The notes below the pieces were generated by a model, which saw only the letters and a list, made by a program, of their open reading frames with translations, was not told the origin of the DNA and made no database searches. A DNA stretch of 64,000 bases from Adineta ricciae (Eukaryota > Rotifera > Eurotatoria > Adinetida > Adinetidae), in assembly GCA_905250025.1 (NCBI GenBank), contig CAJNOJ010000247.1:62001-126000 (forward strand), written 5' to 3'. Shown piece by piece: positions 1 through 64,000 of this stretch. Positions within the stretch are counted from its first letter, which is position 1; the number at the start of each line of letters is the position of its first letter. A program made the position numbers and the translations under genes.

Positions 1-210
1 AAATCGTTCGATACTATTTCATTTGATTCCACATTTCATGTTTTCAAAATTAATCCTTTATTCTATTGGACCGATGAACAAATGAGCTCGTACCTTATCG
101 AACATAATCTCCCCAATGAATTGGACTATTTCGATCCAGCAAAAGGGGACGATCAGAGAGAATGTGGTCTACACACGTCATGGGCTAAAAAATATATCTA
201 TAAACAGTGA
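1..210 (+). CDS. PAPS reductase (CysH-like), C-terminal part, cut by window edge
   Basis: This is the in-frame C-terminal 69 residues of a phosphoadenosine phosphosulfate reductase. They are nearly identical to the end of the complete copy at 12891-13556, and base 1 corresponds to 13347. The catalytic cysteine motif ECGLH and the family-typical LPNELDYFDPAKGDD stretch are present, and the reading frame ends in TGA at 208-210. The 5' part lies outside the window, so it cannot be said whether this copy is whole. It is either the other haplotype or a duplicate of the 12891 gene, because the homology continues for about 4 kb downstream. Confidence 0.85.
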   Translation, partial: KSFDTISFDSTFHVFKINPLFYWTDEQMSSYLIEHNLPNELDYFDPAKGDDQRECGLHTSWAKKYIYKQ

Positions 211-3200
211 AGATTTTGTCATCCACTGACTAAAATGCTATTGAAAGATTTTCAAGGCTATTTATCACATCCAAAAACATGTTCTGCCAATTTCATTTTG
301 TTCGTCTCAGCCTGTAAGACGTTATGTAGATGTAATCCTGTAAAGTCAAAATTTTTTGTCTTCTATCTCTTCATCTTAGTGAACTCTCGGTAAAAGTCAC
401 TGAAATATCATCAAAAGCAAACGAGAACGGATTGTTCTCATGGGCAAATTCTCGGTGTGTGTGTGTTATGAGTTTGAATTACTCCCATCTTGTTGATTTA
501 CCTTTAACCGTCAACAATAAGTATGTCAAAATGCCAGCAGCACCTAAAGTACATATTTCGTTTTTCGAAATGACAATAATATCGATACAAGTTCTACAAT
601 TATCTTAAGGTGAAAGTAGACCCTTGAGCATAAGTGTGATCGTTATCAAATCTATTAGCAGTTTTTTGCCTTTGATAACCAGTATAAGCTGACGAAGGTC
701 ACTAAAGACTTCAATAATATATTATACTACATTCAAAGCTAATGTTAGAATATAGTCTATTATTGGCTATATTTATAATATGAAAATAATGTCATTGTAT
801 GGCTTGAAATCTGTAAGTTCATAGAACAGTTAATTTATATTTTTTGAAAATAAGAGCAATTACAAGGACATTTTCATCACGCGTACTTTTCGACAGGTAT
901 GTTATGGATTGTCATCTCCTTCTTCAAGCTTTTTCTAAGTTAAGCCTTGTACACGAATATCAGTATCGATGATGCTAATACTGAGCGCCACTAACGTAAC
1001 ACCAAAGTATAGACTGCAACTAGGATTAAAGGTGTACAATTCCATTTTCAAGCGATCGTTTACGAAGACAAGCTGAGTCGCACAAATGGGAAGCTATAAC
1101 CATTACGAATCAACTAACAGTTTGATTACGATAATACATTTTAAAAACCTGTGTATGCTGAAGGATTTATTGACATAAGAGGTAAATGTTGCTCGTTTGG
1201 ACATTCAATGTTAGATATCTTAGCATCAGTAAGATATTCTTGGATTTCTTTATAAACTGCACTCTTTGAAAAATTTGCCTATAGAATAAGAAAAACTGTT
1301 CAAATCAGATGAAATCACGGTGCGATATCATCGTTCAAGTAATTAAGAAATTATATCCCTAATCATGAAGAATTAGCAGACGAAGCTTTGCTTTTCACGA
1401 CTTTTGATTGGAAATTTTTTCATGTTTAGTAGATTGTCTTGATGAGACAAAGTTGTCGTTCAATGGCGTCGTCTACAATAACCAAAAGGATATGGTTCAG
1501 TGAATATACTGAGAGAGTGCCTAGAGGATGGCGTTCGAACATAATTGATGAAGAGGTGAGGCAAATGTTTACCAACAATGAATATGCAAGAGAATGAATT
1601 GTTAAATTGAACACGCCATATTCACCATGAATGGAAAGAACAACACGAAGTTATTCTCACAGCATTCGATTAGCTTACAGCACATTCAACGCAGAAGATA
1701 AAACTATACTCTATAGTTCCGGTACTGGTCGGTTCTCTCCAGCCACTCATGATAAATTTTGCGAAATTCCAATCAAAACGATCCAATAGATATCCGTAGA
1801 GATCAATGCTACATCCCTCCAAAATCTGATAAATATTACTTTCGATCGTTTTTTTTTATTATAGGCAACTTTATTTTTCGATTGATTCTGTTTTGAACTG
1901 ACACCCAATCACATCAACAAAGCTCCTAAGGCACATCTTAGTATTATGTTCTCAGATTCCATCAGCGGCAGACAGTCGAAATACTAAGAGTCGAATGCTA
2001 AAAGACAAAATATTGTGCGCCAAATGAAAAATAGAGAAATTACATTACTCAGACGTCATATATTACTACGTGAAAAAGGTCCAGTAATACCTGTTTCACG
2101 GGTTCTGGATCAATGTCGTCCGGTAAGTCTTTCCTAGTTTCTTTTGATTTCAGTTAACATGCCATTTACCCCTTTCAACAAATCACTTGTGTGATACAAC
2201 AGGGCGTTTACATCAGAATCACGTCATCTACGAGCTAATGGTCGTGAATTTAAGTCGCTAAAAATGTGCCGGTATGGTAATTGCTATTCACGATCAGAAT
2301 ATAACTTACGTTGATTCATGTCGCCACTGTGTCGAAGCTTTTGGACTTAATGCAACTTTTTTCAAGTTCTACTATCGTAAAGTTCGTGTCATTGTTCACT
2401 TTTCTTATGTTTGTTCATATATATATATTGCTTTTTACGTGGTATTAAAATCAAGATAGTAGATAGTTCACAATAATTGATTGTGCGACAAGATTTTCAT
2501 TAAAATTATTCGTTTTTTAACCGTCTGCAATTATTATGAGCATTAATCTATTAAAATAGGTTTGTTGATCCATTATCATGTTAGTCTGACTGTAATATGT
2601 CACATTTAGTTGATGTTTTAATTGTTGTGCAACTTGACATAAACGGAAAACTATTTCTGAAATAGTTTTCATCTTTATTGTAGGAAAAATATCACAAGGC
2701 TTTGAGATATAATGGTAGTGAATATCTTAGGTGGCGTATGTTTGGGCAAAATGTTTCGGCAGAACTGTGTAGTGAAGATTTGTAAGATACTGGACAACAA
2801 AGATATTGTCAATTTGATTACATTTATATACAAGTTAGTTTAGAGAATATTGTCTGGAGTTTATAGTTTTATTATTCTTACAGAGAGCTTGGTGCTAACG
2901 ATAGGAAGAAATACTTTGGAAGCGGTACCGAAAATATCAGACGAAACGTGCTCAACCGTATTTACGAAAGAAACGAAAGCTGCAATCGAGCAAAATACGG
3001 ACTATAGAACGATTTGAATCGATTTCTGGAGAGATAAGCTTCAGTCTGTTGTCGAAAAAACGTATGGTCAGAATTCTATTGAATTTTACATTTGTTTAGA
3101 GAAATTTCATTAATATGTTAATATGTCCTATTCTGTTCTTTTTTTTTTTAATTTTCTTCGTCTCCATCTGTGAAGGCTACGATGATTCGTTCGTCTGTAT

Positions 3201-3265
3201 AGTAGGTACTTAAACAAACACATTTTCTTCATTCGAAACACATATATAATTATATTCAAGTCAAG
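211..3265. repeat. Decayed spacer, second copy of 13557-17318
   Basis: No intact gene is visible. The block is colinear with 13557-17318, with many substitutions and small indels. Two coding-looking relics sit inside it: a minus-strand stretch around 1020-1100 (counterpart of 14490-14720), and a plus-strand multi-exon relic at about 1990-3010 (counterpart of 15940-17095) with a good GTAAGT donor at 2123. Both carry stops or frameshifts here. Confidence 0.7.
1990..3010 (+). pseudogene. Unrecognised decayed multi-exon gene, copy 1
   Basis: Coding-like stretches in changing frames: a basic segment (KRQNIVRQMKNREITLLRRH) before a GTAAGT donor, a segment at about 2211-2300 rich in Arg/Ser, then 2690-3000 with YNGSEYLRWRMFGQN and LCSEDL followed by an in-frame stop. 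The same order occurs at 15940-17095, where the stop after LCSEDL is absent but other breaks occur. I do not recognise the family. Its presence in both copies with different lesions suggests a once functional gene or a transposon-derived gene. Confidence 0.35.
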
Positions 3266-4100
3266 ATGAATACACGCTCACAACCTAAGCTTAGATCTAT
3301 TCAAGAAAGAGAAACTCCGGTAGATTTAGCAAAGTCTCCCTATCTTCTACAATTAGTTACTCCATTTATTAGGTATTATCCGTATATGAGGTACGCGAAA
3401 GTATTTCATCATGTTCATCGGCAAGCAGTGTTTATCTAAAGACCGTTCAATTGAAAAATGCAAACGGAAAAATTTCACCTTCTTCATCACTTCAATCAAC
3501 CGATTCGACTATTTTACCATCACTTCACGAAGAAAATTCGTACGACATTACATTAACCTGAAAATGTCTTTCTTCTGTCTTTTCATTTTCATAGATCTTC
3601 AACACAGGCCATTCAAACATCTCCAAAGGCAAAGCAGAGAGGACCATTCTCGTTGTCAAAAGTGCTCGTCATTATTGCAATGATTTTTCTCGGTATATGC
3701 GCAGTAGGAGTGGGAATCACTGCGGTTATGTTGATTGTTTTGCGACCAACAACAACCACCATAATAACCACGACGACGACAAGTACGACGAGCACGACAA
3801 GTATGCATATTGCTTTTCAAGATAAAGAATTACTTTTGAGGCAATAGGTTCCACTTCAACAACTTCTACAAGCACAACTAGTACTAGTGAGTATCTTTGT
3901 AACTAATCAAATGAGATCAAATTCAGTGACTTTCTCTGACAAAATACCAAGGCATCTTTGAAATTCAATTTAGCATCAACAACAAATGCTGTGTGTTCAA
4001 CTATGCCTAATACATGGTACACAACATCCGCTACGATTCCAGGGCAATGTATAAACTATACAGTGGACACCGATGCGACGCGTCGGTATTCATATACTGC
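3266..4100 (+). CDS. Type II membrane protein with Thr-rich stalk and D8C ectodomain, truncated by gap
   Basis: I model five exons: 3266..3319, 3373..3539, 3595..3800, 3848..3886 and 3974..4100, with GT-AG introns of about 50-90 bases and consistent phases. The product has a Ser-rich cytosolic N-terminus, one TM segment (KVLVIIAMIFLGICAVGVG), a TTTTIITTTTT stalk spread over exon ends and a 39-base mini-exon, and then the start of a uromodulin-type D8C domain. The gap at 4101 removes nearly all of the D8C domain. The complete counterpart is 17319-18499. No internal stop is seen in the modelled exons. Confidence 0.7.
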
Positions 4101-4101
4101 N
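4101..4101. other. Assembly junction (single n)
   Basis: A single n joins a D8C gene interior on the left to the interior of an unrelated spermidine-synthase-like gene on the right. An open frame runs across it, but the resulting chimeric protein is not real. Confidence 0.95.
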
Positions 4102-4102
4102 T

Positions 4103-4483
4103 GTGGAAGATAACATTCCTACTCACATCAGTAGTCAACAATTTTTTCTCAATCTACGTCAAATTTTAAATGATAACGGTTGCCTTATTACAAATGTGAA
4201 CGTCCCAGAAACGATTGTCTTTAATCGAATCGTTCAAAAGCTTACTTCAGTGTTCGAGTCCAATATTCTCTTAGCTCATACAAATACAATTGAAAATGCA
4301 CGTGTGATCATTTCAGGGAGCCAGTCATCAATAGGGTTATTATCGTCACGAACAGAAGCAATTCAACAAGCAGAAATGTTTCAACTAAAAACACATTTAG
4401 AGTTTAATCTTTCAAATTTGATCTCCCGCGCATATCGTGGTTTAATCTGTAACGAAAGATTGAATGAAATCAAAGAAATCTAG
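4103..4483 (+). CDS. Spermidine synthase-like / class I methyltransferase, C-terminal fragment
   Basis: About 126 residues, starting directly at the gap, so the N-terminal SAM or decarboxy-SAM binding half is missing. The segment HISSQQFFLNLRQILNDNGC is followed by LITNVN and resembles the late Rossmann strand region of polyamine synthase-like proteins, where a final-helix FF-N-R-x-L-x-x-x-G pattern leads into a beta strand. The frame stays open to TAG at 4481-4483. Spermidine synthase proper is one possibility; a spermidine-synthase-fold methyltransferase-like protein without aminopropyltransferase activity is another. The active site is not visible, so function cannot be decided. Confidence 0.5.
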   Translation: MEDNIPTHISSQQFFLNLRQILNDNGCLITNVNVPETIVFNRIVQKLTSVFESNILLAHTNTIENARVIISGSQSSIGLLSSRTEAIQQAEMFQLKTHLEFNLSNLISRAYRGLICNERLNEIKEI

Positions 4484-5339
4484 ACAATAAATAAAATCTA
4501 TCTACTCCTATTTAATTATAACGAGAGACTACAGAAGTCTTTTCTTTCGTATGTGACGGTCTACGGAGAACCTTTTGTACAATAGGGATATAGTAAATTT
4601 GAGCAGCTATTATTGTCTTTTTGCTTCCAATCGGTTTCGGAACTTTCGTTCGACATCGTTATCAATTAGTAGGTTGCTATCTATGTTTTGATCTTACTCA
4701 TTTTAAACAGCTATTGAACAACGTAAATGTGTTTGTCTTTATAAATGAAATCCTAAGAAAGCAAATATGACGGATGTTCTTTTGTCCATAGATGAACCGT
4801 CTGCACGATAAGTAGCCAATTGGCTGTATGAAAGAAGAAATATTAGTCATGCATGTATATAGCTACTTGAAAATAATTGTATTATAGGTAGTTCTTTGTC
4901 GTTTAATGAATGTTTATTTTCTCTTTATGCCGACAAAAAAAAGATTTTGCACATCACACTTTATAAGAATCCATTTTCCCATTTCTGTTTTGCTTTAACA
5001 TAGAAGTAACACAAAGCAAAACTTAAATGAATTGACAATGTCTTGTTGGGTGTTATATTACCTGTGCTACCCGTATCAATCAAGAAGAAAAGCAATCGTC
5101 TATGTAACAAAGTGTATAACTTTTGCTCATGAGAAAAAGGCCAGAGAAGGTTAATGTTGCAGCGTGTAAATCACACGTAATACTCCACCGTAATTCGCGA
5201 GGGATTGAAGTAGAACTGATAAACGATGTTAGTCACACCTTCCTTACAAACAGATATTCCCATTAGAAAAGTTTTATTCGTCGAATCAAAAATAAAAGGA
5301 ACAACTCACAACTTCAAGTATGATGTGTTTGAAGCGTCA
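4484..5339. other. Intergenic, nothing recognised
   Basis: AT-rich sequence between two convergent genes. Possible poly(A) signals (AATAAA at about 4488 and 5290 on the + strand) are present. I see no coding or RNA gene. Confidence 0.5.
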
Positions 5340-6401
5340 CTACAAATAAACTGGCAATCCACTTCGTACGGATTCGTCACACGCCAAAGCGATCTGTAAA
5401 CTGCTGACAGCATCTTGTAGATGTTCGGTCAAATCGAGATCATCTTGGATGACTTTCAACAAGTATTGTTGCTCGCGTCTGCACAATTCTTGATGATCTG
5501 GCTCGTCTTGCAAATCAATCCAAGTATCATTTTGCAAGAATTGGTTATCGTCATTCAGCGCAGCATGGTGTATTCGAAGAGATTCAGCATTAGTATGCAT
5601 GTCCACACTATCTGATTTTCCGTCGGCTCCAGCGTTCTTGGCAACAATAGATACACAACCTTTAGGTCCGATGACATCTTTTACGAAGAAAGCAGTTTCA
5701 CTCATCATTGGTCCCCAACCAGCTTCATACCAGCCGACCGATCCGTCTGCAAATCGAATTTGTAATTGCCCATAATTGTAGTTACTGTCCGGTATGTCAT
5801 CAGTTAATCGTGCACCAATGGCGTTGACTTGAATAGGTTTTGAACGGCTCATTTGACACATAATATCGATGTAATGCACTCCACAATCGACAATTGGACT
5901 CAAACTTTTCATTAAGTTTTTATGAACTATCCACATCTGACCATGACTTTGTTGATTTAAATTCATTCTCATCACTAATGGTTTACCTAATCTTTGGGCT
6001 AATTCCACGAATTTCTTCCAGGAAGGATGATGCCGTAAAATATACCCAACCACGAGCTTTTTTCTTGCCTTTACAGCTGTTTCGACGACTCGTTTGGCAC
6101 CTTCTACTGTATCAGCAAGTGGTTTTTCAATAAACACATGACAACCATGTTCAAGTGCTAAGATAGCCAAGGCTTCATGCGTGTCAGGATAAGTTGAAAT
6201 GCAAACAACATCTGGCTTCGTGCTTTCCAAGGCAGTATTAATATTGTTGAATAGAGGATGACCACCACCTAATTTTTCGTTAAGTACGTCTTTACTTCTT
6301 CCAGTAGAAACCAAACCACAAAGTTGAACCTCGGGCAGCAGAGAATAAGCTTTGGCGTGCGCTGTACCCATATTTCCACACCCGACAATAAGTACACGCA
6401 T
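5340..6401 (-). CDS. Gfo/Idh/MocA family NAD(P)-dependent oxidoreductase
   Basis: A 353-residue intronless enzyme when started at the methionine of MRVLIVGCGNMG (an upstream in-frame start would only add a non-conserved tail). GCGNMG at residues 7-12 is the dinucleotide-binding loop. HVFIEKPLA is the EKP signature that binds nicotinamide in this family, and VDCGVHYIDIM fits the substrate-side domain. Members oxidise or reduce sugars, inositols and related compounds; the substrate is not predictable here. The length is typical. It is divergent to the 4-alpha-glucanotransferase gene, with about 250 bases between the starts. Absence of introns and bacterial-type sequence make it a horizontal-transfer candidate. 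Confidence 0.85.
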   Translation of the reverse strand: MRVLIVGCGNMGTAHAKAYSLLPEVQLCGLVSTGRSKDVLNEKLGGGHPLFNNINTALESTKPDVVCISTYPDTHEALAILALEHGCHVFIEKPLADTVEGAKRVVETAVKARKKLVVGYILRHHPSWKKFVELAQRLGKPLVMRMNLNQQSHGQMWIVHKNLMKSLSPIVDCGVHYIDIMCQMSRSKPIQVNAIGARLTDDIPDSNYNYGQLQIRFADGSVGWYEAGWGPMMSETAFFVKDVIGPKGCVSIVAKNAGADGKSDSVDMHTNAESLRIHHAALNDDNQFLQNDTWIDLQDEPDHQELCRREQQYLLKVIQDDLDLTEHLQDAVSSLQIALACDESVRSGLPVYL

Positions 6402-6651
6402 TTTGTTGAATCTATTCGAAATGAAAACAAAGATTTCAAACATTCGCTATAAGGCATAGATGCGAGAGTGGAGATAAAAATAAGAGATAAGAGAATGACT
6501 TTTGCGTTCTGTTCAAAATAATATAAATGTTATGGTAGAAAGAATGAAATATATTGTCTATGTCGATTCTCTCATGCATAAAATCACATTCTCTTGTCTT
6601 ACGACGTATATTCTACACTTAGTCGACTCGATATACGTTGTATATCTCCTA
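6402..6651. promoter_or_regulatory. Shared divergent promoter region
   Basis: This spacer separates the starts of the Gfo/Idh/MocA gene (minus) and the 4-alpha-glucanotransferase gene (plus), so both promoters must lie here or inside the neighbouring 5' ends. No clear TATA box was identified. Confidence 0.4.
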
Positions 6652-8354
6652 ATGAGTAGTGAACGTGCATCAGGCATATTATTACACATCACAAGTCTAC
6701 CAAGTCCGTATGGTATCGGCGACTTTGGTCCTGAAGCGTACAAATTCGTCGACTTTCTACATGAGACAAATCAAAAACTATGGCAAATACTACCATTAAC
6801 TCCGACTGAGAAATGTTCACCCTATTCTAGTGTATCAGCATTTGCTGGCAATCCGTTGTTGATTAGTCCTGAGAAATTATGTGACATGAAATTATTGACG
6901 AAAGAAGATTTGATTTTACCATCTGCATGTTCCTTCAATGATAAATATGTCAAATTTAAACATGTAACAGAATACAAACATAAGATTTTGAGAAAAGCCT
7001 TTGAAAATTTCAACAACAACAAACGTGCCAATATTATACTGAAAGAATTTCTTCAATCCGAACATGATTGGCTTGATGATTATTCGTTATACATGGTAAT
7101 TAAAGAACGACAAAATAAAAAATCATGGTCAGAATGGTCACATGAGCTGAAATTCCATCAGAAAGACAAATTACAACAAGTGCGTGAAACACAACAGAAT
7201 ATAATTGCATATCATATTTTCACTCAATATATATTTCACGAACAATGGACACATTTAAAAATGTATGCAAACGAATTAAATGTTAAACTTATCGGTGATA
7301 TACCTATTTATGTTGATTATAATTCAGCGGATGTATGGTCAAATACAGAGATATTTCAATTAGATAATAGTACATTACTTCCATCTGTTGTTTCAGGTTA
7401 TCCACCGGATGACTGTAGCACAAATGGACAAAATTGGAATACACCAATTTATAATTGGAATGATAGTTTGAAAAAGCCTGTAGTATTTAATTGGTGGATA
7501 AAACGTTTAGAAAAAACACTGCAAATGGTGGATATTGTCCGTATCGATCATTTTCGTGGCCTTGAATCCTATTGGTCGATTCCTGTCGACGACAATCAGG
7601 TTCCCTTGCAACCAAAAGATGGTCAATGGGTAAAAGGACCGTAAGGTTTTCATTGAAATCTATCAAAATTTCTTTTGAACATTTGAATTAGAGGAGCTGA
7701 ATTTTTCCATGCTATTTTTAACGCATTAGGAAAAGACTTACCTCTTATCGTTGAAGATCTCGGCAATATAACGAAAGAAATCATTGAGCTACGCGAACAA
7801 TTCAATCTGACGGGCATTCGAATCCTACAATTTGCCTTTACTTTTCAACCAGACAATCTTCATCTTCCGCACCACTATCTACCGAATTGCACTGCATATA
7901 CAGGCACGCATGATACTCTAACAGTTGTCGGCTGGTGGACACATCATGCATCGAAAGAGGAGAAGAAAAATTTTCTCGAATATATTAATATTCCGATCAT
8001 GCACGATGATGATGATTACGATCAACTAGGTAATCAAGATATTGTTATATCTTATCTAGATAAACATATCAACTGGTATTTTATACAAATGGTTTTGGCA
8101 ACAGTTGCTAATCGTACTATTATCGAATTTCAAGATGTACTCGGTCTAAATAATGATTGTCGAATGAATGATCCATCATTGTGTAAGTTACCGTGATGAT
8201 TAAATGTTTTTGATAGGAATAGTTTATTCTTTTAGCATCAGATCCTGATTATGATGGACCGCAAAATTGGGCATGGCGATTCACTTGGGCAATGTTACAA
8301 GACAAATTTCGAAAAAAATTGAAATTCTTCACAAATATTTATAATCGGAAATGA
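6652..8354 (+). CDS. malQ-like: 4-alpha-glucanotransferase (amylomaltase, GH77)
   Basis: Three exons, 6652..7640, 7692..8182 and 8236..8354, give 532 residues, close to the usual 500 for MalQ/DPE1. I chose ATG 6652 because MSSERASGILLHITSLPSPY starts exactly as the family does. Catalytic elements are present: RIDHFRG with the nucleophile Asp near residue 299, VEDLG with the acid/base Glu, and YTGTHD with the third carboxylate; the usual THDND continues as THDTL. Splicing at 7640/7692 restores GPGAEFF, a conserved segment. The enzyme transfers 1,4-glucan chains and acts in maltodextrin or glycogen turnover. Animals normally lack GH77, so transfer from bacteria or plants followed by gain of two 50-53-base introns is likely. 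Confidence 0.9.
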
Positions 8355-8498
8355 CTCACGAGTTTTTCTATAAATATTGATTATTGATTTATATTTTGCA
8401 TTTCTAATGTATTGTGAAATCGAATACAATAAACTATCCTTTTCTTTTCTCTTTATATCAATATCATATCCATTTGATCACAAGTGAAAAACTTCGTT

Positions 8499-9931
8499 AT
8501 GAAGCGAGCAGAGAAACGATCTTCTCATTTAAATCTTCTAAAAATTTTATTCGCCGCATTTCCGACGATTGTTTTCGGTGTTTTTACAGTTGTGTTCACT
8601 CTACAACAGAATACATCGGCTAAGGCTACACGTGAGCAAGATCAGCGGCAAGCAGATGAAACCAATCAACGCGTCATCTTCAAAGAATATATCGATGATA
8701 TGAAAGAACTTCTTCTAGATGAATATTTCACCCAGAACAAGACCAGATCGTTACTCCATATCCGCGTTCAAACATTAACTGCATTGAAAATTCTTGACAC
8801 CAATCGTAAACGTGATATCATTATCTTTCTTTATGAAAATCATCTTATTCGTCATGATAAGTCACCACGTATTGAATTACGTGGTGCTGATCTGACAAAT
8901 GTGAAATTCGGAGAATCATCGATAGAAATCTGTCTTTTAACTAACCTTTATTTGCCAGGAATCTATGCAAAGGGCATTATATTCGATGGTTGTGACTTAG
9001 CAGGTGCACGTTTTGATGATGCTTTAATGAATAACGCACAATTTTACTCATGTATATTAAACAATGCAATTTTTGTTCGAACAAATTTGACAAATGCAAA
9101 ATTCGATGATAATTATATTTTTATGGCAGATTTTAGTAGTACGTTACTCACTGAAACCTCGATTAAAGGCGGCCTTCTTCAAGGTGTCAATCTAACAAAT
9201 GCAGATCTATACAAAAGTGATATCAATGACGCTTTAATGTATCCGCTTAACTTTGGCGGTATAGAGCGAAATAAATTTCGCAACGCTCGATATCCCAATG
9301 GATCATTCAGTGACATGGATATGAAAAATTTACTCAACGAAACTGAATCTAAAGTTTGTTAAACGCGAATATTCTCCAATTTTTTCAAAAATTTTCTTTT
9401 AGTGTGCTCGAAATACAACAGTTGCTTGGATAAATGCCGTTAGTCATAAACAGTTGGCTATCCTCAATGGTAATCAAATGAATGTTGGAAATGATTGCTT
9501 CTTTGTACTTGATCATGATCATGATCAGATTGCTTTGTTTGCAGTTAGAACTCAAGAGTATTCTCTTCTGATTGATTTAGAACAAGCGAAGTTCAATCTA
9601 TCGGCGTTGATTGGTCTCAAAAACATAAATACGAATGATGAAGTAGTGATGACGGTGCATTTTGCGCAGGATAAAGGTGGATTTGATTCTGCACGTTCTG
9701 CGCGAAGTCAGTTATTTAGAGACGAAATATATTGATTTTAATACTTCGTTTTCGTGTTTAGAGTCAATCCAAAACGAAACGTCGATTCAGTTTCATTCGT
9801 TCATCCATGATATTATTCCTAAAACAAGATATCTTTACATAACTTTTTCATGCAATGTTGCTAGCGGCAGTAAGAATCAACAATGCTTATTCGACCAAGT
9901 AGAAATTTCAATATCCAACAAAGACATCTAA
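8499..9931 (+). pseudogene. Pentapeptide-repeat membrane protein with a frameshift in its C-terminal part
   Basis: Exon 1 (8499 to about 9354) encodes an N-terminal TM segment (LKILFAAFPTIVFGVFTVVF), a charged linker, and a helical region followed by pentapeptide repeats of the A(D/N)LxN type (ELRGADLTNVKF, ANLxxA-like units) at about residues 130-260. A short intron to the AG at 9402 leads into CARNTTVAWINAVSHKQLAI, and the frame runs to TGA at 9733-9735. The sequence continues coherently in another frame (9704-9931, Cys-containing, ending SNKDI), so one small indel near 9700 breaks the gene, or a sequencing error lies there. No intron of reasonable size explains it. The start could also lie in an upstream exon. 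Confidence 0.6.
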
Positions 9932-10066
9932 CATATTTCTTAAATAGATAAAGAAAAAAGTGTTCTTTTTTATATACTCTCAAGAACAAGACGCTCTATC
10001 TCTATGTGATATAAAAGATAACCGATTTTATTCTTTCAAAGTTGAGAAGATACTTTACACTTTCTC

Positions 10067-10816
10067 ATGTTGCTCTTTCTTCAATTCACTATCGTTTTCA
10101 TATACACTCAAGCCAAACCATTGAAGGGCACCGGCTCCACAAGTCCGTCTAATCATTGTGATGAAATCGATCGTCTAAATGTTTTTTGGTACTATAATTG
10201 GTTGCCAAAATCGAACTGCACATCGAGTCCGAGAGCTCAATTCATTCCAATGATTTGGAGCGATGCCTTTCTGGACCAATTACCGTTAGCAAATAGCTCG
10301 GGTGCACCAGTTTTACTCACTTTCAATGAGCCAGATTTCGATCAGCAAAGCAACATGACTGTTGAACTTGCTGTTTCTCTTTGGCCACAAATTGAACGAG
10401 GAATCAGTTTTCAAATGAAAATCTCTTCACCCGCACCAACGTCTTCACCAGCTGGACAACGATGGCTCTTACAATTTTTAACTTTGTGTATACACTGTCG
10501 CATTGATATCATTGCCTTGCATTACTACAATGCTTGTGATGTAGACACTTTCTTCGCATTCCTTAACAGTTGGACAATTTTTGGTTTACCTCTCTGGCTC
10601 ACTGAATTCGACTGCACGACGCGATCTGAAGAAGACAATATAAAATTTGCACAATCAATGATTCCTTTGATGGCAAAACGAGCACCATCATTGCAGCGCT
10701 TTGCTTGGTTTGCTACTCGTACTGATATAAAAGATAAGTATTATTACGGCTGTGCACTAATTAATGCAACGACATCGGAATTAACAGAACTCGGTAGTGT
10801 CTACCAAGCTTTGTGA
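10067..10816 (+). CDS. Secreted GH128-type glycosidase (Asl1-like catalytic core)
   Basis: 249 residues, single exon, with an N-terminal hydrophobic signal (MLLFLQFTIVFIYTQAK). FWYYNWLP, LLTFNEPD (proposed acid/base Glu about 88) and LWLTEFDC (nucleophile Glu about 180) are the hallmark strands of the Asl1/GH128 beta-barrel, as is the central IDIIALHYYNACDVD. Characterised GH128 enzymes cut beta-1,3-glucans; these are common in fungi, plants and some bacteria. It is therefore probably a secreted enzyme acting on dietary or fungal wall glucan. Lack of introns supports transfer from a non-animal source, though secretion and N-glycosylation sites fit eukaryotic use. Confidence 0.8.
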   Translation: MLLFLQFTIVFIYTQAKPLKGTGSTSPSNHCDEIDRLNVFWYYNWLPKSNCTSSPRAQFIPMIWSDAFLDQLPLANSSGAPVLLTFNEPDFDQQSNMTVELAVSLWPQIERGISFQMKISSPAPTSSPAGQRWLLQFLTLCIHCRIDIIALHYYNACDVDTFFAFLNSWTIFGLPLWLTEFDCTTRSEEDNIKFAQSMIPLMAKRAPSLQRFAWFATRTDIKDKYYYGCALINATTSELTELGSVYQAL

Positions 10817-11737
10817 TGCATTGAGTCGACGATCGTAGTAATCAGTCGTCATGACTCAACTGCGTACTATTTGATCGTATTACAGGATGTGAGTGAGGAC
10901 TGAATTTATTGAAATTACTGCAAAGTTCTATGTTAACTGAAAACATTTCTGTTCGAAAAAAGATTTAATAAGCACTTATGGAACTGAAGACTTTGTTGGT
11001 TCATAAGCGGTAAACGTTAAGTGTGAAATGCGCCCAAAAGAACAACATACAGAAAAATATTCAAATCAATCATTTATCGAACGTCTGATGCGATAGAATC
11101 GAATTGTCTTCAAGGCTATATGGGCAATTTTAGATTTTTCCAGAAGTCATTGATAGCGTTTTCTTTTCAATATGTTAAGATAGAATTCACAACGCTTGTC
11201 TGTCTGAATTTAAATAATCACAATGAAGTTTCTATAGGCGATATACTGTCTCTTCATTCTTCTGAAAATTTGTTAGTTAACACTTTTCGAAATGATAAAT
11301 TAAGTTTGACTACAAACGTTGCATAACTTCCCAAACCATTGTTTGCTTGTCTTTTTACTCGAATGAATAATAATTCACCTCAACAAATGTTCATACACAG
11401 TTTGTCTCATATGTTCACGCATTCGTATCATTATAGCGTCAAAATATCGGATTTTCTGTTCCATATTATATTGAGCGTACCTTGATAGTTCCAATGGGAA
11501 ATTTTCCAGGACAGAAATCGAATGTTCCTTCGTTTTGACCAAGGTTTGAATTCTCAATGTATCTTTTCGGTGTTACTCTTTCAATTTCTTGTTATTTATT
11601 TGCATTTTACTATCTTTTCACCGAGAAAGCAACTCGTCAAAACCTATATAATCATGCCATTATATTATTATTATAATATCATGTTGTCCTTGTCGCAATT
11701 TATTTACCAATGATATTAAACTTTATGCGCCTCGGTA
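10817..11737. other. Intergenic with weak coding-like stretches
   Basis: Two short open stretches look slightly protein-like: plus 11120-11326 (ending SLTTNVA), and minus 11375-11557 (helical, Arg/Met-rich, ending VYEHLLR). Neither can be assigned, and both lack a convincing start or splice context. The remainder is AT-rich spacer. Confidence 0.3.
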
Positions 11738-12393
11738 TTGTCTCACCATTTAATCGGACCGTGTGTGTTACCTAGCAGTATGTTGATATTGACCTATAGG
11801 TATGGTGCACTGTCACTCATCGTTTGGGCAACACTGGAACGAAATATTTTTGTTTTTCACACAAACTTTTTGTCAACTGCACGTCACCATCTGTTTATTC
11901 ACCACACCTCATTAACCTCCTTCAGTCTTGTGGACAGGTTTTCGTTCCGACAGAGGCTTATTCTGGCACAATCTATCTGTACGCAAACTCTCCAGCTATT
12001 TGACTCATATGTTGATTACACATTACCAACTCTTTTGATACCCATTTGTAGTATCACACTCTTGGACCGATCGGTAAAACAAAAATAACGCTTACAACAG
12101 AATGTTATTTGGCGTCTGCGTCAGAAAATGATCATCAAAGCATACTGGTATCGATAGTCTAGATAATTTTTAATCTTCCTAACGTTCTGGTTTTTATTGC
12201 GCAAGTATCTGGATATCCGGCATTTGGCAGTGATATTTGGGCACCGTTTTTGATCGATAGGACATTTATTTCGTCAGTGACTGTGTCATTCACGGTTCTG
12301 CTGACATTACATAGACTGAGGAAAACGTTTCGCAATCTAGCCTTCTGGAAGACGCATCAACGAGCTGTCTTTCCAGGAAATACAACAAATTAA
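11738..12393 (+). pseudogene. Decayed 7TM receptor
   Basis: Two separated coding stretches resemble a rhodopsin-like 7TM protein of the type expanded in bdelloids. At 11786-12088, YRYGALSLIVWATLERNIFV matches the TM3/ERxxF(V)FH intracellular region. At about 12170-12393, VLVFIAQVSGYPAFG followed by a final TM segment and the tail AFWKTHQRAVFPGNTTN fits TM6-TM7 and the C-terminus. The part between (TM4-TM5) has lost its frame and the N-terminal TM1-2 are not recognisable. It is a relic, not a functional gene. Confidence 0.55.
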
Positions 12394-12890
12394 AAACGAC
12401 GTTGTTATTATTTGATGGACGTCGTTACAAAATCTTAAGCTTAACAAAAATCGCCTCTGTAGAAACGGACCGGAAGTACTCACCGCACATGAGATTTAGT
12501 TACTGTATGAGTAAAGTACACGTTTAGTATCAAGTGTGAGTTTAATATAAACAGAAGGTGAAAAGTACAGGTGGCTCATACACAGAGCGCATGATAGAAT
12601 ATTGGCTGAGAAGAAACTCTGAGAAACGTAAGAAAAATGTAATCGGATGCGAGAACTATTTTGCTTAGTTGATGACAATAATCTATGAAAAAATCAAATT
12701 TACACGTCTGATTAAGTTCGACGTCGGAGATTCTTTATTTTCACTAGATAATTTTGGGTATATATAATACCTTAAAACAAAAAGAAAATGTGAAGTTATG
12801 GTTGAATGAGTTAATGTTCTATAGTAAACAAATATTCAGTCACTCGTTCTCTTTTTCAATCATCGTACCACTAAACTTGTTTCGGAGAAA
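12394..12890. other. 5' region of the PAPS reductase gene
   Basis: No gene seen. It ends directly at the ATG of the reductase. A TATATATAA element occurs at about 12760. The first copy of this gene is cut off before this region, so no comparison is possible. Confidence 0.4.
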
Positions 12891-13556
12891 ATGTCCGAAG
12901 ACGACATTCATCAGTGGAATATTGACTTGCACGGTAAATCTCCTGAAGAAATTATTCGTTGGTCATTAAATCGATTTGGATCTGACAAATCAATTGTATC
13001 GACGAGTTTCGGACCGTATACTGCAGTTTTTCTTCATATTGTCACGCAAATCAATCCATTCATTCCAATTCTTTGGATTGATCATGGTTACAATCGTGCA
13101 TCAACGTATAAATATGTTGACAAGATTCAACAACTTCTCGATTTGAATCTTCAAGTTTATTCTCCTCGATTAACCGCAGCTCGTCGTGATGCTCTCTTCG
13201 GTCCATTACCAATTAATCTTGACAATGAATCTGCTTTACGAGAATTTAGTGCGTTAATGAAACTGGAACCCTTTTCACGTGCTATGAAGGAATTGAAACC
13301 TCAAGTTTGGTTCACTGGAATTCGTCGTACAGAGAATTCTCATCGAAAATCTCTCGATACTATTTCATTTGATTCCACATTTCATGTTTTCAAAATTAAT
13401 CCTTTATTCTATTGGACCGATGAACAAATGAGCTCGTACCTTATCGAAAATAATCTTCCCAATGAATTGGACTATTTCGATCCAGCAAAAGGAGACGATC
13501 AGAGAGAATGTGGCCTACACACATCATGGGCTAAAAAATATATCTATAAACAGTGA
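12891..13556 (+). CDS. cysH-like: Phosphoadenosine phosphosulfate (PAPS) reductase
   Basis: 221 residues, single exon. The enzyme reduces PAPS to sulfite with thioredoxin or glutaredoxin in assimilatory sulfate reduction. The sulfonucleotide-binding loop STSFGPYTAVFLH (about residues 36-48), WIDHGYNRASTYKY (counterpart of the DTGY..ETY strand) and the catalytic ECGLH at 206-210 are present. The two CC pairs of iron-sulfur APS reductases are absent, so PAPS is the expected substrate. Animals do not normally reduce sulfate, and the sequence resembles gamma-proteobacterial members, so horizontal transfer is likely. The 3' 210 bases recur at 1-210. Confidence 0.9.
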   Translation: MSEDDIHQWNIDLHGKSPEEIIRWSLNRFGSDKSIVSTSFGPYTAVFLHIVTQINPFIPILWIDHGYNRASTYKYVDKIQQLLDLNLQVYSPRLTAARRDALFGPLPINLDNESALREFSALMKLEPFSRAMKELKPQVWFTGIRRTENSHRKSLDTISFDSTFHVFKINPLFYWTDEQMSSYLIENNLPNELDYFDPAKGDDQRECGLHTSWAKKYIYKQ

Positions 13557-14489
13557 AGACTTCGATTGTGGAGATTTTGTCGTCAACTGACTAAAATGCT
13601 ATTGAAAGATTTTCAAAGCTATTTATCACACCCAAAAACATTTTCTACTAATTTCATTAATATGTAAAAAAATTGACATTTCATTTTGTTCGTCTCAGCC
13701 TTTGAGTATCATGATGGCCTGTTCTTAACTATGAGTATGTCTTTTTACGTATTCATAATTCGTATTTGATTATATTCAAATCAATATGGACACATGTCGA
13801 CAATCAAGACTCGTATTTGTTCAAGAGAAAGAGTGTTCGGTAGGTTTGATAGATATTTGTTGTCTTTGGAGTTAATTACTTTATTACGTAATAACTGTAT
13901 ATGCTGAATTAGAAGATATTTTTTATCATGTTCATCAGCAAGTACTACTTATATAAATAAACAGAAAATCTCTAAGACGTTATGTTAATGTAATCCTGTA
14001 AAGTTAAAATTTTTTTGTCCTCTATCTCTTCATCTTAATGAATCCTCGATAAAAATCACTGAAATATCTTCGAAAACAAACGAGAACGGATTGTTCTCAT
14101 GGGCAGCTTCTCGGTATGTGTGTATTATGAGGTAGAAGCACTGCCACCTTGTTGATTTTCCCTTAACCGACAACAACAAGTATGTCAAATGCCAGCAGCA
14201 CCAAAGGTATCGATACAAGTTCTACAATCATCTTAACATGAAAGTAGACCCTTGAGAATAAGTGTGATTGCCAACAAATCTATTAGCAGTTTTTGCCTTT
14301 GATAACCAGTATAAGTTGATGAAGATCACTAAATACTTCAATAATATATTATACCACATTCAAAGCTAACGTTAGAATATAGAGTATACTGTTGGCTATA
14401 TTTGTAATATGAAAACTATGTCATTTTATGTCTTCAAGTTTTGAAGTTCATCGAATAGTTAATTTATTTTTCTTTGAAAATAAAAGCAA

Positions 14490-15010
14490 TTACAAAGACA
14501 TTTTGATCAGGCGTCCTTTTCGACAGGTATATACTGGATTGTCATCTCCTTCTTTAAGCTTGTTCTGAGTTAAGCCATGCACACAAATATCAGCATCGAT
14601 GGTGCTAATATTGAGTCCTACTAACGTAACACCAAAGTATAGACTGCAACTAGTATTAAAGGCGTACAATTCCATTCCCAAGTGGTCGTTTACGAAGACG
14701 AGCTGAGTCGCACAAATGAGAAGCTATAACCATTACGAATCAACTAACAGTTTGATTACGGTAATACATTTTAAAAACCTGTGTATGGCGAAAGATTTGT
14801 TGACATGAGAGGTAAATGTTGCTCTTTTGGATATTGAATGTTAGATAGCTTAGCATGAGTAAGATATTCTTGGATTTCTTTATAAACTGATTGATATGCA
14901 TAGTTCTTTGAAATAGAAATACATGGACATGATCGTAGTCCATTGACATGCCCAATCTTCATACCACACTTTTTGAAAAATTTGTCTATTGAGTACGAAA
15001 AACTGTTCAA
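14490..15010 (-). pseudogene. Unrecognised minus-strand relic
   Basis: Two adjoining coding-like stretches: 15010-14771 (SYSIDKFFKKCGMKIGHVNG..., Cys-containing) and about 14720-14490 (VFVNDHLGMELYAFNTSCSL... to KGRLIKMSL). In the 1020-1100 counterpart the second stretch carries in-frame stops. The family is not recognised. A former exon pair of a secreted protein is possible but not shown. Confidence 0.3.
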
Positions 15011-15939
15011 ATTAGATGAAATTAGGGTGCGATATCATCGTTCAAGTAATTAAGAAATTATATGCCTAACCGTGAAGAATTAGCAGACGAAGTTTTGCTT
15101 TTCACCACTTTTGATTGAAAATTTCTTTATGTTTAGTAGATGGTCTTGATGAGACAAAATTGTCGTCCGATGGCGTAGTCTACAATAACCAAAACGATAT
15201 GGTTCAGTGAACATATTGCAAAAGTGCCTACAGGACGACGTTTGGATATAGTTGCTTTAGTGAGTTGACGAATAGGTAAGGCAAATGTTTACCAACAATG
15301 AATGTGCAAGAGAACGAATTGTTAAGTTGAACTCGTTATATTCACCATGAAGGGAAAGAATAGTACGAGGTTATATTCACAGAATTCGATTAGCTTACAG
15401 CGTATTTAACGCAGAAGATAAAACCATACTCGATAATTCCACTACTGGTTGGTTTTCTCCAGTCACTCATGATAAATTTCGCGAAATTCCAATCGAAACG
15501 ATCCAATAGATATCGGTCGAGATCAGCGCTTCTCTATCAAAATGTGGGTTTATCATGTAAATTAGGTTAACTTCTCACGGCAAATCCGTCTTTTTTTCTT
15601 TATTTTTCTAGAGAAAATTTAATAGCTTACGTTTTGATCTAAAAAGTGTCGAGAGAAAGCTCGCACTACTGATTCATCTACTTCACATCAACGTGTTTAT
15701 CGAAACTCTCCGCATGAAATTAATATCCAACAATTTCTTAGCACACATCACTCCAAAATCTAATAAATACTACTGTCGATCGTCTCAAGATGCTCAAAAG
15801 CACCGATGATATCAATGGTATATACTTATTAAAGTATAACAATTATTTATTTTTCGATTGGTTATATTGTGAACTGACACCCAATCACATCACCAAACCT
15901 GCTAAGGCCCATCCTAGTATTATGTTCTCAGATTCCATC

Positions 15940-17095
15940 AGCGGCAGACAGTCTAAATGCTAAGAGTCGAATACTAAAAAACAAAATGTTGTACGTCAAA
16001 TAAAAAGTAAAGAAATTACATTGCTCAGACATCATACACTGCTACGTCAAACAGGTCCAGTAATACCTGTTTCATGGATTCTGGATCAATGTCATCCGGT
16101 AAGTCTTTCCTAGTTTCTTTTGATTTCAGTTAACATGCCATTTACCCCTTTCAACAAGTCACTTGTGTGATACAACAGAGCATTTACATCAGAATCACGT
16201 CATCTACGAGTCAATGGCCGTGAATTTAAGTCGCTAAAAATGCGCCGGTATAGTAATTACTATTCACGACCAGAATATAACTCACGTTGATTTATGTCGC
16301 CACTGTGTCGAAGCTTTTGGACTTTAATGCAACTTTTTTTCGAGTTCTACTGTCGTAAAGTTCGCGTCATTGTTCACTTTTCCTATATTTGTTCATATAT
16401 ATATGGTCTATGGGGATTGTTGATTGCTTTTTATGTGGTATTAAAATCAAGATAGTAGATAGAACACAATAATTGATTACGCGATAAGATTTTCATTAAC
16501 ATTATTCGTTTTTTAACCTTCTGCAATCATTATGAGCACTAATCTATTAAAATGGGTTTGTTGATCCGTTATCATATCAGTCTGACTGCAATATGTCACA
16601 TTTAGTTGATGTCTTAATTGTTGTGCAACTTGACATAAATGGAAAACTATTTCTGAAATAGTTTTTATCATTATTGTAGGAAAAATATCACAAGACTTTG
16701 AAATATAATGGTAGTGAATGTCTCAAGTGGCGCATGTTTGGACAGAACTGTGTAGTGAAGATTTGTACGATACTGGACAACAAAGATATCGTCAATTTGA
16801 TTACATTTATATACAAGTTAGTTTAGAGAATATTGTCGAAAGTATACAATTGTATTATTCTTACAGGGAACATGGCGCTAACAATAGGAAGAAATACTTT
16901 GGAAGCGATATCAAAAATATCAGACGAAACATGCTCAATCGAATTTACGCAACAAACGAAAGCTGTAATCGAGCAAATTTCGGAATAGTCGCATATTTCT
17001 CTGATAGGTACTTTATTCCGGATTTTCTCGATAAATCATCAATGATACTCTATAGTATTCAAATACGGAGTATAGAACGATTTCTGGAGAGATAA
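15940..17095 (+). pseudogene. Unrecognised decayed multi-exon gene, copy 2
   Basis: Counterpart of 1990-3010. The last stretch, 16718-17095, stays open for 125 codons (HVWTELCSEDLYDTGQQRYR, later RKKYFGSDIKNIRRN), better preserved than in copy 1, but the upstream exons are broken. The product is unknown. Confidence 0.35.
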
Positions 17096-17318
17096 GCTTC
17101 AGTCTGTTGTCAAAAAACCGTATGATCACAATCCTATTGAATTTTCTATTTGTGTAGAGAAATTCCATTAATATGTTAATTTGTTCTATTCTGTTCTTTT
17201 TTTATTTTCTTCATCTCCAGCTCTGAAGGTTACGATGATTCGTTCGTATTTAAAGTAGGTACTTAAACAAACATCTTTTCTTCATTCAATACTCATATTT
17301 AATTATATTCAAGTCAAG

Positions 17319-18499
17319 ATGAATCCACGCTCACAACATAAGCTTAGATCTATTCTAGAAAGAGAAACTCCGGTAGATTTAGTAAAGTTTCCCTATCTTC
17401 CACAATTAGTTACTCTTTTTATTAGGTGATATCCGTATATGAGGTACGCGAAAGTTTTTCATCATGTTCATCGACAAGCAGTGTTTATACAAACATATCA
17501 GAACCCCGAAATGTTTATCTGAATACCATTCAATTGAAAAATGCAAATGGAAAAGTTTCACCTGCTTCATCACTTCAATCAACCGATTCAACTGTTTTAC
17601 CATCACTTCACAAAGAAAATTCGTACGACATGACATTAACCTGAAAATGTCTTTCTTCTGTCTTTTCATCTTAATAGATCTTCAACACAGGTCATTCAAA
17701 TACCTCCAAAGGCAAAGCAGAGAGAACCATTCTCGTTGTCAAAAGTGCTCATCATTATTGCAATGATTTTTCTCGGCATATGCGCATTAGGAGTAGGAAT
17801 CACTACCGTTATGTTGATTATTTTGCAACCAACAACAACCACCATAATAACCACGACGACGACAAGTACGACGAGCACGACAAGTATGCATATTGCTTTC
17901 CAAGATAAAGAATTACTTTTGAGGCAATAGGTTCCACTTCAACAACTTCTACAAGCACAACAAGTACTAGTGAGTATCTTTGTAACTAATCAAATGAGAT
18001 CAAATTCAGTGACTTTCTCTGACAAAATACCAAGGCATCTTTGAAATTCAATTTAGCATCAACAACAAATGCTGTGTGTTCAACTATACCTGATACATGG
18101 TACACAACATCCGCTACGATTCCAGGGCAATGTATAAACTATACAGTGGACACCGATGCGACACGTCGGTATTCATATACTGCATCAACTTCTTACTGTG
18201 ATATTTCCTGGCCATTTAGCAACCGTATTGTGTGGATGCGATTTCAAGGTGCAGCTGGCTCGATGGTCGTCAAAATACCAATATCCAATAACTTTTGTGG
18301 AACATTTTATACAGGCTGGTACGCCGGAAACTATCCCCTGACAGTCTATACAACTGCAACAAGCATTGCTTGTTTTTACTTTTCGAGTGTTAACCAATGC
18401 GGAACATGCAGACTCATGTCCGTTACTAACTGTGGAAGTTTTTATGTTTTCGGTCTCGTTGCACCTCCTTTTTGTAACTGTCGCTATTGTACAAGTTAA
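17319..18499 (+). CDS. Type II membrane protein with Thr-rich stalk and uromodulin-type D8C domain
   Basis: Five exons, 17319..17372, 17426..17622, 17678..17883, 17931..17969 and 18057..18499, give 312 residues with all phases in register. The order is a Ser-rich cytosolic part, one TM segment (KVLIIIAMIFLGICALGVG), a TTTTIITTTTTSTTSTTS stalk continued by a 13-codon mini-exon, then a D8C domain ending ...CNCRYC. D8C hallmarks: CD..W near the start, W-M-R-F, CGTFYTGWYAGNYP, SVTNCGSFYVFGLV. D8C domains occur in uromodulin, GP2 and OIT3, where they form disulfide-rich extracellular modules. Likely a cell-surface or shed protein; ligand unknown. Confidence 0.75.
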
Positions 18500-18797
18500 T
18501 TTTTCCTACATATAAGAAGACTTCTCATCATATAATAAATCCGATTAACACATACGCAGTGAAGGTCATTACGACTTTATCAAAACATGTTCTTTGTTTC
18601 TTTCTTTCTCGTAAGTTCTATGCATACAAATGAATTTATTTGCCTATTATAATAAGACAGTCTCTGCAGATCATCTATTTTTATATGTAAAGTATCAGAC
18701 ACGTCGTAATAATATGTTGCCAAGACGCGATAGGTGGAGACTATATAAATTCTTTTTCTGCGTCTATATTTTATTTGATTGAATTTATTTTATAGAA

Positions 18798-19737
18798 ATG
18801 AATAGGCATCACTCTTCCCACGAAATGTTTCCTCGTAAACAACAAACTTCATCTCAACGGAAAGAAATGAGCATACACTTGAAAACGAATGAGAAAACAC
18901 CGCCGATCGCAATAGTTGAACTTCAGCGAATTACTCGACAAAAACGTTGTTCGTCGCGGTGGATTATTGGTTCGACAATATTTATTCTCGTTGCTATAAC
19001 ATGCATTGTCGCATCGCTTGTTGCACTTTTCATAACTATTGATCAATCCAAAACAACGACAACGACAACGTCGACTACAACAACAACAACAACTACCACT
19101 ACTACCAGCACTTCAAGTATCTATTCAAAGTTCTATCTAGAAAAAAATCATAAAATATTACTTTTATATTCATAGCTACTTCGATAACAACGACAAGTAC
19201 AACTTGTAAGTTATTTTTCAATAAATAAGTCTTGATCTCTTATTCAACTAGTATACGCAGTGTATTATATAAAATTTTTATTTAGCAACAACAACATTTC
19301 CGATATGCTCTCCGTCACTAACACCTATAACATGGTTCGAACCATCAACGACAATTCCGCCACAATGTTCCACTTATTTGACGATTTCAGATAGTACGAG
19401 ACTTCCTTCTTACTATTCGGGATACTACCCGAGTTGTGATAATTCTTGGCCATTCTCTTCTACCTCATTTATATGGATAAGATTTCAAAATGGGAGCGAT
19501 CATAATTTAATGGACTATCCAGTATCAACAGGTTATTGCGATGCAACATATCCAGGCTGGTACGCTGGTCTTTACCCCTCAACCTTTTACACTACAGCCA
19601 CAAGTATTGTCTGTTTCAATGATGGCTCGAATAATTGCAGGTGGTGCACACCAGTCAAAGTAACCAGTTGTGGAAATTACTATGTTTTCGCTCTTCTTAG
19701 TGCGCCCATCTGTGCTGCTCGCTATTGCATTATATAA
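18798..19737 (+). CDS. D8C-domain type II membrane protein (paralogue A)
   Basis: Three exons, 18798..19116, 19176..19205 and 19286..19737, encode 266 residues. The N-terminus is basic and cytosolic; one TM segment (WIIGSTIFILVAITCIVASL) is followed by a long poly-Thr stalk, a 10-codon mini-exon (ATSITTTSTT) and a D8C domain starting FPICSPSLTP and ending CAARYC. Conserved cysteines include SCDNSW, GYCDATYPGWYAG, SIVCF, CRWC, SCGNYYVF and APIC..RYC. All are present, unlike the neighbouring copy at 21575. It is a distant paralogue of 17319-18499 with different N-terminal exons. Role unknown; surface protein by topology. Confidence 0.8.
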
Positions 19738-20616
19738 CTTGAAAGCTCGTTTTTTTTTACAAAACTAATTATTTTCATTCTGATTGATTTCAAAAGTACA
19801 ATAAAAAAAACCTGGACTAATTCAAGAAAGATTTGACCATTTGCTAAATCGCTTTACACAATAGTCGTTTTCCCGTTTATTCAGATATCTCTAAAAACCA
19901 GTATTGGTCACTAAAATCTGCCTTCATTTCGTTTTATAGGAATCTTGACGTGTCGACGACAGCGCGAAAAGTGGAACAGTTTCGTAGCGACTCGTTCGAT
20001 AACCACAATCAAAATGTTGGTCGACTAATCAATAACAACATTATTATCCGATAATCATTTCTTGTTTGGTAGTTTCAATTGCTCGAATGGATTTTTCTAT
20101 GTACTTTCGGATGCATACGCGATTATTTCTAAAACTTTACATAATCGTATGAAACAATCTGTCGATTGACTTCCCGCGACTGCGACATGCGATAAGGCAA
20201 CTCAATTGTTGTTCATTCTAAACAGACAATCAACGCGAATACGTTTGGTGTGGATCAAGCGTATCAATGAAGAGCCCAAATGGCTCAATCTATTTGATAT
20301 CACTACGTTTTTGCGTTATAGAATTTCTTTAGAGCATATTTCATCGTTTAGTTCGATGGAATGACATATAACTGAGTCATCGAAGTTCTCTTAAAGATAT
20401 TTTGACGGTCACACCTTCGCGAATACATCGGAGGAGCTCCTTTTTTCTCAAACCTGAATCAAATATACATAAATTAGATTTCCAATTTGTTCTACCGCGC
20501 GCGCAAAACAAAGAAAAAGAAAGACGTAAGGTCATTCATAGCTTTCTTCTCTCGTTTTCTGAATACTTAAGACTAGTCTATAAGTGGTAAAAAGGGAAAA
20601 TTATGTCATCACCGTC
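19738..20616. other. Decayed spacer after D8C gene A
   Basis: Counterpart of 22515-23159. A plus-strand relic (MKQSVD..., FILNRQSTRI...) is visible at 20150-20330 with stops; the other copy keeps 77 open codons at 22734-22967. No assignable product. Confidence 0.4.
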
Positions 20617-21321
20617 TTAACGAATCCATAAATGAATCTGATTGGCGTTCCATTCATCTCTTGTCATCGTACTAGCTGAACTGAAAATATCTTGTGAAGC
20701 TCGGATAGTTTTATTTTCATTCCTCCTATCTGAATATGTGCCAGAAGTATGATCTGTATCATTTCTAATCTGAACAACATTCAATGCGCGCAAGTTTAGC
20801 ATCGAATAAGCTAAATCAATTACGTCCATCGAATGTTCAGCATCAATCCGAATGTAGATCTGGTCAATACTTTGCATTGTTGGCTATTGAACCAATGATC
20901 ATGGTTGCGTTCGACATATTCTTGCAGTTCAATGGAAAGGCAACGTACATTACAGAATTGAATCCGATCTAGTATCGAACACGGTTTGAATGAGCAGTAA
21001 TAGTGCAGTTGTGGCACACGACTATAGCACTAGTAATCAGTTTCTTCGGGAGATGCTGATTTAGATATGACTTAAGGGTGTGATATGTTCTCCCACAAAT
21101 GCTCATTGACATCGACGAAAAAATTATGTCGAAACAGCTTTAGTATTCATGCCAATTATCAGCAATTCTATTGCCTAAAATATTGTGCAAATTGCCCAAA
21201 TACGTATCTACTGATTCGACCATCAAATGTCGTGGATTTGGCGTAGATCTCAAAAGTTTTTCCATGGTAAACGAAGCGTCGCAAGCATAGAGCTTCAATG
21301 AAACAAGTGATTTGAACTGCC
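20617..21321 (-). pseudogene. F-box/LRR-like gene, 3' part, truncated by gap
   Basis: Minus-strand relic. The segment next to the gap reads QFKSLVSLKLYACDAS and LLRSTPNPRHLMVESVD, a leucine-rich-repeat pattern typical of F-box-associated LRR proteins. Further downstream it is HYYCSFKPCSILDRIQFCNV and MTRDEWNANQIHLWIR in different frames. Frame changes and stops indicate decay or unmodelled introns. The longer copy is 23160-24310. Confidence 0.4.
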
Positions 21322-21322
21322 N
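21322..21322. other. Assembly junction (single n)
   Basis: The left side ends inside the F-box/LRR-like gene; the right side restarts the same 2.8-kb block from the position equivalent to 18547. Adjacent diverged copies at a 1-base gap suggest two haplotypes placed end to end. Confidence 0.95.
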
Positions 21323-21574
21323 TAACACATACGCAGTGAAGGTCATTACGACTTTATCAAAACATGTTCTTTGTTTCTTTCTTTCTCGTAAGTTCTATGC
21401 ATACAAATGAATTTATTTGCCTATTATAATAAGACAGTCTCTGTAGGTCATCTATTTTTATATGTAAAGTATCAGACACGTCGTAATAATTTGTTGCCAA
21501 GACGCGATAGGTGGAGACCATATAAATTCTTTTTCTGCGTCTATATTTTATTTGATTGAATTTATTTTGTAGAA

Positions 21575-22514
21575 ATGAATAAGCATCACTCTTCCCACGA
21601 AATGTTTCCTCGTAAACAGCAAATTTCATCTCAACGGAAAGAAATGAGCATACAGTTGAAAACGAATGAGAAAACATCGCCGATCGCAATAGTTGAACTT
21701 CAGCGAATTACTCGACAAAAACGTTGTTCGTCGCGATGGATTATTGGTTCGACAATATTTATTCTCGTTGCTATAACATGCATTGTCGCATCGATTGTTG
21801 CACTTTTCATAACTATTGATCAATCAAAAACAACGACAACGACAACGTCGACCACAACAACAACAACAACTACGACTACTACCAGCACTTCAAGTATCTA
21901 TTCAAAGTTTTATCTAGAAAAGAATCATAAAATATTACTTTTATATCCATAGCTACTTCGATAACAACGACAAGTACGACTTGTAAGCTATTTTTCAATA
22001 AATAAGTCTTGATTTCTTATTCAACTAGTATACGCAGTGTATTAAATAAAATTTTTATTTAGCAACAACAACATTTCCGATATGCTCTCCGTCACTAACA
22101 CCGATAACATGGTTCGAACCATCAACAACAATTCCGCCACAATGTTCTACTTATTTGACGATTTCAGATAGTACGAGACTTTATTCGTACTATTCGGGAT
22201 ACTACCTGAGTAGTGATAATTCTTGGCCATTCTCTTCTACTTTATTTATATGGATAAGATTTCAAAATGGGAGCGATCAGAATTTGATGGACTATCCAGT
22301 ATCAACAGGTTATTGCGATGCAACATATCCAGGCTGGTACGCTGGTCTTTACCCCTCAACATTTTACACTACAGCCACAAGTATTGTCTGTTTCAATAAT
22401 GGCTCGAATAATTGCAGGTGGTGCACACCAGTCAAAGCAACCAGTTGTGGAGATTACTATGTTTTCGCTCTTCTTAGTGCGCCCATCGGTAGTGCTCGTT
22501 ATTGCATTATATAA
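21575..22514 (+). CDS. D8C-domain type II membrane protein (paralogue or allele B, two cysteines lost)
   Basis: Same three-exon structure as 18798-19737, shifted by 2777: 21575..21893, 21953..21982 and 22063..22514, 266 residues, no stops. The TM segment, Thr stalk and most D8C residues are kept. Two cysteines conserved in copy A and in D8C domains generally are replaced: SCDNSW has become SSDNSW, and the cysteine in APICAARYC has become APIGSARYC. All other cysteines remain. The product should still reach the surface, but its disulfide pattern must differ. Confidence 0.78.
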
Positions 22515-23159
22515 CTTCGAAGCTCTTGATTTTACAGAACTAATTATTTTGATTCTGATTAATTTCAAAAGTAAAATAAAAAAGAATGTGGACTAATTCA
22601 AGAAAGATTCGACCATTTCTTAGATCTCTTTACACAATGATCGTTTTTCCGTTTATTCGGATATCTCTAAAAAGCAGCATTGGTCACTAAAATCTGCCTT
22701 CATTTGATTTTATAGGAAACTTTACGTAATCGTATGAAACAATCTGTCGATGAACTTCTCGCGACTGCAACATGCGATAAGTCAATTCAGTTGTTGTTCA
22801 TTCTAAACAGACAATCAACGCGAATACTTCCGGTGTGGATCAAGCTTATCAATGAAGAGGTTGTGCGCTATAGAATTTCTTTAAAGCATATTTTATCGTT
22901 TAGTTCAACGGCCACACGATCGCGCGAATACACGGAGGGAGCTCCTTTTTGGTATTTGTATTCATGAGGAAAACTCAGATCTCTTTTTTTTGAAAACTGA
23001 GCCAGATATACAAAAACTAAATTTCCAACTTGTTCTACCGCGTGCGCAAAACAAAAAAAAAAGAAAGACCCAAGATCATTCATAGGTTTCTTCTCTCGTT
23101 TTCTGAATACTTAAGACTGTTCCAAAAGTGATAAAAAGGGAAAATTGTATCATCACCGT
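22515..23159. other. Decayed spacer, copy 2 of 19738-20616
   Basis: Shorter than copy 1. It keeps an open stretch at 22734-22967 (MKQSVDELLATATCDKSIQ...) whose counterpart is interrupted at about 20168 by a stop. The product is not recognised. Confidence 0.4.
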
Positions 23160-24310
23160 TTTAGCGAATCCATAAATGAATCTGATTGGCGTTCCATTCA
23201 TCTCTTGTCATCGTACTAGCTGAACTGAAAATATCTCGTAAAGCTCGCATAGTTTTATCTTCATTCCTCCTATCTGAATATGTGCCAGAAGTATAATCTG
23301 TACATTCAATGCGCGCAAGTTTAGCATCGAATAAATTAAATCAATAACGTCCATCGGATGTTCAGCGTCTGCCGAATGTAGATCTGGTCAATACTTTGCA
23401 TTATTGGCTATTGAACCAATGATCATGGTTGCGTTCGACATATTCTTGCAGTTCAATGGAAAGACAACGCACATTACAGAATTGAATCCGATCTAGTATC
23501 GAACACGGTTTGAATGAGCAGTAATAGTGCAGTTGTGGCACACGACTATAGCACTAGTAATCAGTTCCTTCGGGAGATGTTGATTTAGATATGACTTAAA
23601 GCTGTGATATGTTCTCCCACAAATGTTCATTGACATCGACGAAAAAATTATGTCGAAACAGCTTTAGTATTCATGCCAATTATCAGCAATTCTATTGCCT
23701 AAAATATTGTGCAAATTGCCCAAATACGTATCTACTGATTCGACCATCAAATGTCGTGGATTTGGCGTAGATCTCAAAAGTTTTTCCACGGTAATCGAAG
23801 CGTCGCAAGCATAGAGCTTCAATGAAACAAGTGATTTGAACTGCCATAGTAAATCATCAAAAACCGAATTGCTCATTGATTTCTATGGATAAATATTTGA
23901 GACAGGGCGGCGTATGCACAAATAGTCCTAACAACATATCGGAACGAATATTTCCAGACTGAACGATCAGACGATTTAAAAATACTGCTGTTGCTATCGG
24001 ATTATCAACACATAGTCTTGCAAGGAAGTTGATGTCAATAATACCAACGAACTAATTGTGGAAGTTCTCAAATACTGTTAATCAGCAACTGATACGTCTC
24101 GTCAGTCACTCTTATATAGCATTCTTCGAAATGAAATGGTATATTTCGCTCAAAATAGTGTTCGATCAAACCAGGCGTTTCATCCTTATTTGAGAAGTGA
24201 ACTGAAATAATACGATCAGGGCTTAAACATATCAGCTGTGAGAAAATGCTCTTCGATACCGACTTGATAAGAAAAATAACGAGTTCAATCGATATTTAAG
24301 ACCACAGGAA
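23160..24310 (-). pseudogene. F-box/LRR-like gene, probably decayed
   Basis: Read on the minus strand from about 24310: an N-terminal stretch (IELVIFLIKSVSKSIFSQLI, then LIEHYFERNIPFHFEECYIR), an ARLCVDNPIATAVFLNRLIV stretch, then 23876-23664 (FDDLLWQFKSLVSLKLYACD, LLRSTPNPRHLMVESVD) and a 3' part to about 23160. The order of helical and LRR-like segments resembles F-box-associated LRR proteins. Frames change several times without clear splice sites, so I treat it as a pseudogene. A partial 3' copy is at 20617-21321 and an N-terminal fragment at 26808-27030. Confidence 0.4.
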
Positions 24311-25334
24311 GCTTAAAAAAATTGGTCATCGCCAATGAACTCAAACAGGTACAATAGTATTTCATTGTACAATCATTCCAAGCTCATGATCCACAATGTC
24401 AAATATTGAAGCGAAACACGATGAGTCAATTAACATGCAAGATCTAAATAGTAACCATTCACACATACAGAAAAACGGGTTACATAAGAATAATGGAAAC
24501 TAGACACCTAAAAATTGCTATTATTTCTCATCGTAAAGATAAATTTACATATGATAGAATGTAAAAGGCTCCATCAATCAGATGTCTATCGAAAAAGATC
24601 GCGCTTGTCGACGATGCAATTCTCGTTTTTCCTTCTGAATAACTGAATTCCACTTTTGAGTTTGACACTATTCAATATCTCAACATGTATCTTGTAAATT
24701 ACGCATTCATCCTTTTGTAGCTCTTTTTTGCACGTGTCTTTTTTTCTGATTTTAAAAAAGAACAAAAGAGTTGCTAAATAGTTTTTTTTGAAAATTAGAA
24801 TTTTGACGGGTGAAGTATACGGATCTTTCACAATACTTTTTATTCACTTCGTTCAGTTTTCACGACAAGCACTACTGAATCTTGATAAAAGATGAAAAAC
24901 TAAGCATTTTACTAATTGTTTTTATGAACAAATGCTTTACACTGCTAGAAACTGTTATGACCGAGAGAAATATTTCAGAAAACTTTTATAAAGAATGATT
25001 ACAATAGAAAACGTGACAGCGAGAGAAAAAAATATGTAAAAATAAAAATGAATTTTTTCGTTTCCGTCTTGATCTGTTTGTTCATGTTACCGCTCGAGTG
25101 AGATTGATCGTACAAAATTATCACACATATGACATAGGAGAAGAGAAAAGCTTTCTCGTTCATGTTACTGTGGCAATACTTAAGATAACATTAAAGTGAT
25201 TTTATTATTCTGAATGAAAAGTGAGTAACTTATGACTATTTCGTTAATATTTAAACGTCATACATGTACAAATTACAAAGCATAAAATAAATAAGATTTC
25301 TCTTTCTTCAGTCAATATGACTTTTATGGATATG
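24311..25334. other. Intergenic, nothing recognised
   Basis: AT-rich spacer with homopolymer tracts. It is matched by 27031-28224 on the next piece, with a roughly 150-base insertion there (about 27770-27970). Open stretches such as 24586-24831 minus are Lys/Phe-rich and not convincing. Confidence 0.5.
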
Positions 25335-26806
25335 TTAATACCAATTGGCTAGTGAGACTCCAACATTGTCGCCACCTAAGTTTGTTACGACAATATCGGA
25401 TTTACTATCGAAATTAATGTCAGCCACAAACAATGAAAACGGCTGTGAGCCAACTGCAAAGGTTTGCTGAGAGAGGAATGTGCCATTGTCGGTGTTCAGG
25501 AAAATACCAACGTTGTTTGTGCCACGATTTACGACAATAATATCAAGTTTTCCGTCATTATTCATGTCATTGACAAATACACAATACGGACGCGAACCAT
25601 TTCCAGTTGGATAAGTTATTTGAGAACGAAATGTTCCATTACCATAACTGAATAGAACGCCTACATTGCGATTGCCACTATTTGCGACAACAATGTCAAA
25701 CTTTCCATCGCTGTTCATGTCTTCAACAAACACAGAATACGGGTTCGAATTAGCTCCAGTCGAATAAGATACTTGAGAACGAAACGTGCCATTGCCATAG
25801 TTGATAAAAACGCCAACACTATCATCACCGTAATTTCCAACAATAATATCTGGCTTATCATCTCCATTGACGTCCAGTATATACACGCTTTGTGGATTAG
25901 AACTAGTTGAATATAACATTTGAGGACGAAACGTACCATTTCCGAAATTAAGCAACACACCAACACTATCAGTACCATAATTGACAACGACAATATCGGG
26001 CTTCTGATCATTATTAACATCAGAGACTGACACACACGCCGGCTTTGAATTACTTCCAGTTGAATATTTTGATGAAAAAATAAATGTACCATTACGAATG
26101 TTAAAGAAAACACCAACATTATCAGCTCCTTGATTTGCAACAATAATATCAGGCGCGTTGTCACCATTAACATCAGTCACCGACAAAGAATTAGGATTGG
26201 AAAGGCTTCCAGTTGCAGGTATATAATTTATTGGGGAACCAAAAGTACCATTTCCGGTGTTCAAGAAAATGCCAATCGTATCAGATCCAAAGTTTCCAAC
26301 AGTGATGTCCAAGTTATTGTCTTGATTGACATCAGCGACAAAAACAGGTGCCGGATATGAATTAATTCCCGTTGGATATGCAACTTGCGGCGAAAATGTC
26401 AATTTAAATTGAGCTATCGCAGAAGAGAGTATTTCATTCTCGAAAAGACTTATTTGTCAATGCAAATCAGTTACCTGTGGTGGTCGACGTCGTCTGAGTT
26501 GTTGTTGTTGTTGTTGATGTTGATCCTTGGAAGATAAGAGAAGAATATTGTATTGCTGCGGTTATCACAACTGATGTGGATATATATGTATTGAACTTAC
26601 TATCGGATTGGAAACTTTGTATTAGTATTGATGTTCGATTGATAAACTTGAAAGTACAGCGAACATTTGATGTTATCCAAATCGAAGTAGAGTTATAACT
26701 GAATAGTTGACAAGTCTGATTCATATGAAAATAATTTAAAGCAACTATAAGTGATTGGTTTAATGTTAACAATAATGCACATGTGCATTGCTCGAGAGTT
26801 ACATTG
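25335..26806 (-). CDS. FG-GAP repeat extracellular protein (family 1), N-terminus missing at gap
   Basis: Exon 2 (25335..26413) and the 3' part of exon 1 (26475..26806) encode a Thr-rich linker (STSTTTTTTQTTSTTTG) followed by about seven FG-GAP/VCBS-like repeats. Repeats show the calcium-loop pattern DxNxDxxxDI (DVNGDDKPDI, DMNNDGKLDI, DINFDSKSDI) and the GNGTF turn, and should fold as a beta-propeller-like extracellular domain. The gap at 26807 removes the signal peptide. The complete copy is 28225-29800. The last 203 bases before the gap are identical by eye to 36615-36817, which carries the missing 5' end. Confidence 0.85.
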
Positions 26807-26807
26807 N
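26807..26807. other. Assembly junction (single n)
   Basis: The left side stops in exon 1 of an FG-GAP gene; the right side resumes at the position equivalent to about 24097, so the block 24097-26806 is repeated as 26808-29695. Confidence 0.95.
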
Positions 26808-27030
26808 CGTCAGTCACTCTTATATAACATTCTTCGAAATGAAATGGTATATTTCGCTCAAAATAGTGTTCGATCAAACCAGGCGTTTCATCCTTATTTG
26901 AGAAGTGAACCGAAATAATACGATCAGGGCTTAAACATATCAGCTGTGAGAAAATGCTCTTCGATACCGACTTGATAAGAAAAATAACAAGTTCAATCGA
27001 TATTTAAGACCACAGGAAGCTTAAAAAAAT
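26808..27030 (-). pseudogene. F-box/LRR-like gene, N-terminal fragment cut by gap
   Basis: Counterpart of about 24097-24310, with HYFERNIPFHFEECYIR kept. The remainder of the gene is absent on this piece because of the gap. Confidence 0.4.
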
Positions 27031-28224
27031 TGGACATCGCCAATGAATTCAAACAAGTACAATAGTATTTCATTGTACAATCATTCCAAGCTCATGATCC
27101 ACAATGTCAAATATTGAAGCGAAACACGATGAGTCAATTAACATGCAAGATCTAAATAGTAACCATTCACACATACAGAAAAACGGGTTACATAAGAATA
27201 ATGGAAATTCGACGTCTAAAAATTGCTATTATTTCTCATCGTAAAGATCAATTTACATATGATAGAATGTAAAAGGCTCCATCAATCAGACGTCTATCGG
27301 AAAAGATCGTGCTAGTCGACGATGCAATTCTCTTTTTTTCTTCTGAATAACTGAATTCCACTTTTTGAGTTTGACACTATTCAATATCTCAAAATGTATT
27401 TTGTAAATTACGCATTCTTTTTTTTGTAACTCTGTTTGCATTTGTCTCTTTATTTCTGGTTTTAAAAAAGAACAAAAGAGTTGCTAAATAGTTTTTTTCA
27501 AAATTAGAATTTTGACGGGTGAAGTATACGGATCTTCCACAATACTTTTTATTCCCTTCGTTCAGTTTTCACGACAAGCACTACTGAATCTTGATAAAAG
27601 ATGAATAACTATAAGCATTTTACTAATTGTTTTTATGAACAATACTTTACACTGCTAAAAACTGTTACGATTGAGAGAACGGTCGTGGCATGGCTGAAAG
27701 AAATATGTCAGAAAACGTGACAGCGAGAGAAAAAAATATATAAAAATAAAAATAAAGTTTTTCGTTTCCGTCTTGATCCGTTCCACTGGAATTCACATCC
27801 GTAAATCCGATTCCATATGATCAAAGAACATTTCTCATCTAATCTACGTATATAAGGATAGTCGCATATCTGCAATATTATCTTCCGTTTTGATGTTTCC
27901 AAACAACGACTATCAATTCCAGACTATCGAGTAAAACGTTCTTAGAAGAGCTATAAAAGAAGTCGAACTGCCCATGTTACCGCTCGAGTGAGATTGATCG
28001 TACAAAATTATCACACATATGACATAGGAGAAGAGAAAAGCTTTCTCGTTCATGTTATTTTGGTAATATTTAAGATAATATTAAAATGATTTTATTGTTC
28101 TGAATGAAAAGTGAGTAACTTATGACTATTTCGTTAATATTTAAACGTCATACATGTACACACTACAAAGGGTAAAGTAAATAAGATTTCTCTTTCTTCA
28201 GTCAATATGACTTTTATGGATATG
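27031..28224. other. Intergenic, second copy of 24311-25334
   Basis: Mostly colinear with the first copy, with an extra stretch at about 27770-27970. Nothing coding was recognised. Confidence 0.5.
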
Positions 28225-29800
28225 TTAATACCAATTGGCCAGTAAGACTCCAACATTGTCGCTACCTAGGTTTGTTACGACAATATCGGATTTACTATCG
28301 AAATTAATGTCAGCCACAAACAATGAAAACGGCTGTGAGCCAACTGCAAAGGTTTGCTGGGAAAGAAATGTGCCATTGCCGGTGTTCAGGAAAATTCCAA
28401 CGTTGTTTGTGCCACGATTTACGGCAATAATATCAAGTTTTCCATCGTTATTCATGTCATTGACAAATACACAATACGGACTCGAACCACTTCCAGTTGA
28501 ATAAGTTATTTGAGAACGAAATGTTCCATTACCATAGCTAAATAGAACGCCTACATTGCGATTGCCACTATTTGCGACAATAATATCAAACTTTCCATCG
28601 CTGTTCATGTCTTCAACAAACACAGAATACGGTTTCGAATTACCTCCAGTCGAATAAGATACTTGAGAACGAAACGTACCATTGCCATAGTTGATAAAAA
28701 CGCCAACATTACCATCACCGTAATTTCCAACAATAATATCTGGCTTATCATCTCCATTGACGTCCAGTATATACGCGCTTTGTGGTTTAGAACCAGTTGA
28801 ATATAATATTTGAGGACGAAACGTACCATTTCCAAAATTAAGCAACACACCGATATTATCAGTACCAAAATTGACAACGACAATATCGGGCTTCTGGTCA
28901 TTGTTAATATCAGAGACTGACACACACGCCGGATATGAACTACTTCCAGTTGAATATGTTGACGAAAAAATAAATGTACCATTACCAATGTTAAAGAAAA
29001 CACCAACATTATCAGCTCCTTGATTTGCAACAATAATATCGGGCGTGTTGTCACCATTAACATCAGTCACCGACAAAGAATTAGGATTGGAAATGTACCC
29101 AGTTGCAGATATATAATTTATTGGGGAACGAAATGTACCAGTTCCGGTATTCAAGAAAATGCCAATCGTATCAGATCCAAAGTTTCCAACAATGATGTCC
29201 AAGTTATTGTCTTGATTGACATCAGCGACAAAAACAGGTGCCGGATATGAACTAATTCCCGTTGGATACGCAACTTGCAGCGAAAATGTCAAATTAAATT
29301 GAGCTATCGCAGAAGAGAGTATGTCATTCTCGAAAAGACTTATTTGTCAATGCAAATCAGTTACCTGCGGTGGTCGACGTCGTCTGAGTCGTAGTTGTTG
29401 TTGATGTTGATCCTTGGAACAAAAGAGAAGAATATTGTATTGCTGCGGTTGTCACAACTGATTGGGATATATATGTGTTGAACTTACTATCGGATTGGAA
29501 ACTTTGTATTAGTATTGATGTTCGATTGATAAACTTGAAAGTACAGCGAACATTTGATGTTATCCAAATCGAAGTAGAGTTATAACTGAATAGTTGACAA
29601 GTCTGATTCATGTGAAAATAATTTAAAGCAACAGTAAGTGATTGGTTTAATGTTAACAATAATGCACATGTGCATTGCTCGAGAGTTACATTAACCAATG
29701 TTGTATTGATTGTGGCAACCATTGTATTATTTTCCATTTTACCAATATAAACAGATTGTACAATAGAAAATAATGATAAAATAACGATTATGCAGAACAT
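28225..29800 (-). CDS. Secreted FG-GAP repeat protein (family 1), complete
   Basis: Two exons, 29365..29800 and 28225..29303, encode 504 residues. A signal peptide (MFCIIVILSLFSIVQSVYIG) leads into a Cys-containing, N-glycosylation-rich N-terminal domain (LEQCTCALLLTLNQS, NQTCQLFSYNSTS). Next comes a Thr-rich linker spanning the intron, then about seven FG-GAP/VCBS-like repeats with DxNxDxxxDI calcium loops. Such propellers occur in integrin alpha chains and in bacterial and eukaryotic surface proteins, mediating adhesion or carbohydrate or protein binding. No C-terminal TM, so it is probably secreted. Other copies: 25335-26806 (5' truncated) and 36615-36924 (5' end only). Confidence 0.88.
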
Positions 29801-31522
29801 CTTCTATTCGCACAACTGTTTCTCCAACAATTATTACATGAACGTTTCTGATTATTTAGCTCTTTTCAATGTTTGAAGTTGCCTTCAGTTAAATATTTAA
29901 TTAAAAGAAAGAAAAAATATGCTTTTTACATGAAACAATTGTCAGGAAACCTTCAATATACTTACATTAACAATAATCATAAGAAAGAAAACAAATAAAA
30001 ATACAATTTCCTGAATTTTGTTTTACGCAAGATAGATAAAGCATCGCTCTGTTTTTTTGTCATCCTGTTTACACGTGTTCTTCTTTGTTGATGATTACAA
30101 CAAAATAAATTATTTCAACAGATTTTCCTGTTACGATTGGCATAGCAACAGTTAAAAATACACAGTATTCATTCTCTATATCGTGTGAACAAAGTAAAAG
30201 TACAAAAGGTAAATGTAGTGGATATTTTGATTCTTTATTATATATCATCGGAAGTTGTCAAACTTGAGAATGAAGCAATCTTAAGATACGATAATCCTGT
30301 AATTAAACAATGGAGCTTGTTCGCGATATTGCATATTGTTTGATTGAAATCTATCCTGCTTCATCTACAATGAAAATTATCTTCACAGATCTTTCGGCAA
30401 AAATTTACAGAAGAGAAAAAAAAGAAATTTGTTGTTTCCTTTTCCAACAATGGCAATTAATTTGTCTAATTCTTGTTTAAGACAGATAGAAACCAGAAAA
30501 ATAAGTAACTAATATTTCCCATTATAATTTTGTCTGAGCTGGGGCACCGCTACTCCTCATGCGTAGTATTGAGATTAATGAAAGTAAAAGTGCCAATATC
30601 CACTTTTCTATTTCTGAAATTATTGATAAAATCAATGCAAGTATCTGTGCACACACATGCGATACTAGCAAATGTCCTACAATTAAGTGTTAACGAAAGG
30701 TATGAACTACACACAAATAGAATATCAGTAAATATTTTCGTTGAAAGGAGGAGGAGGAGAAAAAATCGAAGAGTTCTGCATCTTTTAGATGAAAGCTTGA
30801 TTTGTAGAAAAATAGAGCTATCGGCTTGAAGAAGTACTTTATCGGTGAATTCTAATCGGATATCACCGTATGATATATTAATTAAAACCGAATTGAGATC
30901 TTTATATAACGAGCGTCTGACTCTTAATGGTTTCAGTGAAATATGTTTTGTGATGAGATCATCATCCGATGAAGGAACATGAATATACGACTATCAACCA
31001 GATATCGTGTTACTTAAAATCAGGGGAACAAATCTGCTTTACTCTTATAAGATTTACACACGATTGGATTGATCGACGAATATCGAAAACAATGGTATAA
31101 ACAAGTCCGTACCGCTCTTGAAACGAACTCTCACACTAGTATCGTAGTAAAACTGAGCAGTTACAGCTCGGATACAAGTAACATATTACTTGCATTCATC
31201 TAAAAATAGAGTTTTTTTTTCTAAGATGGCACAAGTCAGTACGAAGAGAACATCCCTGATTTTCCCGTCTATATGTTATATTCAAAGAAAATAGAAGATA
31301 ATGTGAGAAAATACGATACTTTTTAGCTCTTTCATATTCTTCAAAGGCTTTTAGTTTTCAAATCAGTCCCACAAACGATCCATTAACAATCGAGTGCATT
31401 TCTGACACTCTCGGTTTTTTTTATTTTTGGACGCACTAATTCACAATTAGTAGAAGTTCTGAGAATTACGCAGACGATAAGGTCTATGAGTCATTGACGC
31501 CTTTCGTTTCTTCGGAAGCATA
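29801..31522. other. Spacer with a decayed minus-strand gene
   Basis: Colinear with 36925-39007. At about 31000-30800 (minus) a stretch reads SSDDDLITKHISLKPLRVRR and then LEFTDKVLLQADSSIFLQIK, homologous to the longer open version at 38198-38620; upstream parts contain stops. The family is not recognised. The remainder is AT-rich. Confidence 0.4.
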
Positions 31523-32372
31523 ATGTCAAGACGAAAAGGTTCTGTTCTAATTCATTCATTCGTTATATTATCGTTTATAATGATTTATAGTCATTGTATC
31601 AATAATCATGTAGTAGGCAATGGTAAAGTTTTTGTTAACTTTCAGTATCAATGCTATTCAAATACTTCTTTCCTCGGTCAAATGTCGGTTCGGTGAAATC
31701 TTTTTTGTATTACCGCATGCATAGAAAATCCTAATTGCCGAACATCAACATTCGATACCGCAAATCGTAACTGTTTGCTGTACACAGAATTTACAGGGCT
31801 TGGACAGTTTATTTCAAATAACGGCATGGTAACTTTTCAAAGTCGAAGTAAGTGTTTCTCCTTGGAATTTTCCTGTTGTGCGATACATATTTACGATGTC
31901 TAAGTCAAAATTTACTACTGGCGATTTTTATGGGACAGAAGTGTTTTATCCGGACAATCGAGATCTGCTTTAAGCTGTACTATGTTCGACCATGAAGATA
32001 GGTTAATTTTAAGAGAATTAGCACTTTATCGAGGATCTAGTGTGATAGTTCTTCCCTGCTTTTTCTTCCATCAAAACATGTCGATTGACGGATACTTAAA
32101 ATGAAATATATTTTCATTTATTAGGTCCAGGGAATTGTTTTAATTGGACGACTGAATATGATACTGATCATCCGTGGGGCGGTTTGGATAATATGGATGG
32201 AATAAATAAAACACAATGTTTTCGTTGGTGTGAAATGACAGTCAATTGTGTTGGCGCTGCAATTCGTTTAGCTTCTGGTTCTAATTCGACCGGGCACTGC
32301 TATGTTAAAGAAAACATTCAATTTTACTATCTAGTTCCTGTAGCTAACCTTGTGACTTGGTATTGTAGTTAG
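31523..32372 (+). pseudogene. PAN/apple-like secreted protein, broken copy
   Basis: Same two-exon gene as 39008-39858 (exons 31523..31847 and 32125..32372), but with an in-frame TGA at 31694-31696 where the other copy has TCA (Ser). The downstream sequence is otherwise well preserved: CRTSTFDTANRNCLLYTE in exon 1, NKTQCFRWCEMTVNCVGAA in exon 2. The lesion therefore looks recent, and this copy cannot make the full protein without readthrough. Confidence 0.7.
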
Positions 32373-32963
32373 CAGTGGTGCGCAGTACCTTTCTCTTTAT
32401 TATTAGCTTATGCATTCACTAATCCTAATATATCATTTTGAGAATTCCAGTTGAGTCATTTTTGTTCGCTTGAACTTCAATGCTTGGTACAAATATACTT
32501 GTGAAAATCTACTAATGCTGTTTGCTCTATCTATACTCAATACAATGTCTTGGCTTTTTAAAATGATGATCATATATGTAAAGAAACAAACTATATTTAG
32601 CATTTAATACTGCACGATACGTGGATTTTTCTGTCCTTTTCGTATTTGTTTAGAACGATGAAAAAACATATGCTTGAGTATTACGGCAAGGACTTTTCCA
32701 TGGCATCGGTATCATTCTTCTCTTCATCCATGATGTTGTTTTTTTTCTATGTGTGAGTTAAACGTTTGATTTAAGCGACGACGGGTGACGGACGACGAAT
32801 CATCGTTTTGTATAGATTCTGATCTTTAAATATCCTCACTCTCAAGAGTTTATTGATAGATAAACATACAATACTTAAACAATTATAGATCTACAGCGAT
32901 AAATTATAGCAAGTACAACAAGCATTCATGAGTGTCATAATGTATTCTTTCGCGATTACAGCG
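32373..32963. other. Intergenic; homology to the other copy ends here
   Basis: Up to about 32590 the sequence matches 39859-40076; after that the two copies have nothing in common. No gene seen. Confidence 0.55.
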
Positions 32964-33920
32964 CTATTTTGTGTTATTCACTTGCTTTGTAGTCATCTTT
33001 ACTACTGCAACTCTCTGATTATTTCTCTTACACATAATCATTGCAAAGAATTCTTGGCGAAATTCATCAAATGTAATCATATACAATGGAAATGACAATA
33101 TATGATATCCATACGATATGCAATCTGTAGATCGAAGAATGGTTCGGTTACTATCCGAAAAAAATGTAAATCCAATAGCTGCTGGTGTTGTCATGATGAA
33201 AAAGAGAACTGTAGTACTGACTAATGTAATAGTGATAGATCGATGTTGAATACGTGAATTTTGTAAAGTCGTTGTGCGTTGCAGCATTCGGAGATGATAG
33301 ATGACACTACTGTTCAGTGCCATCATCAATGTCAATGGCAAGAGATTGTAAAACGCCAGTTTAACGTAATTCCAAGTGGGATAGAGTGTAAATAGTGATG
33401 AGTTAATGTTCACTGTACCATTTGGATTATAGTAGCAAGCGAAGATGATAATATGTAGATTGAGAAGAAAGAAAAATGTCAAAATACTTGCAATAACGAT
33501 GAAGACATGTTTGGAATAGCTGAACCATGTTCGGTGAAGTTGACTTAATGTTAAGTATCGATCGAGACAGATAAATATGCGAAACCAAGCTGATGATTGG
33601 GATGCAAAATAGTTGAGGAACGAAAGGAATTTGCACGTACCGATAGAAGTTCTTTGAAGGAAAAAACCATAAATTGGATAAACATAATTGTCAAAGTTCC
33701 ATCCGTATAACATGAGAATGTCAAAAACGGCAATGGTGCGCATATAATGAAGAACTGGCCTTACTTTCGTATTTCGAAATCTTGCACGACAAAGAATGAT
33801 AAAGGTTAATGAGTTGAGTGATGTGCCGATAATCACCAAAGTCAGTGAAAAATAAGAAACAATGAGAACTTCTATTGATAATTTTTTGCCTATCACTTCT
33901 GTGGTATTATTCGTGGACAT
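32964..33920 (-). CDS. Rhodopsin-like 7TM receptor
   Basis: A 318-residue single-exon protein when started at MSTNNTTEV (an in-frame ATG lies four codons upstream). Seven hydrophobic segments are recognisable, with the TM1 pattern GTSLNSLTFIILCR (GN-like), TM3 ending ICLDRYLTL (DRY motif) and a long TM6 (ITLVSTTVLFFIMTTPAAIG). N-terminal NNT sites suit an extracellular N-terminus. The NPxxY of TM7 is replaced by LYMITF, common in invertebrate FMRFamide-receptor-like or bdelloid-expanded receptors. Ligand unknown. It is present only on this piece; the homologous piece carries other genes at this place. Confidence 0.82.
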   Translation of the reverse strand: MSTNNTTEVIGKKLSIEVLIVSYFSLTLVIIGTSLNSLTFIILCRARFRNTKVRPVLHYMRTIAVFDILMLYGWNFDNYVYPIYGFFLQRTSIGTCKFLSFLNYFASQSSAWFRIFICLDRYLTLSQLHRTWFSYSKHVFIVIASILTFFFLLNLHIIIFACYYNPNGTVNINSSLFTLYPTWNYVKLAFYNLLPLTLMMALNSSVIYHLRMLQRTTTLQNSRIQHRSITITLVSTTVLFFIMTTPAAIGFTFFSDSNRTILRSTDCISYGYHILSFPLYMITFDEFRQEFFAMIMCKRNNQRVAVVKMTTKQVNNTK

Positions 33921-34376
33921 GATTGAGAACACCCTGTTTCACTGTGACTTTTTTTAATTGTTTTCTTCAAGAACTAAAAACGGTGTCACTAGTCTCCTAG
34001 ACACAGCTCAGCTCAAAAAAGAATCCTGTTTTATTTTCTATCTTGCTTTCTTTTCAAGGACATACTTCAACGATATGTTGAATATCTAGAACGCAGAATA
34101 GAAGCTTCTCTGAATACGTCAGAAATTTGTCTTATTCTTCGTACTATATGGGAGAAATACAACAAATGTTAATTAACGTTGATTTTAACAGTATCAAGTA
34201 TACTTGTTTTAAGTGAAAACTCAAAATATCCTTGTTTTTGGATAAACGGAATGGTTAGTCCTTGATTCGAATTTGTTATGCTTTGCAGAATTTACTTTTT
34301 CAATTATAACAAAAGAAACAGTGAATGCGTCTATTTAGTCGTGTAATTTCTTTTTTGATGCGCTTCAGGTTGCGTG
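33921..34376. other. Intergenic
   Basis: 5' region of the 7TM gene and 3' region of the decayed ART-TPR gene. Nothing else recognised. Confidence 0.45.
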
Positions 34377-35640
34377 TCAGGCGTTGAAAATTCGAATGGC
34401 CAAAGGGTAATGATTGTTGTGCAATTTATACGACACGTTCGAAAAATGAGCAGGCGTCGGAATAATCGTGCATGCTTTATAAAGAATACCAATGCTCGCA
34501 TAGGATAGAGCTAAATCGGGATGATTAGCAGGAAGTGATTGATATTGAAATTCATGAGCTGAAAATACATTTTCGTGATCACCTATGTCGACATACACTA
34601 AACCAATGTTACCGTAAAACGAAGTTAACTTAGGATCGTCAGAAGAAAGAGCTTTTCCTAAGATCGCAGGTAAGTCTTCATAGTTTTGAAATGCTTCTTC
34701 ATATTCTTCGTGATTATTTTTGACCAAGCCCAGTTGATTATAAATTGTTAATTTTGCACTCTTTTTTTATGGTTTCATCAATGAACATTCCATAAATCTT
34801 TTCAGTTTTGTCATTTTGACCCATATTTGATAGCATCAAACCTATCAGTCGCAAATTCACTTCGTAGAGTCTGCTGTTTCCAGCCAAGTCTAGAATACTT
34901 GCAGTTTGTTGAGCAAAGCGAAGTGACACTTTGTGATCAGTACTGGTAGACAGGAAGTTGTTAAATGACTTCAATCTACCTTTTGTTTGTGCAGTTCCTT
35001 AATGTGTTGCTGAAGGTCGTTGATAAAGAAGCCCACTCGTGTCATAATATCACCATCCATCAGTCGGATACTACGATTGAACATTCGGCATAAGAAACAT
35101 TCACAGATATACCACCGACTAGTGTTTTCTCACGACATTAATGATTCAGGTGTTCAACGTTCTTCTGTTCTGCAGGATTCTCTGCTAAAACTTCACGATA
35201 GTATTTCACATAATCTTGAATGTGTTTGTTGGTGAACTTGATGATTTGTGTATACATAAACGATGGATCAAGTTTATCCAAGTTTTTACCACATGAAACA
35301 AAACTTATAGACGTAGCGTTTTGTTCATTCTTTCGTCCACTGTTCGTGGCGCTTGCTGTTACCATAAAGAACGAAAATAGAATCGACTTGAGGTAGGTTA
35401 TGTATACAAGATACAGTTTGTTGCCCAAGAAATCCTGATGTAATTACACATGCCTTACAATCTTTGATTATTTCAATGAAATCCACGCATTGTTCACCAT
35501 CTGTGAATGTGTTCACATAGTTGACAATGCGTTGTAATTGGATGAAAATGTTCTGATAACCTTTGTCATGTTCATCATTGTCATTATCTAACTTTAAGAG
35601 AAGTATGTTTACGAATATCGATACGCCGGGGTACCATTTT
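34377..35640 (-). pseudogene. Decayed ADP-ribosyltransferase/TPR protein
   Basis: Several minus-strand stretches in changing frames, read from 35516: DGEQCVDFIEIIKDCKACVI and FVLYGNSKRHEQWTKE; then 35428-35138 (SFVSCGKNLDKLDPSFMYTQ); then MKSFNNFLSTSTDHKVSLRF (mono-ADP-ribosyltransferase SFNNFLSTS core); and 34727-34377 with kinesin-light-chain-like TPRs (LPANHPDLALSYASIGILYK). The order matches the large bdelloid family of ART plus TPR proteins. The ART domain is heavily shortened: it jumps from the STS region to NSRLYEVNLRLIG, and frames are broken. Non-functional. Confidence 0.65.
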
Positions 35641-36304
35641 TGACATTGTTGGCCTGTAGTGAATTGTTTTGATGTGATCTTTGCTTATAGTAAAGATTTT
35701 AGTGAGCAAAGATATCTCGTATAACTTTTGTGCAAGAAAAAGAATTCACCATTGGAATCAGTTGCCTAAACTAAGATGACAGAAGAAAAAAAGATGTTTC
35801 GCTTTGTGTTTGTTTAACCAAAGAGAGAAGTTCTCTACGTATTTTTTTTCTAATCTTCAGCTATTCCTTTGATAGCACCATCGACAATTTCAAACGAAAT
35901 TTTCCGAGTATTGGATATTATTAATGACTTTTTCTGTAGAGGATCCTTCTCTATTTAAGAATTACAATCCAAGAAACAACTCAGAAATGATGAGATTTTT
36001 GTTGAAAAAAAACACACTATCTCATTTTCATTGATACAAATCGAAATTTTTGTCATAACCATGATTATATCCGTTCATCCCTACAGTACTTTTTTTTCAT
36101 TTGGAGAAAAATCGTCGATCCTCATGATCTCTGTAATTATCCAAATATCTATTAACTCGCTAGAAGTTTGTTTTTCTTATCCAACAAGAGAGCAGTACGA
36201 GATGAAGCGATATATTTAGAATGTAAGCAAGACCAATAATACTGTACAAACGAACACAAGCGATCAAAGGAAAAGCAATATCGTTTTTTTCTAATTTAGA
36301 CAAA
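35641..36304. other. Intergenic
   Basis: AT-rich spacer upstream of the decayed ART-TPR gene and downstream of an FG-GAP gene end. Nothing recognised. Confidence 0.5.
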
Positions 36305-36613
36305 CTACGCACAAGCTTGGATCAAAATGACTACTCGAGTAAAGTACGAATTTAGTACAATAAAATCTAATCTATTGTCACCATTGAAATCACCCGTGAT
36401 TAATCCAAAGGGTGAGCCAGGACTTCCGATTGAAAATATCAATGGCGATGAGAACACGCTTTCACCAATACCAAACCGAAGATCCAATTGATTTTTATAA
36501 TTAAGAACCACTGCAAGATCTGCATAGCCATCATTGTTAAAATCCACAGCAACTAATGAATTGGGCGCACTATACGCTCCGGTTGAATATGCGGTGTGTT
36601 GCGCAAAAGTGCC
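36305..36613 (-). CDS. FG-GAP protein family 2, C-terminal end, cut by gap
   Basis: Encodes the last repeats (SLVAVDFNNDGYADLAVVLN, GDFNGDNRLDFIVLNSYF) and the natural C-terminus ILIQACA, with the stop at 36305. This supplies the end missing from the copies at 50865 and 62445. Bases 36432-36613 are identical by eye to 62445-62626 but differ at several sites from the 50865 copy, so this piece most likely continues into 62445. Confidence 0.8.
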   Translation of the reverse strand, partial: GTFAQHTAYSTGAYSAPNSLVAVDFNNDGYADLAVVLNYKNQLDLRFGIGESVFSSPLIFSIGSPGSPFGLITGDFNGDNRLDFIVLNSYFTRVVILIQACA

Positions 36614-36614
36614 N
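36614..36614. other. Assembly junction (single n)
   Basis: Joins the 3' end of an FG-GAP family 2 gene to exon 1 of an FG-GAP family 1 gene. The chimeric open frame across it is artefactual. Confidence 0.95.
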
Positions 36615-36924
36615 CGGATTGGAAACTTTGTATTAGTATTGATGTTCGATTGATAAACTTGAAAGTACAGCGAACATTTGATGTTATCCAAATCGAAGTA
36701 GAGTTATAACTGAATAGTTGACAAGTCTGATTCATATGAAAATAATTTAAAGCAACTATAAGTGATTGGTTTAATGTTAACAATAATGCACATGTGCATT
36801 GCTCGAGAGTTACATTGACCAATGTTGTATTGATTGTGGCAACCATTGTATTATTTTCCATTTTACCAATATAAACAGATTGTACAATAGGAAATAATGA
36901 TAAAATAGCGATTATGCAGAACAT
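36615..36924 (-). CDS. FG-GAP protein family 1, N-terminal exon, cut by gap
   Basis: Encodes the signal peptide (MFCIIAILSLFPIVQSVYIG) and most of the Cys/Asn-rich N-terminal domain, up to TSILIQSFQS. It completes the gene truncated at 26806, with which it shares a 203-base identical overlap. It is therefore probably the 5' end of the 25335-26806 gene rather than a separate gene. Confidence 0.8.
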
Positions 36925-38197
36925 TTTCTATTCGCACAACTGTTTCTCCAACAACTAGTATATGAACGTTTCTGATTATTTAGCTCTTTTCAATGTTTGA
37001 AGTTGCCTTCAGTTAAATATTTAATTAAAAGAAAAAAAAGATGCTTTTTACATGAAGCAATTGTCGGGAAACCTTCACTATACTTACATTAGCAATACTC
37101 ATAAGAAAGAAAACAAATAAAAATACAATTTCCTGAATTTTGTTGGACACAAGATAGATAAAACATCGCTCTGTTTTTTGTCATCTTGTTTAAACTTTTT
37201 TCTTCTTTGGTTATTGTTGATGATTACAATAAACTAAATTATTTCAACAGATTTTCTTGTTACGATTGGCATAGCAACAATTAACAATACACAGTATTCA
37301 TTCTCTATATCGTGTGAATAAAGTAAAAGTACAAAAGGTATCATCGGAAGTTATCAAGCTTGAAATTGAAGCCATGTTGCGATACGATAATCTTATAATC
37401 AAACAATAAACCTTGTTCACGATGTTGCATATCGTTTCGTTGAAATCCATTCTCCTTCATCAACAATGAAAATTATTTTCACAGATCTTTCGACAAACAT
37501 TTACAGAAGAAAAAAAAAGAAATTTGTTGTTTCCTTTTCTAACAATGGCAATTAATTTTTCTTATTCTTGTTCAAGACAGATAGAAACCGGAAAAATAAG
37601 TGCGACTTGAGAATTTCATATAGCAGCTGTATTGCCAGTCGAGTATATGCTATCTGCACATGGAAGCTCCATTTTCAAGATTGTCTTTAACTCTTCGTAC
37701 CTTTGCATGAACATGACAATTTTTATGGAGAATTCTTTTCGCGCTGTCAACACTATGATCTGTAATGTTCATTGAAAAATGTTAATCAAGTTTTAAACTG
37801 ATATAAAATTAGACTTTAAATGTTTCTTATACAGAAAAAGTGTCATTTCCTATAATGTAACTATATGGTATAACGTCCAGAGATCAGTGAGGCATTAAGA
37901 CCGAACCAGTGGTATTCGAATTTGTGCGACATGTATCACAAATGAAACATATCTAAAAATAGGCAACATCGACGTATTTTCGACAGTATATACAGAGAAA
38001 ATTACTAATACTTCCAATTATAATTTTGCCTGAGCTGGGACATCGCTACTCCTCATGCATAGTATTGAGATCGATGAAAGTAAAAGTGCCAATATCCACT
38101 TTTCTATTTCTGAAATTATTAATAAAATCAATGCAAGTATCTTTACACACACATTCGATGCTAACAAATGTCCTACAATTCAGTGAATTAACGAAAG
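36925..38197. other. Spacer, second copy of 29801-30730
   Basis: Colinear with 29801-30730 apart from a roughly 400-base stretch (about 37600-37990) absent from the other copy. No gene recognised. Confidence 0.5.
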
Positions 38198-38620
38198 CTA
38201 TGGACTACACACAAATAGAATATCAGTAAATATTTTCGTTGAAAGGAACAGGGGGAAAAGTCGAAGAGCTCTGTGTCTTTTAGATGAAAGCTTGATTTGC
38301 AGCAAAATAGAACCATCGGCTTGAAGAAGCACTTTATCGGTGAATTCTAATTGGACATCACCGGATGGGATATGAATTAAAATCGAATTGAGATCTTTAT
38401 ATGACGAGCGTCTGACTCTTAATGGTTTCAGTGAAATATATTTTGTGATGAGATCATCATTCGACGAAGGAACATGAATATACGACGTGTCGCTTAAAAT
38501 CAGGGGAAAAGTCTGCTTTACTCTCATAAGATTTACACACGATTGAATTGATCGACGAATATCGAAAACAAAAGTATAAACAAGTCCGTACCGTACCGTT
38601 CTTGAAAGGAACTCTCACAC
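38198..38620 (-). pseudogene. Unrecognised decaying gene fragment
   Basis: An open minus-strand frame of about 135 codons includes TFVFDIRRSIQSCVNLMRVK, DLITKYISLKPLRVRRSSYK and LEFTDKVLLQADGSILLQIK. The counterpart at about 30800-31090 has several amino-acid changes and stops. The pattern looks like former protein-coding sequence, but the family is unknown to me. Confidence 0.35.
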
Positions 38621-39007
38621 TGATATCGTAGTAAAACATGAGCAGTTGCAGCTCGGATAGAAGTAAAATATTACTTGCATTTATATAAAAATAGAGTTTT
38701 TTCTAAGATGGCACGAGTCAATACGAAGAGAACGTCCCTTATTTTCCCCTCTGTATGTTATATTCAAAGAAAATAGAAGATAATGGGAGAGAATATGATA
38801 CTTTTTAACCCTTTCATATTCTTCAAAGGCTTTTAGTTTTCAAATTAGTCCCGTGGGCGATCCATTAACACTCGAGTGCACTTCTGGCACTCTCGTCTTT
38901 TTTTTAAATTTTTAGACTCATTGATTCACGACTAGTAGAAGTTCTGAGAATTACGCCGACGATAAGATCTATCAGTCATGAACGACTTTCGTTTGTTCGG
39001 AAGCATA

Positions 39008-39858
39008 ATGTCAAGACGAGAAAGTTCTGCTCCGATTCGTTCATTCATTATACTATCGTTTATAATCATTTATAGTCATTGTGTCAATAATCCTGTAGTA
39101 GGCAATGGTAAAGTTTTTGTTAACTTTCACTATCAATCCTATTCAAATACTTCTTTCCTTGGTCAAATGTCGGTTCGGTCAAATCTTTTTTGTATTACCG
39201 CATGCATACAAAATCCTAACTGTCGAACATCAACATTCGATACCGCAAATCGTAACTGTTTGCTGTACACAGAATTTACAGCACTTGGCCAACTTATTCC
39301 GAATAATGGCATGGTAACTTTTCAAAGTCGAAGTAAGTGTTTCTCCTTGGAATTTTCCTTTTGTGTGATACATATTTCCGATGTCTAAGTCAAAAGTTAC
39401 TATGCTGCCGATTTTATGGGACATAAGTGCTTTATCTGGTCAATAGAGGTCTACTTTAACCTCTACTATGTTCGACCATGGAGATATGTTCATTTTAAGA
39501 GAATTAGCACTTTATTAAGGATCTGATGTGATAGTTCTTTCTTGCCTTTTCTTCTATCAAAACATGTCAATTGACGGACACTTAGAATGAAATACATCTT
39601 GATTTATTAGATCCACGGAATTGTTTTAATTGGGCGACTGAATATGATACTGATCATCCGTGGGGCGATTTGGATAACATGAATGGAATAAATAAAACAC
39701 AATGTTTTCGATGGTGTGAAATGACAGTCAATTGTGTTGGCGCTGCAATTCGTTTAGCTTCTGGTTCTAATTCGACCGGGCACTGCTATATTAAAGAAAA
39801 CATTCAATTTTACTATCTAGTTCCTGTAGCTAACCTTGTGACTTGGTATTGTAGTTAA
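39008..39858 (+). CDS. Secreted protein with two PAN/apple-like modules
   Basis: Exons 39008..39332 and 39611..39858 encode 190 residues. ATG 39008 was chosen because the upstream ATG at 38978 is not kept in the other copy. A hydrophobic N-terminus (FIILSFIIIYSHC) is probably a signal peptide. Exon 1 carries a PAN-like cysteine pattern (FCITACIQNPNCRTSTFD, NRNCLLYTE) and exon 2 a second one (NCFNWATEYDT, NKTQCFRWCEMTVNCVGAA, GHCYIKENI, TWYCS). PAN/apple modules bind proteins or carbohydrates outside the cell. Partner unknown. The allele-like copy at 31523-32372 has a premature stop. Confidence 0.72.
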
Positions 39859-40217
39859 CAGTGGTGCACAGTACCTTTCTCTTTATTATTAACTTATGCA
39901 TTCACTAATCCTAATATATTCATTTTGAGAATTCCAGTTGAGTCATTTTCTTTTGTTTGCTTGAACTTCAATGCTCGGCACAGATATACTTGTGAAAATC
40001 TACTAATGCTGTTTGCTTTATCTATACTCAATACAATGTCTCGGTTTTTTAAAATGATGATCATATATGTAAAGAAATACATAGATGTCATAATGCCGTT
40101 ACGACGAGTATCGTCAGCCGAACGTCACGATACGCTCACCCTCAAGATGGATGAATAGGTGGTATTCCAAAAACTCGATGAATTTCGACGTGTCGTTGAA
40201 TTCACAAATTTTTATTA

Positions 40218-41055
40218 GTGAAGCATGTATTTCATCGATTTTGTTGCATTTTTCATCGACCCTTCTCACGTTTTTTCATACGTGATTTCTCCCTTTTTGG
40301 ACACGATCGCTTGGACGCGACAGGCTACTTCGGATCATCGAATTCCACTGATCAATACTTCATTCTCTCCTTAGTTTATCAGAATGGAAGCAACAACACA
40401 CTGCATGGTGCTTTAGCTTGTCAAAATCTCTTCATTCCAACAGCATTTACTTTCAATCAGGATGAGATGTATTCTTATCTCGCTCTTGTTCTTCTCAACG
40501 CAACGATTCGTTTTAACAGTAATACAAATTCGACGTTTGTTTTTGATCATATCGACGCATTTGCACTGCAATCATTATGCGCATATGAATATTCGGCATT
40601 GAATTCCAGCGATTTTTGTTCGTTGTTCACATTAAACGAATGGCGAGGGTTTGAATAAGCGTTGAATTTAGCTTTTTACAATGTTTATGCATTCGGAAAC
40701 GAAACTGGTCGAGCTCAAGGGTTTGGTTATATCTAAGAATTACTCGCTCGATTTCAACATCGATTAATTAACATCAGCCATTCATCTCAAGCATTTCCCC
40801 CACCGAACGGAAAAGATCAGATATCAATCATCTTCGTTTGTGGTGCGAACGAAGTTAAATAAAAGTATTTTACCATTGAATTCAATTCGAGGAGGGTTTT
40901 GTTCACGAGAAAGACAAGATGGTTTATGTTCGATAGAAAATTTTCTTGCAAGTCAAATCAATGCAAGTACAATGGCGAATTTCGATTATGTTTGTTTCGG
41001 AAATTATACACTTGATAAAAATGTTCGTATCACCGATGGAACTCTCTTTCCATAA
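40218..41055 (+). pseudogene. Histidine acid phosphatase / phytase-like relic
   Basis: Coding stretches in one main frame with in-frame stops. SLCAYEYSALNSSDFCSLFT and LNEWRGFE are followed by TAA, then ALNLAFYNVYAFGNETGRAQ, GFGYI and another stop, and ELLARFQHRL. 40840-41055 encodes the C-terminal NFDYVCFGNYTLDK region. The FCSLFT-x-x-EW...YGxGN...AQGxGY-x-ELLAR order is that of the C-terminal half of secreted histidine acid phosphatases or phytases. The N-terminal RHG catalytic motif is missing. Non-functional. Confidence 0.65.
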
Positions 41056-41072
41056 ATGAATAAGCTTTCCTA

Positions 41073-42242
41073 TTAGTTCAATTCAGTTAACAGTTCTTTT
41101 GTATGTTGATGTTTTAATGTAATATGAAGTTCGATTTCGTTCGGATTGGAAGTTGGAAGAATAAAAATAAGACCATCGAATAGAATCGAAGGAATACGAA
41201 ATGCACGTGGAGTTCCTTTACCAAAATCGCATTGATACAAAGGAAATTTCGACCAATTACTGATGGATAGATCAACACCACCATGTGCTTCCCATCCTAA
41301 ATAAATCGGAGATTGATGATGATATTTCGCCATGTAAGCCAGAGCGGATTGAAGATATTCTCGATTCATAAATTTTCGTTTATCGAGATTGATCTGTTCG
41401 GCAAGTTGAGTAACGGTTCGATGAAGAAGATCGGTCATTGAAAAAGAAAAACAAATGTAAAAACTGGCATTACCAAAGTAGTTTTCATCGATATCTGGTA
41501 AGAACATTCGAGTATTCAATGCCATACCGACTTTAACGGTTGTTTCGGATGGCAATTGACGAATTCGACTGATGGTTTGTGTTAACCAACCGACAAGAAC
41601 ATCATTTGTCGATAATTTTTCATTGGTAATACCAAGTTTAGTGAATAAATTCTCTTTAGTGAAATGTTTGATCACGGTTTGTGTTGAAGAAAGGAAATCG
41701 AACGAATGAATCGGTTCGATAACACTCATTTCTTTATGTTCAAACTGAATTGTAGATGAATTCGCCAGATAGTTTAACTTCGATCGATCATGATCAAGTA
41801 AAGTCGGTCTTTTACCTTTCAACCATAAAGAAAAACGTTGTCCTAATAAACTAAATCCATGTCCATCAGAGAAATAATGATGACAACCAAAAACTAAGAT
41901 GGTTCCATCATCGAAACGAATCTGATGTAAGAAAATCAAAGGTGAAACATCATTTGGTTTGAAACTATATGGAAATAAATCATCAATTGATGAGTCATTG
42001 TGGAAATATTTTGATAGACTTTCATTTGAACGAGATTCATAAGAAAACACTTGTCGATCTTCACCACAATCGACAATTTGTTCATTTTTGATACATTGAA
42101 ATGCTTGTGGACAGTAAATATGAAGAAATTCCAAAAAATCCTTTTCCAGACTATTGATTTCATAGTCGAAGATAAGTAAAGAACGAATGTAAGCACACGG
42201 CATAAGAACATCGCATAATGAGAGACATGTTGATTTCGCCAT
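41073..42242 (-). CDS. BAHD-family acyltransferase
   Basis: 389 residues, single exon. HHYFSDGHGF (about 121-130) contains the HxxxD catalytic motif and CDFGKG (about 338-343) the DFGxG structural motif, spaced as in BAHD enzymes. Length is slightly under the 430-460 usual in plants. BAHD enzymes transfer acyl groups from CoA to alcohols or amines and are known mainly from plants and fungi, so an animal copy implies horizontal transfer. The acceptor cannot be predicted. A broken second copy lies at 45661-46269. Convergent with the phosphatase relic. Confidence 0.85.
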   Translation of the reverse strand: MAKSTCLSLCDVLMPCAYIRSLLIFDYEINSLEKDFLEFLHIYCPQAFQCIKNEQIVDCGEDRQVFSYESRSNESLSKYFHNDSSIDDLFPYSFKPNDVSPLIFLHQIRFDDGTILVFGCHHYFSDGHGFSLLGQRFSLWLKGKRPTLLDHDRSKLNYLANSSTIQFEHKEMSVIEPIHSFDFLSSTQTVIKHFTKENLFTKLGITNEKLSTNDVLVGWLTQTISRIRQLPSETTVKVGMALNTRMFLPDIDENYFGNASFYICFSFSMTDLLHRTVTQLAEQINLDKRKFMNREYLQSALAYMAKYHHQSPIYLGWEAHGGVDLSISNWSKFPLYQCDFGKGTPRAFRIPSILFDGLIFILPTSNPNEIELHITLKHQHTKELLTELN

Positions 42243-42841
42243 CGACTCAGTGAAAATGAGTCAACGACGAAATAAAACGCCACGTCGTTTTGTTTTGTCA
42301 CAATTACTCACCATAACGTTCTTGCACAATCTGTCGTGAATAAACGCAGTGGTTAAAGTTTCGGTAGTATTTGTGTTTAATAAGGAAAACGACTTTCCTT
42401 AGAATGGAAAAAGTAGCAATCAATTTTGAAAGTTACAATAAAAGCCACTACAAAATAGGTTTCCTTTCCTAGATGGTATTTCACCGAGAGAGAGATGTTG
42501 CCTATCGGTCCTTTAACTCATTCAAAAAGGTAGAAAAATCGTTCGAAACAACAAGTGTTATTCTCTACGAATAGATATCAAACCATCGCCATCACGTCAT
42601 CTTTCGTTAATGATTGGAAAACTGAAGAAATTCACTTTCATTGCAAATCACTTTGTGTTCTTTGAAGCGTCATTTGATGGTTTTTTCGCTTTGAATATAA
42701 ATCAAATTTATTGAATGTGATGTTCGATCTTTTTCTGAGAAAGGTTTTTCGAACAAAGATTTTTAATCAGATTATCCTAATGAAATGCTTCGTGTCTTGA
42801 TTTTTACAATATAATCGAAATTACTACTGAAAAAATTAATT
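42243..42841. other. Spacer between BAHD and NHL genes
   Basis: Colinear with 46270-46834. It forms the BAHD 5' region and the NHL 3' region. No gene seen. Confidence 0.5.
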
Positions 42842-44398
42842 TCAAAGGTGAACTAAATCAAATCGTTGAATGCGATGATTTCGATAATCACCAACATAAA
42901 GATTTCTTTCACCATCAAATGATAAACCAAAAGGATAAAACAATTGATTTGGTTCATTTCCTTCTCCATTTCCACCAACAGTTATTTCACCTTCTTCATC
43001 TCCTTCACACCATCGCATTATTCGATGGTTCACATAATCTGCAACATAAATTCGACCCTCATGATCAACAGTGACTCCTCGAGGATGACTCAATTGATTC
43101 AGATTCTCTCCTTTTCCATTTCCACCAGCAACAACAATTCCTTCCTGCGCATCTTTTCTCCATTTCATCACGCGATGGTTTTCCACATCTGAAACATAAA
43201 GAGATTGTTCATCATCGACAAACAGAAAAGTTGGACATTTGAACTGATTGAGTTGATCTCCTTTTCCATTTCCACCAGCAACCACTCGTCCTTCACCCTT
43301 TTCTCCTATTTTCCATCTTCTCACTTCATCTTTCCCCCAATCAGAGACATAAACAAATCCAAATTTATCCATTGTTAACCGCCAACAGCTAATATTGTCA
43401 ATGAGAATCTCCGACTGATTTGTGTTCAAAAACCATCGCATTACTCTTCGATTTTCACAATCCGCGATGATGATCGAATTATTTTGTTCATCAAAAATTA
43501 CATCCGTTGGCTCATTCAATTGATTCAAACTGTTTCCTCTTCCATTTCCACCAGCCACAATTGTTCCTTGATTTTCGTTTCTTTTCCATCGAACAATTCG
43601 ATGATTCCCCAAATCCGCAATAAAAATATTTTGAAGTTTGTCGATAAATATTCCAACAGGATCTGAAAGTTGATTTAATTTGTCTCCTTTTCCATTTCCT
43701 CCACAGATTGTCGATCCACTTTGTTTCCATTTCCTCAAAATTAATTCTAAACAAAGAAAAACGAATTCTTTTTTCATTAAGATTAACGCTTTTTCCTACA
43801 AAGACGTTAGCAAAGAAACATCTGAAAAGTCTTTTCCAAATCGAAATCGATTTAATTTTAACTATTGAAAAGAATATTCAAATAAAAATGAATTCAAATT
43901 GATTTTGAAAGAAAAGGAAAAGATATTCATTTGTTGATTTGATTAAAATGAGGAACGAATTGACGATTTCGTTAAATAAAGATCGTCAAACTTCACTCAA
44001 TTTCAACAATTTTCATTTCGATAAAATCAAAATGAAACTTTTCTTCGTTAATTTTCTTTTTCTCTAAAAACCCAAAACTTCTTCTTCATCTTTCATCAAA
44101 ATTCAATTCAATGTCAAATTTCTCACGAATTCTCTCAAAATAAACTCATCTAATCATTTGAGATTATTCGAATCTACAAAAAATTTTCTATTTTTCTTTC
44201 AAATTTCGAGGTTTTCTCGAGATTTATTTAAATTAGAACTTTCTTTCAAATCAATTTTCATTCCCTTGGAAATCTTCACAATTCTCTTATCTTTGAAATC
44301 GTTCACATACTTTGAGCAACTGTTTTCAAAAGTTTTTCGACGAATATTTGTGAATTTTCGTTTGAATTCATTTCCAGTAGATTTTCCGAATGTTTTTT
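42842..44398 (-). pseudogene. TRIM-NHL-like gene, NHL part intact, 5' part broken and cut by gap
   Basis: The NHL exon (42842..43777) is open for 311 codons with about six NHL repeats (GGNGxGxxLNQLxxPxG, NIFIADLGNHRIVRW, NLYVGDYRNHRIQRF), predicting a six-bladed propeller. Upstream on the minus strand, up to the gap at 44399, lies the end of a coiled coil (NENSQIFVEKLLKTVAQS), a GTATGT donor and the next exon. That exon has TGA at 44154-44156 where the other copy has GGA, and a deletion. The B-box is beyond the gap. The better copy is 46835-48782. Confidence 0.65.
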
Positions 44399-44399
44399 N
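44399..44399. other. Assembly junction (single n)
   Basis: Joins the interior of a minus-strand TRIM-NHL gene to the interior of a plus-strand BEN-domain gene. Confidence 0.95.
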
Positions 44400-45264
44400 A
44401 AGCACAAGTCAAGTACGTCCACATCGGCTACTCTACAACAGTTATTGATTACAGTGAAAAAATTCGAATCTCAATATTTGAGACCTATTCTCTTGAAACA
44501 AGAGAAAAACGAATCTACGCTGAAATGTCTGTATAGCAATCAGAAAAAGATGCAAAGTACCTTACGAAAACAAAAGGTAATTCGTTCTTACACAAAAACT
44601 CAATTCATTCTTTTGTTCTAGTTGAACATCTCGTTGACCAATCCAGATGGCATAGATGACTCAATTTATAATGCTGATTATCTCGCGACTTTGGTATGAT
44701 TGATAAATTTGTAGTGATGGATATATAAACATTGAATTTGAACATTCTATTCAGCTGTATACATTAGCCGATGGAACTGTCATTGACTTGTTAAAACATT
44801 CTGGTGTGAAAGAACATGCTAATCGTTACGTGACATCGTTGATGGATGTTATTTTTAAACGTGAAGAGTTAGTCAATTTGGAGACGAAAGATGTGATCAA
44901 AGATGATCGATATCAATTGCTGAAGGGTTTCTATATATTATTGGTTAGTTTTCGTACCATTAACTGATTTTGATTTCAGAAGCAGTTCGAAGTAAGTTTC
45001 GTTTACCTGAAGACGAACTTGAAACCATATGGATTTGGCTTCACAATGTGATCTTGGCTAAGCGTCGAACAATCATCGGGAAAGCAAGAAAAGGTATAGC
45101 AATTAGTATGAAAAGTTTCATTTTTTTATTTTCATTTCTCTTGAATGATAAATCTATTGATTGATGACTACGTTTTAATTTCGAATTCCAAAGGATCAAG
45201 TAAACAAGTTGTTTTCTTTTCATTTATTTTAGCACACGACACGGCAAACAATCACTCCACTTAA
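44400..45264 (+). CDS. BEN-domain protein, N-terminus missing at gap
   Basis: Five exons, 44400..44576, 44622..44693, 44755..44926, 44980..45093 and 45233..45264, give 188 residues with consistent phases and small introns (45-139 bases). The N-terminal visible part is a Ser/Gln/Lys-rich coiled region (ATLQQLLITVKKFE). The C-terminal part ANRYVTSLMDVIFKREELV ... LLKEAVRSKFRLPEDELETI WIWLHNVILAKRRT has the helical pattern of a BEN domain, found in chromatin and DNA-binding proteins and in some mobile elements. The donor of the third intron (GTTTCT) is weak. Function is inferred from the fold only. Confidence 0.6.
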
Positions 45265-45525
45265 TCTGATCGTGTTCTACTGCTGAATATTCGTTGAACT
45301 CAGCTTGCTTATTACTCGGATACAATTTTCCTATGTGATATTTATTGAGTATCCTTTTTTTCGAAACTTATACCTTTGTTATACATGTACTGATGAACAT
45401 AAAATAAATATGAAAGAATAAATTATACTTCTCGCTAAATTTGAAGATTTTGACCATGGATTATCAATAAGGCAACGCATGTCACACTATGAATATCGAA
45501 TTGTGCTAATATGAGGCTCCTTTTT

Positions 45526-45660
45526 GCGATTATCTATAACTGCGATTTTTTTATTGCAGTTACGCGCAGTTGCGATTCATTTTGGCGCAATTGCGCGTAA
45601 CTGCGAAATTTTACCGCAGTTACGCGCAACTGCGTCGCAATCTGACCGCAATAGCAAACA
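45526..45660. repeat. GC-rich inverted and direct short repeats at a gene breakpoint
   Basis: About 130 bases built from variants of GCAGTTACGCGCA and its reverse complement TGCGCGTAACTGC, with CGCAATTGCGCG and CGCAACTGCG units between. It is much richer in CpG than its surroundings, can fold into hairpins, and ends exactly where homology to the intact BAHD gene begins (45661). Confidence 0.6.
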
Positions 45661-46269
45661 TGGGAGTTTAGTGAATAAATTCTCTTTGGTGAAATTTTTT
45701 ATCACGGTTTGTGTTGAAGAAAGGAAATCGAACGAATGAATCGATTCGATAACACTCATTTCTTTATGTTCAAACTGAATTGTAGATGAATTCGCCAGCT
45801 GGTATAACTTCGATCGATCATGATCAAGTAAAGTGGGTCTTTTACCTTTGAACCATAAAGAAAAACGTTGTCCTAATAAACTAAATCTATGTCCATCAGA
45901 GAAATAATGATGTCAACCAAAAATTAAGATGATTCCATCATCGAAACGAATCTGATCTAAGAATATCAAAGGTGAAACATCATTTGGTATGAAACTGTAT
46001 GGAAATAAATCATCAATTGATGAGTCATTGTGGAAATACTTTGATAGACTTTCATTTGAACGAGATTCATACGAGAACACTTGTCGATCTTCACCACAAT
46101 CGACAATTTGTTCATTTTTGATACATTGAAATGCTTGTGGACAGTAAATATGAAGAAATTCCTTTTCCAGACTATTGATTTGATAATTGAAGATAAGTAA
46201 CGAACGAATGTAAGCACACGGCATAAGAACATCGCATAATGAGAGACATGTGGATTTCGCCATCGACAC
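45661..46269 (-). pseudogene. BAHD acyltransferase, truncated and interrupted copy
   Basis: Homologous to the first 60% of 41073-42242. It starts normally (MAKSTCLSLCDVLMPCAYIR) but has a TGA exactly in front of HHYFSDGH, where the intact copy has Cys, and an internal 12-base deletion in the N-terminal part. The C-terminal 40%, with DFGKG, is absent, replaced by the GC-rich repeat at 45526-45660. Non-functional. Confidence 0.8.
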
Positions 46270-46834
46270 AGTGAAAATGAATTAACGACAAAACAAAACG
46301 CCACGTCGTTTTGTTCTTGCACAATCTGTCGTGAGGAAACGTAGTGGTTAAAGTTTCGGTAGTATTTGTGCTTAATAAGGAAAACGACTTTCCTTAGAGT
46401 TGAAAAAGTAGCAATCAATTTTGAAAGTTACAATAAAAACCACTACAAAATAGGTTTCCTTTCCTAGATAGTATTCCACCGAGAGAGAGATGTTGTCTAT
46501 CGATCCTTTGACTCATTCAAAAAGGTAGAAGAATCGATCGAAACAACAGTTGATACTCTACGAATAGATGTCAAACCATCGCCATCAAGTCATATTTCAT
46601 TAATGATTGGAAAATTGAAGAAATTCACTTTCACTGCAAATCACTTTGTGTTCTTCGTAGCTTCATTTGATTGTTATTTCGCTTTGAATATAAATCAAAT
46701 TTATTGAATGTGATGTTCGATCTTTTTGTGAGTAAGTTTTTTCGATCAACGACTTTTAATCACATTATCTTAATCAAATGCTTCGTGTCTTGATTTTTAC
46801 AATATAATTAGAATTACTACTGAAAAAATGAATT
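46270..46834. other. Spacer, second copy of 42243-42841
   Basis: Colinear with the first copy, with small differences. No gene seen. Confidence 0.5.
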
Positions 46835-48782
46835 TCAAAGGTGAACTAAATCAAATCGTTGAATTCGATGATTTCCACGATCACCAACATAAAGATTTCC
46901 TTCACCATCAAATAATAAACCGACAGGATAAGACAATTGATTAGGTCCATTTCCTTTTCCACTTCCACCAACAATTATTTCACCTTCTTCATCTCCTTCA
47001 CACCATCGCACTATTCGATGATTCGCAAAATCCGCAACATAAATTCGACCCCCATGATCAACAATGATTCCTTCAGGACCATCCAATTGATTCAGATTCT
47101 CTCCTCTTCCATTTCCACCAGCAACAACAATTCCTTCCTGCGCATCTTTTCTCCATTTCATCACACGATCATTTCCCCGATCTGAAACATAAAGAGATTG
47201 TTCGTCATCGACAAACAGAACAGTTGGAACGTTGAACTGATTGAGTTGATCTCCTTTTCCATTTCCACCAGCAACTAATGTTCCTTCACCCTTTTCTCCC
47301 ATTTTCCATCTTCTCACTTCATCTTTCCCCCCATCTGAAACATAAACAAATCCGAATTCATCCATTGTTAACCGACAACAGTCGATATTGTGAATAAGAA
47401 TCTCCGACTGATTTGTGTTCAAAAACCAACGCATTACTCTTCGATTTCCACAATCAGCAATGATGATTGAATTATTTTGTTCATCAAAAATCACACCTGT
47501 TGGTCGATCCAATTGATTCAAACTGTTTCCTCCTCCATTTCCACCAGCCACTATTGTTCCTCGATTTTCATTTCTTTTCAATCGAACAATTCGATGATTC
47601 CCCGAATCCGCAATAAAAATATTTTGATGTTTGTCGATAAATATTCCTTCAGGATCTGAAAGTTGATTTAATTCTTCTCCTTCTCCATTTCCTCCACATA
47701 TTGTCGATCCATTTTGTCTCCATTTCCCCAAAATTAATTCTAAATAAAGAAAAACGAATTCTATTTTCATTAAGATTGACACTTTTTCCTACAAAGACTT
47801 TTGCAATGAAATATCTCAAAAGTTTTTTCCAAATCGAAATTGTATTAATTTCAACTATTGAAAAGAATATTCAAATAAAAACGAATTCAAAATGTTTTGA
47901 AAGAAAAGGACAAGACTTTCATTTGTTGATTTAATTAAAATGAGAAACAAATTGACGATTTCGTTAAATAAAGATCGTCAAATTTCACTCGATTTCAACA
48001 ATTTTCGTTTCGATGAAATCAAAATGAAACTTTTCTTCTTCATCTTTCATCGTCTCATCAAAACTCAATTCAATGTCAAATTCATCAAATCTGAAAAAGA
48101 ACGAATTTCTCGCGAATTCTCTCAAAATAAACTCATCTAATCCTTTGAAATTATTCGAATCTACAAAGAATTTTTGTATTTTTCTTTCAAATTTCGAGGT
48201 TTTCTCGAGATTTATTCCAATGAGAATTTTTCTTCAAATCAATTTTCATTCCCTTCGAAATCGTTCACATACTTTGAATAACTCTTTTCGAGAGTTTTTC
48301 GATGAATATTTGTGAATTTTCCTTTGAATTCATTTCCAGTTGATTTTCCGAATGTTTTTTCATTTCCATTAATTGATCTTTGAAATAATTCAAATCAAAT
48401 TCATTAAATTCATTTTCTTTTTGAACTTTTTTCATTTTTTCTGTTATTTCATCAAATTTTCTCTTTAATTTATCGAGATCTGCTCTTCCTTTTTCGATTA
48501 AAATATTTCGATATTGTTGAGCTGTTTGTTGAATTAATATTCGATCGATTTCTTTTCCCATTGATCAATTTGTTTCATCGAGGAAGAAACGGATTGTTTT
48601 TGATTGATTTGGTCTTTAAATTGATCATAATCATTGATAATCGTGTTGAAATCTTCATTTAAACTTTGCAGATGTTCATTTAAATGTAATAAACAAAACT
48701 CTTTTGAACAACCTGAACAAGAATAAATGATTTTGTCTTTGTTACAAACGAAACATTGTTTTTTGTTATTTGCCATTGCCAT
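46835..48782 (-). CDS. TRIM-NHL-like protein (B-box, coiled coil, NHL propeller), possible 1-base frameshift
   Basis: From 48782: B-box-like zinc finger (CFVCNKDKIIYSCSGCSKEF, CLLHLNEH), then a coiled coil to about 48265. A GTATGT donor and a TTTGTAG acceptor lead to a short acidic exon (GLDEFILREF ... FIETKIVEIE). A further intron precedes the NHL exon (47782-46835), with about six repeats of type GGNGxGxxLNQLxxPxGIxxD. TRIM-NHL proteins act as E3 ligases or RNA-binding regulators; no RING is seen here. The frame changes by one base at about 48545, between IDQWEKKSIE and RILIQQTAQQ, with no room for an intron. That is either a real lesion or a sequencing error. Confidence 0.6.
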
Positions 48783-49915
48783 TGTGGATGAAACGAGATG
48801 TTTTGTGAAACACTTGTCTAAATTGTTCGAGATAAAAAGATAAGTTCTGAGTCAAAGTCAATAAAATCAACAACGTGATGTTTTTAAAGAGAAAATTCCT
48901 TTCCGTTGAGAAAAGTAAAATAGTTTTGAGTGTTGAACTGATGTCATAGGTCTCTAACACCATGTATTATCATTTTTTACCATGTTACTCGTTCTGCAAA
49001 ATTACTCGAATAAGCGAAAGTGATGCTCTATTGTTAATAATTACAGATATCTTTGATTAATTAGAGTGGAAACAAAGCTTTATCATAACAAAAAAAAACG
49101 TATTGAAAATTCGGAGAACAGTCGATAGTTTTTGGACGATGTAATGGCCATTTTTGGTTTCTTTTTCTATTGGGTTTGATATAAACTATCGTCCAAACTT
49201 TTCTTTTCCTGAGAAGAACATTTGAATCAATTAGGAAGATTTTTCAAGTGTAGTTTTGTCAAATTTCCGATGAATTGAAATGAAAATATTTTGACTTTTA
49301 TCAACAAATATTCCAACAGGACGTCATACAATTGATCTTTCCTTTTACATATACTTCTCTACTTCAGTATGTTTCGTATTTGTTATATTATCATCGATGA
49401 ATAATCTTAGAAGCATGTCATTATCACAAGTTTATCTGGTTCTTAGCGAAAAACGTTTCTCCGTTCGTAAACAACCAGCGGCTATTATAGTTGTCACTCA
49501 TCTTGGAAGGGTTATTTGTTTTATCTCCTTGTTGTGTTCGGTTTCAGGGTGGATCTGATCGCATTGGTAACAGAAAAATCAATAGTTACTCCGTTATCTT
49601 CACTCTTCTCTGAAACGACCTTTGTTTCTGAACAGAAGAACATTTTCTTTGATGAAGCAAACGGCATCCTTTTCATTGAAAAATAAAACTCGTTCTTCGT
49701 TTATTTAATGAAACCTGAGTTTCCCGATCAAATAGATAGGTCTCTTTTGGCGTCCATGAACATTTTATTTGTTTTTATTCTTTATACACATTACGTAAAC
49801 GTATACTTTAATTACTTTCTCGATGATTCTTTGTCTTCTATTAAATATTAAATCTGTCGAATAAAAAGAAGTTAGAAAGAATAAATGTGTATGAAATCGA
49901 CCCTCACCCTTCATC
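48783..49915. other. Intergenic with a small NHL relic
   Basis: 5' region of the TRIM-NHL gene, then AT-rich spacer. At 49268-49323 the minus strand reads PVGIFVDKSQNIFISI, a short NHL-repeat remnant without surrounding coding sequence. A 10-base inverted repeat (TTTGGACGAT / ATCGTCCAAA) lies at about 49130-49200. Confidence 0.45.
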
Positions 49916-50140
49916 ATAATAATCGTCCTATTGATTCTTCTATTACTTTTCAATTGTATTCAAACTATTCAAGTCGGTTTGATACAAAATGTTTATTTAA
50001 ATGTACCAATTTTTTCATCTACTCTTATTTATGGTTCATTTGATCAATGTTTATGTTTAATGATAAATTCAAATCAAACGATTGTGTCATTTAATTGTTA
50101 TCAAAACAATAGAACATGTTAACTATTCAACAAGTAACGC
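49916..50140 (+). pseudogene. Fragment of an FG-GAP family 1-type N-terminal domain
   Basis: A signal-like segment (ILLLLFNCIQTIQVGLIQN) followed by FDQCLCLMINSNQTIV and NCYQNNRTC, then a stop, with LF after it. This matches the N-terminal domain of the 28225-29800 protein (LEQCTCALLLTLNQS ... NQTCQLF). No FG-GAP repeats follow. It is a relic on the opposite strand to the other copies. Confidence 0.5.
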
Positions 50141-50277
50141 TCATCCTTTCGATTCTCTGACCCTTTTCTGAAAGACTTTTCCGAGTGCTGAACACATTCA
50201 GAGATCTCGAAAGAGAAAAAACGCACTGCGATTGCTACTAGTGTTCAACTGAATCATGGCACTATGTCACACACTAG

Positions 50278-50590
50278 CATGGGCGGCGCATGCTTAATCT
50301 TTTAGGGAAGGCAATAAAATTTTTTACCAATAGTGAGTATAGGTTTTCGATTTTCAAAAATGCACACAATAGATTTATTTTCGAAATTCATAAATAGTTC
50401 ATTCATTTTCAGAATACTTCTTTTCCTATCCTCTTTTTTCGAAATAAATTGGGTAACAAGTGTGATATACTCTTTAAAAAACTATCAAAAGATGCGAATA
50501 TTAGGAGAGGCAATAACTTTTTATTGCCTCCCCAGATTTTCCATAGGGGAGGTAATTGCCTCCTCTCGCCTCTATGGCGCGCCGCCAATG
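50278..50590. mobile_element. Non-autonomous hAT-type MITE
   Basis: 313-base element. The left end CATGGGCGGCGC and right end GCGCCGCCAATG are inverted repeats (11 of 12 positions). Both sides are flanked by the same 8 bases, CACACTAG (50270-50277 and 50591-50598), an 8-bp target-site duplication diagnostic for hAT transposition. hAT ends commonly begin CAGNGGCGG. The interior has palindromes such as GAGGCAATA...TATTGCCTC and no transposase. Confidence 0.8.
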
Positions 50591-50863
50591 CACACTAGAA
50601 TCAATAGGATGCAAACGTCTTTTTAGGAATCAGACCAATTAGCCATTTGTCAGTGAATAATTCTCCAGCACTAACTATGTTCACTGAAAAATGCATCGCT
50701 CAACGGTTAGTCAGACGGCCAACCATTGACCTGTATCATCTATTTTTCTATTTTCATATTATGCGCATGGAAATTTTCATAAATGCTTTACTAAGTCACT
50801 CATAGACGGACGGTATACAGCAGACTACTTGAAAAGTTTGAACATTCGCCTGTGTCTTCCAGC

Positions 50864-50864
50864 N
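50864..50864. other. Assembly junction (single n)
   Basis: Unrelated spacer on the left; the interior of an FG-GAP family 2 gene on the right. Confidence 0.95.
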
Positions 50865-52192
50865 TATTGTCACCATTGAAATCGCCCGTGATTAATCCAA
50901 AGGGTGAGCCAGGACTTCCGATTGAAAATATCAATGGCGATGAGAACACGCTTTCACCAATACCAAACCGAAGATCCAATTGATTTTTATAATTAAGAAC
51001 CACTGCAAGATCTGCATAGCCATCATTGTTAAAATCCACAGGAACTAATGAATTGGGTGCACTATATGCTCCGGTTGAATATGCGGTGTGTTGCGCAAAA
51101 GTACCATTTTTCTGAATAAAAAGATTTACGATATCAGAATCCCCTAATGCAATGGCTAAATCCGGTTGATTATCACTGTTAAAATCAGCTACAGCGAGTG
51201 ACTTTTCGCTATTATAGGCGTTTGCCATTGTAATTGTCTGTAGTCGAAAATATCCGTAACCATTGTTAATTAAGATGTGCAGACGATTGTCGAACGTGCT
51301 AACGGTGGCGAGATCGAGATAATTATCGTTATTCAAATCAGCGACTACAAATGAGTCTTCATACGATACATCGTTAGAATAGAGGAATGATATACCGCTG
51401 AAAAATCCATTACCAAAATTAGACAATATACCCAGAAAGGCCCCATTAACAACAATGTCTAAATAAGTATCGCCATTGAAGTCAGCAACTGCAATTAAGG
51501 TTGGTTGATATATGGATGCAACTGAAATTGTCTGTTGTATCTGAAATATTCCCTCACCATTGCCAATCAAAATGATGATTGTACTAGAAGAATAAGCGGC
51601 AACAGCGAGATCTATTTGGTAATCGCTGTTAAAATCGCCACAGGCAATAGAAACAATGTAATAACTTGTGTCGATAATATGTATCGATGAGATTGAAAAT
51701 GTTTCATCATTGTTATTCAGAAATACGCTGAGATTGCCCGAATAAGCATCAACAAGAGCAATATCTAAATAACTATCACCATTAAAATCTCCCGTAGTAA
51801 TAGCATTGTGCGTTGAATTCGAGTTGGATGTGTACAGAGTTGATTGTTGAAATGTTAATTTGCAGGATGATTCTAACAAGAATGTAGAGCGAGGTTATCA
51901 CAATGCTGATGCCGTATAACACTAACCTGTTGAAGATGTTGTCGTCATCAATACTGTTGTACTGGTCGTTGTCTCCGCAATAGTTGTCAGTAAAACTTTA
52001 GTACAAATACAAATATTCAGAATATTTAAAATGAATTCGAGAAGAAACGATTGAATACCTGACGGTATTGTGTGAGCTGCATTTATACGTTTATTCAAAT
52101 AGATAGAAACAATTACCAATGCTGCTATTGAACCCATGAACAGAATTAATCCAAGAATGATATAACGACACATTACCGATGTGAATTGTCTC
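50865..52192 (-). CDS. FG-GAP repeat domain with TM and Thr-rich stalk (family 2), 3' end missing; probably the C-terminal part of the gene at 52193-56788
   Basis: Exons 52059..52192, 51927..51995 and 50865..51872 encode a TM segment (CRYIILGLILFMGSIAALVIVSIYL), a Thr/Ser-rich stalk in its own small exon (AETTTSTTVLMTTTSST) and six or more FG-GAP/VCBS-like repeats (GDFNGDSYLDIALVD, ADFNSDNQPDLAIAL, VDFNNDGYADLAVVL). The gap at 50864 removes the last 20 or so residues, which are seen at 36305-36613. If it is an independent gene, its first ATG (52209) overlaps the last codons of the upstream gene; an ATG at 52173 would avoid this. I prefer fusion through the intron 52193-52241, which is conserved at 63711-63759. 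Confidence 0.8.
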
Positions 52193-55100
52193 CTACAAGC
52201 AAACATCATTGAAAGATATGAGAAATATAAATAGACTGTACGGTGATGTTGAAGTTGAAGAAACTCCGTTTGGATCGAGATTGTGTACATGATTCTCTCC
52301 CAGTGTCGATTGAGGGATCACATCGACAGCGTTTTTCTGTTTTCGAGAATATCTATAGAGTTGATGGGAGAGAATGATTATTTTTGGACATAACCATTGT
52401 AAAGCCAGTGTTAAACCACCGATATAGCCGATTAAAACAGTGACAGTATAAAGCCAGTCGAATCTCTGTCGATATGTATATGAACAAGAACTAGGTGAAC
52501 ATTGTTGAAAATATACAGAATAGTTTATGGATGTTATCCACTTCTCTATGAAGACATTTGTGACTAAATCTAGAACAGTTGAATCCATTGAATATTGGCT
52601 ATTGTTTGTGGAGAGGATTGAGATTTTAACCGTGCTATCGCTATTATTTGTATACTGCAGAATAAGATCCAGACATGATGAATTATAGAAGCATTCCAGG
52701 GTTGACGACAGAAACGCTTCACTAGGCGTACAGCCTATTTTCAAACCTTTGATTGGTACGATTTTCAATGAATCCGGTGCAACGAATCCAGCTTGAACAG
52801 TACAGTTCATGTGCAATGCACAGGAACATTCATCAGCATAGACTATTGATTGAGTAATGGCTGGAGAATAAGATTCATTCACCCAAGGATCAATATACTC
52901 AAAATTTGTTCCATAAGATGATATAATAGCATTGCCGTAATTGACTGCCCGAAGAAGGGACAGACGAGTTACAAAGGAATTGGGAGCGTTTAATTGACTA
53001 CTGTTGACAAGCGTATGGATGGATGTGTCAAGTATACTTGCTGGTATGAGTTGATCGGTTAGAAAAAATGATTCAAGAAACTGAGTGATATAGCTATTCA
53101 CGGATTGCATTGCCTCAGAACACAATCCTGATAGAAGTTGCAAATGCGAGGATAGAAAACGACGATAATCTCGAGTGTCATAGACGAATAAATCTGGAGC
53201 CAAACTTGACGTAATGTTCATGTACCATCCCTCGGAAACGAAGAGACTCGAGCATATCTAAAACAGATACATTGCGTGGTATAAACCAAAATGATAATAA
53301 TCTAGTCTCTTACTGGATGAAAAATAGGTTGAATTTGAACGAAGTTATTGTATTTCGATGCGACTGACGAGCAACGGCATTGCAGAGTATCACCGTGTTC
53401 GAGTAGAAGACTTTTGTAGACATCGATATCTGGTCTATCAATTGTTATTTTTATTGTTCGTAATTGCAGAACATAGTAAAATGCCAAGACGCCAGAAGTG
53501 ACGATCAGCAGAACGATGTAAAGTCTCGTTGATAATTGCCCAAAATACCTCGCTTTTCTGTCAGTGATACGTCCACCAAAAATTCGTCTTGGGAAAAAAT
53601 TTAGATTTATCAACGTAGATCCTATCAGTCTAATTAGTCTAGCTGTGATCGTTTTCACTTGACTGAACAGTTTCGGTGAATCTATATGATAGGGAATACT
53701 CAACGGTTCATCTGTTATGGCGAATATGGATATGCAAACATTGATTACCTCGAGATGTTAGCTGTCTTTGTGACGTGTTTGATGGTTGTTTGCTCTTCAA
53801 CAAATTGATGATCAACCTGATTAGTGATGGCGTAACTAATCGTAGAATAACAATAATACCGCCGATTGTTGCTAGCATTCTTATCATTATGTCGATTAAG
53901 CTACTCCTACGCACTTCTTGAGAGTAAATGCATCTGCTTGGTGCACATTCCTTATAATAATCTTCGAATGAAAATGTTGGGTTCCACTCTTCGATCATTA
54001 ATTCTTTGATTATCAGTGAAAGTGAGGTATTGGGAGGAAATCGACTGGATGTTGAATTATATATAAGAAGACTAGCATCGATATACCGAAGACCTACGTT
54101 AATGACGTCCACTGTGGCGTTTATGTACTTGTACAGAATAGACACGCACGAATGAGAATAGTAACATTCTAGCGTTGACAGCAGTACAGAATTCAAAGTA
54201 AAGCAACTAGTGATCATTCCTACAGCTTCAGAAAAGCCCGGAACATTGTATAGAGTAGTTGTATTTATAGGATCACGAACTGGAGTTTGGCAGCGAGGAT
54301 CTGTAGCGCAGATACACACTACTTGCTGCGTTTCGATGTTCCTTGGACCAGTAAAGTTGAATCCAAGCTAAATCAAAGATATTTAATTCAACCGTAACTC
54401 TCATCATGCCACTATACCTTGGAAATTTCTCTGTGATTGCTTTCATCGTGCGTTGCCAAATCGACTAGATCAGCATTGTTACCCATTGTGTAAGGTTGAT
54501 CAGCTTGTGTGAACAGCTGAATAATCCTGAGAAGAAGATAAAAGTCATCACCGAACGACTGAGTGTATTCGTGCACAATTATATCTAATTGAGTATTAAA
54601 AATATCTTCACTGGTGACATTCAGTGTGACGAAGGTTTGAATACCAAATCGATGAACAGCATCTGTGACAGTTTTATTTGCCAGTTGGCATAAAGTTGAC
54701 AGCAAACGGAAATGTTGACCTGTGAAACCATTCCAAGCGAAGAGACGGTATCCAAAATAGAGTACATTAGTAGTATATGACAATAATGGAATCCACGTCT
54801 CACTAACAAAATCGCTTGTACACAACGAATGAAGTCTTGGCGCCCAAGCGACGAATGTTTGATATGGTACAACAGTGTTTGAACAAGAGCATTTCAGGGA
54901 ATTGGAATGTGATTGTTGTAGTCTTCTGTATTCTCTTAACAAAGGTTTCAATACAGGTATATCTACTATCTGTACATCGATAGATGTGTGTACCAGAAGC
55001 ACACACACGGCACCTTGAATGAGATACAGTGATATAACTATGAGTAAAACCAACAAGATATAGATAATCATACTCGCAAGTAAAATCAAGTAAATCCGCG

Positions 55101-56788
55101 TGATCATGCGCTGTAGTTTGACATCTCCTTCGGTTCGTCTACTGATTGATTTAAACAAGTTGAGTCGTCCTAACTTGTCCATGCATTTCTTTATAGCCAT
55201 CAATTGATTTTCTAGAAATAGAGTTCGTTTGAATTTAGAGTATATTCTTTTCTTATATAGTTTTCGAGGATTACTTAGATTGCGATTGTGATTGGTCGAA
55301 CTGAGCTTGAGCTTTAGCAAAAGGAAAACTAAGTAAGGTGTGATTGAGCGAAGCAAAATGGTGACACCTCCATAGAGGGCAAGTAAGAGAGTACCAGTGT
55401 ATAAAACATTCATGTGGCTGATAATCGAATACGTACATGTTTTTGGAGCGCATGAAGTAAAGTATACAGTATAGTTGATCACAGATGACCAATTTGCTAC
55501 GAATAATTCAGATAAAATATCTCCGACAGGTATCTGTTTCCGTGTTGAAGATGGCAGACCATCAGACCAAGAAATATTTGTCTAAATCATGACGAGAATT
55601 GATTTTTTAAACAATTATTCAAATACTCATACCTGATTAAGATTTGGAAAATAACTGGGAAAGTTTTTCAGACAGCTGACGCTATATAGGCATTCAAGTG
55701 TACTGACAAGTAAACCATCAAGTGGAGTACATCCAGCAAAGAATCCATCTACTGTTGCATTAGTACTTGGACTGAAAGAGGGTGGATTGATTGGCCATGT
55801 AGAATGTTTTATTGCACTCTCATATTGTGGTAATGAATAAAAACCGGCCGGTACTGTTGATCTTACTAGATCGCACGTTTGACCGATATTGTTGGCTGTG
55901 CGACTGCTATTTTCGTTGAATGCACGGGTAGATGATGGTACTATGCGAGAAACTTGCCCATTGATTTTACTCACTGAAATATAGGCATTTGTATTAAGAG
56001 CAGAAACGACAAAGTTTGATTGTGTTGTTATTTGTAAGAGACTAACGATAATACCTTTTTGAAGGAAAATACTGTTTTTAATTAGATCAATAGTGGCCAC
56101 TATTTGAAACTGAACTTGGTCTTCTGGAAACAGTTCAGAAGTCACAAATTGTTCATTTTCCACGTCAACGAGAGATTGAAAAACTGTTTCTTGAGAGATG
56201 GAACAAAATGCAGCGAGAAGTTCAAACTACAATAGAAATTTACGCTCATTTATTCTCAAGCGCATTGTCTTACTTGAGATTTCGCAGTTGTTCGAAAATC
56301 CATCACTAGCAATGAGCTGGCATAGGACAGATAAAGCGCTTGAATCCACTCTTTGCTCACATAAGTACTCGAACACACCGGGTGAAAGGAGATCATGTGT
56401 GATACAAATTTTCCATACGGCATAGCAATAGTTGAACATGGGCATGACAGTGTATCGGCATGATCGCGATAGAGCTCATTGAAAAACACTGGTGTTATGT
56501 CTGAAACGCTGATCGATTGATTTTGTGGACTAACGACGGCAACAAACGTTAGGATGTACAGGGTAACTAAACTTTCATATACAAATGAATCATTTTATGA
56601 ATGCTAAACTTACTGATAAGAAGAGGAATATATAATCGAGTAGAATATAGTTGATGTTTCAGAGTAACTGCGGGATCGACTGGTTCGTCACTGTCATCAT
56701 TATCGTTATAATCATCTTCGTCAGGTAAGAAGATATTGTAATCATAGACATGCTCAAGTAACCAAATGAATAAATTCTTGATATTCAT
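52193..56788 (-). CDS. Triple-unit membrane protein: three tandem two-TM, Cys-rich ectodomain units
   Basis: Seven exons: 56614..56788, 56274..56566, 55633..56226, 54418..55581, 53749..54367, 53314..53711, 52193..53257. They give 1,435 residues with every phase in register. Each unit has a TM segment (about 52-71, 515-552, 1010-1031), a roughly 350-residue ectodomain and a second TM (about 411-443, 898-932, 1350-1378). Repeated cysteine motifs are LSCPCS/LKCSCS/LQCRCS, HPVCSS/HSLCTS/HPICSS, STLECLYSVSC/STLECYYSHSC/STLECFYNSSC, and CAPKTCTYS/CAPSRCIYS/CSPSSCSYT just before the second TM. Units 1 and 2 lie in one uninterrupted exon; units 2 and 3 join across a 37-base intron. Both ends are predicted cytosolic. 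I know no named family; topology alone recalls two-TM channel subunits. The last exon may instead be 52242..53257, splicing into the FG-GAP exons. Confidence 0.8.
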
Positions 56789-57708
56789 TTCGAAAAACTT
56801 GTAGAAAATCGTAGTAGCAATCACGAATTCTTCCCAAAATGGTTATGATAAAGATGACTTTGCATCCAAAGGAACACGTCTAAATCGTTTCGTTGTCTCT
56901 TCGTATATACGCCGAAAAGAAACTGAGGAGTGACAAATAAAAAGTCAGTGAGTAGTCAGCATCTTATACAATGTGCATTTTGCGAGTTCTATAAGAGAAA
57001 TTCATGACAATCAAACCTTGAAAATAGTGAGTATGTGATATGAAACGTATATAAGATCTCGTTTCCTTGATTTGTTTGCCTGTTGGAGAGAGGAAGAAGT
57101 CTAACCGTTAATTTAAGAAAACTTATTATTTCAATTTGCACTCATCTGTTGGAGAGGAAAATTTTGAAAAACAATGATTTCGCAAGAATTGAATCACTTT
57201 AATACAGCGTTCCAGTGAGGAAAGTAATACGTCATCTTATACTCTGTGACCTCAACTTTTCTGTTTTCGACTCCATTTCTATTCATTTTTCATCAAAAAG
57301 TTAACGAAAGTCTTGATCATGATCGTTTATAACTTGTAATTTTGATAAAATCTCAAAAAGTCATTGACAAGCTTTCTTCATAAACAGTAGTTAGACAATT
57401 ACTAACTGTCTTGACGTGCTGTCATAAATTCGTGGTAAAATAAAGTAGGAAAGGAATTTTGTTAGACAATTTTTGTTGCTAAACATCCGTCCTATAATAG
57501 TTGAAAAGAAATCTGAATAGATTAGAAAGTATTCATTTGCTACCATGGACTAGAATTTCGTAAATGAACTGCGAGAAGTGTTTTCTTTATTCAAAATATT
57601 TCTTTTTCTTTCTTTAACATTACATGATCCGAAAAATAATCGTTTGGAGAAGTTTTATTATTTGAATAAAATAAAACACAAAATGAGCTCTGAAACAGCA
57701 CTCTAAAG
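56789..57708. other. Intergenic, 5' region of the triple-unit gene
   Basis: AT-rich spacer between the start of the triple-unit gene and the 3' end of the PARP-like relic. No gene recognised. Confidence 0.5.
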
Positions 57709-59212
57709 TCAAATGTTGCCCGAAGCGAGTTCCTGCAAAAACTCTGGAGTGAGATCGACAAGTCCACAATCATTTAGATCACGAGAAATGCCATTGTAAT
57801 TTGTAGTATCGGGATACCGATACGAGCCTAAACATTCAGGACCATTGTAAGATAAGATATATTCGACCGGACAGATATAATAATCGCGACTAAAATTAGC
57901 AGTTTCATGTTTAAACATGGTTATCAACGCAGGAATAGATGCGTCAGAACTAGTGCCCAGCCGAAATCGTGTGTACTTTTCTTTGCTGAAGGCAATCCCA
58001 CGATTTAGCTTTACTATTATTGTACACCTTACAGCAGTTCCATTGTGCATTTGAGATTGTGAATCTCCATTATAAGTGTGGCAAGCAAAGCTTTGAGTGG
58101 CATAATAAGTTGCCTCTCCCCACGTACAGAGTCCTTTCAAAATCCGTGCAAAATAATTTGACAGAGACTTGCATTGACCATTTCGACAATTGGATGAAGT
58201 TCCATGCCATCCGATACATTCTTGCGTCGCATATTTCGGATTTGACCGAACGAATTGTTGGTATCTTGATTCTAAGGATGCATGGTGGATTTTATAAATT
58301 TCTTCTACTCGTATTTTTTGTCGATACTCGTTTAGCCAACCGTTTATAAACTCTCTTTCTACCGTTCCAAATTCTGCACTTGTTCTTGACAGCAGTTGTG
58401 TCAATAGAGTATCTTAAATGAGATATTTAACGATAAAAAATAAGATCTTTAAAGATTATCGTGAACACACTCAAACTGCTTGAACAAAATGACTGTTCAG
58501 CTAGAAGATGTTTTAATTCAGCAAATGTTGGTCGATCTTTTGGCGATTTAGCCCACATTTTACAAATAACTGACCAGCAATCATCACTACAGTTAGATGG
58601 CTTTGGCGATATTTCACCATTTAGAACACGTCGAACAACTTCACCATCATTACTTATTTTCGGCCAGGGGATTATACCTCGATTATAAGCCTCCTACATC
58701 AAGATTCCCATTGAATAAACATCCGATTTCTCTGTGTAATCATCAGATGTTACATTTTTTGAAAGTATTTCTGGTGCAACAAAACGTACAGAAAACATTG
58801 AGAGTTGTTTTTGCCGCACCGAGTGCTAATGCATACAGTGAACTAGCTAAGAGCATAATCGAATTGTTTTCATAGACAAGACCATATGTTCTAGCAATGT
58901 GTGCATGTCGACTCAGATCAACCCAAAAAGAAGCTTGTTTTCGTGCACCATCAATTTTCAAAAGAATGACATCTGGTCGACCTGCTCTTCGTTTAACGTC
59001 AAACATTAAGAGTATACTGGTACGTTTTGTTTTTCACTGAATTTTCGAATTGATCGATCACTTTTTTCATCGCATGATTTGGATATAAGCGTTCTAATGA
59101 TAACGGTTGATCAGTGAGTGGATTTCGCCCATTCTACAATTGCTTCTCTCTCATAGGTGTGGCCATCTTCGGCCACAACGGGGTCCCGGAATAATTCGAG
59201 AATAATTGGACA
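57709..59212 (-). pseudogene. U-box / protein kinase / PARP-like fusion, decayed
   Basis: Read from 59212 down. A U-box ([28 protein letters not shown]) has a frameshift before [21 protein letters not shown] kinase N-lobe (59006 on, LLKIDGARKQASFWVDLSRH) loses the catalytic loop, and the C-lobe (RFVAPEILSKN, KSDVYSMGILM) meets TAG where EAYNRGIIPWP should follow Trp, with CWSVICKMWAKSPKDRPTF after it. Next is a PARP-type catalytic domain (57709-58404, ECIGWHGTSSNC, GEATYYATQSF) that is still open for 231 codons. The HGT and YYA residues of the NAD site remain. As a whole it cannot be functional, but the PARP exon alone is intact. Confidence 0.7.
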
Positions 59213-60155
59213 CTACAGTGAATCGTGACTCATGTTTGTTTTTAGTTTTTGTTCTTACGCGACTTCGATCGTCGATGGGAAACAAAATGAAAAAAACTTA
59301 AGACATATTTCGACGACTTGAGTGGCAATTAGCTGTAAAATAACACCAATCTGTACCTTTCTCACTGATGTCGTATGCCGACGAATAAACAGAATTTGTA
59401 CTGTGAAGTGCGAGAGTATGGGCGAACGTTCTCGAACTAGAAATCGATTAACACTAGTGAATCCTTCTACAGGTTAGATTTAGACAAAACGTCTCAATAT
59501 CCATCGATATGCCTAATCGATTCTACTCTTCACTATTGAACACACAGGAAACATACAGCGCTACCATTTGCGTATTTTTAACAGTCATTTCGATTTTTCC
59601 CTTATGTGTTATTTGTTATCGAAACAACTCGAGCAGAAATCATACATACTGAATTATTCTTCTCGGCTTTCACGGAAAACGGCTTCTAGACGATATTAAC
59701 AGTTACTAACGGGTGTCCATTTCGCTGAAATCGGTCGCATCATATAAAGAATGAAAAATGTTTCATTTAACGGCTTCACTATGTGCGTGTAAATAGAAAA
59801 GAGTCGTTAAAAGATGTGTGAATCAAACCATCGAAAGTGTTATGTCAACAGGACTTTTCGTCGACGAAATCCTTTGATGACATATCCATATAAAAGGATA
59901 AGAGAAGACGCTGATCAGAATATTGACAGCGTATTCTTTTTTTACGCCTTTTTTCTGAGTAGCGACCTGTACACTTTGCACCTGGAGTCTCATCCAGCAG
60001 ATTGCTCTTTTCAGAACAAAAAATAGTGCTTGATCATTGTTGTTTCATTCTCTTTCTGTTTGATGAAGACATGTGACAACATTCTGTTCACAGCTTATAA
60101 AAGTAAACTTTAACTGATTTTTGCATTTAGAAAACGAAAGACAAATACATATATC
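59213..60155. other. Intergenic between divergent genes
   Basis: No gene recognised; an open stretch at 59814-60026 is not convincing. It contains the promoter of the calpain gene. Confidence 0.5.
60096..60103 (+). promoter_or_regulatory. Possible TATA box of the calpain gene
   Basis: TATAAAAG lies 53 bases upstream of the ATG at 60156, a plausible TATA position for a start site at about 60125. Match to consensus only. Confidence 0.4.
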
Positions 60156-62404
60156 ATGGGTGTTACTGTTTCGAATGCTCGTCCTCACGAAGTTGGGTTC
60201 ACTCGAATTAAAAATCAATGGTTTTGTTCGAAATGCTCTTCACTGAATTCTATCGCAAACTATCCAACGTGCCAAGTATGTCACCAAAGTGAAACAACGA
60301 ATGACTTCTCTTCGAAAATTCGATTGAAACCATCTTGGTTGTGCAAGTTCTGTAAGCATAAGAATGGAATGGATCGTCATCTATGTAAAAACTGCGGTAA
60401 GGCAAGCATGAGACCAATGTCCGTGTCGATTCATTATCGTCAACAGCAAGACGAATCAAATGCAGCGAAAACTTTTCAAAAAATCGTTGCTTATTGTCAG
60501 CAGGTGAAATGAAAACAAAATACAGATCTGAAAGACCATTCTGTTTCCTTTCATTTTGTTTTTAGAACAATGTTCGTTTCACAGACGAAGAATTTTCACC
60601 TTCGAATCGATCACTGGGCCCCGAGATGGTCCAAAGTGTCGCCAAATGGCTTCGAATAAGTGACATAAGTCAGTCACGCACTGACACAAATTACTCGTGG
60701 CGAGTTTGTTCCTCTAATCCTCAATCCGTCGATATAGAACAAGGTCAATTAGGTGATTGTTGGTTGTTAGCTGCATTGTCTCTAATAACAGAACGACCCG
60801 AAATGCTCCGACGCGTTCTTCTGACACAAACAATTAATTCACAAGGAACTTATCTTGTTCGCATTTGCCATAATGGCCTATGGAAGAACGTTCTGGTAGA
60901 CGATTATTTTCCATGTACAGCTCGAAATCGTTTGGCGTTTAGTAGAGCACGAAAAGGCCAATTGTTTGTTCCATTGATTGAAAAAGCTTGTGCAAAAGTG
61001 TTTGGCTCATATGAAAGTCTACGTCGTGGATCGACCGCTGAGGGTCTTCAGTTGTTAACCGGTGCACCATGTCATCAGGTTGACTTGAACCCATATAAGA
61101 AGAAACTTGATCCAAGTCTCGTCTGGGATCAACTTCTTTCCGCTTGTCAATCAAAGTAAAGTACTTGTAGGGAAATTTCAAAGAAGACTATTTTGCTTTT
61201 CTTTAGATTGTTAATTGGTGTTTCGACATGTCGAAACGACTTAAACATCGAAGAATATCAAAGAATCGGGATCGAACCAAACCACGCATTTTCTCTCCTA
61301 TTAGCAACCAAAGTGTCCAATTATCGTTATGTTCTTATTCGTGATCCACATGGAAATACGAAATATTCAGACAACTCTATAGTCAACTCCCAACTACAAG
61401 CGATATATGAAACAAACCATACGTTGGGTATTTTCTGGATTTCATTCGAGAAATTTCTTCATTATTTTGATTCCCTCACTATTTCAACATACCGTCCTGA
61501 CTATTTCGACATTCGTGAGCCAGCTAAATTCACACGTTCATCCACGGAACCAGTTTCTGCTTATTACTTTCAAGTCACTCAGTAAGACTAAAACAAAAAC
61601 GGACTTTTTCTTGCAAACTAAATATTCTCTGTAGAACTTCAAAGATCGATATCAGTTTGATTCATCACCGAGAAGATCGTCAGCAATCAGCTGATCATAC
61701 ACAGTCGTTTGTCTTGTGTGATGTTGAATATGAATCAAAACGGCTTGGCCGAAATAAAATTCTCCTCGAATCGCAGCGTGGTGGATTTTTACATTGGTCG
61801 GGAACATTAAAACCATCTGTCTATGTTTTAATTCCATTTTCCATCAGCTTCTGGCGGCATGCATCAGATGATAATCAACGTCCAAATCGGAATTTCACTT
61901 TAGTCATTCATTCCAATACTGAACTCAGTGGACATTTGGTTAAGGAACCGGCAACATTCCTCGCAGACTGTTTAATTCGCGCAACAATGAAATACTGTGG
62001 TCAACCAGAAAAGGTACCATTTGTCTCTGACTACTTTTTCAATTTTCTTCGTTTGTTTCTAGAAAGGAAATGCGGTTTTCTATGAGACATCGCAGTCGAT
62101 CAATACAACCCTTATCGTTGCAGAAAATCTCTCCACGGATGAGAATCTAAACGTGGTTATCGACATAAATCAAGCGAAAAATCTTCGTCATTCACGTTCA
62201 TGGTTTCTTACAAACGATTATCTTCCTCCATCACATCGACAATTGCTTTGCATTATGGAATGGACAAATAAACAAGGAGAGACGAGTCAAATCAAATATA
62301 CTCGTACACAAGGATTTACGAGCGAATGCTACATGTCCAAACCCTTCGTGGACATTCAAAACAATGATTTACATTCACCTCGATCGTTTATTCTTTCGAA
62401 ATAA
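60156..62404 (+). CDS. Calpain-15/SOL-like cysteine protease with two RanBP2-type zinc fingers
   Basis: Five exons, 60156..60503, 60566..61155, 61207..61581, 61635..62013 and 62063..62404, give 677 residues with consistent phases. The N-terminus has two RanBP2-type zinc fingers (WFCSKCSS...CQVCH, WLCKFCKH...CKNCG), as in small-optic-lobes/calpain-15, which bind ubiquitin or proteins. The calpain domain has QGQLGDCWLLAAL (active Cys 181) and EPNHAFSLL (His 339). The usual LRNPWG, which carries the catalytic Asn, reads LIRDPHG here, so Asn is replaced by Asp 359. A C-terminal SOL-type domain follows. Cytosolic calcium-dependent protease by family; activity is uncertain because of that substitution. 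Confidence 0.88.
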
Positions 62405-62443
62405 CTGTTTGATTCAACTGTGCAATCCATTGTATAATTTCGT

Positions 62444-62444
62444 N
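62444..62444. other. Assembly junction (single n)
   Basis: The calpain gene's 3' flank is followed by the interior of an FG-GAP family 2 gene. The right side begins with 182 bases identical by eye to 36432-36613. Confidence 0.95.
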
Positions 62445-63727
62445 GAAAATATCAATGGCGATGAGAACACGCTTTCACCAATACCAAACCGAAGATCCAA
62501 TTGATTTTTATAATTAAGAACCACTGCAAGATCTGCATAGCCATCATTGTTAAAATCCACAGCAACTAATGAATTGGGCGCACTATACGCTCCGGTTGAA
62601 TATGCGGTGTGTTGCGCAAAAGTGCCATTCTTCTGAATAAAAAGATTCACGATATTAGAATCCTTTATTGCAATGGCTAAATCCGGTTGATTATCACTGT
62701 TAAAATCAGCTACAGCGAGTGACTTGTCGCTACTATAGGCGTTTGCCATTGTAATTGTCTGTAGTCGAAAATATCCGTAGCCATTGTTAATCAAGATGTG
62801 CAGACGATTGTCGAACTCGCCAACGATGACGAGATCAAGATAATTATCGTTATTCAAATCAGCGACTACAAATGAGTCTTCATACGATACATCGTTAGAA
62901 TAGAGGAATGATACATCGCTGAAAAATCCATTACCAAAACCAGACAATATACCCAGAAAGTCCCCATTGACAACAATGTCTAAATAAGTATCGCCATTGA
63001 AGTCAGCAACTACAATTGAGGTTGGTTCAGAGATGGATGCAACTGAAATTGTCTGTTGTATCTGAAATATTCCCTCACCATTGCCAATCAAAATGATGAT
63101 TGTACTAAAAGAACGAACGGCAACAGCGAGATCTATTCGGTAATCGCTGTTAAAATCTCCAGAAGCAATAGAAACAATGTAATCACTTGTGTTGATAATA
63201 TGTATCGATGATATTGAAAATGTTTCATCATTGTTATTCAGAAATACGCTGAGATTACCCGAATAAGCATCAACAAGAGCAATATCTAGATAACTATCAC
63301 CATTAAAATCTCCCGTAGTAATAGCATTGTGCGTTGAATTCGAGTTGGATGTGTACAGAGTTGATTGTTGAAATGTTAATTTGCAGGATGATTCTAACAA
63401 GAATGTAGAGTGAGGTCATGAGAATGCTGATGCCGTATCACACTAACCTGTTGAAGATATTGTCGTCATCAATACTGTCGTACTGGTCGTTGTCTCAATA
63501 GTTGTCAGTAAAACTTAAGTACAAATACAAATATTCAGAATATTGTAAATGAATTCGAGAGGACATGATTGAATACCTGACGGTGTTGTGTGAAGCGTAT
63601 TTATACGTTCATTCAAATAGATAGAAACAATTACCAGTGCTGCTATTGAACCCATGAACAGAATTAATCCAAGAATGATATAACGACACATGGTCGATGT
63701 GAATTGTCGCCTACAAGCAAACATCAT
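62445..63727 (-). CDS. FG-GAP family 2 protein with TM and Thr-rich stalk, second copy, 3' end at gap
   Basis: Exons 63577..63727 (or 63577..63710 if fused upstream), 63448..63513 and 62445..63393, homologous exon for exon to 50865-52209. The middle exon is 3 bases shorter, keeping frame. The TM segment, Thr stalk and FG-GAP repeats are intact, with scattered substitutions. Its missing C-terminus is almost certainly 36305-36613, given the identical overlap. Confidence 0.8.
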
Positions 63728-64000
63728 TGAAATATATGAGAAATATAAATAGACTGTACGGTGATGTTGAAGTTGAAGAAACTCCGCTTAGATCGAGATT
63801 GTGTATATGGTTTTCTCCCAATGTCAATTGAGGGATCACATGGACAGTGTTTTTCTGTTTTCGAGAATATCTATAGAGTTGATTGGAGAGAATGATCATT
63901 TTTGGACATAACCATTGTAAAGTCAGTGTTAAACCACCGATATAGCCGATTAAAACAGTGACAGTATAAAGCCAGTCGAATCTCTGTTGATATGTATATG
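63711..64000 (-). CDS. Triple-unit membrane protein, second copy, C-terminal end
   Basis: The frame is open from the window edge to the stop at 63711 and homologous to 52193-52482. It covers the end of the third unit (TVTVLIGYIGG-type TM by homology) and the cytosolic tail LYRYSRKQKN. The 49-base intron candidate (donor GTACAG, acceptor GCTTGTAG) is preserved at 63711-63759. Confidence 0.75.
   Translation of the reverse strand, partial: YTYQQRFDWLYTVTVLIGYIGGLTLTLQWLCPKMIILSNQLYRYSRKQKNTVHVIPQLTLGENHIHNLDLSGVSSTSTSPYSLFIFLIYFNDVCL

Follow-up and report, generated by a model that had tools for sequence, protein, structure and literature searches.

DEG/ENaC channels and P2X receptors both carry ectodomains with beta-rich folds. 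The selectivity motif of DEG/ENaC channels is a GxS sequence in the second transmembrane segment (TM2), and P2X receptors are trimers of separate subunits. In the four-domain Na+ and Ca2+ channels and in K2P channels, homologous membrane units are naturally concatenated through cytosolic linkers. For the bdelloid rotifer Adineta vaga, one report names FG-GAP proteins and seven-TM receptors among the lineage-specific expansions (PMC3846280).

Here, we analyzed 64,000 nucleotides of the related bdelloid Adineta ricciae (G000:C247:62001-126000; hereafter, the window). The minus strand of the window carries a gene for three concatenated two-TM, Cys-rich units followed by an FG-GAP propeller. A search of open-access literature, judged by titles and abstract openings, yielded no paper on the unit.

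Corrected gene model

With corrected splicing, the gene has 11 exons and encodes at least 1,793 amino acids, counted as far as the lone N at 50864, where the gene range probably ends at an assembly break (Table 1). The predicted chain runs through three repeats of TM, Cys-rich ectodomain, and TM to a seventh TM (TM7), a Thr-rich stalk, and an FG-GAP propeller. Its phases are consistent throughout, while both its splice sites and its topology are predictions. The initial annotation had proposed seven exons and a frame of 1,435 residues. This frame was reproduced exactly, and its stop at 52193 is reached by reading through the donor of exon 8. The gene itself is real, but two splice choices behind the 1,435-residue frame look wrong, as one intron (55073-55014) was overlooked and the intron between units 2 and 3 was drawn too short.

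TABLE 1 Features of the locus, in window positions
Feature	Position	Strand	Remark
Exon 1: start Met, acidic N terminus, first half of unit 1 TM1	56614..56788	-	
Exon 2: second half of unit 1 TM1, CxC and third Cys	56274..56566	-	
Exon 3: ectodomain of unit 1	55633..56226	-	
Exon 4: end of unit 1 with TM2, basic linker, first half of unit 2 TM1	55074..55581	-	
Intron, 60 nt, in frame, stop-free	55014..55073	-	Same-site junction in paralogs; 61 nt in near copy
Exon 5: second half of unit 2 TM1, ectodomain	54418..55013	-	
Exon 6: end of unit 2 ectodomain, TM2, start of linker	53749..54367	-	
Linker intron (units 2-3), 67 nt	53682..53748	-	1,435-residue frame needs 37 nt
Exon 7: end of linker, unit 3 TM1 (no TM1 intron)	53314..53681	-	
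Exon 8: unit 3 ectodomain, TM2, cytosolic tail	52242..53257	-	
Exon 9: seventh TM	52059..52192	-	Similar TM frame in L036-L040
Exon 10: Thr-rich stalk	51927..51995	-	
Exon 11: FG-GAP beta-propeller, cut by N at 50864	50865..51872	-	PF13517 E 1.6e-42
Start of copy 2 (near copy, L031)	62445..64000	-	94.6% DNA identity here; extends to about C247:130.1 kb
Third FG-GAP fragment	36305..36613	-	FG-GAP C terminus and stop; 182 bp identical to low end of copy 2

The overlooked intron (GTATGAT...CTCATTCAAG) splits the former exon 55581-54418 inside unit 2 TM1. Because its 60 nt are in frame and free of stops, it looked exonic and added a hydrophobic stretch to unit 2. TM1 sites were compared among the window, its near copy (L031), and other loci, leaving out the overlapping L001-L003, L019, L035, and L036 and reporting a site only if it had both a TR-type motif and usable spacing. 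All 20 such sites in units 1 and 2 of the intron-bearing subfamily, the type found in the window, have a GT-AG junction 31 nt after the TR codons, in phase 1. This junction scores best at 17 of the 20 sites and second at the other three, and it yields a TR-to-CxC spacing of 51 residues. Third units with a TR motif reach the same 51 residues with no intron (6/6), and the spacing is 49 to 52 residues, again without an intron, in 14 TR-bearing units of a second subfamily. Units 1 and 2 have the TM1 intron in common, and unit 3 is without it. In the near copy, the unit 2 intron stretch measures 61 nt, which would cause a frameshift if exonic. The proposal that units 1 and 2 occupy a single uninterrupted exon finds no support in these junctions. 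What survives of it is that unit 1 TM2, the linker, and half of unit 2 TM1 lie within one exon (55581-55074).

In L010 and L011, the unit 2 TM1 intron is 66 nt long, likewise open in frame and a multiple of three. Since these stretches and the 60-nt stretch of the window are open, readthrough is possible at 3 of the 20 sites, and a retained-intron form could exist in which TM1 of unit 2 would gain 20 to 22 residues.

The second correction places the intron between units 2 and 3 at 53748-53682 (67 nt). In paralog L007, coding sequence picks up again at the matching residues, and the near copy has a 1-nt indel in the segment that the 37-nt intron would render coding.

Units, topology, and linkers

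The three units are 22 to 30% identical, with blastp E values among them of 6e-46 to 9e-31. Together with the phase-consistent minus strand, these matches confirm the three tandem homologous TM-ectodomain-TM units of the initial annotation, and their concatenation in one chain is supported. The ectodomains are acidic, span 319 to 348 residues, and contain 10 to 12 Cys and 7 or 8 N-glycosylation sequons (7, 7, and 8 in units 1 to 3). By hydropathy only, the chain has seven hydrophobic segments. The linkers have K+R to D+E counts of 21/4 and 17/2, and of 7/3 before TM7. Being basic, they are probably cytosolic, in line with the earlier placement. The N terminus is acidic (K+R, 3; D+E, 12), which on its own is contrary to the positive-inside rule.

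The TM2 consensus of 59 units reads S/G-x-x-G-G-L-x-x-x-L-R-x-x-x-P, in which no pore-like motif stands out. The sole conserved TM charge comes from an Arg at the end of TM2 facing the cytosol, present in 46 of the 59 units. A fold model of a unit 3 piece, built from window sequences only, is mostly helical with a mean pLDDT of 41. A mostly helical ectodomain would not resemble those of DEG/ENaC or P2X proteins, although at this pLDDT the model carries little weight.

TM7, stalk, and FG-GAP head

Exon 11 matches PF13517 in seven stretches and PF01839 in five, and its PF13517 score of 144.4 bits exceeds the curated cut-off of 26.9. We compared 80 of the 119 unit 3 places in the genome, leaving out weaker second-subfamily matches and short second pieces, with 60 FG-GAP places that were hand-picked among the matches listed (171 in all), mostly one per contig. 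At 15 of these 80 places, the same strand carries FG-GAP less than 2.5 kb downstream. None of the 80 has it within 2.5 kb in the control orientations, upstream (both strands) or downstream on the opposite strand; the upstream part of this control is weak, because that space is filled by units 1 and 2. Five of the 65 places without FG-GAP were examined, chosen partly for long frames, and three of them (L068-L070) proved to contain both TM7-like frames and FG-GAP frames (PF13517 E 8e-32 to 4e-35).

In L037, TM2 of unit 3 and TM7 share one open frame. Its spacing from CPK to TM7 is 59 residues, equal to that of the spliced form in the window, so that a hidden intron has no room there. The frame of its close relative L038 stays open until it ends inside TM7, and L039 and L040 have TM7-like frames and Thr-rich frames ahead of FG-GAP. 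The fusion of FG-GAP through TM7 and a Thr stalk, first put forward as a splicing option, is supported as a recurrent arrangement in paralogs.

At the two other places examined, L071 and L072, a TM7-like segment after the third unit is followed by frames with no visible FG-GAP, and two pieces of L071 matched no Pfam family at E 0.01. This hints at exchangeable heads. Separately, an hhalign match between the unit and FG-GAP was rejected as an artefact. It arose because the longest frame had been taken from FG-GAP loci whose flanks contain unit exons; once frames were chosen by the FG-GAP motif, the match was gone.

Paralog family and unit number

Searches of the 130.5-Mb assembly (1,033 contigs) returned 121 matches to the exon spanning units 1 and 2, 119 to the unit 3 exon, and 108 to a second-subfamily unit, which are lower bounds from overlapping sets. 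In the intron-bearing subfamily, three units occur in order at 24 of 26 loci, a fraction biased by the choice of loci, whose query covered both unit 1 and unit 2 and could not return singles. Of the 24, 22 have their units within the examined stretch, whose end often cuts the third unit so that a fourth may lie beyond, and two (C530 and C854) were completed by the unit 3 search. Extra units were seen in C222 (G000:C222:150155-155979) and C121 (C121:248127-253332), as gene variants or assembly errors.

In a 59-unit tree, the intron-type units 1 (n = 23) and units 2 (n = 26) fall into one clade per position, both with a support of 1.0, the units of C222 and C121 having been given positions by sequence and not by cluster order. 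Both clades return with a support of 1.0 in a second tree of 41 units, in which the wider position 1 clade has a support of just 0.40 and C720, C422, and C350 contribute scattered units. The position clades indicate that the triplication of the window's type predates its paralog expansion.

Clustering of the 108 second-subfamily matches (gap, <1 kb) gave 60 clusters, namely, 15 triple, 15 double, 29 single, and one of four pieces, although small clusters may be incomplete, as scoring covered 107 of 1,366 candidates and some neighbours (in C553 and C583) fall slightly outside the 1-kb limit. The four-piece cluster consists of three units, one of them split, and no cluster among the 60 has four or more whole units. 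Four of the 29 single-match clusters were examined, revealing two single units (L073 and L076) and two doubles (L074 and L075). L073 is a single-unit gene of 419 amino acids from Met to stop. The L076 unit has weak unit fragments nearby on the opposite strand, and the stretch examined for L074 ends about 0.6 kb past its second unit. With triples at many loci, the genome thus contains the single, double, and triple forms that the initial annotation had proposed to look for. A unit number fixed at three is refuted for the second subfamily by the two singles and two doubles, and the doubles together with the extra units in C222 and C121 show that three is no absolute rule.

In the second subfamily, C422 (1,314 amino acids) and C720 (1,330 amino acids) each have a triple in a single frame. 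The C422 frame was rejected as splice-free proof, since both of its linkers contain good in-frame GT-AG pairs. In C720, the linker between units 1 and 2 has no in-frame GT-AG pair with a GTA donor, and the linker between units 2 and 3 has two weak ones. The three units of C147, joined by short introns read by eye, are mutually closest relatives (support, 0.97; within-gene identity, 0.41 to 0.64), suggesting a separate triplication or gene conversion. Scans of GTDB with unit 2 of L033 and of IMG/VR with exon 8 of the window, which reach close relatives only, returned no relative.

Second copy, selection, and assembly

From about codon 37 to the FG-GAP region, copy 2 read with corrected introns is free of frameshifts; a premature stop interrupts it once, at codon 603, and a single codon is gapped. 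This copy is possibly in decay. In the comparison of both C247 copies, dN/dS equals 0.29, 0.42, and 0.31 for units 1 to 3 and 0.59 for FG-GAP, and four other comparisons gave 0.21 to 0.47. All values are below 1 and that of the FG-GAP head is the highest, as simple counts without confidence limits.

In the partial copy at 36305-36613, FG-GAP runs 22 residues past the point of the N at 50864 and then reaches a stop. Window positions 36432-36613 and 62445-62626 are identical over 182 bp, and each stretch abuts a single N (at 36614 and 62444, respectively) from the outside. This identity, which underlies the probable assembly break at the low end of the gene range, points to overlapping contig ends placed 26 kb apart. 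It makes the scaffold order between them doubtful and means that the two copies of the gene may be alleles. Next to the gene, the minus strand at 57709-58693 may encode a kinase-PARP fusion, in which a kinase C-lobe (PF07714 E 4.7e-8) is followed immediately by a stretch resembling a PARP catalytic domain (PF00644 E 2.8e-4, below the cut-off).

Interpretation and comparison with known systems

We tentatively interpret the gene as a member of a lineage-expanded family of seven-TM surface receptors or adhesion proteins with an orphan membrane core, an explanation that, taken as a whole, falls a little short of evenly balanced. Its parts differ in strength. The architecture and family of the three-unit, propeller-bearing protein are very probable, a receptor or adhesion role is slightly more doubtful than not, and a threefold core is more doubtful again. 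At the level of the DNA, the unit order, its recurrence in paralogs, and dN/dS values below 1 for the three units and the propeller are established, and the splicing and topology in the explanation built on them are predicted.

Under this explanation, three homologous two-TM, Cys-rich units with many sequons would be concatenated through short basic cytosolic linkers, and the seventh TM would put the C-terminal FG-GAP propeller outside the cell on its Thr-rich stalk. Some paralogs perhaps carry another C-terminal region outside instead of FG-GAP. The units could pack around one axis as a pseudo-threefold membrane core, the propeller could serve as a ligand-binding or adhesive head, and the heads of such a receptor or adhesion protein may have diversified through gene duplication. 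The usual unit number in one subfamily suggests the pseudo-threefold core, as does a second route to three that the other subfamily probably took, whereas doubles and loci with extra units speak against a strict threefold rule. The tethered trimer envisaged initially is plausible and stays putative, given the existence of doubles and the low quality of the sole fold model (pLDDT 41).

The same topology of two TMs, a large Cys-rich ectodomain, and cytosolic ends would also suit a naturally tethered trimeric channel of the DEG/ENaC or P2X type, with the units as subunits and one pore gated by the propeller or the ectodomains. The second subfamily, with its lack of clusters of four or more whole units and its mutually closest C147 units suggesting a second route to three, is in keeping with such a channel. 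However, the Pfam scan found no credible match for the units, including PF00858 and PF00864, and genome searches with these two families to E 10 gave 95 and 62 matches, respectively, none at the listed unit places; the animal DEG/ENaC and P2X genes of this genome lie elsewhere. A 17-row unit profile searched against the PDB to E 10 found only Cas9 at E 5.7, in contrast to a single DEG/ENaC sequence from the same genome, which as a positive control found ENaC/ASIC at E 3e-22. In hhalign, run with shallow profiles and without a positive control, the unit aligned to DEG/ENaC, the DEG/ENaC C terminus, and P2X no better than reversed or shuffled sequences did. The relation to DEG/ENaC and P2X profiles that had been suggested for checking thus found no match in any of these searches. 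In addition, the 59-unit TM2 consensus lacks a GxS-type filter. We consider a channel of this kind improbable.

Alternatively, independent two-TM modules may be repeated for avidity or length, like beads on a string with no symmetric core. This reading, which we judge rather unlikely, accommodates the singles and doubles, the within-gene unit identity of only 22 to 30%, and the extra units in C222 and C121, but it sits less easily with three units at 24 of 26 intron-type loci and with a second subfamily in which no cluster exceeds three whole units. It is highly improbable that separate genes, either the units or the triple and FG-GAP, were run together by the gene model or the assembly. A scaffold error is likely in the window and the splice sites are predictions, yet the same order recurs on many contigs, the junction of units 1 and 2 lies inside one exon, unit 3 and TM7 share a frame in L037, and the compared part of copy 2 has no frameshift under the corrected introns.

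Returning to the orphan membrane core of the preferred interpretation, a more specific history, in our view rather unlikely as a whole, would have an orphan two-TM family welded at least twice, in animals of this lineage, into single-chain pseudo-trimers, as a new, naturally tethered trimeric channel or receptor core, with one branch gaining an external propeller and radiating into many paralogs. Single, double, and triple forms in one genome mean that gene architecture can probe oligomeric state, and if the singles assemble as trimers, the triples would be natural concatemers. As the unit is without a credible relative in Pfam or the PDB, it may represent a new membrane fold, within a family of surface proteins that has expanded heavily.

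Among described systems, DEG/ENaC channels resemble the unit in its two TMs, Cys-rich ectodomain, and cytosolic ends, as judged by hydropathy, charge, and sequons only; they differ in that no sequence relation is detectable and that three units here share one chain. P2X receptors likewise share the two-TM topology and have no detectable sequence relation. The FG-GAP propeller is of the integrin-alpha type by its exon 11 matches to PF13517 and PF01839. Unlike in integrin alpha, it is linked to three two-TM units by way of TM7 and a Thr stalk, and Pfam found no other integrin domains in the pieces scanned. The likeness to the four-domain Na+ and Ca2+ channels and K2P channels, compared through Pfam and the PDB only, lies in the linking of homologous membrane units within one chain, of which the protein described here has three.
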